From contig OW388296.1 in NCBI GenBank assembly GCA_936450465.1, positions 49,613,750 to 49,677,749 on the forward strand: a DNA stretch of 64,000 nucleotides, given 5' to 3'. Of this stretch, positions 1 to 64,000 are shown piece after piece (positions within the stretch are counted from its first letter, which is position 1; each line of letters begins with the position of its first letter). A program made the position numbers and the translations under genes. The notes beneath the pieces were generated by a model that worked only from the letters and a program-made list of their open reading frames with translations, ran no database searches and had not been told where the DNA came from. Source of the stretch: Gibbula magus. Lineage: Eukaryota > Mollusca > Gastropoda > Trochida > Trochidae.

Positions 1-176
1 AAGCGATTTCAGCATCCCAAGTGTATTTGAACAGACATAGAAATAAAAGCATTATACTCTGACACATTTTCCTATCAATTACAATAAAAAAAAATGCTTA
101 TTCTGACAACAATAATTCGTTTTATACTCTCTTTACAATGTAAGAACGTTTCTTTTGCACGTGAGTGTATCTTCGA

Positions 177-365
177 CAGGTTCAAACCCGCGTCAGTCTC
201 AATCACTGGCTAATTTAAGCCTCAACATTTCTTTAACTTTTCTATGATAACAAAGCGGACCGCGGCACCTAAAATGCAAAGTGGGTGCTAGCACAGACAA
301 TTTCAGGAAATGCGGCAAGGCTTAAATAGCCAGTGATGGAGATTGGCTCGAGTTATACCTAGCGT
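177..365. mobile_element. Foldback MITE, family F1 (copy 1)
   Basis: Two imperfect inverted arms, about 181-235 and 303-360, share the motif 'CACTGGCTAATTTAAGCC' / 'GGCTTAAATAGCCAGTG' and the end motif 'GAGTTATACCT'. The same arms recur at 36222-36405, 53345-53583 and 54145-54240. No coding capacity; the small ORFs that cross it are incidental. Confidence 0.6.
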
Positions 366-920
366 ATTGCGGGGAGGAGGTGGTAAGATGGTAATGCTAG
401 ATTTATCCGAAGTTAAAATGTGCACAAAATCTGGTTGTTTTTTCTCGTGCTTGGCTTGTATGGATATGATTCAACACGAGGCTAATTGGCAGAATGATGG
501 TATGTTTGGTCTTCAAGCAATACAATTGTGCTATTTTACACACACACAAAAAGAGTTTTAAAAAGCTTTGTGCCTATCGATTATAAACGCTTCTCGATGA
601 GAGTGTAAACTAATATAATTGAAAACAATTTCGATTTAGATATTTGAATCACGGGTGGTCAAAAGTTTTAACTAAACATTTCACGTATCAGGCTTAACCA
701 GCACTTCTTTGAGGTAAATAATGACCACGTGAAGCTCAAACTTTCAGTATAGCATATTTGTTACATGAAGACTTAGGTTTGTTAATTTGGTATTGACCCC
801 CCTCAATTATGGCGATTATTAATGTATGATCTACATAACTTTTGTTTATATCATCATTATATTATATTTCTTCCATCTATTTCAATTTTAATTCAGGATA
901 GCTCTCGTTCCTATTTTCAG

Positions 921-945
921 AGGAGTTCCATTGTTCGGCAGGTTA
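921..945 (+). pseudogene. Decayed duplicate of Ig-exon start
   Basis: A polypyrimidine tract and AG at 919-920 are followed by bases matching the first ~25 bases of the Ig exon at 1073, with a one-base deletion that shifts the frame. The upstream ~90 bases also resemble those before 1073, so a block of intron plus exon start appears to have been duplicated and one copy lost its frame. Confidence 0.45.
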
Positions 946-1072
946 CAACACATTATGATCTACAGTGATTTTTGTTATTTTAATTATTTTAATTAATTCC
1001 TACTGAGATTATATCATTATATTTCCTCCATATAGTTTCATTGGATTGAATTTTTCTATTTCCTGTTTTCAG

Positions 1073-1297
1073 AGGAGCTTCCATTGCTCAGCCACAGGAT
1101 ACCCGGAGCCGAGATTCACTATCATAATCAACGACAAGGATAGGTTTTTCGATGAAGTTAGTTTCGAGACTCAGATTGAAGACGGGGTGAAGACGGCCAC
1201 CTACATATACAATAACTCCGATAACGTCACAATGCTTAACTGCCAAGCGCAGACCGACTATTCATTCGATTTCAAGCAGATTGACAACCCAACTTAG
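1073..1297 (+). CDS. Terminal exon of an immunoglobulin-domain protein (partial gene)
   Basis: The exon opens at a good 3' splice site (pyrimidine-rich tract ending TTTTCAG at 1066-1072) and runs open to TAG at 1295-1297, about 74 codons. The translation has an Ig-like layout: an early cysteine in a C-S-A-T-G-Y-P-E-P context, typical of the B-strand region of I-set domains, and a second cysteine about 48 residues later in L-N-C-Q-A, preceded by T-A-T-Y. The usual core tryptophan is not evident. There is no transmembrane segment or GPI signal before the stop, so this looks like the C-terminal end of a secreted or alternatively ended Ig protein. The preceding exons lie to the left of the window. 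The apparent ATG at 1046 lies in the intron and is not a start. Family membership beyond Ig-like is not resolved. Confidence 0.6.
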   Translation, partial: RSFHCSATGYPEPRFTIIINDKDRFFDEVSFETQIEDGVKTATYIYNNSDNVTMLNCQAQTDYSFDFKQIDNPT

Positions 1298-3093
1298 GAG
1301 GTCTTTTTCTCAAATACTTAATCTTCATTCAGTACTTAACGACTACATGGCTATAACACAAAATATTTGCTATTTACAACTCGCTAAGGATCAAATCCTT
1401 GATTTCTTAACAAATATAACGATTACAAAATGTATTCAAATGTTGAAGCTTATTTGAAGTATAGACTTAGGTCTTAGACAAAGGTTGTCATTGAATTTCT
1501 TGGATCACAACCTGCATATTTCCAAACTCATTTGTTTGGCACTTTAAAAGTATGGTATGCGACATTTCGCACAGTTTTAAACTTGATAACGACACTGTGT
1601 CGAAATTAACGTCCTATATCATGAATAAATACGTTGTTATCAATGTAGTTATTGTCATTCTTATGAACGGGAAGGGGACAAAACGGCTACCCCTTATGAA
1701 CATGACCTCAATTATGATATGGAGTTAAATCTTGGATTTGATCCTGACGATACCTTGTATATTTTATATGAAATACAAGATTTCTTGCATGATTGAAAAA
1801 TGGCAAAAACATCTACACAAGATTAGTGAAGTTTGTGAATAAAGCCATCGCTTATCGTTGAAGTATGGTCTGTTTTATCTACAAACACTTCTAGATTTCC
1901 ATAAAATGGTATATAGAGTCGATGAAGTATCAAGTTCTTTCAATAAAATTGATCGAGGAATATTCATACACCTATTTATCAAGAAATACATACAGCTGCA
2001 TACCGAAAGTTAGTTCACCTACTTGTGTATGTCATCATGTATGTTGGTATGTTTTTGAAGCATCAACGTGAAAAGTAGTCCTATAACTTTGCAGTTTTGC
2101 AATATGAGAACACAGTTCTCGCTAAAGGCCCTGGAACCTGGATGTGGGCTACTCCGGGTCAACTGAATGTCAAGGTCATGAATGGCTGACAAACGAATTG
2201 CATGGCTATGATTTGAGACAAAATGCCGTCGGAGAAATGATATGTAGGTGTTGTAATATTGTTTTACATCTGTAGTCTGTAGGTTCGAATCTGCCGATTC
2301 ATAGGTGCTGTCAACATTGCTGGAATTGTGGGAAATTGGCTAGACAGTTTGGAGGTAGCGGTATACGGACTGTCTTGTCGCATACCTTTTGAACTAATAA
2401 TCCGAGTGTGACCATTTATAGTTCATGTTGTAGGGAAATCATTTAGCTTTCGTATCGTAGCCATCGACTGTGCCATAAAACTTGTTTTAGATGCGAAATA
2501 TGACTTTGAATTATCATGGGGTGGTTTCGTCATTTCATCCCTTTCCTTTTATATAGTAATAGGGCAGGGTCTATATAGGTATATGTCTTTCAAACGATGT
2601 TTCTAAGCGATACACGCCCCTGTGGTAACTAGTATAGTAGAATGTTAAAAACTTTCCATCAGGTCATACGTCGATGAGTATGGACTCTTTAAACATGGAG
2701 TTTGAATATATTCAGAATATATTGTACCGCCTTCTTATTTTCGTCGAACACGAGTATAATAATTATATAGAATATCATATTGTGTATTTAGATCGTTTGT
2801 ATTGAAGGAGGATGTTCCTCCTCTTCCATGGAATCTTCGAGTTCATCACAAACGTTCCAAATGCACGAGTATGATGTTTCCTAATATTAATTTGTATTAT
2901 ATCACCTCGTGTATTTGGTATTTTAATAATCTCTTTAGTTTTTCCTTTATCAGCCCAGTAAAACCGTAAATGACATTTTCTAAAGTGCGTTAACACAATG
3001 AACACAGGAACTTACAACCAGATTTCTCAAGACAAACATTCCGAAATTTGAATTCCATCTAGTTTCAACTAATTGGATTCTGAGTGCTTAGGA
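1298..3093. other. No gene seen
   Basis: AT-rich non-coding sequence. A weak tRNA-like B-box (GGTTCGAATC) occurs near 2281-2291 without a convincing tRNA fold. Possible 3' UTR of the Ig gene at the left end. Confidence 0.5.
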
Positions 3094-4681
3094 TTAAGGA
3101 TGTTCGCTCCTTCCTGTTGAACTTAAATGAAATATGATTAAGTAAAGATTTTTTGTCATTTTTATTTACTTCATGATATTCCACATCACCTACATACTTT
3201 TAAAAAGCAAATGAAATAAAGAGAGTGTGACGTTTAAACCTCTAAAAAGTGCTTAAACAGCATAAATGGCCTAAAAAAACACACTACCATCCCAGCAAAC
3301 ACAGGAACGTTTCTACAACGTTTCTGGAACGTTTCTTTAAAGATTCAGAAACGTTTAAAAAAACGTTTCTGAAACGTAATTTTGTGGAGGTTTTTTTTCG
3401 TTTTAGAAACGTTTCGGGGAAACGTTTTGAAGAAACGTTCTGGAAACCTTTCGAAAACTTTCGACCTGGTACGGTTTATAGGTTGTTACAGTATTAAATT
3501 ATTGAAATGTTTTAAATATAATAAATTAGGATACCATCAGCTGTACAAACATCTCAGTACAAACCTACAATGCTGCTTTATACTGGCCTATGTCATTGTC
3601 TGTTTCTCACGTCACAAGAAGAGCGTTGCAGTAACATAGACAAATACCGTAAATCCTTGAATAATCGCCTACTCTAAGCCTTTACTGAAGTAAATAATAA
3701 ATGTAATAATGCCATCAAAGTTTAAATAATTCTGGCTTATAGGCCAAATCGGTTAACAACATGACAATCATGTATTTTACAGTTTAACATAATGATATTT
3801 GTAACAAATTAGAAACAAGAGCACAAGTTCCTCAATAATATATAATTCCTGGTCAATTATTCAATGGTTTACGGTATATCTATTGAACTGGGTAGTGCTT
3901 ATTCAACATTGTACAAAGTCTACCTTACAATTTACCGTATTTGCTCTTATAATCGCTCGAGATTAATCACGGCCTTATACATGTATGATTATTGTAAGAC
4001 CATACACATTGCTTGCAATATCAGGGTATTTTTATTTAAAATAAAGTAACTATATAAAGTGATAGCATTTATTATAGTACGCTGACAAAAGGGACATAGC
4101 ATCGTTTTAAAAACGTTATTTTGTACGTTTTATAAACGTTGTAGAAAAACGTTTTCAGAAATGTTTTAGAAACGTTTTTAAAACGTTCGTAATGAAACGT
4201 TTCTGTAAGGTTTCATAGCATCGTTTTAAAAACGTTTTTTTGTTACGTTTTAAAAACGTTGTGGTAAAACGTTTTCAGAAATGTTTTATAAACGTTTCAA
4301 AAACGTTTTGTGGAAACGTTTTGCTTGGAAACATTCAGGAAACGTTTTTAAAACGTTTTGTGTTTGCTGGGATGTATATTTTTTCATCGATTTCGGTAGG
4401 GGAACAAGAACTTTGTAACATATCCAAAAGGAAAAAAAGTTTAATACTAGAAATGTAGTATTTTAAAGTTTTAAGCAGTTTTTTTCTCATTTTCCCATAG
4501 ACTCCAATGTTAAAATTGTACTTCAACCCACTATCTTACAGGCGTCATATCTCGGAAAAAAACCACACTACCCCCTATTTTTTAATGCTGATTTTTTTTC
4601 AATCATATACTTTGATCTTTTAAAAAATATAAGTTAGAAAACAAGTTTAATTCTATAAATTTGAGGAGCGAACATCCTTAA
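3094..4681. mobile_element. TTAA-flanked TIR element (outer)
   Basis: A perfect 18-bp inverted repeat, TTAAGGATGTTCGCTCCT at 3094-3111, has its complement at 4664-4681. The outermost four bases, TTAA, could be a target-site duplication, as used by piggyBac-type transposases, leaving a 14-bp TIR beginning GGATG. No transposase is encoded, so it is non-autonomous. A second TIR element is nested inside. Confidence 0.7.
3288..4374. mobile_element. AACGTTT-rich TIR element nested in the TTAA element
   Basis: A perfect 15-bp inverted repeat, CATCCCAGCAAACAC at 3288-3302, has its complement at 4360-4374. Both subterminal regions (3300-3470 and 4095-4360) are packed with the palindromic core AACGTT in varying spacing. 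The right side contains a ~115-bp tandem duplication (about 4097-4212 and 4213-4330). The middle (about 3480-4080) is unrelated AT-rich sequence. Dense subterminal repeats of this kind normally serve as transposase binding sites. No transposase ORF is present. Confidence 0.75.
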
Positions 4682-4689
4682 GAGACAAC

Positions 4690-5250
4690 TGGGAGGCGGG
4701 ATAAGCGCAGTGGTTAGCGCGTTCGACTTCGGATCAAGAGGTTCGGGGTTCGAATCCCGCCAGGCACCTTTGTCTGCAGAGAACTGTTCTACACGCAGTA
4801 AGGTTTGGGTGCAATGCTACACTGATTTTCAACGTAGTACCACCCATGGTTCGCTAGCTCCAGCTGGTGCTCGCAGGTTTCACTGCAATACATAGCCACA
4901 TGGCGTTGCGGGCTTTCTCCCTGCCATAATACCTCACCTTAGAGACAACTGTCAATGTTAAGCATTGGGAGGGATGGTGCAATAGGAAGGAGATTATAAC
5001 ATGGTTTTTGGGAGCGCACACAATTGGTTTGTTTTCCAGTTTGCAAAACATATGGTGATATGTGTCTTGAAACTGCTGGCCAACATTTCTGGAACAATCT
5101 TCCATATCACCTCAGAACACAACCTGATCTATCTGCTTTTAAATCAGATCTAAAGACTTGTCTATTCTCCGAGGCCTTTGTAAAAAAACGTCTTTGAGCG
5201 TTCTACGGATATTGGCGCTATACAAGTATTTGTATGTATTAAGTATATGT
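4690..5250 (+). mobile_element. tRNA-derived SINE with LINE-type tail
   Basis: The head (about 4690-4769) has a pol III A-box-like stretch (AGCGCAGTGGTTAGCG) and a perfect B-box, GGTTCGAATCC, at 4747-4757. The body to about 4930 matches, on the opposite strand, 62836-63034. Bases 5087-5170 translate to a degenerate LINE C-terminal motif (F-W-N-N-L-P-Y-H-L-R ... F-K-S-D-L-K-T-C-L-F) seen at the ends of CR1/L2-like reverse transcriptases. The 3' end, GGCGCTATACAAGTATTTGT, is a typical LINE-recognised tail. Either one SINE sharing a LINE tail, or a SINE lying beside a truncated LINE. Confidence 0.7.
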
Positions 5251-7635
5251 ATCTATTAAGATACATGTATTTATTATATAATTTAGAGTGAGATACACAA
5301 TTCTATCAGTGAAATAAACTAAGACTATTGTTTTTGGGGGAGGGGGGAGGGGTAGATACTTTTATATTACAGTAAGATATTGGGTATCCTCAATTCCTGT
5401 TTACCAGTTATATAGCATGATGCTCCTGATTGCTGAGGAAACAGGTCACTGGAAACTACAATGGCGGGCTATACCGGTTTAACCATTAAAATGGAGTTAT
5501 ATTATGCTTATATTATGAGTTTGTTATTTCAAGTTTGTTTATCAAGTTTGATTGCCGAATCATTTAGTCCCTACATTGTTCAAATGAATATGCTTCAGTT
5601 TAACTTTGTAGAAAATCTGTTAGTGTTCCAAATAATAATTCACACAGTCCTTAGATATTCTCCAAACACCTTTCAGCTTGTAAAATTATGGTTTGTCCTG
5701 TAACAAATCTTTGAAATTACGTATCTTTTGTGTTTTACCAAAAAATATGTATATGGCAAGAGAAGACGTTATCCAGATGTCCTTTCAACCATAATTTCAC
5801 TTACATTTCAACTTCTATCCATTTTTTTTCACAATAATTTTCAAACTTGTTCTTTAATGTCTTTCCAGTAACACAGATTTGTCTTTACTGTAACAAAATA
5901 TTTAAATGTGATCAATACCGAAAATAAATACAACGTGTCATGAACTAGTTCATTGTAGATGTGAAACTATGATTGAAATGTATCGTTTTGCTTGGCTTGA
6001 TCTAAATGATCAATCCAATCTCGTCGAAAATAGCTAAATGTTATTGAATTGTCTTTTCCGTAACATTTTACATCTTAACTGTTACATTATTTTTAATAAT
6101 ATATGTTTCTCAACCAATAAAATTTGGCAATGTCTTGAGATATCAGTAGAAATCTGGGATTCTCTCTCTATTTTTCTGTCCAGTAACATAGGGTGTCTTT
6201 ACAATAACAGTGTTTTCTTTCCTGTAACATCATTTATTTCTTAATTAGTTACAAAAATATTAATGATATAATGTTGACAATATCCTGAAAGAATTCATTA
6301 ATATGTATGTGACAATGTCAATAAAATATGTAATTACAAAATCGATTATTTTGGAATCTAAAGGTTTTGAAAATTTACTCGAGCATTCTGTTTTCCTAGG
6401 CAAACAATTGTTCACTTTATTTTTAATTCCTAAGTAAAGTATTAGTGTATACATTTTGTGATACACCTTCTTCTTAAAAGACAAGGTTTTAACATGCTTT
6501 TGAATAATTTGAAATAATCACTATATTAAAACATTTTTGCCACAGAATATAACTTTTACAGGAAAGACACTCATGGTCAGACTAGCTAATTAAATTAATT
6601 GGCCACAGACTTAATATATCTAATTAAGCCCCACGTTTATTTTTTTTTTCATATCTTAATGAAATGTCTTCATATTTATAATTACAAAAATTTAAAAGTT
6701 CTGAAAAATTGCATTAATTTTTTTTGTCCGGAATTGTGCACTTTTTTTTAGAATGGACTCGCCTACTTTTACCGAAACATATGTGTGTTCCTATTTTGAA
6801 ATTTAGAACCATTAAATCTCAACTTGCCAATTATAATTGGAAAGTGGCAAAGCATGCCGAGGGATGAAATATGTAAACTTTGTAATGTAAGTGTAATCGG
6901 TGACGATTACAAACTGACGGGCAAAAGAAAGTATAAAACTCACTTCTTTTCGATTAATTCAATATGTTAAAGAAATTAGATGCATTTGATTATGGCACGA
7001 TACAATAACACATTTCGGCATTAGTTTGAATGATTTAATTGGTGACTGTTTTATTTTTTAGATAAAATATCATTATTTAAAGAAGACAGGGGTAAGAAAT
7101 GAAAGTTACACCAACATGACCCCTACCATGTTCAAAATCTTGTGAATGTGTGCAGGACGAGGCACATTAATTGATTTTCACACAGAGTATGTGTTGTATG
7201 TCGATGAACAGTTGTGTTTTATCAAAATTAATTTGGGGGAATTCAAAATTTAAATTTCAAATTTTAATTTAAAAAATTTAAAAACCGCTGAGAGGTATTC
7301 CTTGACTGATTTAATGTTTTGGACTAATTTCCCAAACAAGTCAGTTTTTTAATACGATGTCGAAAACTCGAGATATTTATCTTTGAAAATTGTATATATA
7401 ATAAATACAAGTGAGTGATATACTTTCTTGTTCCCGTCAGTGTATATTAAACTGCCTAATGCTAAATTTAAATCGCGAACGATATGCTTTAATAACAATA
7501 TATCTATATTAGTAAACGTTCTATCGACAACAACAATCGAATATAAACAATATTTGTCATGTTTTATCTTATATGTACAGCGTCAAAATATGCTAACAAT
7601 TAAAAGGTTTAGTAAGTATCTGTATTTGGTCTGAT
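5251..7635. other. AT-rich intergenic, no gene seen
   Basis: No ORF has recognisable similarity or composition. A G-rich run lies at 5334-5352 and several AT homopolymer tracts occur. The small ORFs here are AT-rich chance frames. Confidence 0.5.
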
Positions 7636-7728
7636 AGTTCAAAGTCAAAAGTTCTTTATTGTATTCGAGGCCTCTGGCCCATATACATTTGAGTTACATG
7701 CATTATTAATCACCAGTTCAATAACAAA

Positions 7729-9297
7729 TTAAATGGGTACATGTACAAAGGTGATTGATTTCAACTTATCATCTCGATGAGATATGGCATAGGTAACATA
7801 TTGTGCAAGTCTAAGAATGCTGTTATTGTTATCAGAAGAAAGGATTTGTTTAAATGCTAAAGCAGGAGGTTTGGAAAGATAATAATCATGGATAAACTTT
7901 TTCCGTAAATCGTCGTAAGATTGACAAACAAATAGAAAATGGATTTCGTCTTCAACGGCTACTTTACACAATGGACCTATTCTATTGCTTTTGTCGATCG
8001 ATTTGTACCTACCTTCATCAATCATTAAATTTGACAGACCTAATCTGAATCGTATCAATGAATACCTTAACTTCTTGGATGTTAAATGTGAAAGATATCT
8101 TTCGGGTTGGAGTAGGCTTTTAAAGAGTCTATATGAATCATAACGTGAGCTATTATCTAATGTCGACTGCCAATCTTGATTAAACATATTTAATGCTGTT
8201 TCTCGAAATTGATACAAGAAAAGGTTTAAATTACCAACAGTCTGGCTCAGCCAAACAAAACCATAACCATGAGAAAACAAAAGATTTCGAACATGGGATG
8301 CCCATGTTACTTTCCCTAAATCATCTAAATGAACAAGCATGCTGTAAGCCTTCTTAGGTAGTCTATATTCATGCATACATATTATTTTTAACCAAAATTT
8401 CAAACATTTAACATAAGCATTAATATATAACGGGTATCTCCCACATTCCCCATATACCATACATGTTGGAGTCGACTGACCGACACAAAGGAACTTTTTA
8501 CACGCTAACAGATGTACCTTTTCGATGCATTCAAAACGTTGGAATCCCCATATTTCTGATCCATAAAGTAAAATTGGTTGTATTTGACAATCAAAAAGTT
8601 TAAAATATATTTTAGGCGTCAACACGCCAAAATTATGCATAATTGAAAGCAAATTTATGAAAGCTTTCCTTGCTCTTAATGCTAAATCTGCAAGAGATTT
8701 CTTTAAATTTACTGTTGTATTAAACATAAATCCCAAATATTTATACTCGTTACTTACGATCACGGGCTGATTATCATAAAACCATTTTTCTTTAGATGCT
8801 ACCGGCCCACCTTTTCTGAAAATTACAATATTTGTTTTATCCAAATTAACAGTTAATCTATATGTTTTAGAGTAATGTTCTAAAATATTTAACTGGTTTT
8901 GTAGCCCAACTACTGTTTCTGAAATAAGGACAATATCATCGGCAAATAGAAGTTTAAATATTTCTATCAGATCTGGGAACATTTGAACACCATGTTTCCC
9001 GTTCGTTATAACTTCATGGTATAAATCATTAATAAAGAAGGAAAATAGAATTGGACTGAGAACACAACCCTGTCGCAAGCCTATTGGACAATCAAAAAAG
9101 GCAGTCATATTTTCACCACAACGTACACAAGCTTTAACGTTTTCATACATTGACTTCAACAATTTATACATTTTCCCTTTTAGACCAGAATTGCGTAAAC
9201 AATACCAAAGTTTTGATCGATCAACCGAATCAAACGCTTTCTGGAAATCAAAAAAAGCAACATATAGCTTACGCTTTCGTCGAGATAAGGATTGCAA
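7729..9297 (-). pseudogene. LINE A reverse transcriptase, palm to C-terminus
   Basis: A 522-codon open stretch. Visible RT motifs in order: F-F-D-F-Q-K-A-F-D-S-V-D (block A, first catalytic Asp), G-L-R-Q-G-C-V-L-S-P (block B), L-F-A-D-D-I-V-L (block C, catalytic Asp pair) and a Y-K-Y-L-G-F-M block. The C-terminal third ends with a degenerate zinc-knuckle-like arrangement, C-K-V-A-V-E-D-E-I-H-F-L-F-V-C, in which the first C-x2-C pair is reduced (L-C-K-V). The catalytic residues are intact here, but the ORF is cut off from the N-terminal RT part by a frameshift near 9290, so the protein is not expected to be made whole. The initial Met is internal, not a real start. Confidence 0.9.
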
Positions 9298-9655
9298 ACA
9301 GTGTAAATATATGATCTGATGTTGAATATTTTTTTCTGAAACCAGCTTGCGATTCTGGGATAATATGATTCATATTTGACCATCTTGAAAGTCTATTATT
9401 AAGGATTGTGTTGAAAACTTTCCCAAGTACACTCATGAGGGAAATACCTCTATAGTTATCTGGGTTTGAACGATCACCTTTCTTATGTAGAGGAATAATA
9501 ACTGACATTGCCCAATTGCTTGGAAATATACCTTTTACAAAAAGTGTATTGAAACACTTGTTTAGGAATGGCATGATGATAGACTGTGACGAGTTCAACA
9601 TTTCAACAACAAGTTGATCTAAACCAGCGGATTTTCCATTTTTTAAATGAAACAA
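9269..9655 (-). pseudogene. LINE A reverse transcriptase, N-terminal fingers
   Basis: Continues the RT upstream in another frame. It shows the L-K-N-G-K-S-A-G-L-D motif, I-I-P-L-H-K-K-G-D, N-Y-R-G-I-S-L and S-Q-A-G-F-R-K-K-Y-S-T blocks characteristic of non-LTR RT. The frame switches to that of 7729-9297 within the ~29 bases of overlap. Confidence 0.88.
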
Positions 9656-9925
9656 TGCTTCAGAAATTTCTTGATCTGTTATCGGTGAATCAAATAGAAG
9701 AGCTTCGGCATCTGTATAGCATAATCAAATGTTTCTTGATCTACACTACTGGCCGTAAACGAAGGATCGAGAGCGGACTCATTTCTAAAAACTTTCTTGA
9801 AGTGGGTAAGCCATGTCGTTTCGGCAATATTATTGCTTGATATTGGTTTATTCTTATATTTTCGTATTTGTCTCCAAAATTTTGCTGGGGAACTACTGGG
9901 GAACTACTTGCATTGCATAATATCT

Positions 9926-10336
9926 CTACATTACGTTTACGCACATCTGATTTATATCTCCTATACAGAAAGTTTTGTACCTATTTCTCTCTTTACAGTA
10001 TAATCTCCTATCAGATTCGCTGCGATATCTTCTAAATTTTCTCAAAGATTTCCGTGCAACCCTCCTTGCGGACTTGCACTCTGCGTTTAAGGGCGTGCTT
10101 GATCTATGATGTGAATTCACTATACGTTTCTTCATGCAGCTACTAGAGTCTAAAATCATACGTATAAAATCATCTATTGCGTCCTCAACACAAACTTCTA
10201 TTTTATCTAAGATTGGCTGAATTCCAGATTTATAATTTGATGTGAGAGTTTCCAAGAAAGAGTGACAAAACGCATCATTCCATACAATTTGTTCAGGTAA
10301 ATAACTTGGCGATGGGTTACGATTGGGAGTATTCAT
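9926..10336 (-). pseudogene. LINE A endonuclease-RT linker
   Basis: A 136-codon frame between the endonuclease and RT fragments. It has the basic, Arg-rich helical stretch usual for this linker (S-A-R-R-V-A-R-K-S-L-R-K-F-R-R-Y) but no recognisable catalytic motif. Its position and strand, not its sequence, support the call. Confidence 0.65.
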
Positions 10337-10398
10337 TGTAGGAAATATACAAGTTAGTTCCAGTGGTAAATGATCCGATTCTAATTGATCGCCTATAT

Positions 10399-11082
10399 TC
10401 AGTTTACTGATATATTTGAAAAAGTCAGGAGAAGAGATAAAATAATCATTAACGCTACTATACCCTGTTGTCCTACGAAAGTAAATTCCCCCCGTTCGTC
10501 CCCGAACACCCGGCCGTTAACAATAAATAACTGAAAAGAATAGCAGAGGTCAAGCAGAATTTGACCGAACTTATTTATGACAGTATCATATGACTTTCTA
10601 TTTTCAACTGGAGTATAATAATCATCATCATCATCAATTATACCAATACTTGTATGTCTATCATCATTGCGAGAAAACTTGGGGTTATTGCTTTTACCTG
10701 TACGTGCGTTCATATCGCCGCACCACAAAATATGAGAATCTGCTAATTCACTCAAATTCGATAAAAGAAAATCATCTACTTGATCAAGCTTGCATTTAGG
10801 CTCAGCGTGATTATAATAAGATGAACCCTCTGGTGGTATGTATGTACATATCATGTTAATGTTTCTTTCTGTTGAAAATAGGTCTTTAGTGAAATTGAGA
10901 CACACGAAATTATCTATATCATTTCTAATCAATGTACATGCTTTACTTAAAGACTGATGAACACATACACATACACCACCAGAAAGTCTGCCATACTCAG
11001 ATAACTTTATAGCTGGGCTATAAAATATACCAAAGTTAGGTAACCAATCAACATTAGCAATATCATTAACAAAGGTTTCCAC
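10399..11082 (-). pseudogene. LINE A AP-like endonuclease domain
   Basis: The frame includes S-G-G-V-C-V-C-V (strand motif), I-C-T-Y-I-P-P-E and the W-C-G-D-M-N-A-R-T-G catalytic motif of exonuclease-endonuclease-phosphatase LINE endonucleases. The upstream start motif (W-N-V-N-G-L-K-N-K, then V-I-C-L-V-E-T-F) is present just before 11082 but is split by a stop near 11094. The late S-D-H motif region at 10390-10480 is also broken. Confidence 0.85.
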
Positions 11083-11275
11083 AAGACATATAACTTACAA
11101 ATTACATAAATAATCGATGAAGTCAGAGTCATAGATTTTGTTTTTAAGTCCATTCACATTCCAGCAGAGGAAGTTAAACGTTCCTTAACTTCTGTCATCC
11201 TCGCATTATGTATTACGCTCTCTGTTACCGGTGTCAAGGTCCATGTGTGATAAGATCCGGGCCTTGGCCAGCGTC

Positions 11276-11758
11276 CTATGCTAAAGGTGATGTTGGTTCG
11301 GTATCGGTACTAGTGGTAACGATACGACGTCTCTTCTGGTTGAATTTAACGCTCGTTGACTCTGAAGCTGAACGTGAAGTCCCTGTCGCTGAACGTTCTT
11401 TTATGACCAGCTTCCCATCCTTGAAAAATCCAAACTGATTTGTCCCCTTTAGTGTTTGAAGTTGCTGTCGTTGACGTGTTGTCAGGTCACTTGATATACC
11501 ATATCCCTGTTCCTTGAGTGCTGGCCTTGCCTTAAGAGCTCTCACCTTGTCGTCAGACACCATTAGCTTCACAATAACAGGGTGAGGTCGTTCAGTGTGT
11601 TCACGTTGCTTTCCAAGACGATGAGCACGGTGGATATCGCATGACTGCCAGGTTTTAAAAGTAAGGCTGTTATTGAAAACAGAAAGCACCTTTTCTTTGC
11701 AAGCCATAGACTTCTCATTTTCTGATTCAGGCACGCCATACAGAATAACATAGTTCAT
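11276..11758 (-). pseudogene. LINE A ORF1 (RRM-type nucleic-acid-binding protein), 5'-truncated
   Basis: A 160-codon frame beginning within an RRM-like strand (V-I-L-Y-G-V-P-E) and followed by the conserved H-R-L-G-K and R-P-H-P-V-I-V-K motifs of L1-type ORF1 proteins. Then come a basic C-terminal domain and a K-R-R-R tail. The coiled-coil N-terminus expected for the family is missing because the element ends near 11760. ORF1 proteins coat LINE RNA. Confidence 0.75.
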
Positions 11759-11949
11759 TCTTACACCCTTACATACCCTTGCATACCTACATTACGGTGT
11801 CTGTACTTTTTCATTTATTAAATTACTGTACATTGCCCATTTCTTTTCAAAATCATTAAACTAATCCTTTTTACAATATCTAACTATTTCTATTATAAAA
11901 TAGTATCTTATATTCATGTATTATTCAATGAACTATTAATTGTTATCAA

Positions 11950-12050
11950 TTGTCTGTCTACAGACATATGCCTGTAACATGTAAATTGTATTCGTGTGTG
12001 TGCTTTTGTACCACCGAAGCTGGGTTTTGAGTAATAACAACAGTTGAAGC
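11950..12050 (+). mobile_element. LINE 3' tail fragment
   Basis: The end TTTGTACCACCGAAGCTGGG... followed by GAGTAATAACAA resembles the 3' end at 15365-15420, where it follows a recognisable LINE C-terminus. Confidence 0.4.
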
Positions 12051-12051
12051 A

Positions 12052-12516
12052 GTTATCCGAGAAGTGTGTAAGTGTGAATGTGTTTACTGCCAGAGCGAGA
12101 GCAAGATTTTATACACACATTTGTAAAAGTCATATGGCACACATTCGAGTGTTATACAATTCTTACTGCCAATTCTATTCCATTTGAATTGCGTAAAAAT
12201 AGCAAGAAAACAGTTCTTCTTTGACGGCCAGCTACAATAACGTCACTGACAATTGTTTTATGGCCTCACAGACGACGAAATACGGAAACTCGCTCTGAAA
12301 CACTGGTTGCAAGACAAACATGTGCATACGTGCTTTGTCTGGAGTTAATATCACGTCTCTCATAACCCCGTATTGGGGTGCTCGATGTCTTACCTGTTTA
12401 GTTTTGTTATCAATATATGTACATATTTATTATGATGAAATCGAGGTGTGACTTGAATAAAATAATCATCAAAAATATTAACTCCGTTATCTTCGACTTA
12501 TTTAACCGTATGGGAA
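12052..12516. mobile_element. MITE-like element, family F4 (copy 1)
   Basis: Matches 58136-58543 throughout: the block with GAAGTGTGT...GTGAATG, the inverted return with CATATG-CACAC, then TCTATTCCAT-TGAATTGCGTAAAAATAG, GACGTCAC-like sites and a GTTATTTTCGAC-like end. It is more diverged than the right-hand copy. No ORF. Confidence 0.6.
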
Positions 12517-12519
12517 GAA

Positions 12520-13050
12520 GAGGATTAAGCTTATCGCTGTCAAATTAATACCCCTAGAGAGAACATTCCGAAGATAGTCTGGTGTTGTTTCACTATCTTA
12601 TATTACTTCATTTACAATATTTATTGGGTTCACAAATACCAGTTAATAAGTTTATCTCAAATTTACAACGCCACGAATAAAGATTTAATCCCTTTGAAAT
12701 GTGTTCGTCCTGGTGAGATGCACTAAAATGACCTTCTGGAATAATCCGACAGAGAGTGCGCTATAATCCTTTGGTTGGGATTAAAGAATCATGCTGGTAA
12801 GTCGACGGCGGATGCATTGAAGATTCATTATGTAAGATTATATCAACTAAAATTGCTCGTTTTGATAAACATTTCTCATAATGTTGTGTAATTTGCATTG
12901 GTAAGTCCGTCTTTAAGTAACAATAAAGATTCAAGATTCTATCGGCGCCATGTATTCTTCTTGAGAGCTTACTTCAATTGGTTCCATGCTCGTCAGTTCT
13001 TGAAAGTCAATAGATAAGTGAAATAATGTTATATTTTTGTTCACTATGAC
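12520..13050. other. No gene seen
   Basis: AT-rich sequence with no recognisable coding or repeat structure. Confidence 0.45.
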
Positions 13051-13055
13051 TTTGT

Positions 13056-13165
13056 TATAGAAGAAGAAGAGAGAAGAAGATGTAACATCTCAAAAAGGGA
13101 TACGCCTAAGACATTGTTAAAAGTAACATCCGGCCTAAAGGCCTACGAGACACTGAATACACATT
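13056..13165 (-). mobile_element. LINE 3' tail with (GAA)n
   Basis: Read on the minus strand, this ends '...GTCTCGTAGGCCTTTAGGCCGG...' then (TTC)n. The same '...GGCCNNNNGGCCNGG...' hairpin plus (TTC)n end is seen at 23580-23695, 23820-23975, 25870-25975 and 44660-44800. Confidence 0.6.
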
Positions 13166-13199
13166 AAAACTCTGTTATATTTGTTCACTGTCTATATTT

Positions 13200-13555
13200 T
13201 AAAGGGCATGTATTTATAAATGGCATGTATTTCTTAATGGCATGTATTTCTAGATGGCATGTATTTCTTAACGGCATATATTTAAAATGGCATGTATTTT
13301 AAAAGGAATGTATTTTTAAATGGTATATATTTAAAATTGGATATATTTAAAATTGGATATATGTAAAATTGGATATATTTAAAATGGGATATATTTAAAA
13401 TGGGATATATTTAAAATGGGATATATTTAAAATGGGATAAATTTGAAATTGGGTAAATTTCAAATGACATTTATTTCAAATGGCATATATTTCAAATGAC
13501 ATGTATTTCAAATGACATGTATTTCAAATGGCATATACTTCAAATAGACAAGTGG
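13200..13555. repeat. Minisatellite, ~17-20 bp unit
   Basis: About 20 diverged units of the form TGGCATGTATTTNNAAA grading into GGGATATATTTAAAAT and back. The gradual drift across the array suggests slippage rather than recent homogenisation. Confidence 0.85.
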
Positions 13556-13559
13556 ACAT

Positions 13560-13685
13560 ACTGTGACCAACGCTACAACATGAAGAAGATGTAATGTAAT
13601 TACATGTTTGTTTATGTTGTAATGTATACGTGGGCCTACGGCCTTTTACGAAATAAACTTGATTGATTGAAGAAGAAGAAGAAAT
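13560..13685 (+). mobile_element. LINE/SINE 3' tail
   Basis: Contains GTGGGCCTACGGCC...AATAAACTTGATTGATTGA and then (GAA)n. The AATAAA plus short-repeat end is a common non-LTR 3' end. Confidence 0.5.
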
Positions 13686-13689
13686 ATAT

Positions 13690-15000
13690 GTGATTATTGT
13701 CAAAAGTCAATATTCGTATATGTAATGACACGTTAAAACAATACCACATATATAGTATCCGGCCAGTTGACCTTCAAAAAACATTAAAACATCTAAAATA
13801 AATGACATATATACATATGGTACGAATTATAGTACTTATACAAATCGTTAACCATGCATCAAGTGAATAAGAAGATTCCATTTATGTCTCACTCGTAGAT
13901 ATATTTAAACAAATATGATACCGGTATATAAAATGGTCATAGTGACTACGACCAATCATTTATGGGAGACAGAAGAATATTATACAAAAATAAGTGTCTA
14001 TCAATTGTGAGTTTCTGTGAAATATTTCTACTACCTTAAGATCAAGAAATACCTGTACAAAAATCGCAGGTAAGTGTTAATTAGAATTAGTGAATTAATG
14101 AATTAGTTCTGCACAGTGGGAGATTAAAGGTTTTACATTATGGCAGTGTTTCACACCATTGTCCTACCTTTGAATAAACAACCATCAACGTCAATTAACG
14201 TCGCTTTACTAAGTAGGCGTGAAATCACAACATTAGGGAGTCCATTTAATGTTAAATGTCGTAATAAAGAAGTGAACGGTTTGTTGTTTCGACTAAATAC
14301 TTTCCATTTACACAGATAGCATACGCCTGGATATGAGATATGCTTTTTGTTCAGATCTTTAGAAATCATTAAAATATACTATATAGGTAAATATCATGTC
14401 AATACGATGGAAATGTTGTGGTATTAGAATGACCATATCTTAAATTTAGAGTCGGATAACAAATGAGCGTCTTTTGATATAGACTAGGTACGTTAAACAT
14501 ATATTTTGGACACAGCGTGACATTTAAACATTATAATATACGATCTTATGACCACTGAACCATCGATCTCATGGTTTTATAGACGGAATAAATTGTTCTT
14601 ATTTGTTCGGTTCTGTTTATTATTGAGGGAGTTTTTGTTTAACGCTGCTTCGGCAGTATCGCAGCCCTTTGCGGCTATTATTGACAACGACAAAACGGAG
14701 CAAAAGTGTTTTCAAACTGTACAATTGGTCGATCGCCTTTTTACAGAATAAAACTCCTTCACAAACTGAGAATGAATCATAGTTTACATTGTCAAGTTTA
14801 GTTATGTGTTAGCCAACCCTTCCTTTGTGTTAATTCTGCCAAACCTTCATGGCTATTTTCGATACCAGAAGCTTATATAATACGTGATATAATACGTGAT
14901 AGTTTATGTACATCATGTCCATACTGTTCTATTTGTATGTTTGTCTTTAAAAAAACTCCCATTTAAAAAAAAAAACAACACGATTTCCTTTTGATATTTA
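13690..15000. other. No gene seen
   Basis: AT-rich. A short direct repeat, ATAATACGTGAT, lies at 14878-14900. The frames at 14151-14369 and 14548-14751 have no recognisable similarity. Confidence 0.45.
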
Positions 15001-15008
15001 TATATATT

Positions 15009-15425
15009 CCAAAACAAGAACGTTTATGTAACTTATGTAATTCACCAGCTATAGAAGACGAGTTTCACTATCTCTTTCGATGTGAAGCTCTTCTCCAACA
15101 ACGTATCAAGCATATCCCAGACCATTTTATGAAATTTCTAACCTTTTAGCAATGAAACAATTATTGACCACAAAAAAAGATTAAGTATATAAAACAGTTG
15201 TCATTATTTATAAACCATGTCCTTAAGATTACTAAAATTCTTAGTTAGTATTTGTACATTGCACATATATTGCCCTACTTGTATTTTGTATCTGCATGAC
15301 ATGTTTATATGCATATTCCATCTTGATCAATTTATTCTGTATATAAATGTGAATGTATTATGCTCATGTACCACCGATGGTGGAATTGAGTTAATAAAAA
15401 CCTTGAAAAACCTTGAACTTTGATA
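15009..15425 (+). mobile_element. LINE 3' fragment with RT C-terminal zinc motif
   Basis: Bases 15011-15150 translate to R-L-C-N-L-C-N-S-P-A-I-E-D-E-F-H-Y-L-F-R-C, the C-x2-C...H-x4-C motif at the end of LINE RT proteins, then a stop. The 3' UTR runs to GTACCACCGATGGTGG and ends in AATAAAAACCTTGAAAAACC. 5'-truncated. Confidence 0.8.
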
Positions 15426-15789
15426 TCAATAAAACGTGACTGATAAAAATGCCTCTCCACTTAACACGTCTGTCTTAAAGTAAGGGAATTTGTATTTTAA
15501 ACCTTGTTCTTTGTTGAATTGAGAGCAATATATGACCGTCTGTGTCGAAACGTCACTAATCATTAATAAAGAAGCTGTTTTTTTCTAGATTATTATCATT
15601 CCGACTTCTTAAATGCGTCCCAAAGAAGATCTTGTTTGATGAATGCATACAATTTCCCCTTGTTTGGGATTATATTTTTTTCGACTTGAAGTTCTGAACT
15701 GCCTTTCAAAGAACTGGCACCTGTCTGTGTGAGTAATACGAGATGGTTGCTTTTAAAAGGAACGTTTTGACGATGAAAGGGTGGTTGCT

Positions 15790-16008
15790 CGCTCAGACAG
15801 TTAGAATAACAGCACCAACACGCCTCGTTGACAGCTAATTGTCAGTACAGCCTATACGTGGTCGTCCATCCGTGACAGCCACTTGTTCTTCAAGCCAGTT
15901 GATTAACACGCTAATTAGTTACGTCATGGCAGGCGGAGAGTTTACTGTAATTCCAAATGGCAGGTCGATTCTCAGATATTTAAACCGTGTTCGCCGGACG
16001 GAGACTTC
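15790..16008 (+). promoter_or_regulatory. Promoter of acidic coiled-coil gene 1
   Basis: Over 200 bp are closely conserved with the region upstream of gene 2 and recognisably with gene 3. Elements at fixed relative positions: CRE/ATF-like TTACGTCAT at 15919-15927 and TATA box TATTTAAA at 15977-15984, 63 bases before the ATG, implying a 5' UTR of only ~30-40 bases. The open frame through this block (15839-16060) is shared with gene 2 but begins at a non-ATG codon and is best explained by promoter conservation. Confidence 0.75.
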
Positions 16009-16046
16009 ATTTCCAGACACACTGCAGACAGAGGTAGACACGGAAG

Positions 16047-16475
16047 ATGGACAACACTGAAGAACTGTACTCGAACCTACGGGAAACCGAGATGAAGTTC
16101 AAGAAGGCGTGTGGACAGGTCGTTCTCCTGAACGACAAGTTGGAGGGTCTGCAGCGTCGTTATGACAAGGCCAGGACCGAGAATCATCGTTCCTTCAGAT
16201 ACAACCTTCGTCTTAAAATGGCAACAGTGGAAGGAGTACGCAACGCGTATTACGAATACGCCTGTGAGAAGGCGGAGAGAGTTGCAGAACAGCGGTACGA
16301 GTTATCCCTGTTGAACTCCAACTCGGAGGATGATGATGATGAGGAGGAGGAGGAGGAGGAGGAGAGCGAAGACGACGTGGACTGGGATGGAGACGTCATG
16401 GAAGAAGGAGAGGATGGAGAGAATGTGGAGGGGGAGGTTGAGGATGAGGAAGAAATGGACGCTGCAGACATCTGA
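16047..16475 (+). CDS. Acidic-tailed coiled-coil protein, copy 1 (histone-type mRNA)
   Basis: Intronless 142-aa protein with start context GAAGATGG. Residues ~1-90 are charged and probably helical/coiled-coil, with the conserved core E-E-L-Y-S-N-L-R-E-T-E-M-K-F-K-K, L-N-D-K-L-E-G-L-Q-R-R-Y-D-K-A-R, a basic patch R-S-F-R-Y-N-L-R-L-K-M and a signature R-N-A-Y-Y-E-Y-A-C-E-K-A-E-R. From ~93 on it is an almost pure Asp/Glu tail built from GAG/GAT codons. No signal peptide or membrane segment. Family unknown to me. A basic/helical core plus acidic tail would suit a chromatin-binding or histone-chaperone-like role, but that is inference. The gene has its own TATA/CRE promoter and a histone-type 3' end (16529-16562), and is directly repeated at 19151. 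Confidence 0.85.
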   Translation: MDNTEELYSNLRETEMKFKKACGQVVLLNDKLEGLQRRYDKARTENHRSFRYNLRLKMATVEGVRNAYYEYACEKAERVAEQRYELSLLNSNSEDDDDEEEEEEEESEDDVDWDGDVMEEGEDGENVEGEVEDEEEMDAADI

Positions 16476-16528
16476 ACTCTTGTATCCAGAACAGCTGCAC
16501 ACTCAATTTCAGAACAGGCCGTTCTTAC

Positions 16529-16562
16529 AGCCCTTTTCAGGGCTAACAAATAGCAAGAAAGA
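16529..16562 (+). terminator. Histone-type 3' processing signal, copy 1
   Basis: AGCCCTTTTCAGGGCT at 16529-16544 forms a 6-bp perfect stem with a TTTC tetraloop, the geometry bound by SLBP; the second base pair is G-C as in histones and the first is A-U instead of G-C. CAAGAAAGA at 16554-16562, nine bases after the stem, is the consensus histone downstream element that pairs with U7 snRNA. It lies 53 bases after the stop codon, normal spacing for histone mRNAs. Confidence 0.9.
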
Positions 16563-16574
16563 AATCTTGAAACA

Positions 16575-17060
16575 ATGCGTTTAATAAAAAAAAACTTTAA
16601 AACGATTTAAATGAAATAAACAAAGATGAGGACGACATTACCTTAAAAAGAAATTCCGGTTACTAACTAGAAAAGATAAAATTACCATAACTTCCCTCTT
16701 ACATGTTTCAACTTAATATTCATGGGGTTGACTAAGATATATTATTTATATGATTACCTAATTTCTCAAATAGATATTTTCTGGCCAAATGAGTATCAAA
16801 GTATGGAACATATTCATTTTGAAAGCCATAAAGGATCTATGCTATGTTCTAATCTAGACACTTCATGATGAAGGATGTTTTTGACAGTCGATGGTGGCTG
16901 CATTGAACTTCCATTAATTTAGCAATTCTTTATAATGGGTCCCGCACTTGCTCGGATTTTATTTTCAGTGACATATAGTTTTAAAATGGAGTGTTAGACT
17001 AGTCGAACATATGTGCCATTTCTGGCAAATGCTTTATATGTTCTGTCAATCTGTGTACGA
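16575..17060. other. No gene seen
   Basis: AT-rich spacer downstream of gene 1 with no recognisable structure. Confidence 0.45.
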
Positions 17061-17067
17061 CAATGCA

Positions 17068-17205
17068 ATCACTTTGCCTTCTTCGTGCCTTCTTCGCGTC
17101 TTCTTCGTGTTTTCTTCGTGCCTTCTTCGTGCCTTCTTCGTGCCTTCTTCGTGCCTTCTTCGTGCCTTCTTCGTGCCTTCTTCGTGCCTTCTTCGTGAAT
17201 TCTTC
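17068..17205. repeat. 12-bp tandem repeat (CTTCGTGCCTTC)
   Basis: About 11 near-identical 12-bp units. All frames through it are open because 12 is a multiple of three, which explains several false ORFs on both strands. Confidence 0.95.
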
Positions 17206-18890
17206 GAGAAAATACAGGCCTTCTAGGCATTTTCAAAGAAACCAGATTCCTGTCCAATGTAAAGGGAGTATTGCCGAATCTGTATACGTTAGAAGTCTCC
17301 AATCCACAAATATCAACTGACAGAGAGACAAAATCTCACGTGCAAACGAACCTTCGCCATACCAAAAAATAAAGAGATATTTCAATACATGAGTGATAAA
17401 TACGATTGAAATAGAATTACATCATGTCTTAAGAAGCCAGCTTAAGTAGATTTTGACTTTTGAAAAAGCATCTGTTCATTTTTCTGAAAAACACGCATTT
17501 TAAAAATCATCGTTTTGGAATCTCCTAAGTTATAACTAGACAGTCTATGGGAGTCAAAAGGGGATTTTTTCGTGACGCAATACAGTAAGTCCAAAAAAGT
17601 TATATATGTCGATTACGTCTTTTATTTGTTAAATTTTCACACTTCATAATTTGTTAACTTAACGGAACTTATATATATTTCACGCTTTTTGTCATCATTA
17701 TTGACAAATTATATTATGTAATCGCTGATTAAAACATCGAGACAGACAGCTTCAAGAGCAATTTAGTGGTGTAATATTTGTATCGTACAGTGAAAACGGT
17801 AGCACGCACTGCTAATGATGATTGCCTAAATAGATACAATATCCTAAGCAGCGCCAACATTGCATTAATTCATTTGAACTTTTTAATTTGATGCTGTGAA
17901 CGTATAATTTAGAAATTATTTTATTGATATCTTCCTCGATGATTAGTCGTTTGTATTCTTGACAGAAATAAGCTGTTTAAACGCTATTTATTATCAGAAA
18001 AGGCCTGTGACATAGCGCCTCTGAATGTCAGACATTCTGGCCAAAAACAAATATGAGAAAGGTATTTCATTCGTCCAGTTCAAGTGTATTTTAACAGACA
18101 AAAAATAATAATATCCTACTCTGATGTTTGAATTAGAGTACTGTCACTTCTTTACAAAACATGTGAATGTCAAGGACATTAAACATTGTCTTCTCTGGCA
18201 GCAGCATTTGTATATTTACTTTGAGGAAAATGTGGTAACGTTTGTTTTGTTCGTCAGTTTAGTTCATAAAACATGTATGCAAAAAAATATGCACGCATTC
18301 AACATAGATTACCGACACACTGTCGCTCAAAATACCATTAATATCAAAGTTTTTTTTTATAAAAATGTAATCATTAAGAAAAAAATTCCCTTTAAACATT
18401 TCGATAACAGAAACTGTCAAGAGAGATTCAATAAGGAATCTGACAACATGATATCATTTAAAACTTGTTCTTCGTTTGAAGTGAAAATTAGCATCATGAA
18501 ACTTGAACAATCTTAAAATTTCAATCTACCAATTAACAGTGATTCAACTAATTAAGCATCAAATCACACAATTAGTCGGTCAATTAGGTATAAATTGTTG
18601 ACACAATCTCGCTTGTAGGTTTTCCTCTGACAAGCTAGTAATTTATAAATTCCACTGAAACGAGTCGTCTTTAAATGTGTATTGTTTGGGTTACCGGTAC
18701 ATAGCTTCTCTGATAAAAAAAATGAGATAGTCTCTCAAAAATACTGATTCTATAACACTAGTCATTTTGCTTGTGTATAATAAACAGTGGCAATCGAGAA
18801 AGCCATGTATTTGACAGTCGTTGGCAAGAAGCAATACTGACACTCACATTGACTTGAAAGTTTGAAGTGGCATATCTTAAAGGATAAAGT
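17206..18890. other. Spacer between genes 1 and 2
   Basis: AT-rich. Bases 18060-18125 resemble the first ~65 bases of the window (AAGTGTATTT-AACAGACA...TACTCTGA), a dispersed repeat of unknown type. The 130-codon frame at 18124-18516 has no recognisable domain and AT-driven composition (long Lys/Asn/Ile/Phe runs). I do not call it a gene. Confidence 0.5.
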
Positions 18891-18900
18891 GATGTTGTGT

Positions 18901-19110
18901 CTCGCTCAGACAGTTAGAATAACATTACTAACACGTCTCGTTGAAAGCTAATTGTCAGCACAGCGTACACGTGATCGTCCACCCGTGACAGCCACTTGTT
19001 CTTCAAGCCAGTTGATTAACACGCTAATTAGTTACGTCATGGCAGGCGGAGAGTTTACTGTAATTCCAAATGGCAGGTCGGTTACCAGCTATTTAAACAG
19101 TAGTCGTCAG
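18901..19110 (+). promoter_or_regulatory. Promoter of acidic coiled-coil gene 2
   Basis: CRE-like TTACGTCAT at 19032-19040 and TATTTAAA at 19090-19097, 54 bases before the ATG. The ~90 bases around the CRE are almost identical to gene 1, whereas the TATA-proximal part (CGGTTACCAGCTATTTAAAC) matches gene 3 better. Confidence 0.75.
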
Positions 19111-19150
19111 ACACAGGCTTCACTTCCAGACAGCGAATCAGACAAGCGAG

Positions 19151-19597
19151 ATGGACAACCTGAACAATGAAGAACTGTATTCGAACCTACGGGAAACCGA
19201 GATGAAGTTTAAGAAGGGGTGTGAGCAGGTCGTTCTCCTGAACGACAAGTTGGAGGGTTTACAGCGTCGTTATGACAAAGCCAGGACCGAGAATCATCGC
19301 TCCTTCAGATACAACCTTCGTCTTAAAATGGCCTGCGTGGAAGGAGTACGCAACGCGTATTACGAGTACGCATGTGAGAAGGCGGAGAGAGTTGCTGAAC
19401 TGCGGTATGAAGTGTCCCAGCTGGACGGTAACTCGGAGGACGAGGACGAGGACAGTGAAGACGATGAGGACTGGCAGAGAGACGAGGGTGTCGAGGACGG
19501 AATGGAGGAAGAAGAAGATGAGAATGTGGAGGAGGAAGATGAGGAGGTTGACTTGGAGGAAGTTGAGGAGGAAGAGATGGACGCCACAATCAGCTGA
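19151..19597 (+). CDS. Acidic-tailed coiled-coil protein, copy 2 (histone-type mRNA)
   Basis: 148-aa intronless paralogue of copy 1 in direct orientation ~3.1 kb away. The N-terminus differs from copy 1 (M-D-N-L-N-N-E-E-L-Y) and is shared with copy 3. The core is nearly unchanged (R-R-Y-D-K-A-R-T-E-N-H-R-S-F-R-Y, then R-N-A-Y-Y-E-Y-A-C-E-K-A-E-R). The acidic tail from ~residue 97 is longer and differently punctuated, ending M-D-A-T-I-S. Core conservation with tail-length drift suggests the tail is selected for charge, not sequence. The long opposite-strand frames are shadows of the acidic codons. Function unknown; a histone-type 3' end at 19641-19674 supports co-regulation with its paralogues. 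Confidence 0.85.
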   Translation: MDNLNNEELYSNLRETEMKFKKGCEQVVLLNDKLEGLQRRYDKARTENHRSFRYNLRLKMACVEGVRNAYYEYACEKAERVAELRYEVSQLDGNSEDEDEDSEDDEDWQRDEGVEDGMEEEEDENVEEEDEEVDLEEVEEEEMDATIS

Positions 19598-19640
19598 ACA
19601 GAACAGCTGAACACTCAACTACAGAACAGGCCGTTCTGAC

Positions 19641-19674
19641 AGCCCTTTTCAGGGCTAACAAATAGCAAGAAAGA
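19641..19674 (+). terminator. Histone-type 3' processing signal, copy 2
   Basis: Stem-loop AGCCCTTTTCAGGGCT at 19641-19656 and CAAGAAAGA at 19666-19674, identical to copy 1 in sequence and spacing, 43 bases after the stop. An octamer-like ATGCAAAT lies a little downstream (about 19687). Confidence 0.9.
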
Positions 19675-19689
19675 TGACTTGAAACAATG

Positions 19690-20990
19690 CAAATGTTTAT
19701 TTTTTAAAAATAGCATTCGATAAAATAACGAATTAGAAATTATTTAATGCTGACGCGTTAAAAATGCAACTGATAGAAGATTTTAAAAGGTTTTTTAAGT
19801 GTAGTCAAACAGTAGGAGTGATAACTTAAAACAATGCATTTTGTTACAATATTAAGAAACAACATTACATGTTTTTCATTGAAGAAATCCAATCACATAT
19901 TCTTCAAATACTCTACTATCTGTTTTATATCAACAGAACCTAATATTATGAATTAGCAGAAACAAAAATGTGAGGCCAAAATTTCCAAATTTGAAAATTG
20001 AAGTTACAATGAAAGGAGCCTCTGGCACATCTTCATTTCAAAGGGATAATGACCTTTCTTGACTGTTATAGGCCTGTTGGCTTTAATTCAAAATAATATT
20101 TTGGGTGACTGACTTCATCTTACTAATATACCTCCCCAAAAACAATTGTCATGTTAACGTCTAAGCATTTATCCCAAAAACATTTAGCTAATATCTTCAC
20201 GAAAGTTTCAATCAGCTTTCCTCGATCATTACAAAACAGTATATGCTTGTATTCTTAGTTTGGGGGGGGGGGGGGGGCCATCTTACAGAGACGCCAAGGT
20301 CTAATATTTGGGCGTCATGTAACCTTTTAGCATTGAATTTTAATACAGTTTGCCCAATGATTTGAAATCAGGTCATATTTTGGGTGTTTGACAATGCGGT
20401 TTTAGTCCCTTAAAGCCGGAAATAGGACACTTTCGCCTTTCCAAGAACCGCTACATACCCAAAAAACTGACATCTTTTGGGAGGTACCTTGCAAAATCAA
20501 ATTTTTTCTCTCTATATTTGGTCTTAAATATCTGGATTTGCGTTTCCATCTCGATGTTGGTCCTCCCAACAAATTTCAGGCTGTGGAAAAGTGTAATAGT
20601 CGTAGGAAGAGTTTCAAGATTTTGTTCGAACCACACTGAACACATTCTTCAATTACTGCTATAAGATTATCGCTTCTGTTTCTACACAACCTCAAAGAAA
20701 AGATAACGAAATGGTAACGTCGTAAAAATCCTTTGAAAGTGTTCATTATCTCTTTTATCAATGTGACAATAGAGGTTTGCGCCACGAGACCAAACAGATC
20801 AACGGTAAGATAAACGTGGGTCACATTTGTTTACTTGAAAAACAGTCAACAGCTGGTTGTTATTAATGAAGATATAACTAGCCGTCTTTATGTACCTGGA
20901 CTAAAATTACCAAAGCAAAGCTGCTTGTGGGTGCTTCCGTGTATGAGAAGCTTACAGACCCCTGGGTGTGTGTGTCGAGGGAGGGGGGAC
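19690..20990. other. No gene seen; poly-G tract
   Basis: AT-rich spacer. A homopolymer run of about 17 G lies at 20261-20278. The minus-strand frames at 20451-20824 have no recognisable similarity. Confidence 0.45.
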
Positions 20991-20997
20991 TGTGTGG

Positions 20998-21335
20998 GGT
21001 AGAGATCAAAGCATTCTTTCTTAGAATGGGTCAAAGCATAATCTCTGTGAGAATGGGGTCAAATATTTCTCTCTGTGGGACGGGGGGTCAAATATTTCTC
21101 TCTGTGGGTTGGCGATCAAAGCATTCTCTCTGTGTGAATAAGTCAAAGCATACTCTCTTTGGGACGGATGTCTCTGTGGTTTGCAGATCAAAGATTTCTC
21201 TCCGTGGGGTGCAGATCAAAACATCATCTCTGTGGGTATGGTTCATTCTCTGTGAGAAGGACCAATTCCAAAGCATACTCTCTGTGGAAAGGGGTCAAAG
21301 CATGCTTTCTTTAGATATGAGATCAAAGCATACCT
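20998..21335. repeat. Degenerate ~35-bp minisatellite
   Basis: About nine diverged units built on TCAAAGCATNNTCTCTGTGG. The 211-codon frame at 20927-21562 runs through this array, starts at a non-ATG codon and is not credible as a gene. Confidence 0.85.
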
Positions 21336-21540
21336 TCTTAATTAGGAACGAAGGAAGATTGGAATCAAATATTAACAAAGGAGGGAGAGAAGAGAGGGAC
21401 ATAATATGCCTAAGATATTGGATATATTCTGAACAATACATATCCCGTCCGATATCCCGTGTTACAATTCATGTTTTCAAATTCGTTATTTTAACGACTG
21501 ATATTTGTATTTCTTCTGGACAATTGCATTGTATCAATTC

Positions 21541-21612
21541 ATCTTTTGTTGCTAGTCATTAACCCTGAAAAAGATTACCAGACCAGCCTGTTCTGTAGTT
21601 GAGTGCAAAGCT
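21541..21612 (-). pseudogene. Decayed duplicate of the histone-type 3' end
   Basis: On the minus strand, bases 21612-21541 follow the copy-3 3' UTR (CAACTACAGAACAGGC..., then the stem-loop region at 21561-21576) with substitutions in the stem and a degraded downstream element. It lies ~150 bases beyond the intact signal of copy 3, so the 3' UTR was duplicated, or a fourth gene end was left behind. Confidence 0.6.
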
Positions 21613-21719
21613 ATTCTGTGTGTACATGTTAATGTGTTTAGTCCTAAGAAGGAATTTCCTTTGAAAATGGTTTAAGAATTGTGAATGCTTGTTGTTTATT
21701 ATGGCATTGTTTCAAGTCA

Positions 21720-21753
21720 TCTTTCTTGCTATTTGTTAGCCCTGAAAAGGGCT
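21720..21753 (-). terminator. Histone-type 3' processing signal, copy 3
   Basis: The minus strand reads AGCCCTTTTCAGGGCT (21753-21738), nine bases, then CAAGAAAGA (21728-21720), identical to copies 1 and 2. The flanking GACAGCCC...GGGCTAACAAATAG context is also conserved. Confidence 0.9.
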
Positions 21754-21796
21754 GTCAGAACGTCCTGTTCTGTAATTGAGTGTTCAGCTGCTCTGT

Positions 21797-22222
21797 TCAG
21801 CTGATTGTGGCGTCCATCTCTTCATCCTCAACCTCCTCATCTTCCTCCTCCACATTCTCGTCTTCTCCTTCCTCCATTCCGTCCTCGACACCTTCGTCTC
21901 TCTCCCAGTCCTCATCGTCTTCACTGTCCTCGTCCTCCGAGTTACCGTCCAGCTGGGACACTTCATACCGCAGTTCAGCAATTCTCTCCGCCTTCTCACA
22001 GGCGTATTCGTAATACGCGTTACGTACTCCTTCTACAGTAGCCATTCTCAGACGAAGGTTGTATCTGAAGGAACGGTGGTTCTCGGTCCTGGCTTTGTCA
22101 TAACGACGCTGTAAACCCTCCAACTTGTCATTCAGGAGAACGACCTGCTCACACCCCTTCTTGAACTTCATCTCGGTTTCCCGTAGGTTCGAATACAGTT
22201 CTTCATTGTTCAGGTTGTCCAT
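21797..22222 (-). CDS. Acidic-tailed coiled-coil protein, copy 3 (histone-type mRNA)
   Basis: 141-aa paralogue, inverted relative to copies 1 and 2. It starts M-D-N-L-N-N-E-E-L-Y like copy 2, with the same core (L-N-D-K-L-E-G-L-Q-R-R-Y-D-K, R-N-A-Y-Y-E-Y-A-C-E-K-A-E-R-I) and a shorter Asp/Glu tail ending M-D-A-T-I-S. At the nucleotide level the coding part is closest to copy 2, while the distal promoter has diverged from both others. TATA box and CRE (22276-22283 and 22333-22341) are upstream on the minus strand. No intron, signal peptide or membrane segment. Family not recognised; see copy 1 for the role inferred. Confidence 0.85.
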   Translation of the reverse strand: MDNLNNEELYSNLRETEMKFKKGCEQVVLLNDKLEGLQRRYDKARTENHRSFRYNLRLRMATVEGVRNAYYEYACEKAERIAELRYEVSQLDGNSEDEDSEDDEDWERDEGVEDGMEEGEDENVEEEDEEVEDEEMDATIS

Positions 22223-22275
22223 CTCGCTTGTCTGACTCGCTGTCTGGAAGTGAAGCCTGTGTCTGACGACTTCTG

Positions 22276-22460
22276 TTTAAATAGCTGGTAACCGACATGC
22301 CATTCGAAATTACAGTAAACTCTCAATCTGCCATGACGTAATTAATGAGCCTGCTAATCAACTGGCTTGAAGACCAAGTGGCCGTCATGGATGGGTGACC
22401 AAGAGCATCGGTTGTGCTGACAATCAGCTGTCAACGAAGCGTATTAGTACTGTTAATCTA
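22276..22460 (-). promoter_or_regulatory. Promoter of acidic coiled-coil gene 3
   Basis: TATTTAAA on the minus strand at 22283-22276, 54 bases before the ATG. TTACGTCAT on the minus strand at 22341-22333. The distal part (to about 22460) aligns with genes 1 and 2 but carries many substitutions. Confidence 0.7.
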
Positions 22461-22601
22461 ACTGTCTGAGACAACACCAATATGCCATTGAAGACGTACT
22501 ACTCACTCGCACAAACTTGTCAACTGCATTCTCTTCTCTTTGAAAATGCATAATACGCTATCATCTCTCAGAGCGATTTTACTTCTGCTAGGAATTATTT
22601 A

Positions 22602-23039
22602 ATGAATAAGGATAGAGAGGATTGGTTATTTCAACTATGGAATGATAGTGGTCAGTGTAATGGCAATAAGTTGCGGACCTACCGCTTATTTAAACATTTT
22701 CTAAATACTGAATCTTATGTTTCTGCTTCTCTTCAGCGTTCACACCTCAGTATACTCAGCAAACTACGATGTGGCACTCTTCCCTTAGCAATAGAATTAG
22801 GTAGGTTTTCCCTTCCTAAAGTACCTCTGGAACAAAGATTATGTAAATTCTGTAACAGTAATTGTATAGAGGATGAAATTCACTTTCTCGCTGTTTGTAA
22901 TTTCTACTCAGATTTAAGGTATGAATTTTGGAAATGTGTATCGTCTGCTGACCCTTCCTTTCTACATCTCAATCCAACTGACCAGGCTGTATATCTATTA
23001 TCTAACAGTAAGTTATGTAAGCCACTGGCCGCATTAATA
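22602..23039 (+). pseudogene. LINE RT C-terminal domain, outer copy
   Basis: 146 codons of the post-RT region with R-T-Y-R-L-F-K-H-F, S-K-L-R-C-G-T-L-P-L-A-I-E-L-G-R-F and the C-x2-C...H-x4-C motif (C-K-F-C ... H-F-L-A-V-C). 5'-truncated (no palm or FADD motif). The reading frame continues after the nested insertion (see 23701-23736). The first Met is internal. Confidence 0.85.
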
Positions 23040-23692
23040 AGTTAAGGACATATCGGCTTTTTAAAAATACATTTTGTACTTCGGATTATGTAACATCGAT
23101 AAATGACAGAGCACTCCGTAGTTATTTAGCTAAATTTAGAAGTGGCACCCTCCCCTTAGAAATAGAGACTGGTCGTTTCACAAAACCAAAAACTCTTCTT
23201 GAAAATCGTCTATGTAAATTTTGTAATACTAATGTAATTGAAGACGAGGTACATTTTCTTGTAACATGTAATTTATATTCAGACATTAGAAAACCTCTTT
23301 GGAACCGCTCCTCGTCTCTTGATCCAAATTTCCCCCATCTGTCAGAAAAAGATCAACTTATATTTTTAATGAATTATAATCTGAATTACTCAGTTGCCGC
23401 TTTAATAAAAACTATGTTTAGAATTAGACTCGCACACAATATTTTATAATTTAATAATTTTGTATTTTAACCATTGTTTAATCCAACGTGTAAACATCAG
23501 TTTACTGTTTAAATGTATAATTACCTTTTAGCACCTTATGGTGTTTTTATATGTATATTTTAGTAAATTAGTGTCAAATAGGCCCAAGTTGGCCGGGCGA
23601 TGTTTTACTCTGCATTTTATATTGTATCTTATACTTGTATCGCTTGACACTTTAATAAATTATTTTTCTTCTTCTTTCTTCTTCTTCTTCTT
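23040..23692 (+). mobile_element. Nested, 5'-truncated LINE copy with 8-bp TSD
   Basis: Starts at R-T-Y-R-L-F-K-N, carries S-G-T-L-P-L-E-I-E-T-G-R-F and C-K-F-C-N-T-N-V-I-E-D-E-V-H-F-L, ends its ORF with R-L-A-H-N-I-L-stop near 23448, then a 3' UTR with GGCCCAAGTTGGCCGGG and a (TTC)n tail. It is flanked by the direct repeat CATTAATA (23032-23039 and 23693-23700), and removing the insert restores the outer LINE frame. Confidence 0.9.
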
Positions 23693-23989
23693 CATTAATA
23701 TATAATATGTATAGACGGAGGTTGCGCCTCACTTAATTTTAATTTTAATGATTACTCCATCCTTGTATATTCAATGTTTTATACCCATATTTATCTATAT
23801 TTTAATATGAAAAAGTAATATGGTGTCTCATAGGCCTTTGTAGGCCGGGTGCTATCTTTTTATCTGCAATGTTTTTATATAATGTGAATGTTGTTTTATT
23901 ATGCCATATGTGAAATGTATGTAAGCACGTGACACCAAAATAAACTACTTTTCTTCTTCTTCTTCTTCTTCTTCTATCATCGTTCGACA

Positions 23990-24560
23990 AGGCAACTTGA
24001 AGACAGACAGACAGACAAGTATTTTATTAAAGTCTCACTTGTGTACATTCATTTCATATATACATACACAGGAATAAGTAGCAGAGCCTACACCTAAATG
24101 TTACCTATTGAATATGTATATCTATATATTCGTTATTCAGTACAGGTGTGGGCCATCCTCCCTATGTACAACATGGTCCATAGAAAACAATAACAATCAT
24201 AACTGAAGGATTCAAAGTCGGAGATTTGTTGAATGAAATATGAAGCATGCTAAATTTCTTGTGGTAGTTTCACGTTGAGAAGACATGAGTATATTGAACT
24301 TAGACATTGTTGGGAATTCATAACATTTAACTGGTATATATCGTTGTCGATGATTATGATAGGTTTCACAAATCAGCAAAAAGTGATACTCTGTCTCAAC
24401 GTGTTAGAAACCTTACAAAGTCTATCATGTTTTGGAATATCCAAATACATGCCATTCTCAACGGCTAATTTATGTGAGCTACGGTAAAACTGTGAAAGTG
24501 CAATTCTAAAGTTATTTGTGGTTATGGGATATCAAAGGTAACACATTTATGGCAAAAGGC
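23990..24560 (-). mobile_element. LINE 3' remnant (minus)
   Basis: Minus strand of about 24480-24330 translates to degenerate L-A-V-E-N-G-M-Y...R-L-C-K-V-S-N, the pre-zinc-motif region of the same LINE group, with stops. The 3' end faces left, ending in an (ACAG)n run at 24000-24018. Confidence 0.6.
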
Positions 24561-24949
24561 TTGTAAATATCCTTTGAATTATAACGTCGTCCTTAAAACA
24601 TATGCTTTCTTTTCTCATTTCAATAGCTAGATCTTATATCAGGTTAACAAAGGCTGTGTTACCCCTATACTGCTTTGATTAATTATTCCTTTTACCAATA
24701 CTTATAATAAATATCATAACTATGAATATTGATTAAAATTTCGTTTTAGAGTTTTAATTTGAGTCTCTGAGAAACAACATTCACAGGAAATTTTCAAACT
24801 CTCTAGTCACATACTTAATAAAGTTGATGGAGTTGCACTACAATTGGCTATTGTTTTCAGCAGGTATACATTCTGTACTACCTCTTCAGGTCTTTTAACG
24901 CAGTAAGGTCATTTAGCAAGGTTGTGCCAACCGTAGATATACCGTTAAA

Positions 24950-25382
24950 GGGAAAGTTCTATCAACGATCTATCGGCAGCATCCGCCATCTTGGATCCTT
25001 GACATTTCGTGAAATGAAAACACGCTATATTTAACCAAATTTTTGTTTTGTTGTTATAATAAAACATATTCACTGATATAATATTCACATAGTAACACAT
25101 AATATATCATAAAAGTAATAAACAATATGCTGTTAGGCCGTAGCGAAGTTTTCCCCACTCGCAGCGCCGATGAATGCCTTCCATTCTCATTGTTTTTCAA
25201 CAAATGAGCGCTTGTCTTTATCAAATTGTCAAATGTAAAGTCATCAAAGTATTAACTTCATTAATATCTTTCAATTTGACTGTGTTTTAATCATGTATTA
25301 ATAGCATATATGTCTAAACAGGGATATCCTCTCGAATTTCGTTTCCACCAAAAATACCCCGATAGAACCCTCCTTTTAAGTT
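24950..25382. mobile_element. Possible MITE
   Basis: Imperfect inverted ends, TTAAAGGGAAAGTTCTATC near 24952 and CGATAGAACCCTCCTTTTAA near 25360. No ORF. The inverted match has several differences, so the call is tentative. Confidence 0.4.
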
Positions 25383-25539
25383 TGTGTTTTCACGACTAAA
25401 CAAAAAGCTGAATTGGTTTTAATTGGAACGTGTTGATGTTTATTTAATGGCTTGGCTTTGCTCTTAATTAAAGTTTTTAAACGGCTCCGGTAAGTGTCTC
25501 CTGTGTCCATTCTATTCGGATTTTCGGTACAGTTTCCTC

Positions 25540-25975
25540 ACGGATATTAACCAGTTTGACCCGGGTTTCTCACTGTTGTCTACCGACCAACAAGCCTTAT
25601 TTATGTTGAAAGACACAGCGATGGTTAAATCTCTTGCCGCACTAGTTTTTCGAATGTATAGGAGGAGAGTATTATTTAATCCATAGGAGGGTAATCAAGT
25701 GGGGGGTGGGGTTTACAGTTAAACAATAGGTGAGTGTGTGAGTAACAATTTGGGTGGGAGGGGTCGGATTGGAATGGATACGGGGTTTGTAACTTCAGGT
25801 TTTGTACATTGTGTGTACTTTTACATTTTTACATCTATTTTAGAACAAAAAGTTATATGTGTCTCATACTCCTAATGGCCGGGTGCTATATAATACTGTT
25901 TTAATATGTTTTTATGTATGGAATTTTAGCATATGACACAAAAATAAACTATTTATCTTCTTCTTCTTCTTCTGT
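25540..25975 (+). mobile_element. LINE 3' end fragment
   Basis: Bases 25545-25686 translate to F-D-P-G-F-S-L-L-S-T-D-Q-Q-A-L-F and A-A-L-V-F-R-M-Y-R-R-R, matching the extreme C-terminus of the LINEs at 22.6-23.7 kb. The 3' UTR with GGCCGGGTGCTAT, AAATAAACTA and (TTC)n follows. 5'-truncated. Confidence 0.8.
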
Positions 25976-25979
25976 GTCT

Positions 25980-26695
25980 ATCGAAGACGGATAGTATACT
26001 TTACTCTCACATAAAATACATATATACCTATATATTATGTACTACAGCATGGGATACTCAAACAAACTATATACTTATTCTTCTGCAAAACATACATATA
26101 CTATATGAACTTAAAAGTATTTACATCTTTATAGATTTGTAAAGGCTATTGATTATGGTCGTTGTTGATGTTGCTATTGTACTGTTGAAGAAGTTTGTCA
26201 CAAGGATTTAAGAGAACAACTTGTTTTCACAGTGTTATTTTGATTTTTTTATATAACAGTAAAAGTGAACGTATTCTTAACCTATAACATTCCCAAACAT
26301 ATATATATATGAAAGAACGATTTGTTGATGTCAAAATATGTCTATTTCAAAAGGGTTTTATGAAAATAAAATGTGTTTATAAATGTATCAGTATAAATCA
26401 CGTATTTTGACTTATTAACCCTTGTCATGATTCTCTTATCTCCTGTCTTGTTTAATCACGTGTAATGCATTTTTCTCAAGAATGACAGCTTATTACCTAT
26501 ACGTACATTATATATCGGTATCAATTGAGCATAAACTCGAGACAATATACACTTGCAATTCTCTTATCTCCTGCCGTGTTTAAACGTAATGAAGTTCATT
26601 TGCTTAGTACTTGTAATAAAATAGCTTATGGGACACAACTTCAAAGTATTTAGCATCCGCTGAGAAAAGAGCAGGAACACAGAACCTGAAGGGTT
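25980..26695. other. No gene seen
   Basis: AT-rich sequence between the LINE tail and the satellite. Confidence 0.45.
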
Positions 26696-26697
26696 AA

Positions 26698-28152
26698 TCC
26701 CTACCAAGAGATCACGTGATGCAATTGTCGCGGTCTTCAAGAATACTCTACTGGAACCGTACCAAGAGATCACGTGGTGCAATTGTCGCGGTCTTCAAGA
26801 ATACTCTACTGGAACCCCTACCAAGAGATTACGTGATGCAATTGTTGCGGTCTTCAAGAATACTCTACAGGAACCCTACTAAGAGATCGTGTGATGCAAT
26901 TGTTGCGGTCTTCAATAATACTCTACTGGAACCCTACCAAGAGATTACGTGATGCAATTGTCGCGGTCTTCAAGAATACTCTATTGGAACCCTACCAAGA
27001 GATCACGTGATGCAATTGTTGCGGTCTTCAATAATACTCTACTGGAACCCTACCAAGAGATCACGTGATGCAATTGTTGCGGTCTTCATTAATACTCTAC
27101 TGGAACCCTACCAAGAGATAACGTGATGCAATTGTCGCGGTCTTCAATAATAATCTACTGGAACCCTACCAAGAGATCACGTGATGCAATTGTTGCGGTC
27201 TTCAATAATACTCTACTGGAACCCTACCAAGAGATCACGTGATGCAATTGTCGCTGTCTTCAAGAATACTCTACTGGAACCCTACCAAGAGATCACATGA
27301 TGCAATTGCCGCGGTCTTGAAGAATACTCTACTGGAACCCTACCAAGAGATCACATGATGCAATTGCCGCGGTCTTCAATAATACTTAACTGGAACCCTA
27401 CCAAGAGATCACGTGATGCAATTGCCGCGGTCTTCAATAATACTCTACTGGAGCCCTACCAAGAGATCACGTGATGCAATTGCCGCGGTCTTCAATAATA
27501 CTCTACTGGAACCCTACCAAGAGATCACGTGATGCAATTGTCGCTGTCTTCAAGAATACTCTACTGGAACCCTACCAAGAGATCACATGATGCAATTGCC
27601 GCGGTCTTCAATAATACTTAACTGGAACCCTACCAAGAGATCACGTGATGCAATTGCCGCGGTCTTCAATAATACTCTACTGGAGCCCTACCAAGAGATC
27701 ACGTGATGCAATTGCCGCGGTCTTCAATAATACTCTACTGGAACCCTACCAAGAGATCACGTGATGCAATTGTCGCTGTCTTCAAGAATACTCTACTGGA
27801 ACCCTACCAAGAGATCACATGATGCAATTGCCGCGGTCTTGAAGAATACTCTACTGGAACCCTACCAAGAGATCACATGATGCAATTGCCGCGGTCTTCA
27901 ATAATACTTAACTGGAACCCTACCAAGAGATCACGTGATGCAATTGCCGCGGTCTTCAATAATACTCTACTGGAGCCCTACCAAGAGATCACGTGATGCA
28001 ATTGCCGCGGTCTTCAAGAATACTCTACTGGAACCCTACCAAGAGATCACATGATGCAATTGTCGCGGTCTTCAATAATACTCTACTGGAACCCTACCAA
28101 GAGATCACGTGATGCAATTGCCGCGGTCTTTAAGAATACTCTACTGGAACCC
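26698..28152. repeat. 58-bp satellite array, ~25 units
   Basis: Unit: CCTACCAAGAGATCACGTGA followed by TGCAATTGCCGCGGTCTTCA and ATAATACTCTACTGGAAC. Most units carry CACGTG, some CACATG or variants. Distinct unit variants (for example TCGCTGTC, TTGAAG, CTTAACTGG) recur in the same order at about 27.25, 27.54 and 27.77 kb, showing duplication of blocks of 4-5 units. Frames through it are incidental. Confidence 0.97.
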
Positions 28153-28154
28153 TG

Positions 28155-28668
28155 ATCTTAGATATTTAAAATAGCTCTGACTTGCTAACTGGATTAATCC
28201 TAATAATTAACTTAACAACAGCAGTTTCAGTCAAGAAAGTGAGATATACATCTAAAGAGGATGCATGAGTCATCTAGAAGTTCAAATAAATCAGATATCT
28301 GTTCCAGATGCAGTCTTAATAGTAATCCCTCATCATTTTAAAATATATGTGCGCTGATTCATCCACAACATAGTAATGTTTAACAATTTACAAAGGAACG
28401 TGGAAGGCTAGTATAATTAGATATGAGACGTTGGTTTGTGTGATATTCACATCAGCAAGGCATGACACGTACATACACATAAGATTGGTAAATTCCGAGA
28501 ATCTATTTGATAACAAGGTATGATTATGTACAGATTTGGATAATTCTAGATAAACTGATGATCTAGGTGACCCTATACAATTGATAATAAATTGAACCCT
28601 CTGGTAAATTAGTATGCATTTCATTTTCTGTCATTAAAATTCGGACAGATGAGGAAGGGTTGGAGAGC
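28155..28668. other. No gene seen
   Basis: AT-rich sequence between the satellite and LINE B. Confidence 0.45.
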
Positions 28669-29235
28669 GTGATACCTCAATCTTTATTCAATACTTAAAG
28701 GCCACAGGCCTATAGTACATTAAGTGAAAACAATATTTAAACATTTGTACAATACATGTAACAGCATAACACATCACTTCACATATATCTGTCATTTGAC
28801 ATCTATTCATGTTACATATACTATCTATCATATTTCACATCTAATGACGTCATATATTATATTGTCATATCATATATATCATATCCCAACACATATTACA
28901 ATATTTCATTAAATATTGTCTGTACAAGGATGCATAATAAATGAACATTGAAAGGTTTTGTAGAACATTACTATTTGTGTTCGAAAGGAGGGTAGAAAAT
29001 TTTATAATATTTGGGTATTTATGATAATATGCTTGTAGATATTTTTCTCTAAGACGTGAAAGTAAAAAAATGGTATTTGTCTTCTATTACATCTAAGCGA
29101 CAAAGCTTACATATTTTTTCTTCACGAGTAATTTGTATATACCATACAAAGGTCATGATATGCACATCTAAAACGTGAAGAGCCATTCGACATTTTTTAA
29201 CAGTAACCTTTAATAAATAATCTTCCCTGATTATT

Positions 29236-29580
29236 TCAGATTGAAAACATTTGTAATAAGAAACACTTTGTTAGGGTCATTGATGCTGCCCATGTCAGCA
29301 TATACATATCTTTTAATCTCTGGGTTAATGAAAGTACAAAAGTCGATTTTGAATACACATTTTGGTTTATCCAAGTATGACCAACACCGCAATTGAAAAG
29401 TAGTTTTCTTACACCAGTCACCCAGTTTGTTTTACCATTTTTATCATAAACTAACATCATGTTATAAACTTGTTTTAGTAACCTGTCGGAGGGCATGTCA
29501 AGAAGTCTCAGCCAATATGTAATAACATTCATATTCAAATATATATAAAGAAGAAACCTTCCACATTCTCCATACACCAT
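29236..29580 (-). pseudogene. LINE B RT C-terminal fragment
   Basis: Open stretch aligned to LINE A residues after the V-Y-G-E-C-G-R-Y motif, with N-W-V-T-G-V-R-K-L-L-F matching W-A-S-H-V-R-N-L-L-F in LINE A. It ends at a premature stop. Confidence 0.75.
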
Positions 29581-29878
29581 CAGACTAGATGTGTTTATCT
29601 TTACACCCGAATACTTTTTGCATGCATATAAATGAATCTTTTTTATGGCATCAAAGTGTTGTACGCCCCATACTTCTGACCGATGTTATAGAATTGGGCG
29701 TATCTTTACATCTATTTTTTTTTAAAGGATTGGTATGAAATGTTTCCTACAACTTTCAGATTCTTAAATATGCACATAAATACTTACTGTGCTTGTATAG
29801 CAGCTTGATGTGAATGTTTATTCCATGATAGGTTTCTGCTGAAGTGAACACCAAGATATTTATAAAATCCTGTAGCTT

Positions 29879-30067
29879 TTATTCTCCTTTAAGATAAAAA
29901 TTTTCATTAGTTGATAATTTGCATCCATTTTTAAATACAAGAACTTTTGTTTTATTCATGTGTACTGTCAACTTTTGCCATTTATCACAGTAACAATCAA
30001 GTTTATTAATTTGACTCTGTAAGCCTTTGATTGTTGACGAGAAAATGATAATATAATCTGCAAACAA
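29879..30067 (-). pseudogene. LINE B RT catalytic-block fragment
   Basis: Contains M-F-A-D-Y-I-I-I-F-S-S-T, where the second catalytic aspartate is replaced by tyrosine, then G-L-Q-S-Q-I-N-K-L and L-T-V-H-M-N-K-T-K as in LINE A. Dead enzyme fragment. Confidence 0.8.
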
Positions 30068-30477
30068 TAGTAAGAATATCTGGGTAATATTCGGATAAAG
30101 CTGAGTTCCATAATCACAGTTTGTATTTATTTGTGCAGCGAATTCATTTATGAAAAAGGTAAAGAGGAATGGGCTTAAAATGCACCCTGTCTCACTCCTA
30201 ACTGACTAATAAAGGTTTGTTAAATCTCATTATTATAACGTACACATACCTTTACGTTCTCATAAATGCTACCCAATAGTTTATTAATTTTGGTGCTAAG
30301 GCCATGGAATTTCAAAAGGTTCCATAGTTTTTCCCTCTGTATAGAGTCAAAAGCCTTGGCAAAGTCAACGAAGAGCGCATAAAATCTCCCACCTTTGAGA
30401 CTGAGGTATCTGTTAACTAAAGTTTGTAGGATAAATGTTGTCTATAGTTGAGTAGCCTGCTCTAAAACCAGCTTGTT

Positions 30478-30775
30478 AGGTCTTCAAGACGAATGTCTGA
30501 AGAGCTATTGTTGCTATCGTGTTTTTCCTTATTATTAGGTCTTCAAGACGAATGTCTGAAGACCTATTGTTATTATCGTGTTTTTTATTATTATTAAGGA
30601 TTCTGCCCATTGGGGCAGAATCCTTATTGTTATTGGCGTGTTTTTTTTTTCTCTGCACCGATTTTGTGACACCTATTCTGCAGAAACGGCTACAGAGAAT
30701 TCAACCAAACTCTACAGTCTGACAGCCCTTAGTGCGAACTAATTAAGGATTCTGCCCTTTGGGGCAGAATCCTTA
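30478..30775. repeat. Stacked HLE 5'-terminal hairpins
   Basis: Four short hairpin starts in a row: two of type AGGTCTTCAAGAC...GTCTGAAGACCT (30478 and 30537) and two of type AAGGATTCTGCCC...GGGGCAGAATCCTT (30596 and 30745). Each is followed by ATTGTTATTATCGTG or ATTGTTATTGGCGTG and a T-run. Repeated 5' ends suggest serial insertion or repeated end-duplication. Confidence 0.75.
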
Positions 30776-32587
30776 TTGTTATTGGCGTGTTTTTTTTGTT
30801 TTTTTTTTTTCTCTGCACCGATTTTGTGACACCTATTCTGCAGAAACGGCTTCAGATAATTCCACCAATCTTCACAGTCTGACAGCCCTTAGCGTGAACT
30901 TATTAAATTTAGCTTTTGGGGCCAATCGTTTCAGCCATTAAAGGTCCAGTTCGACTCCAAATTTCGATTTTTAACATGGGAATTTTTTTCAAAATGGACT
31001 TAGAGACTTGGAACTTTTTGCAAAAGATGCGCAATGACCATGCGAGCAAAAAAGTAAATCATGACGAATTCGTAAGTCACGTGGTTTTTCCGCCATTTTG
31101 ATTTTAGACACATTTTACAATTTTCCGACCCCATGCACCTTTGGCAATCTTCTCCTCTGAAGATACTAGCATCTAAGAGCTCAAACTTACATGTATGTGT
31201 AGCTAAAGGGTTGGTCATCAAACGATAGTCCAAAGCATTAGCGTACCTCTTATACTTTTTTCACAGGGACCTTACAAAGTCCGACAATTTTTGAAAATCG
31301 CAAAATTCAAAGGGACATAACTCAACTACCTACCCAGCGAATTTTATGATTTTTTCAGCAGAGTAAGATTGGACTATGGTCTTTATGAATCAATAATAAA
31401 ATCGCTCGCGAACAGTCATTTCCGGTCATAATAAAGAAAAACTTTAACATGGGGAAAATCTTCAAAATCCACATAGAGACTCGAAACTTGTTTCAAAAGA
31501 TGCGCAGGAACAATACAAGCAAAAAAGTAAATCATGACCAAATCGTAGGTCACGTGGTTAAGCCGCCATTTTGATTTTCTTAAAATTTGTCTGATTTTGA
31601 CATGTTAAATTTGGGTCTAAATAATCCCAGTGACATACTAGAGACTCGCAACTTGTTTTAAAAGATGCTTAATAACTAGACAAGCAAAATATGTTACCAT
31701 TGCGAGGTCGTAGGTCACGTGGTTTCGACGCCATATTGAATTTTAACCTTTTTTGATCATGCACTTTTGCGGAAACACCACTTTGAAGACAGTTGCATCT
31801 AAGCGCTGAATCTTAGATTTATATGCAGCTGAAGCATTCGAGAATAACAAGTTTGTTATATTTTGAGTAAACTCCTAATACTTGTTTCACAATCACCTTT
31901 CAAAGTATGGTCATTTTGAATATTTTAATAAGTTTGATTTGAACTGACTTGATGAAGATTTTATTGAAGCGTCACTAGACAATAGACCACTCCTAATTTG
32001 ATTTTCAGTAATTTCTATTGTAGAGGCATCGGACATAGCTACGAACTTTTACTTGAACCCGGAAGCAATTCAGAGACAATACAGTCCATTTCATTTTGAT
32101 GTGTAAACAGAGGAAATTCCTACTTTCGTTTTGACATACATTGTTTTGCTGGGGAGTCAGTCATGCTAAACATTATATATTGATGGTGTTATTGTATCGA
32201 GAATTACTGACTGTTGCCTGAAATTACCAATTTGAAGATATTCGACTCAGGATAATGACAATATAGGCCAATATGTTAAAGTAGTTCTGATCGAAAACCG
32301 GACACTGCACCACGATTAACGCAAATCTATTAGACGATCGAATTTGATATGGGAAACCTATTTAAAACACAAACACGACAGTGTAGGTTTATATTGTTTT
32401 AAAGGCCTGTGCATGTCAATGGGACGTGTAGTTTCGGTTCTGAATATTTATAATGATGTTAATAACCTACACGTTTGCTGTACAGTGTATGTTGACGTAG
32501 TTGCATCAATGCAATTCTCCAAAGAGCAAAGAAATGATCTTGGATGTAGATGTATAAAATATAGTCACTAATTTTACCCACGCTATC

Positions 32588-32660
32588 AATGAAGTACTGG
32601 TGGCTGAGTGGTAAAATGTAGGATTTCTTTTTCAGCAGCCTGAGTTCGAGTCCACCAGCA
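32588..32660 (+). other. tRNA-like segment in HLE body (copy 1)
   Basis: GTGGCTGAGTGGTAAAATG (A-box-like) and GAGTTCGAGTCC (B-box-like), ending in CCAGC. The counterpart in the second body copy is at 35811-35893 (TGGTCTCATGGTAGAATG, GAGTTCAAATCCC). Not a credible functional tRNA; probably a tRNA-derived insert carried by the element. Confidence 0.5.
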
Positions 32661-35600
32661 AAAAACTGTTTTGACTTAAATATAATTTCAAATGTTCAAA
32701 ACTTATTTTATTTTGTATGTTAAATTGTTTTGAATTGTTTTTGAACTTTTATTCATCTAAACATTCATATTGGCAACACTGTCAACATTAGTGTAGTGGC
32801 TACTTTTTTGGGTTGTATTTTTTAATAGTTCTTTACATGTAACCAATAAGATGATGTCATGAAATATTTTGGTACGTTTGTCGTTTTGCCGATTTTGGAT
32901 TTTCGACTTCTTTAATGAGATTTGGGTCCAATAAGTTAAAAATTTAAATCTCAAAGAAAATCAACTTTGTCAGTTTTTAGGGTACGTGTCTTTACAAATC
33001 TTCCCCTAAATTACAACAATACATACAAAATAAACTTCCCAATGCACGGCATAACTCTTGCCAGTCTTCATTATTGGATGATTCAACTGGAAAAAGGGCC
33101 ATTAGCACGATAATTTATATGACTGATGAGTTTTAAATAGAAGTTCATCAAAATTGACTTTATTTTGATGTGTAAACAGAGGAAATTCACACTTTCGTTT
33201 TGTCTTGTATTGTGTTGTTTGGGGTCATGTCTGTTATATATGGTGCTATTGTATGTAGAAGTACTGACTGTTGCCGGAAATTACCAATTTGAAGATACTC
33301 GACACAGGATAATGACAATAGTATCGAAACAAAACGATGTCTTAAAGATGTATAAAATATTATCAGTAATTGTCTGGAATCCTATCAGCTGTTAGTTTGG
33401 TCGAACGGTAACGCGTCCGACTTCTATTCAAGCAGGCTTAGCAGGCTTTTATGTTATATTTTTGAATATTTCTTCACATGTAACCAATAAGCTGCTGTCA
33501 TGGAACATTTTGGTACGTTTGCCCATATCCAAATTAATCTATGACCTCGGCCGATTTTGGATTTTCGACTTCTTAAATGAGATTTCTGTCCAATTAGTTA
33601 AAATTTCCATCTCAATTTCTGGAAAACTGTATCAGACAGTTTCACAAAACCTTCACCAAACTAAGTACAACAAGAACAGGTTGATATGGCGACTGTACAG
33701 CAGGCTGAAAAAGGATTTTTGACAAAGAGATTAAAAAAAAAGATAACATAAAGACTTCAAACTTTTTTAAATAGATGTGCAATACCAGGGATCTCTATAT
33801 AATGTCACTGGCAATACTAATACAAACAAAAAAGCAACAGTCACGTGGTTTAGCCACCTCTGATTTTCTTTGAAGTTGTTCGATTTTGACGTGTAAAATC
33901 TCAAAGCTCCTAGAGACATCCTAGAGACTTGAAACTTATTAAAAAATATATGCAATTACATTTGGAAGATGTTCTATTTCATTATCTTTGAATTAAATAA
34001 AACATTTAAGCGCAGAATCCGCTTGTCGTCGCTTGCGACTATATTTAAATTTGGCTTTTGGACCCAATCGTTTCACGCATTAAAGGTCCAGTTCGATTCC
34101 AAATTTCGATTTTTAACATGGGAAAATTTTTCAAAATGCACTTAGAGACTTTGTTCTTTTTGCAAAAGATGCGCAATGATCATGCGAGCAAAAAAGTAAA
34201 TCATGGCGAATTCGTAAGTCACGTGGTTTTTCCGCCATTTTGATTTTAGACGCATTTTACAATTTTCCGACCCCATGCACCTTTGGCAATCTTCTCCTCT
34301 GAAGATACTAGCATCTAAGAGCTCAAACTTGCATGTATGTGTAGCTAAAGGGTTGGTGATTAAACGATCCTCCAAAGCATTAGCGTACCTCTTATACTTT
34401 TTTCACAGTGACCTTTCAAAGTCCGACAATTTTTGAAAATCGTAAACTTCAAAGGGCCATAATTCAAAAACCTAGGAATGGAATTGAATGATTTTTTCAG
34501 GAGAGTAAGACAGGACTATGGTCATTATGAATCAATAATAAAATCCGGTCATAATAAAGAAAAACTTTAACATGGGGAAAATCTTCAAAATCCACATAGA
34601 GACTCGAAACTTGTTTCAAAAGATGCGCAGGAACAATACAAGCAAAAAAGTAAATCATGACCAAATCGTAGGTCACGTGGTTAAGCCGCCATTTTGATTT
34701 TCTTAAAATTTGTCTAATTTTGAAATGTTAAATTTGGGTCTAAATAATCCCAGTGACATACTAGAGACTCGAAACTTGTTTTAAAAGATGCTTAATAACT
34801 AGACAAGCAAAATATGTTACCATTGCGAAGTCGTAGGTCACGTGGTTTCGACGCCATATTGAATTTTAACCTTTTTTGATCATGCACTTTTGCGGAAACA
34901 CCACTTTGAAGACAGTTGCATCTTAGCGCTGAATCTTAGATTTATATGCAGCTGAAGCATTCGAGAATAACAAGTTTGTTATATTTTGAGTAAACTCCTA
35001 ATACTTGTTTCACTATCACCTTTCAAAGTATGGTCATTTTGAATATTTTAATAAGTTTGATTTGAACTGACTTGATGAAGATTTTATTGAAGCGTCACTA
35101 GACAATAGACCACTCATAATTTGATTTTCAGTAATTTCTATTGTAGAGGCATCGGACATAGCTACGAACTTTTACTTCAACCCGGAAGCAATTCAGAGAC
35201 AATGCAGTCCATTTCATTTTGATGTGTAAACAGAGGAAATTCCTACTTTCGTTTTGACATACATTGTGTTGCTGGGGAGTCAGTCATGCTAAACATTATA
35301 TATAGATGGTGTTATTGTATCGAGAATTACTGACTGTTGCCTGAAATTACCAATTTGAAGATAATCGACTCAGGATAATGACAATATAGGCCAATGTGTT
35401 AAAGTAGTTCTGATCGAAAACCGGACACTGCACCACGATTAACGCAAATCTGTTAGACGATCGGATTTGATATGGGAAACCCATTAACAACACACACTCA
35501 AACACGACAATGTAGGTTTATATTGTTTTAAGGTCTGTGCATGTCAATGGGACGTGTAGTTTCGGTTCTGAATATTTATAATGATGTTAATTGTTGCTCA

Positions 35601-36221
35601 TGCTGAAATAACCTACACGTTTGCTGTACAGTGTATGTTGACGTAATTGCATCAATGCATAATGATACTCCCAAGAGCAAAAACATGATCTTGGACAAAA
35701 TATCAACAAGTGCTACATAAATTCCCTTAATTTCGATAAATATTATCGGAACAAAACAGTGTCTTATAGATGTATAAAATATAATCACTAATTTTCGTTT
35801 GTTAGTCGAACCGGACTCGTGGTCTCATGGTAGAATGTCGGATTTCTAATCCCGCGATATGTAACTGGTGGAGTTCAAATCCCCCAGCGAAAAACTTTTT
35901 TGACTTAAATATAATTTTAAATGTTCAAAACTTATTTTGTTTTGTATGTTAATTTGTTTTGACTTGTTTTTGAACTTTTATTCATCTAAAAATTCATACT
36001 GGCAACACTGTCAACAATAGCGTACTGGCTACGTTTTTTGGTTGTATTTTTGAATAGTTCTCTACATGTAACCGATAATTTAAGATGATGTCTTGAAATA
36101 TTTTGGTACGTTTGTCGTTTTGCCGATTTTGAATCTCAAAGAAAATGAACTTTCTCAGGTTTTAGGGTAAGTGTCTTCATAAATCTTCCCCTAAATAACA
36201 TCAATACATACAAAATAAACT

Positions 36222-36405
36222 TCCCAATGCAAGACATAACTCTTGCCAGTCTTCATTACTGGATGATTTAGGCATTGCAGTATTTACTAAAGAAATCTGT
36301 GTTTAGAAATCCAGGCCCGCTATGCATTTCTGGTACAGCGAGTCACAATCTTGGCACAACAAAGCGAGGGAAATACTGCATGGGTTAAATCAGACAGTAA
36401 TGTTT
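36222..36405. mobile_element. Foldback MITE, family F1 (copy 2)
   Basis: Arms GACATAACTCTTGCCAGTC...and GGAAATACTGC...TCAGACAGTAATG match family F1. A remnant of its left arm occurs at the equivalent place in the first HLE body (about 33040-33083), so the MITE landed before the body duplication. Confidence 0.65.
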
Positions 36406-38037
36406 TGTCTGCGTTGTAGACTACACATTGTCAATGGGGTTGGTTCCCGATGGCAGGTGGGATGAGGATGTAGTGTCTTCATGTACATGTTTATCAATGT
36501 CTTCCAAATCAGACTTCGTAAGCCAAATGGATTTGTCTATACTGGTTGAGTGAATGGTACATTCCATACGGGTTGTTGTTGTTCTCCCAGCATAGGTTCA
36601 TTATAAATGGGAGAATCATAATTATTTCGCTAATCGGCCTATACTTAAACAAATCGTTACACCACTTTGAAGATATTTGCATCTAAGCGATATAACTTAT
36701 ATTTATATGCCGCTGAAGCATTGGGGAAAGCAAGTAACACTGTGTGTAACACGTGAACAAGTTGGATATGGTGATGATTTTATTGAAGCGTCATGTGGAA
36801 GAGTTAGTTCCCCTTGACCACTCTGCGATGCTGTGAGTGTGCAAGACTGACAACACCAGATAGACGCAATATCACCCTAAATGGAAAAAGGTCCATTAGC
36901 ACGATAATTTATATGACTAATGAGTTTTAAATATAAGTTCATCAAATTCGACTTTCATTTTGATGTGTAAACAGGAAATTCACATTTTCGATTTGGCTTA
37001 CATTGTGTTATTGCTGTTCAGGTCTGTTATATATGGTGTTATTGTATCGAAAAGTACTGAATATTGCCGAAAATGACCAATTTGAAGACAGTCGACTCAG
37101 TATAGTGACGATATATATGTAAAAGTAGTTCTGGTCGAAAACCGGACACTGCATCACGATTACCGCAAATCTATCAGCCAAAGACAAAAGACAAATCTAG
37201 GTTGATTATGCTTGAAAGATCTGTGCATGTAAATCGGACTGTAGTTTCGGTTCTTCAAATATGTTATAGGATTCACATTGAGTGTAATGCACACAGACAT
37301 TGGTATGCAATTTGTTATATTTACATAATAGAGAATTATTAAGGAACGTAGCACGACTCAACGAATTAACGCTTCATTCATTCATAAACAAGATTTTACT
37401 ATTGTCATAGTAAGCTACTTCCATATAAGGCGAGATGGTATTTGCCTCCGCCAAAATAGTCCGGCTTGCATCATTCATGCATTACGCATGTGACAATTGA
37501 CTAACAAACTCATCAATGAAACTACCCTTGTTTTAAGCCAGTCTTTCTCACAGTATACTAACTGTAACCATTCAATGCGTATTCTAAAACCAGCCAAGGG
37601 TAACGGATTTGAGTCATCATTGTCTCATATACACAAACATTTATTCTACCTTTCTAACAGTTAAATGCTGTGCTGTAAATATTCATTGTCCTTGCAAATC
37701 TAAACTATTTCAATTCTATTCTTCTCGTTTCTTTTTATTCGAACGTTATTATCAAATCATATTCTACCTAACCAGTACACCAATTGCTCCCTTTTGAAAA
37801 TAGGTCTGAAAAAAACACTTGCGGTCTATTCATTTACGTAATTACATGATCAAAACCATTTTCTATAGTCATACAATTGTTCGATTTAAACATGTAAACT
37901 TTGGATGGCAATACTCCTAAAGATATGCTAGACACTTGAATCTTGTTTTGAAAAAATACGCAACAACATAGGACAGATGTCTTAATTAAAACAATTGAAA
38001 CGGCAGAATCCGCTTGTCGTCGCTTGCGACTATATTT

Positions 38038-39525
38038 AGATCTTCAAGACGAAAGTCTGAAGACCTATTGTTATTATCGTGTTTTTTCTTATTAAGGATT
38101 CAGCCATAAGGCTGAATCCTTATTGTTATTGGCGTATTGTTGTTTTTTTTTATTATTCCACCGATTTTTGTGACCGCGGTTCTGAACTAACGGCCTGACC
38201 GATTTCTCTGAAACTTTCAGGGATCGTAGCCTGTGACCTAACTTAGATCTTAACTGAGCCCGATTTTTGAATTTCGACTTCTTTCGTGAGTTATCCCCCT
38301 TGGAAGTTGAAACTTCAAACCTTAATAGCTCGAAAACTTATCAAGATATTTGCACAAAACTTTCACCAAAATGTGCGCAACAACATTCCTCATCGATTAG
38401 GCCTATAGCGGTTTTCGGCCGTAATAAAAGATTTTTTGCTATTTCGAAAAAACTGAATCTTTTGTGAACTTTCGCGAGTTTGAGGGTACGCGTCTTCAAA
38501 AATCTTCTCCTAAATAACGGCAATACATACAGCATCATGCTATAGCTCATTCGAAAGCTAAAACTATGCTGCATAAAGTTATCCCCCCAACCCCAACTTT
38601 TTTAAAAACTTATTTTTAGGGCTCGCACTGAAAGGGACATAACTCTGTAACAAATGAACTTACGTCAAAGTTACTGACTGGAATCTCTTTCTAATAACTA
38701 GGTTAACAATTCCATAACACGTCATTATCATATAAAAGTTGATGGTTTCGGCGTAATTTGAGCATATTCCCAAAACAGTGGAATATTTTGGTTTTGAGAC
38801 TTTTTGAGGTGTGTATCCTTTTGGGAATTATTGATCATGAACCATTGAAGATAGGAAGACTTTAAATAGATTATGGTGATGTAGAAACGTCATTTATTAA
38901 GGACAATATTTTTCAGGCTCAAATATGTCTTTTTTGTGACAAGTCATAGAAGTTTGTCATTTTTTAAAAATCGCCATTTTCAACAAAGTTGAAAGGTTCA
39001 TAACTGCTTAACTTCTTATGCTATTGAAAGTTTACATACACCTACGTATGCACAATTTCAAGAAGAACAACTTTTATGTTGACCGCTTTCATCAAAAAGA
39101 TGATAGTTAAGCCTCGAACATCGCAAGCGATGTCTAGGGGTCCAAATTTAAGCATTTTTGACTATTTTCTTGAATATTCAGAACAGCATAACGCATTTAT
39201 TATGTATGCAATCTAACTGATGATTACATCTTCTTAAGTGGAAATTAAAGCACGACATTTTCTATGTTGCACCTTAATATGGAAATATTAACCATTTTGT
39301 CTTAATCGTGAGAAATGTAATGTAGGGGTCCATTAATATGTGATTTTTCCGTTTTAAGAGGGTCATTGTCTTTGAAGATTTTTTGTAAACAAACTACTGA
39401 AGATAGAGACATGTTTGATAGCTCATTTTAAAGCGGAGAAACAGACGAATAACCCTGAGTCCAACATGGAGTTCAAGGTCAAGCAGAAGTCTTGAAGACC
39501 TAAGTATTGACGTGTCAATCCTAGT
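38038..39525. mobile_element. Complete-looking HLE unit
   Basis: Starts ATCTTCAAGACGAAAGTCTG with the 5' hairpin and ends GTCTTGAAGACCT (39489-39501), hairpin ATTGACGTGTCAAT (39507-39519), then CCTAGTT. About 1.5 kb, non-coding. Its 3' half (from about 38830) is repeated at about 42750-43449. Confidence 0.75.
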
Positions 39526-40270
39526 TATTATTATTATTCGTACTTTTTTTGTGCGCCGATTCTGAAGTAACGGCTGAACTGATTTGCATGAAATTTACAG
39601 GGATTATAGACTGTGACAAAAACTAGCCCTGTACGTCGGCCGAATTTTGTTTTCGACTTCTTTCGTGAGTTATCTCCCCTTGAAGTCAAAACTTCAGACC
39701 TTAATAGCTCGAAAACTAATCAAGATAATTTCACAAAACCTGCACCAAAATGTGGGCAACAACATTCCCCATCGGTTTTCGGCCGGCAGAATAGATTTTT
39801 TGCTATTTTAAAATTTTGTGCAATTTTGCGGTTTTTAGGGTATGCGTCTTTGAAAATGTACTCCTCCTTCAATTTTATGAGTACAGCTATGTTTGATAGC
39901 TTATTATGTAGATAAATACATTGTTAAGAGCGTTCTTGCGGCCGAATTTGGAATTTCGTCCTTGAATTTCAGTTATCTGCCTGGTAATTTTTTATAAGTT
40001 GGAATTTCGGCTTCATGTTCAAAGGGCCGTAACTCTGTAACAAATAAAGATATCTCAAAGTTACTTATTGCAATCTGATGCGGATACATTACCTGACAAC
40101 CTATCACCGCAGATACGCCTTTTCTGTTTGCCATTGTTCTCATGAAGTTCATATAACAAATACTATTTTAATTTTGACCAATTCATTCCACCATGCCATT
40201 ACATAATAGTGTGGTTGAGTGAGTAATGATGACATAGGCATACATAAATTTTTTGTCGTATGGCTTTCTC

Positions 40271-40631
40271 CATTCTTCTCTCCGAGAGGCTATTCAACTC
40301 AGTTCTTCAATCCTAACCTCTGTTGCAAAAGAACTTTCTTGGATTAAATTGGGAGTAATGATTGGTAGCATCAACACGTGGTTGTGATATCAACGAAATT
40401 GTTTGAAAAGGTCTGTTTTCATAACTGTTGAAATGACCAGAGTTGATTCATTTGTGCAACACCGAAGTCGGGTGCAGATGTAAAACCATATTCTATTGGA
40501 TAAACATAAGGACGTAACCACTGTTGCAAACTATCAAAACCAGGGGATTTTTCAGGAATGGTGAAATATACTCCTTGAAACACAGGTTAGGATGGAAGAA
40601 TTGAGTGGAGTACCTCTGTGAGAAGAGAATG
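40271..40631. mobile_element. Foldback MITE, family F2 (copy 1)
   Basis: ~53-bp inverted arms (40271-40324 and 40579-40631): CATTCTTCTCTCCGAGAGG... to ...CCTCTGTGAGAAGAGAATG, with inner CCTAACCTCTGTT / AACACAGGTTAGG. The second copy is at 52694-53222. Nested in the HLE array. No ORF. Confidence 0.8.
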
Positions 40632-40981
40632 GGTTTAGTATTGAATATTTAAAGTATGCGAGCAAATGTATGGGATGAAGCTAATTACACACTTTGCAAC
40701 ATACATGTATAAATCCATGTAAAAATTATATCATTTCTGTTAATATAATACATTTCATAAAGGAATTTGATTATACCTTGATATTATCAGCTTTATGGTT
40801 ATCAAAACGTCGTTAAAATAAAACGTCAATAACCAGATGATGACTGGGATCTCGCACTGTATTCAGAAAGGGTATTGTACAGTTGTCTATCAATTTTTTG
40901 CCGTCGACAGGTGCGCTTGACTGTTTTTACTCTCGGTTTCCTCACTCAGATCTTCTTTCTCCATACACAAAACCACTTCTT

Positions 40982-42287
40982 TTTATCCCACCGGTATGTA
41001 ATACCGTGGGATATAGTCATCACCCCGTCCGTCTGTCCGTCCGTCCGTCCGTCTGTCCGTCCGTCCGTCCGTCCGTCTGTCCGTCCGTAATCATTTCGTT
41101 TCCGGAGCAGAACTCGAAAACCGTTCATGATATCTTTCTGAAACTTTGCATGTATATTACCCACCAACTGAAGTGGTGCCTTTTGATATTTTCAGATTTC
41201 TGAAAATTTTATTTTTGGTCGTTTCCATAGAAACTTGTTGAATTTGGACTTTGTTCAGAGACAGGTTCGTTTCCGGAGCACAGCTCCAAAACGTTCATCA
41301 TATCTTCCTGAAACTTTGCATGTGTATTGCCCACTAACTGAAGTGGTGCCTTTTGATATTTTTAGATTTCTGAAAAAAACCTGTTTTTTTCCGTTTCCAT
41401 AGAAACTTGTTGAATTTGGACTTTGTTCAGAGACAGGTTCGTTTCCGGAGCACAACTCCAAAACCGTTCATCATATCTTCCTGAAACTTTGCATGTGTAT
41501 TACCCACCAACTGAAGTGGTGCCTTTTGATATTTTCAGATTTCTGAAAATTTTATTTTTGGTCGTTTCCATAGAAACTTGTTGAATTTGGACTTTGTTCA
41601 GAGACAGGTTCGTTTCCGGAGCACAACTCCAAAACCGTTCATCATATCTTCCTGAAACTTTGCATGTGTATTGCCCACTAACAGAAGTGGTGCCTTTTGA
41701 TATTTTTAGATTTCTGAAAAAAACCTGTTTTTTTCCGTTTCCATAGAAACTTGTTGAATTTGGACTTTGTTCAGAGACAGGTTCGTTTCCGGAGCACAGC
41801 TCCAAAACGTTCATCATATCTTCCTGAAACTTTGCATGTGTATAACCCACTAACTGAAGTGGTGCCTTTTGATATTTTTAGATTTCTGAAAAAAAAATGT
41901 TTTTTCCGTTTCCATAGAAACTTGTTGAATTTGGACTTTGTTCAGAGACAGGTTCGTTTCCGGAGCACAACTCCAAAACCGTTCATCATATCTTCCTGAA
42001 AATTTGCATGTGTATTACCCACTAACTGAAGTGGTGCCTTTTGATATTTTCAGATTTATTCTGAAAAATTTGTTTTTTGTCTGTTTCCATAGAAACATGA
42101 GAGGGATGTTGGTTGTTGTTGATTTGACTGCTTCTGGAGCTTCTAAAACCCTAAACATACCTGAAACTCAGCATCTGTAATACCCACTAACTGAAGTACG
42201 GTAGTAGATACACAAGTATCTGTCAAAGATGTGGTTTACAAATTTTGTGGAACCGATGGGATATGTCATCTTCTGATGACTCTTGTT
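40982..42287. mobile_element. 'Pearl'-like HLE with ~172-bp internal repeats
   Basis: 5' hairpin TATCCCACCGGTA...TACCGTGGGATA (40984-41013); 3' TGGGATA (42258-42264) directly before the hairpin GTCATCTTCTGATGAC and TCTTGTT. Core: (TCCG)n at 41028-41090 and six ~172-bp units (about 41094-42100) alternating between two subtypes. Core tandem repeats between asymmetric ends match the described bivalve pearl/DINE-like plan; the family name is from memory. Confidence 0.75.
41094..42100. repeat. ~172-bp tandem repeat, six units
   Basis: Unit starts TTCGTTTCCGGAGCACAACT, with starts near 41094, 41265, 41436, 41607, 41779 and 41951. Subtypes differ at ATTTTATTTTTGG versus AAAAAACCTG. The minus-strand frames are products of the repeat. 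Confidence 0.95.
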
Positions 42288-43449
42288 TTAACATAACATG
42301 TCCCAAGTTTACATTTATCTCATTAATCAACGTAGACAACTACTTCTTTATTCCATTACAAGGGCGTGATGTGGCATGCATAATGTAAGGCGTCATGCTT
42401 CTATTGGCATATTGAAATACAGCAACACAAGAAAACACATTAATCTGATAAGTCGATGACTCTAAGGATTCAAGTTGTCGCATAATTCTTGCATTGACAG
42501 TTAACCGGTTTTGTTCTTGGCTGTAATGGATCATTGTATGTCTTGGACAATCAGTTTGTTTTCTTCAGTCAAAAGACTATTTTAATAGTGCAATCTGATG
42601 CACAAACATTACCTAAGACTTCTGTTTTAGATCTTTATCATGTAAAAGTTGAAAGTTAGATCACAAATTGAACATTTGCCAAGAAATATGAAATTTCATG
42701 ATTTTGAGAAAATTTTAGTGGCATGTCCTTTGAAGAACTTTCCATAGTAAACCACTGAAGAATTAAACAGGTTTAATGGCTTATGTTGAAGTAGGGGTAT
42801 CATTTTATTAAGGACAAAACATTTCAAACATATATATGTAATAGTTTACGTGTGACAAGTCATGGAAGATTGTCATTTTTCGAAAATCGCCATTTTCTGC
42901 AATTTTCAAAGGATCATGACTCCTTAACTAATTATGCTATTGAAATGTTATTGCCACCTGCGTATGCATAATTTCAAGATCTACAACCTTTATGTTTTAC
43001 TCTTTCATCAAAAAGTTGATAGTTAAGCTTCAAACATCGTAAATGTCGTATAGGGGTCCAAAAACATGCATTTTAAAGTATTTTCTAAATTATTCAGAAG
43101 AACATAAAGCATTAATTATGTATGCTATCTAAATGACGATTACATCTACTTCAGTGGAAATTAAAGCACATCATTTTCTATAGCATACATTAGTATAGAA
43201 ATATTAACCGTTTTGTCTTAATCATGAGAAATGTAATGTAGGGGTCCATTAATATGTTATTTTTCCGTTTTCAGAGGGGTACCTTCTTTGAAGAATTTTT
43301 GTTAAAAAACTACTGAAGATAGAGACATGTTTGATAGTTTTTTAAAGTATTTTAAAGCAGAGAAACAGACGGATAACCCTGAGTCCAACATGGAGTTCAA
43401 GGTCAAGCAGAAGTCTTGAAGACCTAAGTATTGCCTTGGCAATCCTAGT

Positions 43450-44280
43450 TCTTCATTAATGTTGTTCAGCGTATCTGCCCAAAACACTAACCTATTATTA
43501 ATTATGTATGTAAATACTTTACCAAATATGCTGAGCAGTGAGATACATCTATAATTGTTCACATTGTTAAGATCACCTTGTTTATGTATTGGCACAATTA
43601 TCCCCAATGACCAAGCCTCCGGAAATGTTCCCTTTTCAAAGATAATATTAAATACAAGTTCAAGGTGAGGCACAATCATATCTGAAGAGTGTTTAAAACT
43701 CAGGAATTATCTGATCTACCCCTGGTGATTTGTTATATTTAAGATGGTGTATGTTCTCAAGACTTTCATCTTTTGTGATGAGGGAATTCAATATAGCATT
43801 AGCAAACTCAGTGTCTAACTTGGGATGAGTATTGTCTCATAAAGCTGACTTACTCTGATCATGTCAGTGTCATTGCATTAAAACAATTGTGTAAAAGTCA
43901 CTGATGTTGATACTATTTACCTTTTGCCTTTCACACAAGCTGTTTAATTCTGACCAATTATTTTGGAGTCATACATGTTTTTTTTCTAATGATCTTTGTT
44001 AATCTTGAAAGTAGTTTTGTCTCTTTTCTTTGCAGAGAGCTGTATATATGTTTCTTATGTTGTGGTATTCACTGAGTGAGTCCTTATCTTTATCTCTCGC
44101 TTCGTTCTGGATTTACAGTACCTTGAATTTACTTGATGCCACTTTAGAGCCATACATCAGGTAAATCAGATATATCATTATTGAATTCCTCTGGAGTACT
44201 GGCGCTTATTGTATCTAAAGGAACAGAATCACCCTTACGTTTGGATATTGGTTCTAGCGTATTCTATTTTATAAATGCCA
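43450..44280 (-). mobile_element. LINE B, 5' part (linker and RT fingers)
   Basis: Minus-strand frame up to 43679: G-I-I-V-P-I-H-K-Q-G-D, N-N-Y-R-C-I-S-L-L and N-N-R-L-V-F-W-A-D, ending N-I-N-E-E at the insertion point. Further upstream sequence to ~44280 is degenerate linker. It continues at 30476 leftwards. Confidence 0.8.
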
Positions 44281-44344
44281 AATGGTAAATCAACTAATAT
44301 CCTTTTCTAAATAATTATAGTTTAAGGTTATATGGGAAGAACTG

Positions 44345-44466
44345 TGATTCTCAATCCTGGCCATTTCGATCCTGTCGTTCAGAAGAACGACCTGCTCACA
44401 CGCCTTCTTGAACTTCATCTCGGTTTCCCGTAGGTTCGAGTATACTTAGACCTCGTTACTGTCCAT
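44345..44466 (-). pseudogene. Broken fourth copy of the acidic coiled-coil gene
   Basis: On the minus strand the ATG at 44466 is followed by M-D-S-N-E-V, a stop, then V-Y-S-N-L-R-E-T-E-M-K-F-K-K-A-C-E-Q-V-V-L-L-N-D in the same frame. An internal deletion then removes about 11 codons before A-R-I-E-N-H. The remainder of the gene, its promoter and the histone-type 3' end are absent. It sits between LINE B and LINE C remnants, 22 kb from the intact cluster, and has been disabled by a nonsense change and truncation. Confidence 0.85.
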
Positions 44467-44919
44467 CTTGCCTGCCCGTCTCTCTTGCCTACCCGTCTCT
44501 CTTGTCTGCCAGTGTGTCTAGATACTATGGTCCTATTTTGCGGACACTTTTCTGAATACTTAAGACAGACAGATGTTTTATTTAAGTCTCACTTCGCAAT
44601 CTTAAAGTACAAATATGAACAGATCTGAACGTTATTTAGAATTACAAAAGAAATATTTGATTAGTTACGAAGAAGAGAAGAAAGAAGAAATATATTTTAT
44701 TAATGTGTCACACGCTCAAATTAACATTAAAATACCATTTAGTATAACATATTTTAAAACAGCGTCCGGCCGTATGGCCTACGAGACACAATTTAACTTT
44801 TAAAAATCTGTTCTTTTCTCAAGAACAACATACAAATACATACACACATACAATTGCCTTGCACACAAACACATACGCACACGCACACAACCATTCTTAT
44901 CTCGTAAATAAAGTGGCAC

Positions 44920-45418
44920 CACTCTCCTGGCAACCATTCACTCATACACTAACACTGTCCTAGCAACCATTCACTCATACACTAACACAACACTCTCCTA
45001 GCAACCATTCACTCATACACTAACACAACACTCTCCTAGCAACCATTCACTCATACACTAACACAACACTCTCCTAGCAACCATTCACTCATACACTAAC
45101 ACAACACTCTCCTAGCAACCATTCACTCATACACTAACACAACACTCTCCTAGCAACCATTCACTCATACACTAACACAACACTCTCCTAGCAACCATTC
45201 ACTCATACACTAACACAACACTCTCCTAGCAACCATTCACTCATACACTAACACAACACTCTCCTAGCAACCATTCACTCATACACTAACACAACACTCT
45301 CCTAGCAACCATTCACTCATACACTAACACAACACTCTCCTAGCAACCATTCACTCATACACTAACACAACACTCTCCTAGCAACCATTCACTCATACAC
45401 TAACACAACACTCTCCTC
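44920..45418. repeat. 38-bp minisatellite, ~13 units
   Basis: Unit CACTCTCCTAGCAACCATTC plus ACTCATACACTAACACAA. All but the first two units are identical, indicating very recent expansion or active homogenisation, and likely length polymorphism between individuals. Confidence 0.97.
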
Positions 45419-45515
45419 CTGTACATTCGGTGGACAAGTGCGGCCAGGGGTTTAAACATTGTTTTTCATTACGCATATAGCTTGTTGGTCGGCAGACAAC
45501 AAAGCGAAGGCAGAG

Positions 45516-45743
45516 TCAAACTGGTGTATCTCCATATGAAAACTGTATCTTAAGTCTGAATAAAAAAGGGCAACTAACAAGAAAATGAAACTCATCTTCC
45601 ACAGAATGGGAGTCACAAAACTTACATTGACGATGTTCCAGAGGAGTCATCAGAGACTCTAAAAGGATTAGAGTGTCCTTTTCAAAACGAACTAAATATC
45701 TGCACTTAAATGTCCCATTAAATTGCAACAAAGAAATTGCCAT
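45516..45743 (-). pseudogene. LINE C RT C-terminal fragment
   Basis: 75 codons with C-K-F-C ... H-F-L-V-S-C zinc-type motif, aligned with the LINE tails at 22.6 and 23.2 kb. 5'-truncated, with a stop shortly after the motif. Confidence 0.8.
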
Positions 45744-45799
45744 TCTACAGAACTTGTTCTCCTTCAGTGCCTAAAAGTCTTGAAAAACAATCACAAAAT

Positions 45800-46980
45800 A
45801 AATGTTGCAAGTTTTTAAAGTTGAATTAAAGTCAAGTGAATACTTTAATCAGAAGAAAACATTGCATATGTAATTAATATCTTGTCTTGTGACCGGAACA
45901 GAAGGGACATGTTTATCTAGTGACCTGTGCACATACGGCACGTTATCTATTCGCATGTGTATAAAATGTGTGCAGAATTTGTTCCTGCGAAAACACCTTT
46001 GTTAATTGTTTCTTGTAAAATATAAAGAGCGTTTTATTTACTGCAAATGTTTGTTTTATAAGGAAAAAGTCCTATTTTGAGTTATTAGTGAAATCAAGTC
46101 TTTAAATGGCATTTAGAAGGGACATATTATACATAAGAACAGGGAGATTTTCATCTGATCAAGGCGTAAGCGTATGCTTAGTAACGTTATGTATTTTCAG
46201 CATTTGTTATCCAGACACCCTTCCTGTTCTTATTAGAAACATTTTTCATCGTAACCTTTCCTTTGTCATTAAATTAGTATCTACCATAGGAGTTAACTCA
46301 AACAATATTCTGCAATATTAATTGTCTTCCTAAGTTCAACGGATTTTAATATTGTTATTTTCAGATGAAAGTAATAACAAACTGTTAAAAATCATTTAGA
46401 AGCGTACTTGTTGCTATAGCAAGTTACCATGGCAAAAACAGGTGAGATAAACATCCACATTTACATGCTAACGTGATAGCGATGATAACACTTATAGACT
46501 AGAAGTAAAATAAAGTATTAGAATTAATTCAGCTTCAATACATTCCTAAATACTTGTTTTCAATAAAACCGAGTAACGGCTCTAAACATGTTCACAGGCC
46601 GAAAGCACACGTCCGATTTACTTTTATACCAATTATATGACCTTTTATTCACTACTGACCAAAATCGTTCTGTCTGCAATAAAGAAGTTTTTTTTAAAAA
46701 TTAAATAAAAACTTAATAATATAAATGACTTAAAATAAATGACTAATTGTCGTACGCCAACAGCGGTACTGTATCACCATTAGCATTAAACTTATCATGT
46801 TCAACAAAAGTCAGTACTTTGCGATTTTCATAACCGTCCTTTAACATATATATGACTCGTGAATAAACAAATTGTGAAACTCGTGAATCGGTATATGATC
46901 GTTAAGATACAAAGCCATTCCAGGTGTCATACATATTGTATTAAGCAGTATTATATTTCTTATCTTATCTTTCAAGTTCA
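45800..46980. other. Upstream region of the astakine-like gene
   Basis: AT-rich with one F3 MITE (46107-46227). No TATA box stands out. Transcription start not identifiable. Confidence 0.45.
46107..46227. mobile_element. MITE, family F3 (copy 1)
   Basis: Inverted ends CATAAGAACAGGGAGATTTTC and TATCCAGACACCCTTCCTG...TTCTTAT. Shares GGCATTTAGAAG and the ends with 48199-48402. Confidence 0.55.
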
Positions 46981-47004
46981 ACAGTTAAAATCTTCTCCGA
47001 AATC

Positions 47005-47052
47005 ATGGATAAACTCGCTGTTGTCGTGGCTATTTGCTGCCTGTTTATTCAG
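47005..47052 (+). CDS. Astakine/prokineticin-like protein, exon 1 (signal peptide)
   Basis: Sixteen codons from ATG (47005): M-D-K-L-A-V-V-V-A-I-C-C-L-F-I-Q, a typical secretory signal core. The exon ends CAG followed by GTAATAAG, a good 5' splice donor at 47053. The phase-0 junction joins it to the cysteine-rich exon at 48980. Signal cleavage is likely a few residues into exon 2 (after A-T-R-G or nearby). The frame that continues past the donor to 47316 is intronic read-through. Confidence 0.75.
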
Positions 47053-47902
47053 GTAATAAGTTTGATAATTTTTAGAAAATACTGTTTTAATTTTGAAGAA
47101 TTTACACTTATATCCTTTCTGAATGAATTAAGACGTTCGTCGACTCAATGCAATGATTTTTGTTTAGTTGCTAGGACAAGCCGACCTATGGCCACCGTCA
47201 TAGTTTTAAATTACCTAAACTACCAGGGAAAAGAATGTAACACTTCTGTTGGTTTCATTTGCAAGTTTTCGATGCCATATACTCTAAAACTGAATAGTGT
47301 ACATGTAGGCGTTTAGTCAGCAGTCAAATAATACTTCTACATGTTTTTAATTTTAAAATTAAAAATTCTTCAAAATCATTTTGGATAAATCACAACTGTT
47401 CATCGACGCACAAGACATATTCTATGTGAAAATTAATAAATGTGCCTTATTCTGCACACATTACAACATTTTAAACATGGTAAGGGTAGATTTCATTCTT
47501 ACCCCTGTCCTCATTAAACAAAGATATTTTACTAAAATTTAACCACAGTCACATTCATTCAAACTACTGCAGATAAGTATTATTGTATTGTGCCATAGTC
47601 AAATTAATCTGATTTCTTTTAAAATATTGAATTAATAGAAACCAACTGAGTTGTGCCACTTTTGCCTGGCAGTTGTTTAAAAAAGTCACAGTTTCAAACT
47701 ACAAATTCATTTGTTTTCATTATTTCAATGCTGTAAACTATACTTTAGAGTTTCATATAAGTGTTATTCTACCTATTCTGTAGAACGTATTTCTGCTACC
47801 TGCTGGCCTCTCCAAATCGTAAACTACCCGCACAGTTTATTTTGTTTGTTTACAAGATCAAGCAACATCAATGTGTATGATTCTAATGTTGTCGATATTT
47901 CG

Positions 47903-48002
47903 GCATCCTCGGTTACCCATGGTTTTATATATGCTCCGTTACTCTCCACGTGATATAGTGAAGAGTAACGGAGCATATATAAAGCCCTGGGTAACCGAGG
48001 AT
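47903..48002. repeat. ~100-bp near-perfect hairpin
   Basis: Arms CATCCTCGGTTACCCATGG...CTCCGTTACTCT and AGAGTAACGGAG...CCCTGGGTAACCGAGGATG differ at two or three positions over 42 bases. The loop is ~16 bases. Likely a small foldback MITE; if transcribed within the intron it would form a long dsRNA stem. Confidence 0.9.
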
Positions 48003-48089
48003 GATATTTCGGATGACTGGTGTAACTTTGACGAAGGTCATGCGGTATTCTGATATATTTCTTTATGTGGGCGTTATTCAGTTATTCAT

Positions 48090-48190
48090 GTATATGTCAT
48101 TGTCATGATCTCAAGCTGTCATGACGAAACATCAACTGTACTTGGGCCACTGTGCCTTAAATACAAAATAAACTTGTCTGTCTGTAATGG
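48090..48190 (+). mobile_element. LINE/SINE 3' tail
   Basis: GGGCCACTGTGCC hairpin-like sequence, AAATAAACTTG, then (TCTG)n. Same style as other tails in the window. Confidence 0.45.
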
Positions 48191-48198
48191 TCTTTGAA

Positions 48199-48402
48199 GG
48201 GCATTTAGAAGTGGCATACGTAAGAACAGGAATATTTTCTGGATAACAACTTCTTTAATTTGAAAATACACAGTACACGTTCACAGTAAATACGGAGTAT
48301 ATACTCACTCCTCCATCATTCCACATAATGAAACGAAACGTCGTGTATTTTCATATTGATAAAGTTGTTATCCAGAAAATCTTCCTGTTCTTATGTACAT
48401 GT
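48199..48402. mobile_element. MITE, family F3 (copy 2)
   Basis: Inverted ends ACGTAAGAACAGGAATATTT...TTTGAAAATACAC and GTGTATTTTCATA...TCTTCCTGTTCTTATGT, about 50 bases each. Confidence 0.75.
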
Positions 48403-48979
48403 TCTGTTTTCATTTAAAATTCCGCTTGTTATGAAACTATGAACGACTGCCATGGACTCAAATCATAAAACTCAATATGTGACATCTCGTTCCAAAGATG
48501 AAACGACACTGAACGACATCTTTCCAAGACTTGAAACAGATTGACATTGTTAACATAATTTCCATGGAAACGATTCCAAAGTCACCAACCGTCCAAGTTG
48601 AAAAACAAGTGTCAATCGAGAAAAAACGTTGTTAGCTATTGTCAACTTCTGGTTTAGCATAAGACTTAACCGCTTGCATTATGCATTATGCATTGTTCGT
48701 TGTTTTGTTTAATCTAGCTATGGTCTGTCGATAAATCATATACATGTAATGGAATTCCAAGGTAAAACCACCTGTCCCTACCCCCTCCATCACCCCCTCC
48801 CCCACCCCTATAAAATTCCCGCTAGATTATTCTTCTCTGAATGTTACATACTATTATTTTGTCACAGTGTCTTCATTCTTATCAACATATATATTATGCG
48901 ATGACGTCATTATCTTCAATTTGTTTTATTACTGTTATACAAACTAACTGTATATATACATTTACATTGTTACCATTAG

Positions 48980-49219
48980 GCGACCCGTGGAGCTGAGGAC
49001 CGCCCCGATTGCGGTGTAGACTGTGGGAGTGATCGTTGTTGCGCCCAGCTCTGGCTGCCAGGGCGTAAGAGGCTGTTTGCTATGGGCTACTGCCAGCCCC
49101 TGAAGAATGAGGGGCACCGCTGTATCCCCGGGGGTACTCTACACGACTGTCCGTGTGGGTCAGGCCTGAACTGTGTTGTCGAGGATGGCAACATTGAAGG
49201 GATCTGCACAGCTGCATAA
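48980..49219 (+). CDS. Astakine/prokineticin-like protein, exon 2 (mature domain)
   Basis: The exon starts after ATTAG (48979) in phase 0 and ends at TAA 49217-49219; with exon 1 the protein is 95 aa. It has ten cysteines in the AVIT/prokineticin order: D-C-G-V-D-C, D-R-C-C, then W-L-P-G, Y-C-Q-P-L, H-R-C-I-P-G, C-P-C-G-S-G-L-N-C and a final G-I-C. The CPCxxxLxC block is diagnostic. Invertebrate members (astakines) are secreted cytokines acting on blood-cell formation; vertebrate prokineticins begin A-V-I-T, which is absent here, so astakine is the closer label. The mature part is about 75 aa with no transmembrane segment. No poly(A) signal is obvious just downstream. The colipase/dickkopf-type fold is the main alternative. 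Confidence 0.85.
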   Translation, partial: ATRGAEDRPDCGVDCGSDRCCAQLWLPGRKRLFAMGYCQPLKNEGHRCIPGGTLHDCPCGSGLNCVVEDGNIEGICTAA

Positions 49220-50045
49220 CATAAAGCAGGGCCTGGTCTCAAAACTGGAGGCAATGTCTTATAAACTGTTTTCTTTCTCCTTTTTGTTTGTTTGTTTGTT
49301 TGTTTTTCGCTTTACATACTATTTTAAATACCAGTTTGCTGCAAGATAAGAAATTATTTTAGATAATATCTTGAGATGATAATCGTGGTATTGGTATTCT
49401 AATCCTTGTTCATTCTTTGGATTTCAAATAACCGCTAATCGTGACTTTACAGGTTATAGCAGCGAGGTACATTGATTAATTAATTGAAATTATGCCGGTT
49501 GGTAGGGGGCGGGGTCAAAGATTGAGCATTGATCAACCCCCACCCAAACACATATTATCCTTAAAGTTTAAAAACATCATCACAGAAACTAGTTTGAATA
49601 GGATGAAGGAGTAAGCATATACTCCGAAAAGTTATCCAGTAAATTTTGCTTTCTTATCTATTTCACTTTTAAATGCCCCTTTAAAGACCCGTTCAGACAC
49701 GATATCGTGGATAGTACCTACACTCTACCAAAGCCAAACAAATATTTATCTAGAAGGTGTTTCAACAGTAAAATCAGTCTTGACCGGTCCGACCACCATC
49801 CCCACCCTTATTACTCTCATTACCCTCATTACCCTTCAAAAAGACAAAGTCGAAAGCATTACCATGGAAACAGAAACAATTCAAATTGAAAAAACTTTTC
49901 AAAGCCCCAAAGGTACAACATGATACGGGGAGACAATAAAACAAACAAGTAATTGTCACAAACGTGACCATGTCCCCCCGCCGCAATTAAGAAATGAGCT
50001 AAAGAGATGAACACATAGCTAATGTCAAGGTCTTCCAAATCGTTC
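49220..50045. other. No gene seen
   Basis: Possible astakine 3' UTR, then repeats. Bases 49845-49945 (GACAAAGTCGAAAGC, TACCATGGAAACAGAAACAA, TGATACGGGG) are repeated at 50450-50545 in degenerate form. Confidence 0.45.
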
Positions 50046-50053
50046 AAGGGCCG

Positions 50054-50235
50054 TGTTCAAGAGAGGTTTCAAAGTAATCGCTCAATTAGCGATTACTTTT
50101 AAACCTCTCTTGAACGCGATTGCTCAATGAAGCGCTACGTAGCAAAGCGAGCGAACTTTGAGGTTTTGCACCGTGTCGTTCAAGAGAGAATGAGCGCTAC
50201 TTGAGCGCTACTTGAGCGCTACATTGAGCGCTACA
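50054..50235. mobile_element. Foldback element with TTGAGCGCTAC repeats
   Basis: Hairpin of 50054-50114: GTTCAAGAGAGGTTTCAAAG...AGTAATCGCT and its complement to TCTCTTGAAC with few mismatches. It is followed by a further GTTCAAGAGAG (50169) and four copies of TTGAGCGCTAC. Probably a MITE. Confidence 0.7.
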
Positions 50236-50536
50236 TTGAGCCCTGGTGTCTGCGTACTTCCCTACTGATTACTGGTACCAAATTTGAAGACTCTAGGTGC
50301 GGCGGTTCATGAGATATAGCGCTAACAAGAAACGGGACGGACGTACGTACGGACGTACGGAGCTGAATACTTCATTCCCCGCTACGCGCTTCGCGGCGGT
50401 GGGGGACAATTAAGTGAAGATTGCTCCGGAAACAAACCCTATCCTTCAAAACGACAAAGTCGATTTTTTTTTTACCATGGAAACAGAAACAAATCAAAGA
50501 AAGGTCAAACCCCAAAATGGTACATCTACATGATAC

Positions 50537-50558
50537 GGGGGGGGGGGGGGGGGGGGGC
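50537..50558. repeat. Poly-G tract
   Basis: About 21 consecutive G after CATGATAC. The related copy at 49921 has only four G, so the tract arose by slippage. Confidence 0.9.
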
Positions 50559-50739
50559 AGTATACCCAATTAAATGAGGTTTTGTCAAGAAGTTTGAGAG
50601 TCTGCGCCGTAGACGACGAGAAGGCCGACGCCAACGCCGACCCCAACGACAAAGGAAACTCAACCAAAATCAATATGACTTCGGGAGGGGACACAAAATA
50701 ATGATAATAACATTGTTACATTAGGGATAACACTACCTT

Positions 50740-50850
50740 CAATAGTAGTCGGGATTCGAACCCACACCCTCAGAGTCAGCCACCTATCGCAAGCACTGAC
50801 CGCACGAGCAAATTACCACACGACCACTGGGCCAGGTCCAACATTCGGTA
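50740..50850 (-). mobile_element. tRNA-derived SINE head (minus)
   Basis: On the minus strand: CAGTGGTCGTGTGGTAA (A-box-like) and a perfect B-box GGGTTCGAATCCC (50765-50753). No full tRNA fold, so SINE-like. Confidence 0.55.
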
Positions 50851-50859
50851 GTTAAGCTA

Positions 50860-51240
50860 TTTTCACATTCACCCCTCTGATAGATGTAAATTGGCACATA
50901 GTGACACATCTAACAGTGTTAACAGTGTTAACACCACCTTAAAAAGTACAAAATCTTGTTAAATAGATAGAAAAAAAACACTTCTTTATAGGCTTCCTTG
51001 GCATACAACTGAAATGCTTTCTATTGTTAAACTTTCATTTGTCAGGCGATCATGTATTTGTTGTTTTACAACTTTAAGGACAACATTATGGAAATAAAAT
51101 AAAAAATAAAAAATAGTTTTGAGCAACATCTATATATCGAAACTTCGCGTTTAATTCGATATACAGTAGTGATATGATCTATTAATCATTAGCAACCCAA
51201 ATATGTCTTTTTGTCTGTTGTAAATAAATTTCCAAAAATA
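50860..51240. other. No gene seen
   Basis: AT-rich sequence. Confidence 0.4.
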
Positions 51241-51244
51241 ACGT

Positions 51245-51425
51245 TTAACTAATTGACATTGAGGCATTGTCCGGTTTTCGATCGGAAATCACTACTTTGA
51301 CCTTTATGCAATGTCTCCACACTGAGTCGACTATAACCAAAATGGCAATTTTAAGCAACAGTCAGTACATCTCGATAAAACAAAATATTTAAACCGTTTT
51401 GCATATGTAAGCCCAAACAACGCAA
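51245..51425 (-). mobile_element. HLE body fragment (minus)
   Basis: The complement matches the HLE body at 32190-32310 and 37030-37160 (ACTGACTGTTGC, GAAAACCGGACA, ACTCAG motifs). A remnant outside the main array. Confidence 0.6.
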
Positions 51426-51429
51426 TGGA

Positions 51430-52410
51430 TGCACCTTTAAGTTACTGTCACAGGAAGAAGACTAAAGCTTTGACACAGAGTAAACACATCTCCCTTCTAT
51501 TGAATAAGTAAGCACATTCTGCTCACCGATCGTCGTGTCCGTTCACAAAAATCTTACTTCATTTCACTTCATTTAAAATGTGATCGAACTCATTTAAACG
51601 AAGACAGATTCATTTAGTAGTAGTTATGATCCAGGGATATAACTGATTTGTTTAATGCCTATCATATTGGGTAAAAATGATAAAATGATAACAATATTCA
51701 TGTTTGACGCTAATATCCTTTATTTCTTAATCAAGCAATGTAACGTTTATTGATATGGTTACGTTAATAAGATTTAAAACTGACATTTAAAGACTAGTAA
51801 CAGAAATAATATAGTCGCCCAACCATCATGTTTTCTTGCAAAAGTGTATTATTTTGAAATATATGTGTTAGAAACTTCAAACAACTTGGCCATCGACCTT
51901 CAGCTTTATATATACTTGTTCAGGGCAAAACTACTTGGTTGCATAGCACATGATGATTGAGGCTTTCCTATTTCTATTATAACTTTTTATATAATATAAA
52001 GCACCTAGAGATTTTGTAAAGACCATGTATACTAATAATGAATGAAACACACAGAAGTTTAAATATACATACATTTAATACAATTATGTACACTAATAAC
52101 AAAATACTACTTATCTAGAAACGCTAAAACACGGAATGGCACTGCAAGACGAAGGGAATGTGTTTTCTCATGGAAGATACACATTAAGGACATGTAGAAT
52201 TTTTTTTTTTCATTGTTTTCTCAATTTGAGTGTAGTACGTTACAAAAACAGTTTACAAAAGCCGAGTAATTATAAGAGATATAATATGACTTATACACTA
52301 TTCAGTTACATATACCAACACATTAATTAAACAACCAAAGATATACTAGAGATAATTCATATTCATCTTTATTTAACTGAAAACAACTGCCCATGTACAG
52401 TTTTATAACT
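51430..52410. other. No gene seen
   Basis: AT-rich sequence. Confidence 0.4.
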
Positions 52411-52413
52411 CTT

Positions 52414-52617
52414 TAAAGGGACAGCGCGGCGAGGATAATAATGGGTCTCATCTTTATCTCACTAAGCTGATTAGAGTGTCTGCTAACGAGTTAAGCTTCA
52501 CTTCACTGTCTACATACAGTAGTTTTTATTACCAATTACGTCAATTGAAATTCATGTTAATCAGGATAGGTAGATACACATGATCTGATTATTATTCTCG
52601 ACGCGGTGTCCCTTTAA
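52414..52617. mobile_element. MITE with TTTAAAGGGACA termini
   Basis: ~35-bp imperfect TIRs: CTTTAAAGGGACAGCGCGGC...AATAATGG and ATTATTATTCTCGACGCGG...TGTCCCTTTAAAG. About 200 bp, non-coding. Confidence 0.8.
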
Positions 52618-52693
52618 AGTGTTTGTGTCATGGTGGAAAGAAAACGATTTTTTTATGTAATATTTCATCACATATAACAGTCTTTTCTCTATC

Positions 52694-53222
52694 GTCTGCA
52701 CAATCTCTTCCCACAGAGGTTACTCCCTTCGTATTTCCGATCCTAACCTCTGTTCTTTTTTACCCGAATTTCTCGACTCCAGCAAACTTCCCTAGCGGGG
52801 GAAAGAGGAACCTCATACCGTATCCCTGCTTCTTAACCAATGAAAATTCATCTTTCAGCGGCCATGTCGACCGCGTAACTTCAAAGATCTAGGCGATTGA
52901 CTCTTAAAGGTCTTGCTAATTAGCATATGTCCTTCGAATATGTCTGATGTAAATAACAAAAATGAACTAGTTGTGGTATTTGTCTCTGATTTGGTCTTCT
53001 TTATTTATTAGCATATCTATGGTCAACTTTTCAACACATCAACAAAGTTTATCTTATGACGTGTCATTGGCAAATGTCACGGCGTCGCTGAGTGCACAAC
53101 TAGATTCAATTGCAACCAATCAGGATACTCCATTTTTGCACCCGAATTCAGGTCAAGTAGAACAGAGGTTAGGATCGGAAATCTGAAGGGAGTTACCTCT
53201 GTGGGAAGAGAATGTTGTCTGC
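52694..53222. mobile_element. Foldback MITE, family F2 (copy 2)
   Basis: ~60-bp TIRs: CAATCTCTTCCCACAGAGG...CCTAACCTCTGTTC and AACAGAGGTTAGGATCGGAA...CCTCTGTGGGAAGAGA. Better preserved than the copy at 40271. Confidence 0.85.
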
Positions 53223-53344
53223 AATGTTTTTGAATAATTTAGATTTTGCATAAACTCGAATATTGAATTTCAAACAACAGAACCCCTACTCACTTTCAAG
53301 CCTCCTCCTGTCATCTCGCAAAATGTAAAGTACACGGAATTCCT

Positions 53345-53583
53345 CCTGCTGATCAACTTCCAAACGCAAGGCATAACTCTTGCCAGTCTGCATTACTGGC
53401 TGATTTAGGCCTTGCAGTATTTCCCTCGCTTTGTTGTGCCGCTGTGAATAGCTGCACCAGAAATGCATAGTGGGCCTGGATTTCTAAGCAGAGATTTCTC
53501 AAGGAAATACTGCAAGGTCTAAATCAGCCAGTAATGGAGACTGACAAGAGTTATGCCTTGCATTGGGAAGTTGCCTGCTGATA
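53345..53583. mobile_element. Foldback MITE, family F1 (copy 3, best preserved)
   Basis: Arms of ~80 bases: CGCAAGGCATAACTCTTGCC...GGCCTTGCAGTATTTCC (to 53424) and GGAAATACTGCAAGG...ACAAGAGTTATGCCTTGC (to 53562), outer ends CTGCTGATCAACTTCC-like. The loop is ~80 bases. Confidence 0.85.
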
Positions 53584-53589
53584 TGTCTT

Positions 53590-54140
53590 GAAAACAAAGG
53601 GCTTTCTAGGACTTCATAAGAGAGATATTAGCAGATATTACGAGGATAGTCTATGTGATACTAGCTACCAGTGAGGCAGATTCCAGTTTCTCAATATCAC
53701 GATTTGAAATATAAATGATATGTTCTATTTTAAATAGTGGATAGACCAGGAAACTCTAAGCACGATAAGATTGTTAAACGGGTCATTTAACTCTCAAGTA
53801 ACGGGAATATATTTCTGATAATGTGCACTACTTTACTAACACGCAATGATTGAATATTGATGTTTGTGATGAAATATTTGCCGAGCATAGCAAAATGTTC
53901 GCTTTACCAACAGTTTATTGAATATAGAATAGGGCATGCAATTGACATCAACAGCTGAGAGGAAAATACAAAACGAATAGCAAATTGTTTGGCTCTTTTC
54001 TGTTCTCAATCAGAACGAAAGCCTTCAAACTACAAAGGTATCTATACATTGTCACCCCACGGAGGTAAATTGAGCCAATTTCTTAAGAGCTACGTGGGAA
54101 GAACATACTTGATTTACCTCTGTTGGATAGCTTTTGTATT
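53590..54140. other. No gene seen
   Basis: AT-rich spacer between the two F1 MITE copies. Confidence 0.4.
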
Positions 54141-54144
54141 GGGT

Positions 54145-54240
54145 TTCCCCGCAAGGCACAACTCGCGCCAGTCTCCATCACTGGCTATTCAAGCCTTGTC
54201 ACATTTCCTTTACTTTCCAGTGCCTTTGTTGCAGAGCGCT
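54145..54240. mobile_element. Foldback MITE, family F1 (half copy)
   Basis: Left arm only: CAAGGCACAACTCGCGCCAG, CTCCATCACTGGCTATTCAA. Lies just past the GPCR stop codon, probably in its 3' UTR. Confidence 0.6.
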
Positions 54241-54289
54241 TGAAGTTCATGCAGAGCGTTCTGCTACACTTGCACAGTAAGTCGCCGTA

Positions 54290-55546
54290 TTAGACGCGAG
54301 TGTTTTGGATCAAACAAGGAGGAGATCGACAAATAAATTCAGGAGCGAAAGACTGTATCTGTGACAGATGGATCTCAGATAAGTGCATTTCTACCAACCG
54401 CGAGTGCTGGGTCTTCCCGCCATGATCATAATGGCGATAGACATTGATCCGGGGACCGGGCGCTTCTCTCCTCACAATTTCATACTGGTCCGCAAAGGCG
54501 CAGCATATGATCTGCTTAGGAGTGCGGATGATGGCTCGCCTGAAGCTCTTCTCGCATACATTGTAGATAACAAAGTTGATGGCGAAGTTGAAGTAGTTCA
54601 GCAGCTGCGTCACTTGAAGGAGGAGGAACTCAAGGTCGGTGGTTTTGTAACTGGGCTGGAAGAGCGTTCTGAACACAGCCTGGGCCCTCACTGCGTGGCT
54701 GGGCACGTTCAATAGAAGGAAGACAATAGCCACCGTCGCCAACATCTTGATCGTCTTCTTCTGCATTTTGGAGACCGTCTTGGCTCGATGATTTGCCGTC
54801 GGTTCGTCGTCCGAGGTCGGGTTTGCGATGTTGGTAGAGGGAGGGGGATCTCTGCTGAAAATCCGCATGGTCACCACGACGATTCTGGCATTCATGAAGA
54901 TGAGGAGTGAAAAGGGAAGCAGGAGAGATAATATGATATCTGCAAAAGTCAGTCCGATCAGCACGTTTCTGCTCCCGATGATGGGAACGCAGCACATTTT
55001 GCCCCCGAGGAGGATCGACTTGGCGGTCCATAGGGAATACAGGTACATCAGACACGCGAGACTGAAGAAGAAGCAGACGACAATCCTCATCGTGGCAGGT
55101 TTCGAAGTCTTCTGTGAAAGGTCGGGATAGAAGATGCAGATATACATTTCAGCTGTGAAACAAACCACGAACCAGACGGACAGGAAACTGAAGACGTAGG
55201 TCAACCACACCACGAGCTGACATATCCCAGGACCATGGAACACGTCAATGCCAAGGTCACCCAACCAGCCGATTCCTAAGAGGAGGAGGAAGCCCGTGTC
55301 TACGAATGCCAGAGCTGCTAGATATACGGAGGTCGCTAGACGCTTCAGTTTAGTTCCGACGAAGACGACAAAGGATATGCTGTTGCCGATGACACCAGTG
55401 ATGATGATGATAGGGATGACATAACGGTGGCATATGAATTTGAAGTACTCAAACTTTTCAAATCTCCCAGTGTGTACGTCTTCTATGCTACTGACGTTGT
55501 GCAAATATTCTGATCCATTTGAGACACCACCATCAAGCTCCATCAT
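54290..55546 (-). CDS. Rhodopsin-class GPCR, peptide-receptor-like
   Basis: 418 aa from M-M-E-L-D-G-G; a longer frame to 55678 runs into intron/tandem repeat and is not used. The N-terminus has two N-glycosylation sites (N-G-S, N-V-S). TM1 has G-N (the 1.50 Asn), TM2 A-L-A-F-V-D, a TM3 cysteine (G-P-G-I-C) and an ECL2 cysteine (M-C-C-V-P) for the usual disulfide. The DRY box is changed to E-M-Y (T-A-E-M-Y-I-C-I-F-Y-P), so the Arg is lost. TM6 reads L-L-L-N-V-P-S-H-A-V-R and TM7 N-F-A-I-N-F-V-I-Y-N in place of NPxxY, as in neuropeptide/FMRFamide-type receptors. The tail has a C-C palmitoylation-like pair and ends N-T-R-V, a class I PDZ-type motif. The coding exon is single after a splice acceptor (exon begins at 55571). 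Ligand unknown. Confidence 0.88.
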   Translation of the reverse strand: MMELDGGVSNGSEYLHNVSSIEDVHTGRFEKFEYFKFICHRYVIPIIIITGVIGNSISFVVFVGTKLKRLATSVYLAALAFVDTGFLLLLGIGWLGDLGIDVFHGPGICQLVVWLTYVFSFLSVWFVVCFTAEMYICIFYPDLSQKTSKPATMRIVVCFFFSLACLMYLYSLWTAKSILLGGKMCCVPIIGSRNVLIGLTFADIILSLLLPFSLLIFMNARIVVVTMRIFSRDPPPSTNIANPTSDDEPTANHRAKTVSKMQKKTIKMLATVAIVFLLLNVPSHAVRAQAVFRTLFQPSYKTTDLEFLLLQVTQLLNYFNFAINFVIYNVCEKSFRRAIIRTPKQIICCAFADQYEIVRREAPGPRINVYRHYDHGGKTQHSRLVEMHLSEIHLSQIQSFAPEFICRSPPCLIQNTRV

Positions 55547-55555
55547 CACCAGCAA

Positions 55556-56207
55556 ACGTTCTGAACTTTGTCTGAAAGATAAGTAGATTCCGTCATGATG
55601 TGTGTTTTTGTTACATAACGTAATGTAGGTTAACGTCTGTATTATAATTATATCAAAACTCGATTCCAGAAACATCACTCATAATGTATTCAACTATCTT
55701 TGATGCAACTCTTACATTACGTTCTGAACTTTGTCTGAAAGATAAGTAGATTCAGTCATGATGTGTGTTTTTAGATTATATAACGTAATGTAGGTTAACG
55801 TCTGCATTATAATTATATCAAAACTCGATTCCAGAAACATCACTCATAATGTATTCAACTATCGTTGATGCAACTCTTACATCACGTTCTGAACTTTGTC
55901 TGGAAGATAAGTAGATTCAGTCATGATGTGTGTTTTTAGATTACATAACATAATGTAGGTTAACGTCCGCATTATAATTATATCAAAACTCGATTCCAGA
56001 AACATCAATCAGAATATATTCAACCACTTTGATGCAACTCTTACATCACGTTCTGAACTTTGTCTGAAAGAAAAGTAGATTCAGTCATGATGTGTGTTTT
56101 TACATTACATAACGTAATGTAGGTTAACGTCTACATTATAATTATATCAAAACTCGATTCCAGAAACATAGCTCAGAATGTATTCAACTCTCTATGCTAC
56201 AACCTTT
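55556..56207. repeat. 164-bp tandem repeat carrying a splice acceptor, four units
   Basis: Four units at 163-165-base spacing. On the minus strand each contains a TTATCTTTCAG-like acceptor followed by ACAAAGTTCAGAACG (acceptor AG at about 55573, 55736, 55901 and 56065). The unit nearest the GPCR supplies the acceptor of its coding exon. Units 2-4 follow that segment with GTAATGTAAG- or GTGATGTAAG-like sequence, a possible donor. Confidence 0.9.
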
Positions 56208-56224
56208 ACATTAGATGGATCTAA

Positions 56225-57290
56225 AAAGTTTCTATGGAGCATTGAATACTTATGTGTCCCTTTTTCAGGATTGAAAATCAATATAAATAAAACAAAATAA
56301 TATGTTTGGGTTCCAAAAAGAGATCCTGATATACAATGTGCACAGAATGGAATGTTGACTGGTTAAAAAAAACAGTTCCATTCTTCTGGTCATCTGGTCA
56401 GTTCGTACTCTTACCCCGCATAGAAGGAATACTGTTCTCAAATCACTCATATTACCAAAGCTAAACCATCTATTCTCATGTCTACCAAATCTCATAAAAA
56501 TCATCGAAAGACTGCATAAAAAATGTTTTATATCATATGGGAAAACAAACCATATAAGATTAAAAGGGACGTATTGATACTAAACCCAGCGCACGGGGGA
56601 TAAAAACCCCACATATAAAAAGATCATATCATCACCAACATTAAAATGGATGGAAATAATAAGTAATATCGACCTGAAATTGACAAATTGACAATCAACT
56701 ACAAATGAAGGCTCCGTTTTACCAATGGATAGTTTCTTCATACAAAAAAACTAATTCCCTACAAGAATAACTATTTTTCGAAAGATATTCTTTAGAATGG
56801 TCTGACCTTTTATCCATGAGTAAAAATGAAATTGTAAATGAAGAAGACATACAATGCCCATCATTATGGAACAACGACAATATTATAATTTATTATAATC
56901 CGTTTTTGTATCTGGAGTTGTATTAAATAAAGGTTTTGCTTCAAGATGAAGGCAGACTGATAACATATACAGAATTTTCACTTTCTCAATACATACTAAC
57001 TTTCTAACTTATGAATCGGTGAAAAAACGAGTAATACGAACATATACTCGAACACTGAGCATAAAGAAATTTAAGAGGAAAATGCTGGATCCAATGTATC
57101 ATTTAATGTATCACAAATACCATAATTGGAACTAATACGCTATATGCATATCTCATGAACTCATTTGAACATACGAATTGCCAAGCTGTACAAAATGGGA
57201 AAGAATTCTATAGATTTAATTTACTGAAAAGGATTTGAAGATTTATAACATAACTGCCAATAAATATTCACGAAGCAACAGGTTTTTTAT
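56225..57290 (+). pseudogene. Degenerate L1/Tx1-like LINE, RT 3' half
   Basis: In broken plus-strand frames: G-L-K-I-N-I-N-K-T-K (56264), then L-P-K-L-N-H-L-F-x-C-L-P-N-L-I (about 56452), K-C-F-I-S-Y-G-K-T-N (56521), L-K-W-M-E-I-I-S-N-I (56640) and K-E-F-Y-R-F-N-L-L (57202). This is the post-palm region of L1/Tx1-type elements, different from LINEs A-C. Many stops; ancient copy. Confidence 0.75.
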
Positions 57291-57349
57291 GATTCTAAAG
57301 GTATGAACATCATTCGTTTGTCTGATTCTAAGGTACGAGCAACAATGGT

Positions 57350-57750
57350 TGGTCTGATTCTAAGGGACAAGCAGCATTTTGGTTTACTGCATTCGGTCCA
57401 GTTTATCCAGTTAACCTTGAAATGTTCTTGATAAGAATATACTGTACACGGTACGTTTTACCTGCTGAACTAACCTTGAAATGTTCTTGATTAGAATAAA
57501 CTGTACTCGGTCTAGTTTATTTGTCGAACTTACCTTAGAATGTTCTTGACTGGGATGTTCGGTACTTTGCCCAATGTATCAGCTGAACAGGTCTGATGGT
57601 TTACTTGACTGAAGATGTTCTGTACTCGGCCCAATGTATATCAGCTGAACTGACCAGAGAATGTTCTTGACTGAAGATGTTCTGTACTCGGCTCAATGTA
57701 TATCAGCTGAACTGACCTGAGAATGTTCTTGACTGAGGATGTTCCTAGCC
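57350..57750. repeat. ~60-bp minisatellite
   Basis: About six diverged units built on GAATGTTCTTGACTGAAGAT, GTTCTGTACTCGGCCCAATG, TATCAGCTGAACTGACC. The last three are the most alike. A shorter GTCTGATTCTAAGG repeat precedes it (57320-57365). Confidence 0.85.
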
Positions 57751-57754
57751 GGAA

Positions 57755-58130
57755 CACTTGTTGTTGTTGATAAGTAATCAACCGGGTCAGCAATTGAATC
57801 CCGATTTTCTTAAGTCCTAGGTCTTGGAGATGACGCGGTGTCTGTATTCTTATTCACTATTGGTGTCCTTGACTTGAGTTGTAGTTGCTGCAGTGACTGC
57901 AACCGTCTGAGTCTAGCCCTCGCTGTCTTCTGCGACGAGAATGTGAAGCCAACAATGAGTATCTGCATATCTATTTAGTTTGTCACACCTGCTTGTCACA
58001 CCCTCTTCTCCGTGTATATAACAGCTCAGGTTGATAGCAGCAATATAGCTTTAAGAGACCAATTGAGAGAAATAAACCAGTAAAATTGATTCGTGTTAAT
58101 GAACAAGCCACTCCTCCTGTAGTGATGGGA
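57755..58130. other. No gene seen
   Basis: Moderate-GC spacer without recognisable features. Confidence 0.4.
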
Positions 58131-58135
58131 TCATA

Positions 58136-58543
58136 GTTTAAGACATAGAGATTATTACCCGAAGAAGTGTGTCATATGACTTTTACGAAACGAGTGTGAA
58201 TGTTTGTATTGCCCGAGTGAGAGCGAGGGTTATACACAAATTCGCACGAGTTTCGTAAAACTCATATGACACACTTCCTCGGGTAATAATCTCTATGTCT
58301 TAAACTATTTCTTTATTACCCGTTCTATTCCATATGATTCGCGTAAAAATAGTCAGAAAGCGGCCCACTTTTCTTGCGACGGCAAGCAACAGTGACGTCA
58401 CGAACAATCATTTTATGACGTCACAGACGACAAAATACGGGAAGCCGCGGTGAAACAATCGTTGCTAGGCAAACGTGATATGTGCACATGTGCTCATATC
58501 AATAATATTAACTCGGTTATTTTCAACCATATGGGTAATAAAA
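58136..58543. mobile_element. MITE-like element, family F4 (copy 2)
   Basis: 58136-58305 is a palindrome with ~56-bp arms: GTTTAAGACATAGAGATTAT...TTTTACGAAAC and GTTTCGTAAAACTC...CTCTATGTCTTAAAC. It is followed by a second part (58313-58543) ending ACCATATGGGTAATAAA, again inverse to the start TTATTACCC. Contains GACGTCAC/TGACGTCA sites. Homologous to 12052-12516. Confidence 0.8.
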
Positions 58544-58549
58544 GAACAT

Positions 58550-59440
58550 ATGTACCTGATGAGCATAGCACAAAATAATATAAAACGTTTTTGTGCAAAA
58601 ATGTATCTGCAGTAGGTCATTCGGATTTTTCACTACTAAGTCGTTCAACGCAAGTAAAGATGTTTGACGCAATGGTCACCGACGAGTATCTAAAATGTCA
58701 TTGACAGTGGTATGGATTGATCAAAACATAACATCTTGTTATCCTCAGATAGAATGTTAAATATGATCAGAAGTATTATAAAATTCCATTCTGTCCATTT
58801 TCTTTCTGTAACCTTTAATGTCCCCCTTCCACAGTACTCAAAGTACTCACTTCTGTTGATTTTATCATATTTACGATTTTCATTTGCAAATATTTCAGGT
58901 TTTCGATGTGTTCGTCCTTGAAAATATATGCTCCGACGGAAATACTAATCTATTCGTCCTACTTTTTCCTTTGTTGAGAGAACGCCCCGTTGTCTTTCTA
59001 CTGCGTTCATTAGATAGGATCCAAGCTAACAGTTTTTGTCTCTGTGTTGCTGCATTCGATGTATATCTCCCAACACCTAGAAAATACTTCACAGTTTCGT
59101 GTTGGATTTGTGATTTGTCTGCTGTGCCAAAAACAGACTAGACAATTGCGCCAAACAACTTCTTAAACGACTTGACGATAATGACTCCGAATGCATGGTC
59201 TATATTGCTGGATATTTATGTTGTTCTTGGCATATGATCATATTCTAAGGAATAAGTCAAGTGAAGACCGAGATAATTATAAGATTTAAAGGTTTTTTAA
59301 AATTTATTTTCCACATTTAAATGTCACAGAATCGAAGGGATCCTAAATTCATAAATGTTGACTTAGTCTTAGTCATGCTGCTACTGTTGTAGATAATCTC
59401 CATAGTTCAAGTGGAAGATAAATAAAAAATTTAAAAAAGT
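58550..59440. other. Unassigned; 85-codon frame of unclear status
   Basis: Plus-strand frame 58884-59141 and its minus shadow 58895-59092 are moderately GC-rich relative to the surroundings. I recognise no domain; no splice or promoter evidence. Confidence 0.3.
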
Positions 59441-59448
59441 CTGTATCC

Positions 59449-59533
59449 CCGACTGGTTTCACACTTTGTATAATTCATCCTCTCAGGGTCTTTTACTCCA
59501 TGGCGATGACTACTTAGTGTGAAACCGGTCGGG
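59449..59533. repeat. Inverted repeat (~20-bp arms)
   Basis: CCCCGACTGGTTTCACACTT at about 59447-59466 and TAGTGTGAAACCGGTCGGG to 59533. Probable small foldback element. Confidence 0.7.
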
Positions 59534-59749
59534 AATTTAAAATATTCAGACTTTATCTCGAAGGTAAGGGTTTTAAATCTCATAAACACCCTTTGGCATG
59601 TTTTATCAAGCTTACAAACCCACCCCATGGTTAAATTTTATGTTTCATCTATTCTAATTTGATTCTAAAGGAGTCGTCCTTAAAATATCCCGCTTTGTTG
59701 AAAGGCAGTAGGGTGTAAGCGGAAGTTAGGAAGCAACCTCATCAGCCTA

Positions 59750-59826
59750 GTCCCTGTAGCACAGTGGTGTCATCGCTGCGCTTGGTGTGCAGCAGTATGG
59801 GGGTTTCGGTTTCGAGACGGGCTATT
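59750..59826 (+). mobile_element. tRNA-like SINE head
   Basis: CCTGTAGCACAGTGGTGTC resembles an A-box region and GGTTTCGAGAC a B-box, 45 bases apart. No clean tRNA cloverleaf. Confidence 0.45.
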
Positions 59827-59829
59827 GGA

Positions 59830-61525
59830 AAAAAACATTTGCAGATTGATGTTTGAATTGTCAGTTGTTTTCCAATAGAGTTAGACATAACATACACTAA
59901 CTTTCATCTTAAACTTAACATCTCAGTATTACATATACATATTTGAATAGGGTCATTGTTAAGATAATTGTCCGGGGTTAGGTGTACAGTGACAAATGCC
60001 TACGGGGATTATAGCTACAGTTTGAGTTGTGACAGCGATACGCTTATAATACCTGCACAGAAGTGAACTGTTCCAATCCGTGTGCACTAACAGCTACACT
60101 AGAGAGGATAACACAAGCTTAGGGATTAAGGGAGCAAAGAGCAAAACGCTTAAGAACAATTGTCATGAAACTGCTATCGAAATTTAATTAACTGTGTAGG
60201 TAAAGCTTTCTCAGTTATTTCCATTATCAATTATCTATTACAAAATGATAAAACAAACTGAGAAGATCAACATTACAAGTGGGTGATTATATTAACGTAT
60301 ATCATTGTATTTTCGTCTGGCTCAGTCTTGTGATTGTATTTTGTGTGGCATGTGTTTACATTTTTTAATCATTTAATAAATATAAATGTAACATGTATGT
60401 GTGTGTGTCGTAAATTACATATATTGATAACTTATGTAAATAAACAAGCGGTACATCAACCAGAACTTCAAACGGTACAGCGAGGCAGCAATTTATGATA
60501 CAAATTTAACGGTACACAAGTAACGAAAGGAAAAACAGAATTCCGCTTTAGAAAAACTATCTGAAACCATTTCCTAGGCATGGAATCTTTCCTGCAGAAG
60601 TCAAGTTATGCATACAATTAAATTTTCCATAATTACATAAACTGTTTTGTCAAAATTTCATTGTAAAAAACATCTAAATCGCATCAAAAATGTCGACAGG
60701 GTCACCGAGCAAAGCAAACATCATCGATGTACACCTCTCTACTTAAAGGGGAAAAAACAAACACTAACAATCATTGTACTCTCCTTAAATGTACTGAGAT
60801 TACAAAAATGATAAATATGTGAAATGTGATATATTTACTAGTATCGCCATTTGTGTATATCCTATATCTGTGTGACACATAAGATGTAATGTGTTGAATA
60901 TGTATAATATAATGCTATAATGAATATATGGTAAAATGAATAAAACGTATGGGTCATTTTCAAAATTGGTATGGTTTTTAGATCCTTATAAATGCAAAAA
61001 CAAATTCCTCAAAAATAATTCTCCTTTTCTTCAAATAAACTTGCAAACACTTGATTATTCAAAAATTATATGTCGATTGACCTTTTAATTAATTATATTA
61101 TCTTTTCGAATTACTTGATTTTCTAATTATTTGGATCGGACAGAAAAACCAATTTAGAAAATAATCCGTATATAATGTGACATAAAAACCTGTGTTTTAT
61201 TTCCACTGTAGGCATAAGTGCACAAAGTAACGGGCCATTCCACTTTGATGAAATGTTGAAGGCTGTGAAAATCAAAACCACCGGTGCATAAACATGTTTG
61301 TTTAAGACTGTAGGCGTTTGTCCCTGTAGCCGTTAGTAGACTCCACCTTGCCCGGGGTAGAGGGAGATTACGTTACAATCCCGGTAATTATGTGATAATG
61401 CTCGGGATATTACATCCACATAGGAATTATTGTTTATAATAATGTTATAGGCAGTAAAGCGGTGTGACGTCACTGGAGGTTTGTAATTTATTCATATCCC
61501 GATATACAGACTGTTGGTTGTATTG
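59830..61525. other. No gene seen
   Basis: Very AT-rich. A short (GT)n lies near 60397-60406. No recognisable ORF. Confidence 0.45.
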
Positions 61526-61529
61526 ATCA

Positions 61530-61735
61530 GGTCAGATAATGAAAAAGAAGTGGGGGAAATGACACAACCCTGTTTCAGTCCAGCGCCTACCGAAATAATC
61601 AGTCATATTAAATATAAATTATTTAGTCCCAGATCTGCCAGCTTGGTACATAGTGTATTCTTATCTATAGAGGCGTAAGATTTTAGGAAATCTATGAAAG
61701 CAATACATGTAAATATGCGGAGCGTCATGCTCGTA
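61530..61735 (-). pseudogene. LINE RT fragment (minus)
   Basis: The minus strand reads C-I-A-F-I-D-F-L-K-S-Y-A-S-I-D-K (block A, with D) and, after a frameshift, G-L-K-Q-G-C-V-I-S (block B). Old, isolated RT palm fragment. Confidence 0.7.
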
Positions 61736-61739
61736 TCAA

Positions 61740-62830
61740 TGGTAGAAACAATTCATAAATAAACTAAAATACACATTGATTGAATATTTTTTGCAGTAAG
61801 GGAAAATAGTTTTTAAGAATTTCCAGGTGTATTTTGGCATATTCTGATACATTGCTGCCTAACTGAATACGGTCACATTCGAGTCTTTCTGAGCTATTTG
61901 TCACATCGCTGTCACCCTCGATGATACGTTACGATTAATCTCCACAGATACCCTGGACCCAATCATAGCTCGGTGATGATTTTGAATACTTCCTTTGGCT
62001 GTTATATTATCCAATGAGCTGTCCACGCTGGGGTGCTGAGCGTACCAATCAAAATGCTTCTAACATGACACATCTCCGCTTCCATCAGTTAACAGTAATT
62101 TCTACCGTTTGAGCTTGGCGAATTAGAGATAAATTGATTTCTCTTTGGTAATAAACCAGATAAAATGGGAGGTAATGCCAGTGAAGAGGGTGATGGTTCA
62201 TGGTTATGAAGTGGTAGTTCATGGTTATGAAGTGATGATTAATGAACATAAAGTTAATGGTGGATTAGATGTTACAGTAACATCTGGAATATGCAGTGAT
62301 TGGAACCTACAGTGGATTAGATGTTACAGTAGCATCTAGGAAGTGCAGTGATGCTGAATGCTATATGGTAAACCGAAGTGTCGTACATGGAAACTGAGTG
62401 CTGCCAGACAAAGTAAGCGTCCCGCAACATCGCCCTGATTGATGGTTTGTGGTGGAGGAGGGGTGAGGCGCAATCTTGTACGGTGCACCATCGTCATAAA
62501 CGCCTCGTCAAGTGTCGCAGGGAACGTCCATAATGATGATTGTTGTTTTTTTCTGGTTTGTAGTGGAGAACAGTAATTGCATTAGAACAATGACTTTTTA
62601 GATCGGATGAAATTGACTTTTATAGTGCATGTTTGATGTATTTTAACACTGAAACGTTTATTCTTGTTCGGGGAAACGAAAAAAACATCTCTTTGAAGGC
62701 AGGGAGATGTTATTGTACATTTAACATGCATAGTCGCTTGAATATGTATTTACACTTTTACACCATTGGCATGAGTTGAGGTTTAACGCCTCTCGAGAGA
62801 GTATTTCACTAATATCACGGCTGCTAGTAT
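61740..62830. other. No gene seen; short tandem repeats
   Basis: Bases 62190-62240 repeat GTTCATGGTTATGAAGTG twice and 62262-62340 repeat TGGATTAGATGTTACAGTA twice. Confidence 0.45.
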
Positions 62831-62835
62831 TACTG

Positions 62836-63034
62836 CAAGGAGATAGCCCGCAACACCATGTGACTATACGCTGCGGTGAAACCTGCGAGCAACGACAGTG
62901 TAGCATTGCACCCAGACCTTACTGCATGTAGAACAATTCTCTACTGCATACAAAGTTGTCGTGCGCATGATTCGAACCACGACCCTCTTGATCTGAAACC
63001 GAACGCGGTAACCACTGCGCTATCCCGTCCCCCA
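62836..63034 (-). mobile_element. tRNA-derived SINE (same family as 4690), minus
   Basis: Reverse complement of the 4690-4930 element: GGGATAGCGCAGTGGTTACC head (63029-63010), B-box-like GTGGTTCGAATC (near 62979-62968), then TTGCACCC-like, GTGCTCGCAGGTTTCAC and GTTGCGGGC body motifs. More diverged in the head than the first copy. Confidence 0.8.
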
Positions 63035-63049
63035 ACACCTATTGAATAC

Positions 63050-64000
63050 TCAGGTGGAGGGACAATGGTTGCAGGGTATAAGAAATATGCCCATTTTTGT
63101 CTTGTTACTCATGTTTCTACTATGTTCTACTTCTTCTACTTTTACTATTATTAAATATATTTCTACTGTCACTGCTACTAGAAATTCTTTGAGGATACTA
63201 CTTCTCCCTAATACAATTTGTACTACTGTCGTCCATTTTTTGTTATTTCTTAATTTGTTCATAATATGCAAATTTACCTATAAAAATGGTATTTTGAAAA
63301 ATTAGATGTCCAAATTAATAGGCCTACTTTGCAAAAAAATATTTACAATATACGTTATAATTGTTATAAAAAATATATTGAAAATACCTATCGTTATCGA
63401 ACAATTAAAGAATATAAACAGTAAAAAAAACATTTGATTTCTATGTCCGCGTTTGCTATCAGTTATTGATAATATTCACAACTGAAAGCACGTATCGCTG
63501 TGTTAAATAAAACGCTTTTAAACTCACATCGTTATAGCACAATAGCAGATATCATGTGGACCCATTGATTGACAGTTTATTCGGTGAATGAACACGCATT
63601 GCGTGATATTTTTATGACACTGAGATGATAAAAGCTCTGTCTTCTATTCGCAACTGATTTTATAGCTGGAACATTGATCCGAAACGTTCCGTGCACGTCA
63701 ACAATACATTTATTGCTCATATAGATGTTCCCTTGGATATGTTGTAAAAGGGGCTGTAGCACGTTTTTTGCACACACAAACATTTTTTTTTATTTTCCAT
63801 TTTTATTGACAGTTTATGTCCTTTATATTTATTTTAGAGCCTAAAACATATTATTACACAAACCAATTATTCGTAATGGTAATGGCGGTGTTGCGTATAT
63901 AGCAAACATTGCATGACGGCCATTTTAATTAAAAATCTTACTATTTCGAATAACATAAACGATTCCCATGGCTTTACCAAACCATGTACACTCATTTTTT
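63050..64000. other. No gene seen
   Basis: AT-rich with poly-A/T runs. No feature recognised. Confidence 0.4.

Follow-up and report, generated by a model that had tools for sequence, protein, structure and literature searches.

In the excerpts of the literature available to us, histone mRNAs are described as the only metazoan mRNAs that carry an SLBP stem-loop in place of poly(A). The closest described systems are the replication-dependent histone mRNA 3' end (Rfam Histone3, RF00032), the H2A.X and bdelloid H2A variants, and the tandem histone arrays, which in the mollusc genome analysed here lie on C2 and C8 (core histones), C1 (H1 with 5S) and C16 (H1). The 64-kb window, that is, the whole stretch of DNA that was analysed, contains three genes of a non-histone family, and the sequence of their 3' ends indicates that these are very probably genuine ends of the replication-dependent histone type. 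What the analysis establishes is the presence of the signals, their match to the histone ends of the same genome and their conservation across diverged paralogs.

The window genes and their 3' ends

Genes 1 and 2 are located on the forward strand, at 16047..16475 (142 aa, a single ORF) and 19151..19597 (148 aa), and gene 3 on the reverse strand at 21797..22222 (141 aa). All three CDS were delimited from the ORF, with family comparison for genes 1 and 2 and also structure prediction for gene 2. The genes are short and intronless, one ORF spanning the interval from TATA/Inr to stem-loop, and a TATA-like TATTTAAA was read from the sequence at 15977..15984 (forward strand), 19090..19097 (forward strand) and 22276..22283 (reverse strand), respectively. 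In gene 1, 32 bp separate this box from the A of an Inr-like TCATTTC (TCA at 16007-16009); in gene 2 the TATA and Inr are at -61 and -31 from the ATG, compared with -62 and -31 in the H4 gene of this genome. The dN/dS ratio was 0.13-0.28 for gene 1 against genes 2 and 3, and 0.10 for gene 3 against gene 2. A truncated 5' fragment of a family gene was also found on the reverse strand (44373..44469), with no family-type stem-loop near it.

The sequence-only reading had stated that the encoded proteins are not histones, and the searches agree with it: the family protein matched no Pfam family, the histone families included, core-histone queries gave no tblastn match in the 64-kb window at E<=1, and the predicted fold is a two-helix hairpin followed by an acidic tail. 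We tentatively propose that the hairpin protein may be a small acidic histone-handling or chromatin factor, supplied in bulk to oocytes or cleaving embryos together with DNA and histones, a role that is possible rather than probable.

All three genes end with AGCCCT-TTTC-AGGGCT followed, after 9 nt, by CAAGAAAGA. The histone-type stem-loop AGCCCTTTTCAGGGCT is at 16529..16544 in gene 1 and 19641..19656 in gene 2, both on the forward strand, and at 21738..21753 on the reverse strand in gene 3, beginning 53, 43 and 43 nt after the end of the stop codon, respectively. The purine-rich histone downstream element CAAGAAAGA occupies 16554..16562 (forward strand), 19666..19674 (forward strand) and 21720..21728 (reverse strand). 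The description given earlier for these ends (identical 6-bp stem, TTTC loop, element 9 nt on, 43-53 nt past the stop) was thus confirmed for 3/3 genes. Even with up to 3 mismatches permitted, AGCCCTTTTCAGGGCT has exactly 3 matches in the window for a chance mean of 0.24, and CAAGAAAGA occurs 4 times for a chance mean of 1.18, the fourth occurrence (10253) being away from the family genes. A combined pattern, with a perfect 6-bp stem, a loop TT[TC][CTA] and AAGAAAG within 6-20 nt, was found three times in the window versus twice in 200 first-order Markov windows of equal size.

Over the interval between about -250 and about 20 nt beyond the element, the window copies share 80-90% identity; they are duplicates and therefore do not count as three independent cases. 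At a dS of 0.21-0.51 between these copies, the 34-nt block that runs from the stem through the element shows no change (34/34 sites); identity is 72-93% in the UTR ahead of this block and only 22-29% in the sequence past it. Sequence comparison revealed a second, degenerate family 3' end downstream of gene 3 (21523..21619, reverse strand), whose stem at 21561-21576 (AATCTT-TTTC-AGGGTT) is, by eye, still pairable with two G-U pairs and whose element is altered to CAACAAAAGA; this copy gave no match at E<=10 to the covariance model of the genome's own histone ends described below.

Comparison with the histone 3' ends of the same genome

The covariance model R1 was built from 8 histone 3' ends of this genome only. 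It ranked the three gene sites at the top of the window, with 49.8 bits (E 1.4e-9) for gene 1 and 45.0 bits for each of genes 2 and 3, the next match reaching 17.4, so that the assignment of these ends to the replication-dependent histone type, first proposed from the letters alone, is upheld. The H4, H2B, H3 and H1 genes of this genome and the family exhibit a common geometry, consisting of the stem, a spacer ending in CAAAT and a purine block, with a stem-to-element spacing of 9 nt in the window genes and the H4 gene and of 10 nt in the tandem array of paralogs described below. The core-histone elements are CAAAAAAGA (H4), TCAAAAGAGA (H2B) and TCAAAAAAGG (H3), and CAAGAAAGA is not identical to them. 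Two of the six stem pairs (2/6) are changed on both sides between histone stems, chosen by a filter that demands pairing, and family stems, which amounts to one contrast only. This both-side measure was attained by 407/500 shuffles and the covariation score by 0/500.

With Rfam Histone3, for which the gathering score is 34, genes 1, 2 and 3 scored 24.0, 17.5 and 17.5 and the array 25.0, all under the cut-off; the H1, H4, H2B and H3 ends of this genome scored 40.5, 38.2, 37.3 and 36.2, all above it. The lower scores of the family are likely due to a first pair that is A-U and to a 5' flank that is not A-rich. The search for U7 (RF00066) gave no match in this genome, and the control genomes were equally empty.

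Paralogs and other genes with the same ending

A paralog on C11 forms a tandem array of several hundred copies, as judged from 362 matches to its stem-loop pattern, versus 70 matches for H4 in this genome. Each unit, mostly about 1.34 kb long, carries one non-histone gene, and the nine stretches read from the array and from a further paralog on C8 (L151-L159) contain no core histones. In these stretches, 37/37 uncut family gene matches (35 from the array and 2 from C8), including one that starts only at residue 24, are accompanied by a site scoring 31.5-52.6 bits; the site next in rank reached 14.8. Two family matches cut by a stretch end were omitted, and genes and sites were paired by hand. 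The array stem-loop begins 26 nt past the stop and has a TATC loop; all six pairs, counting G-U, are kept in 55/62 units and five in 7/62. Within the array, departure from the consensus is 0.025 per site in the stem-loop versus 0.0024 in the coding sequence, where 22 nonsynonymous and 6 synonymous variants were counted. Identity between the C11 and the C8 paralogs is 67-69% over their core coding DNA, and the stem is common to both; the dS between them was not computable by NG86 (returned -1) and was taken as saturated.

Genome-wide, the stem pattern gave 844 matches versus 0 for the reversed control. Another paralog was found at six places on five contigs (C1, C5 (two), C12, C13 and C17), the copies being 99.6-100% identical over about 680 bp. 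The C1 copy and one C5 copy also match farther out, at 100% over 249 aligned nt that lie some 960-1210 nt upstream of the stem and at 99% over 191 aligned nt some 300-500 nt downstream of it. A divergent paralog of 36-39% amino acid identity, itself found via the stem pattern, has a site of 39.8 bits by the own-histone model. The ending is also carried by SET-domain genes and by a Cys-rich family, in both of which the 3' part of the genes was read; the SET-domain copies are dispersed, with 5 places among the matches listed on C10, of which 4 were read. The scan for this ending outside histone genes, as suggested by the sequence-only reading, was thus productive in this genome, giving other family members, the SET-domain genes and the Cys-rich family. 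Because these places were chosen by the stem pattern, their recognition by the own-histone model is partly by construction; the pattern itself places no demand for an upstream open frame, and in 10/10 of the dispersed places read, a long open frame has its stop codon 23-47 nt ahead of the site.

Explanations and comparison with known systems

A chance hairpin or an unrelated structure beside a purine run has next to no probability: Rfam makes no call at its own cut-off, as this would predict, and against it stand the 2 similar matches in 200 simulated windows, the empty reversed control and, above all, the own-histone model, whose ranking of the window sites as the top three makes a chance hairpin very unlikely. 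A single past capture of a histone 3' end, which has since been hitch-hiking on gene duplication and is now unused, would fit the duplicate nature of the window copies, the sub-threshold Rfam scores and the C11 array, in which variation is higher in the stem-loop than in the coding sequence. We regard it as very improbable, given the unchanged 34-nt block, the persistence of stem and spacer in paralogs whose synonymous sites are saturated, the ending on the divergent paralog (with its ascertainment through the stem) and the pair changes on both sides, in their single contrast.

In a dual mode, the stem-loop would be used in S phase and a downstream poly(A) signal at other times. AATAAA occurs 54 nt (gene 1) and 53 nt (gene 3) past the stem start, for a base rate of 1.28 per kb per strand, which allows a backup poly(A) form, and precedents are given, in the portions of the reports consulted, by bdelloid H2Abd/H2Abd1 with a stem-loop and a putative poly(A) signal (PMC2642717) and by the dual 3'-end processing of H2A.X (PMC7807067). 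In gene 2, however, neither AATAAA nor ATTAAA occurs up to 400 nt from the stem start, and AATAAA likewise follows the stem-loop of the H1 unit on C1, so that the signal does not distinguish the window genes; dual use is somewhat unlikely. The family could also be the cargo of a mobile element, with the ending spreading along with it and the family functioning for the element and not for the host cell cycle. The six near-identical copies, with the C1/C5 flank identity, and the dispersed SET-domain copies on C10 speak for such cargo, which we consider unlikely since the window-type copies (five) and those of the array are locally clustered and no relative was found in the viral contig collection; the small part of the flanks of the six copies that was read showed no mobility genes.

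In the preferred explanation, histone-type processing of the window-gene ends, SLBP would bind the stem-loop and U7 snRNP the purine element, and the pre-mRNA would be cut about 4-5 nt past the stem, ahead of the element. The products would be short intronless mRNAs without poly(A), and expression of the hairpin genes would be coupled to S phase. The ending is probably an old trait of the hairpin family, common to the window genes, the array, the mobile-like copies and the very divergent paralog. In molluscs the histone-type 3' end probably defines a wider regulon, comprising the histones, a lineage-specific acidic hairpin family in hundreds of tandem copies, a SET-domain set and the Cys-rich family; the last three would provide the first metazoan mRNAs other than those of histones to carry an SLBP stem-loop for poly(A). 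If true, a non-histone family under histone-type control would overturn the 'histones only' rule, explain why such genes would be missed in poly(A)-selected data, and offer a natural test of the purpose of the histone 3' end, by showing which other proteins must match replicated DNA.

Compared with the replication-dependent histone mRNA 3' end, the window ends share the 16-nt stem-loop with 6 pairs, a UUUC loop and a G-C second pair, as well as the CAAAT spacer end and the purine element 9 nt on, as in the H4 gene of this genome; short UTRs, the lack of introns and a TATA box are further likenesses to replication-dependent histone genes. They differ in that the proteins are not histones, in the A-U first pair and non-A-rich 5' flank of the window copies, and in the TATC loop of the array and the Rfam scores under the cut-off. 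With H2A.X and the bdelloid H2A variants, which are histones, genes 1 and 3 have in common a stem-loop followed by AATAAA. The C11 array differs from tandem histone arrays in the single non-histone gene of each unit, and resembles them in its many near-identical intronless genes, arranged head-to-tail and each with a histone-type end.

Histone-type 3' ends of the window genes

The three hairpin-family genes of the window, gene 1 (142 aa, 16047-16475, + strand), gene 2 (148 aa, 19151-19597, + strand) and gene 3 (141 aa, 21797-22222, - strand), are each a single ORF with a TATTTAAA box in front. The sequence-only reading had assigned to them an identical stem-loop 43-53 bases after the stop with, nine bases on, the purine-rich histone downstream element that would pair with U7 snRNA, and this arrangement was present in 3/3 genes: the stem-loop AGCCCT-TTTC-AGGGCT lies 43-53 nt past the stop and is followed by a 9-nt spacer and CAAGAAAGA, which we take to be the sea-urchin element. 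The genes are alike over a stretch that begins near -250 and ends some 20 nt beyond the element. Among the window copies, with dS of 0.21-0.51 and dN/dS of 0.10-0.28, the 34-nt block from stem to element showed no change, and the preceding UTR was 72-93% identical. The TATA and Inr-like motifs are found at -61/-31 from the ATG in gene 2 and at -70/-40 in gene 1; those of an H4 gene of this genome (-62/-31) lie at distances nearly equal to those of gene 2.

The window is located at 49.61-49.68 Mb of contig C8 in the 1.47 Gb assembly. An H4 search of the genome gave 70 matches, 67 of them within two tandem arrays far from the window (C2 104.1-104.3 Mb and C8 80.36-80.45 Mb). The H4 3' end reads GGTCCT-TTTC-AGGACC-ACCAAATATCAAAAAAGA, with H2B and H3 as near variants, and the H1 3' end, from the C1 unit, GGCCCT-TTTC-AGGGCC-ATCCAAATATCCAGAAAGA. 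At C1:53.67-53.87 Mb (stretch L190) a tandem unit of ~3.8 kb holds H1 together with a 5S rRNA gene that Rfam scores at 116.8 bits, and a second H1 array at C16:32.15-32.37 Mb and beyond (L191) has a unit of ~3.2 kb with a 190-aa H1 (one unit read), the H1 of both arrays being named by the look of the sequence. At least 27 places with the H1-type stem-loop lie on C1 among the matches listed.

A covariance model built on eight histone ends of this genome ranked the sites of the three genes at the top of the window with 49.8, 45.0 and 45.0 bits, the fourth site scoring 17.4. The Rfam Histone3 model was passed by the scanned histones of this genome (36.2-40.5) and not by the window copies (24.0, 17.5, 17.5) or the C11 array of the family (25.0). 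Between histones and family, 2/6 stem pairs were changed on both sides with every cell pairing (7 distinct sequences), a single contrast of histone group with family group in which the histone stems had been preselected by a filter requiring pairing; this number of changed pairs was reached in 407/500 shuffles, and the covariation score in 0/500. What counts most for SLBP is the G-C at the second stem pair, together with positions 1 and 3 of the loop.

Downstream of gene 3 the window also contains a second, degenerate 3' end (21523-21619), whose stem, by eye, can still pair given a double change and two G-U pairs. Also by eye, the window has ORFs resembling fragments of LINE-type reverse-transcriptase elements (7729-11758, 22602-23045, 29236-29580 and 43302-43679), a 461-aa ORF with a seven-helix receptor look (54290-55675, - strand) and a ~38-bp tandem repeat (about 44950-45420) some 500 bp off a truncated family fragment. 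A tRNA-like match lies at 4695-4762 (31.3 bits, cut-off 29).

Paralogs and their stem-loops

In the family search of the genome, 150 of 1325 first-look candidates were scored. The TTTC stem-loop was present in 6/6 C8-type genes (three inside the window), with an altered element in the one at C8:53.82 Mb. Contig C11 carries a tandem array of a 101-aa paralog, with units mostly near 1338 bp, whose stem-loop pattern occurs at 362 places in the genome (100/100 on C11 among the matches listed). One of three standard stems was found in 40/48 of the first copies read (6 C8, 42 C11) and a variant in 8/48. The 62 array units read exhibited an intact ORF in 59, six stem pairs including G-U in 55 and five in 7, and a TATC loop in 60. 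With the own-histone model, 37/37 family gene matches from nine stretches (35 array and 2 C8, those running off a stretch end excluded and one matching only from residue 24) had a site of 31.5-52.6 bits.

A third paralog, with the stem AGCTCT-TTTC-AGAGCT (60.5 bits at each place), occupies six places, two of them on C5 and one each on C1, C12, C13 and C17 (L202-L207). The six copies are 99.6-100% identical across about 680 bp, and for the C1 copy and one of the C5 copies the identity extends outside; the six look as if a recent mobile element had carried them. C11 also has a divergent paralog (36-39% aa identity) with the stem GGCCCT-TTTC-AGGGCC (39.8 bits). Both paralogs were found via their stems, so the stem match is partly by construction; the family membership of the encoded proteins is not.

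Other carriers of the ending

Genome-wide, the pattern CCTTWTCAGGRCYAN{1,2}CAAAT occurred 844 times and the H1-type pattern CCTTTTCAGGGCCAN{1,2}CAAAT 257 times, each with 0 in the reversed control; individual places were assigned among the matches listed. Beyond the C1 and C16 arrays, the CCTTTTCAGGGCCAN pattern has at least 13 dispersed places among the matches listed, and the ten read, typed by Pfam or by eye from likeness to a scanned copy, comprise four SET-domain genes (L192: PF00856, E 3e-13), two Cys-rich genes, three orphan H1 (L195: PF00538, E 9e-22) and one divergent hairpin paralog. The SET-domain genes, closely similar and with a perfect CAAGAAAGA, occupy at least five dispersed places at C10:69.09-71.50 Mb, four of them read (L192, L196, L197, L201). 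The Cys-rich family, found by the stem pattern at C9:38.10 Mb (L193) and C14:16.71 Mb (L194), gave nothing in Pfam above cut-off. All ten stems follow an open frame of 116-203 codons, 23-47 nt past its stop codon; the reading covered the 3' parts of these genes, so that introns may lie further upstream. The own-histone model scored 39.8-53.7 bits at the dispersed sites. The sequence-only reading had proposed a scan of mollusc genomes for stem-loop plus element outside histone genes; this genome has the histone-type ending on SET, Cys-rich and hairpin genes.

The hairpin protein and the probable use of its mRNA ending

That the encoded proteins are not histones, as had been claimed, was borne out: no Pfam or NCBIfam family lay above cut-off for the window protein, and in the AlphaFold2 prediction residues 6-47 and 50-93 form the two helices of a hairpin, with block means of 96-99 over residues 11-90, followed by a tail without helix and of lower confidence. 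Fold searches with the predicted structure returned generic hairpins only. A first search gave 76 relatives and a profile search 266 at E <= 10; among the best 120 of these 266, the minority bearing organism names are all molluscs (Patella caerulea, Mya arenaria, Dreissena polymorpha, Mactra antiquata), which suggests a mollusc as the source of the window. Of 116 relatives, 105 have a tail that a simple rule scores as net acidic, 5/121 without the anchor motif being excluded. Because of the hundreds of copies, the acidic tail and the same ending on histone and SET genes, our guess would be that the protein serves chromatin or the supply of histones during early development.

The simplest account of these sequences is that the family, the SET and the Cys-rich genes would use the SLBP/U7 pathway, given the geometry, the own-histone model scores and the conservation across paralogs. 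Its main rival is an ending used both ways, as stem-loop plus poly(A) signal. The C11 array speaks against a functional ending: variation per site over 62 units is 0.025 in the stem-loop vs 0.0024 in the coding sequence, and over 53 units 5/16 sites vary in the stem-loop vs 26/306 in the coding sequence, with 0/26 from stop to stem, 5/19 in spacer and element and 30/60 in the next 60 nt. This stem-loop variability above coding, together with 22 nonsynonymous and 6 synonymous coding variants, counts against the reading of a functional ending.

In titles and abstract openings from a library that lacks most subscription papers, no report of non-histone genes with a histone-type ending was found. 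According to PMC6303110, PMC7026596 and PMC2642717, no mRNAs of this type are known other than those of the replication-dependent histones. Among known systems, Hydractinia histones have the stem-loop and the purine element (PMC5011920), and in the clam Lucina the stem-loop is reported for all histone mRNAs, of which just a part also has a purine element (PMC6210712).
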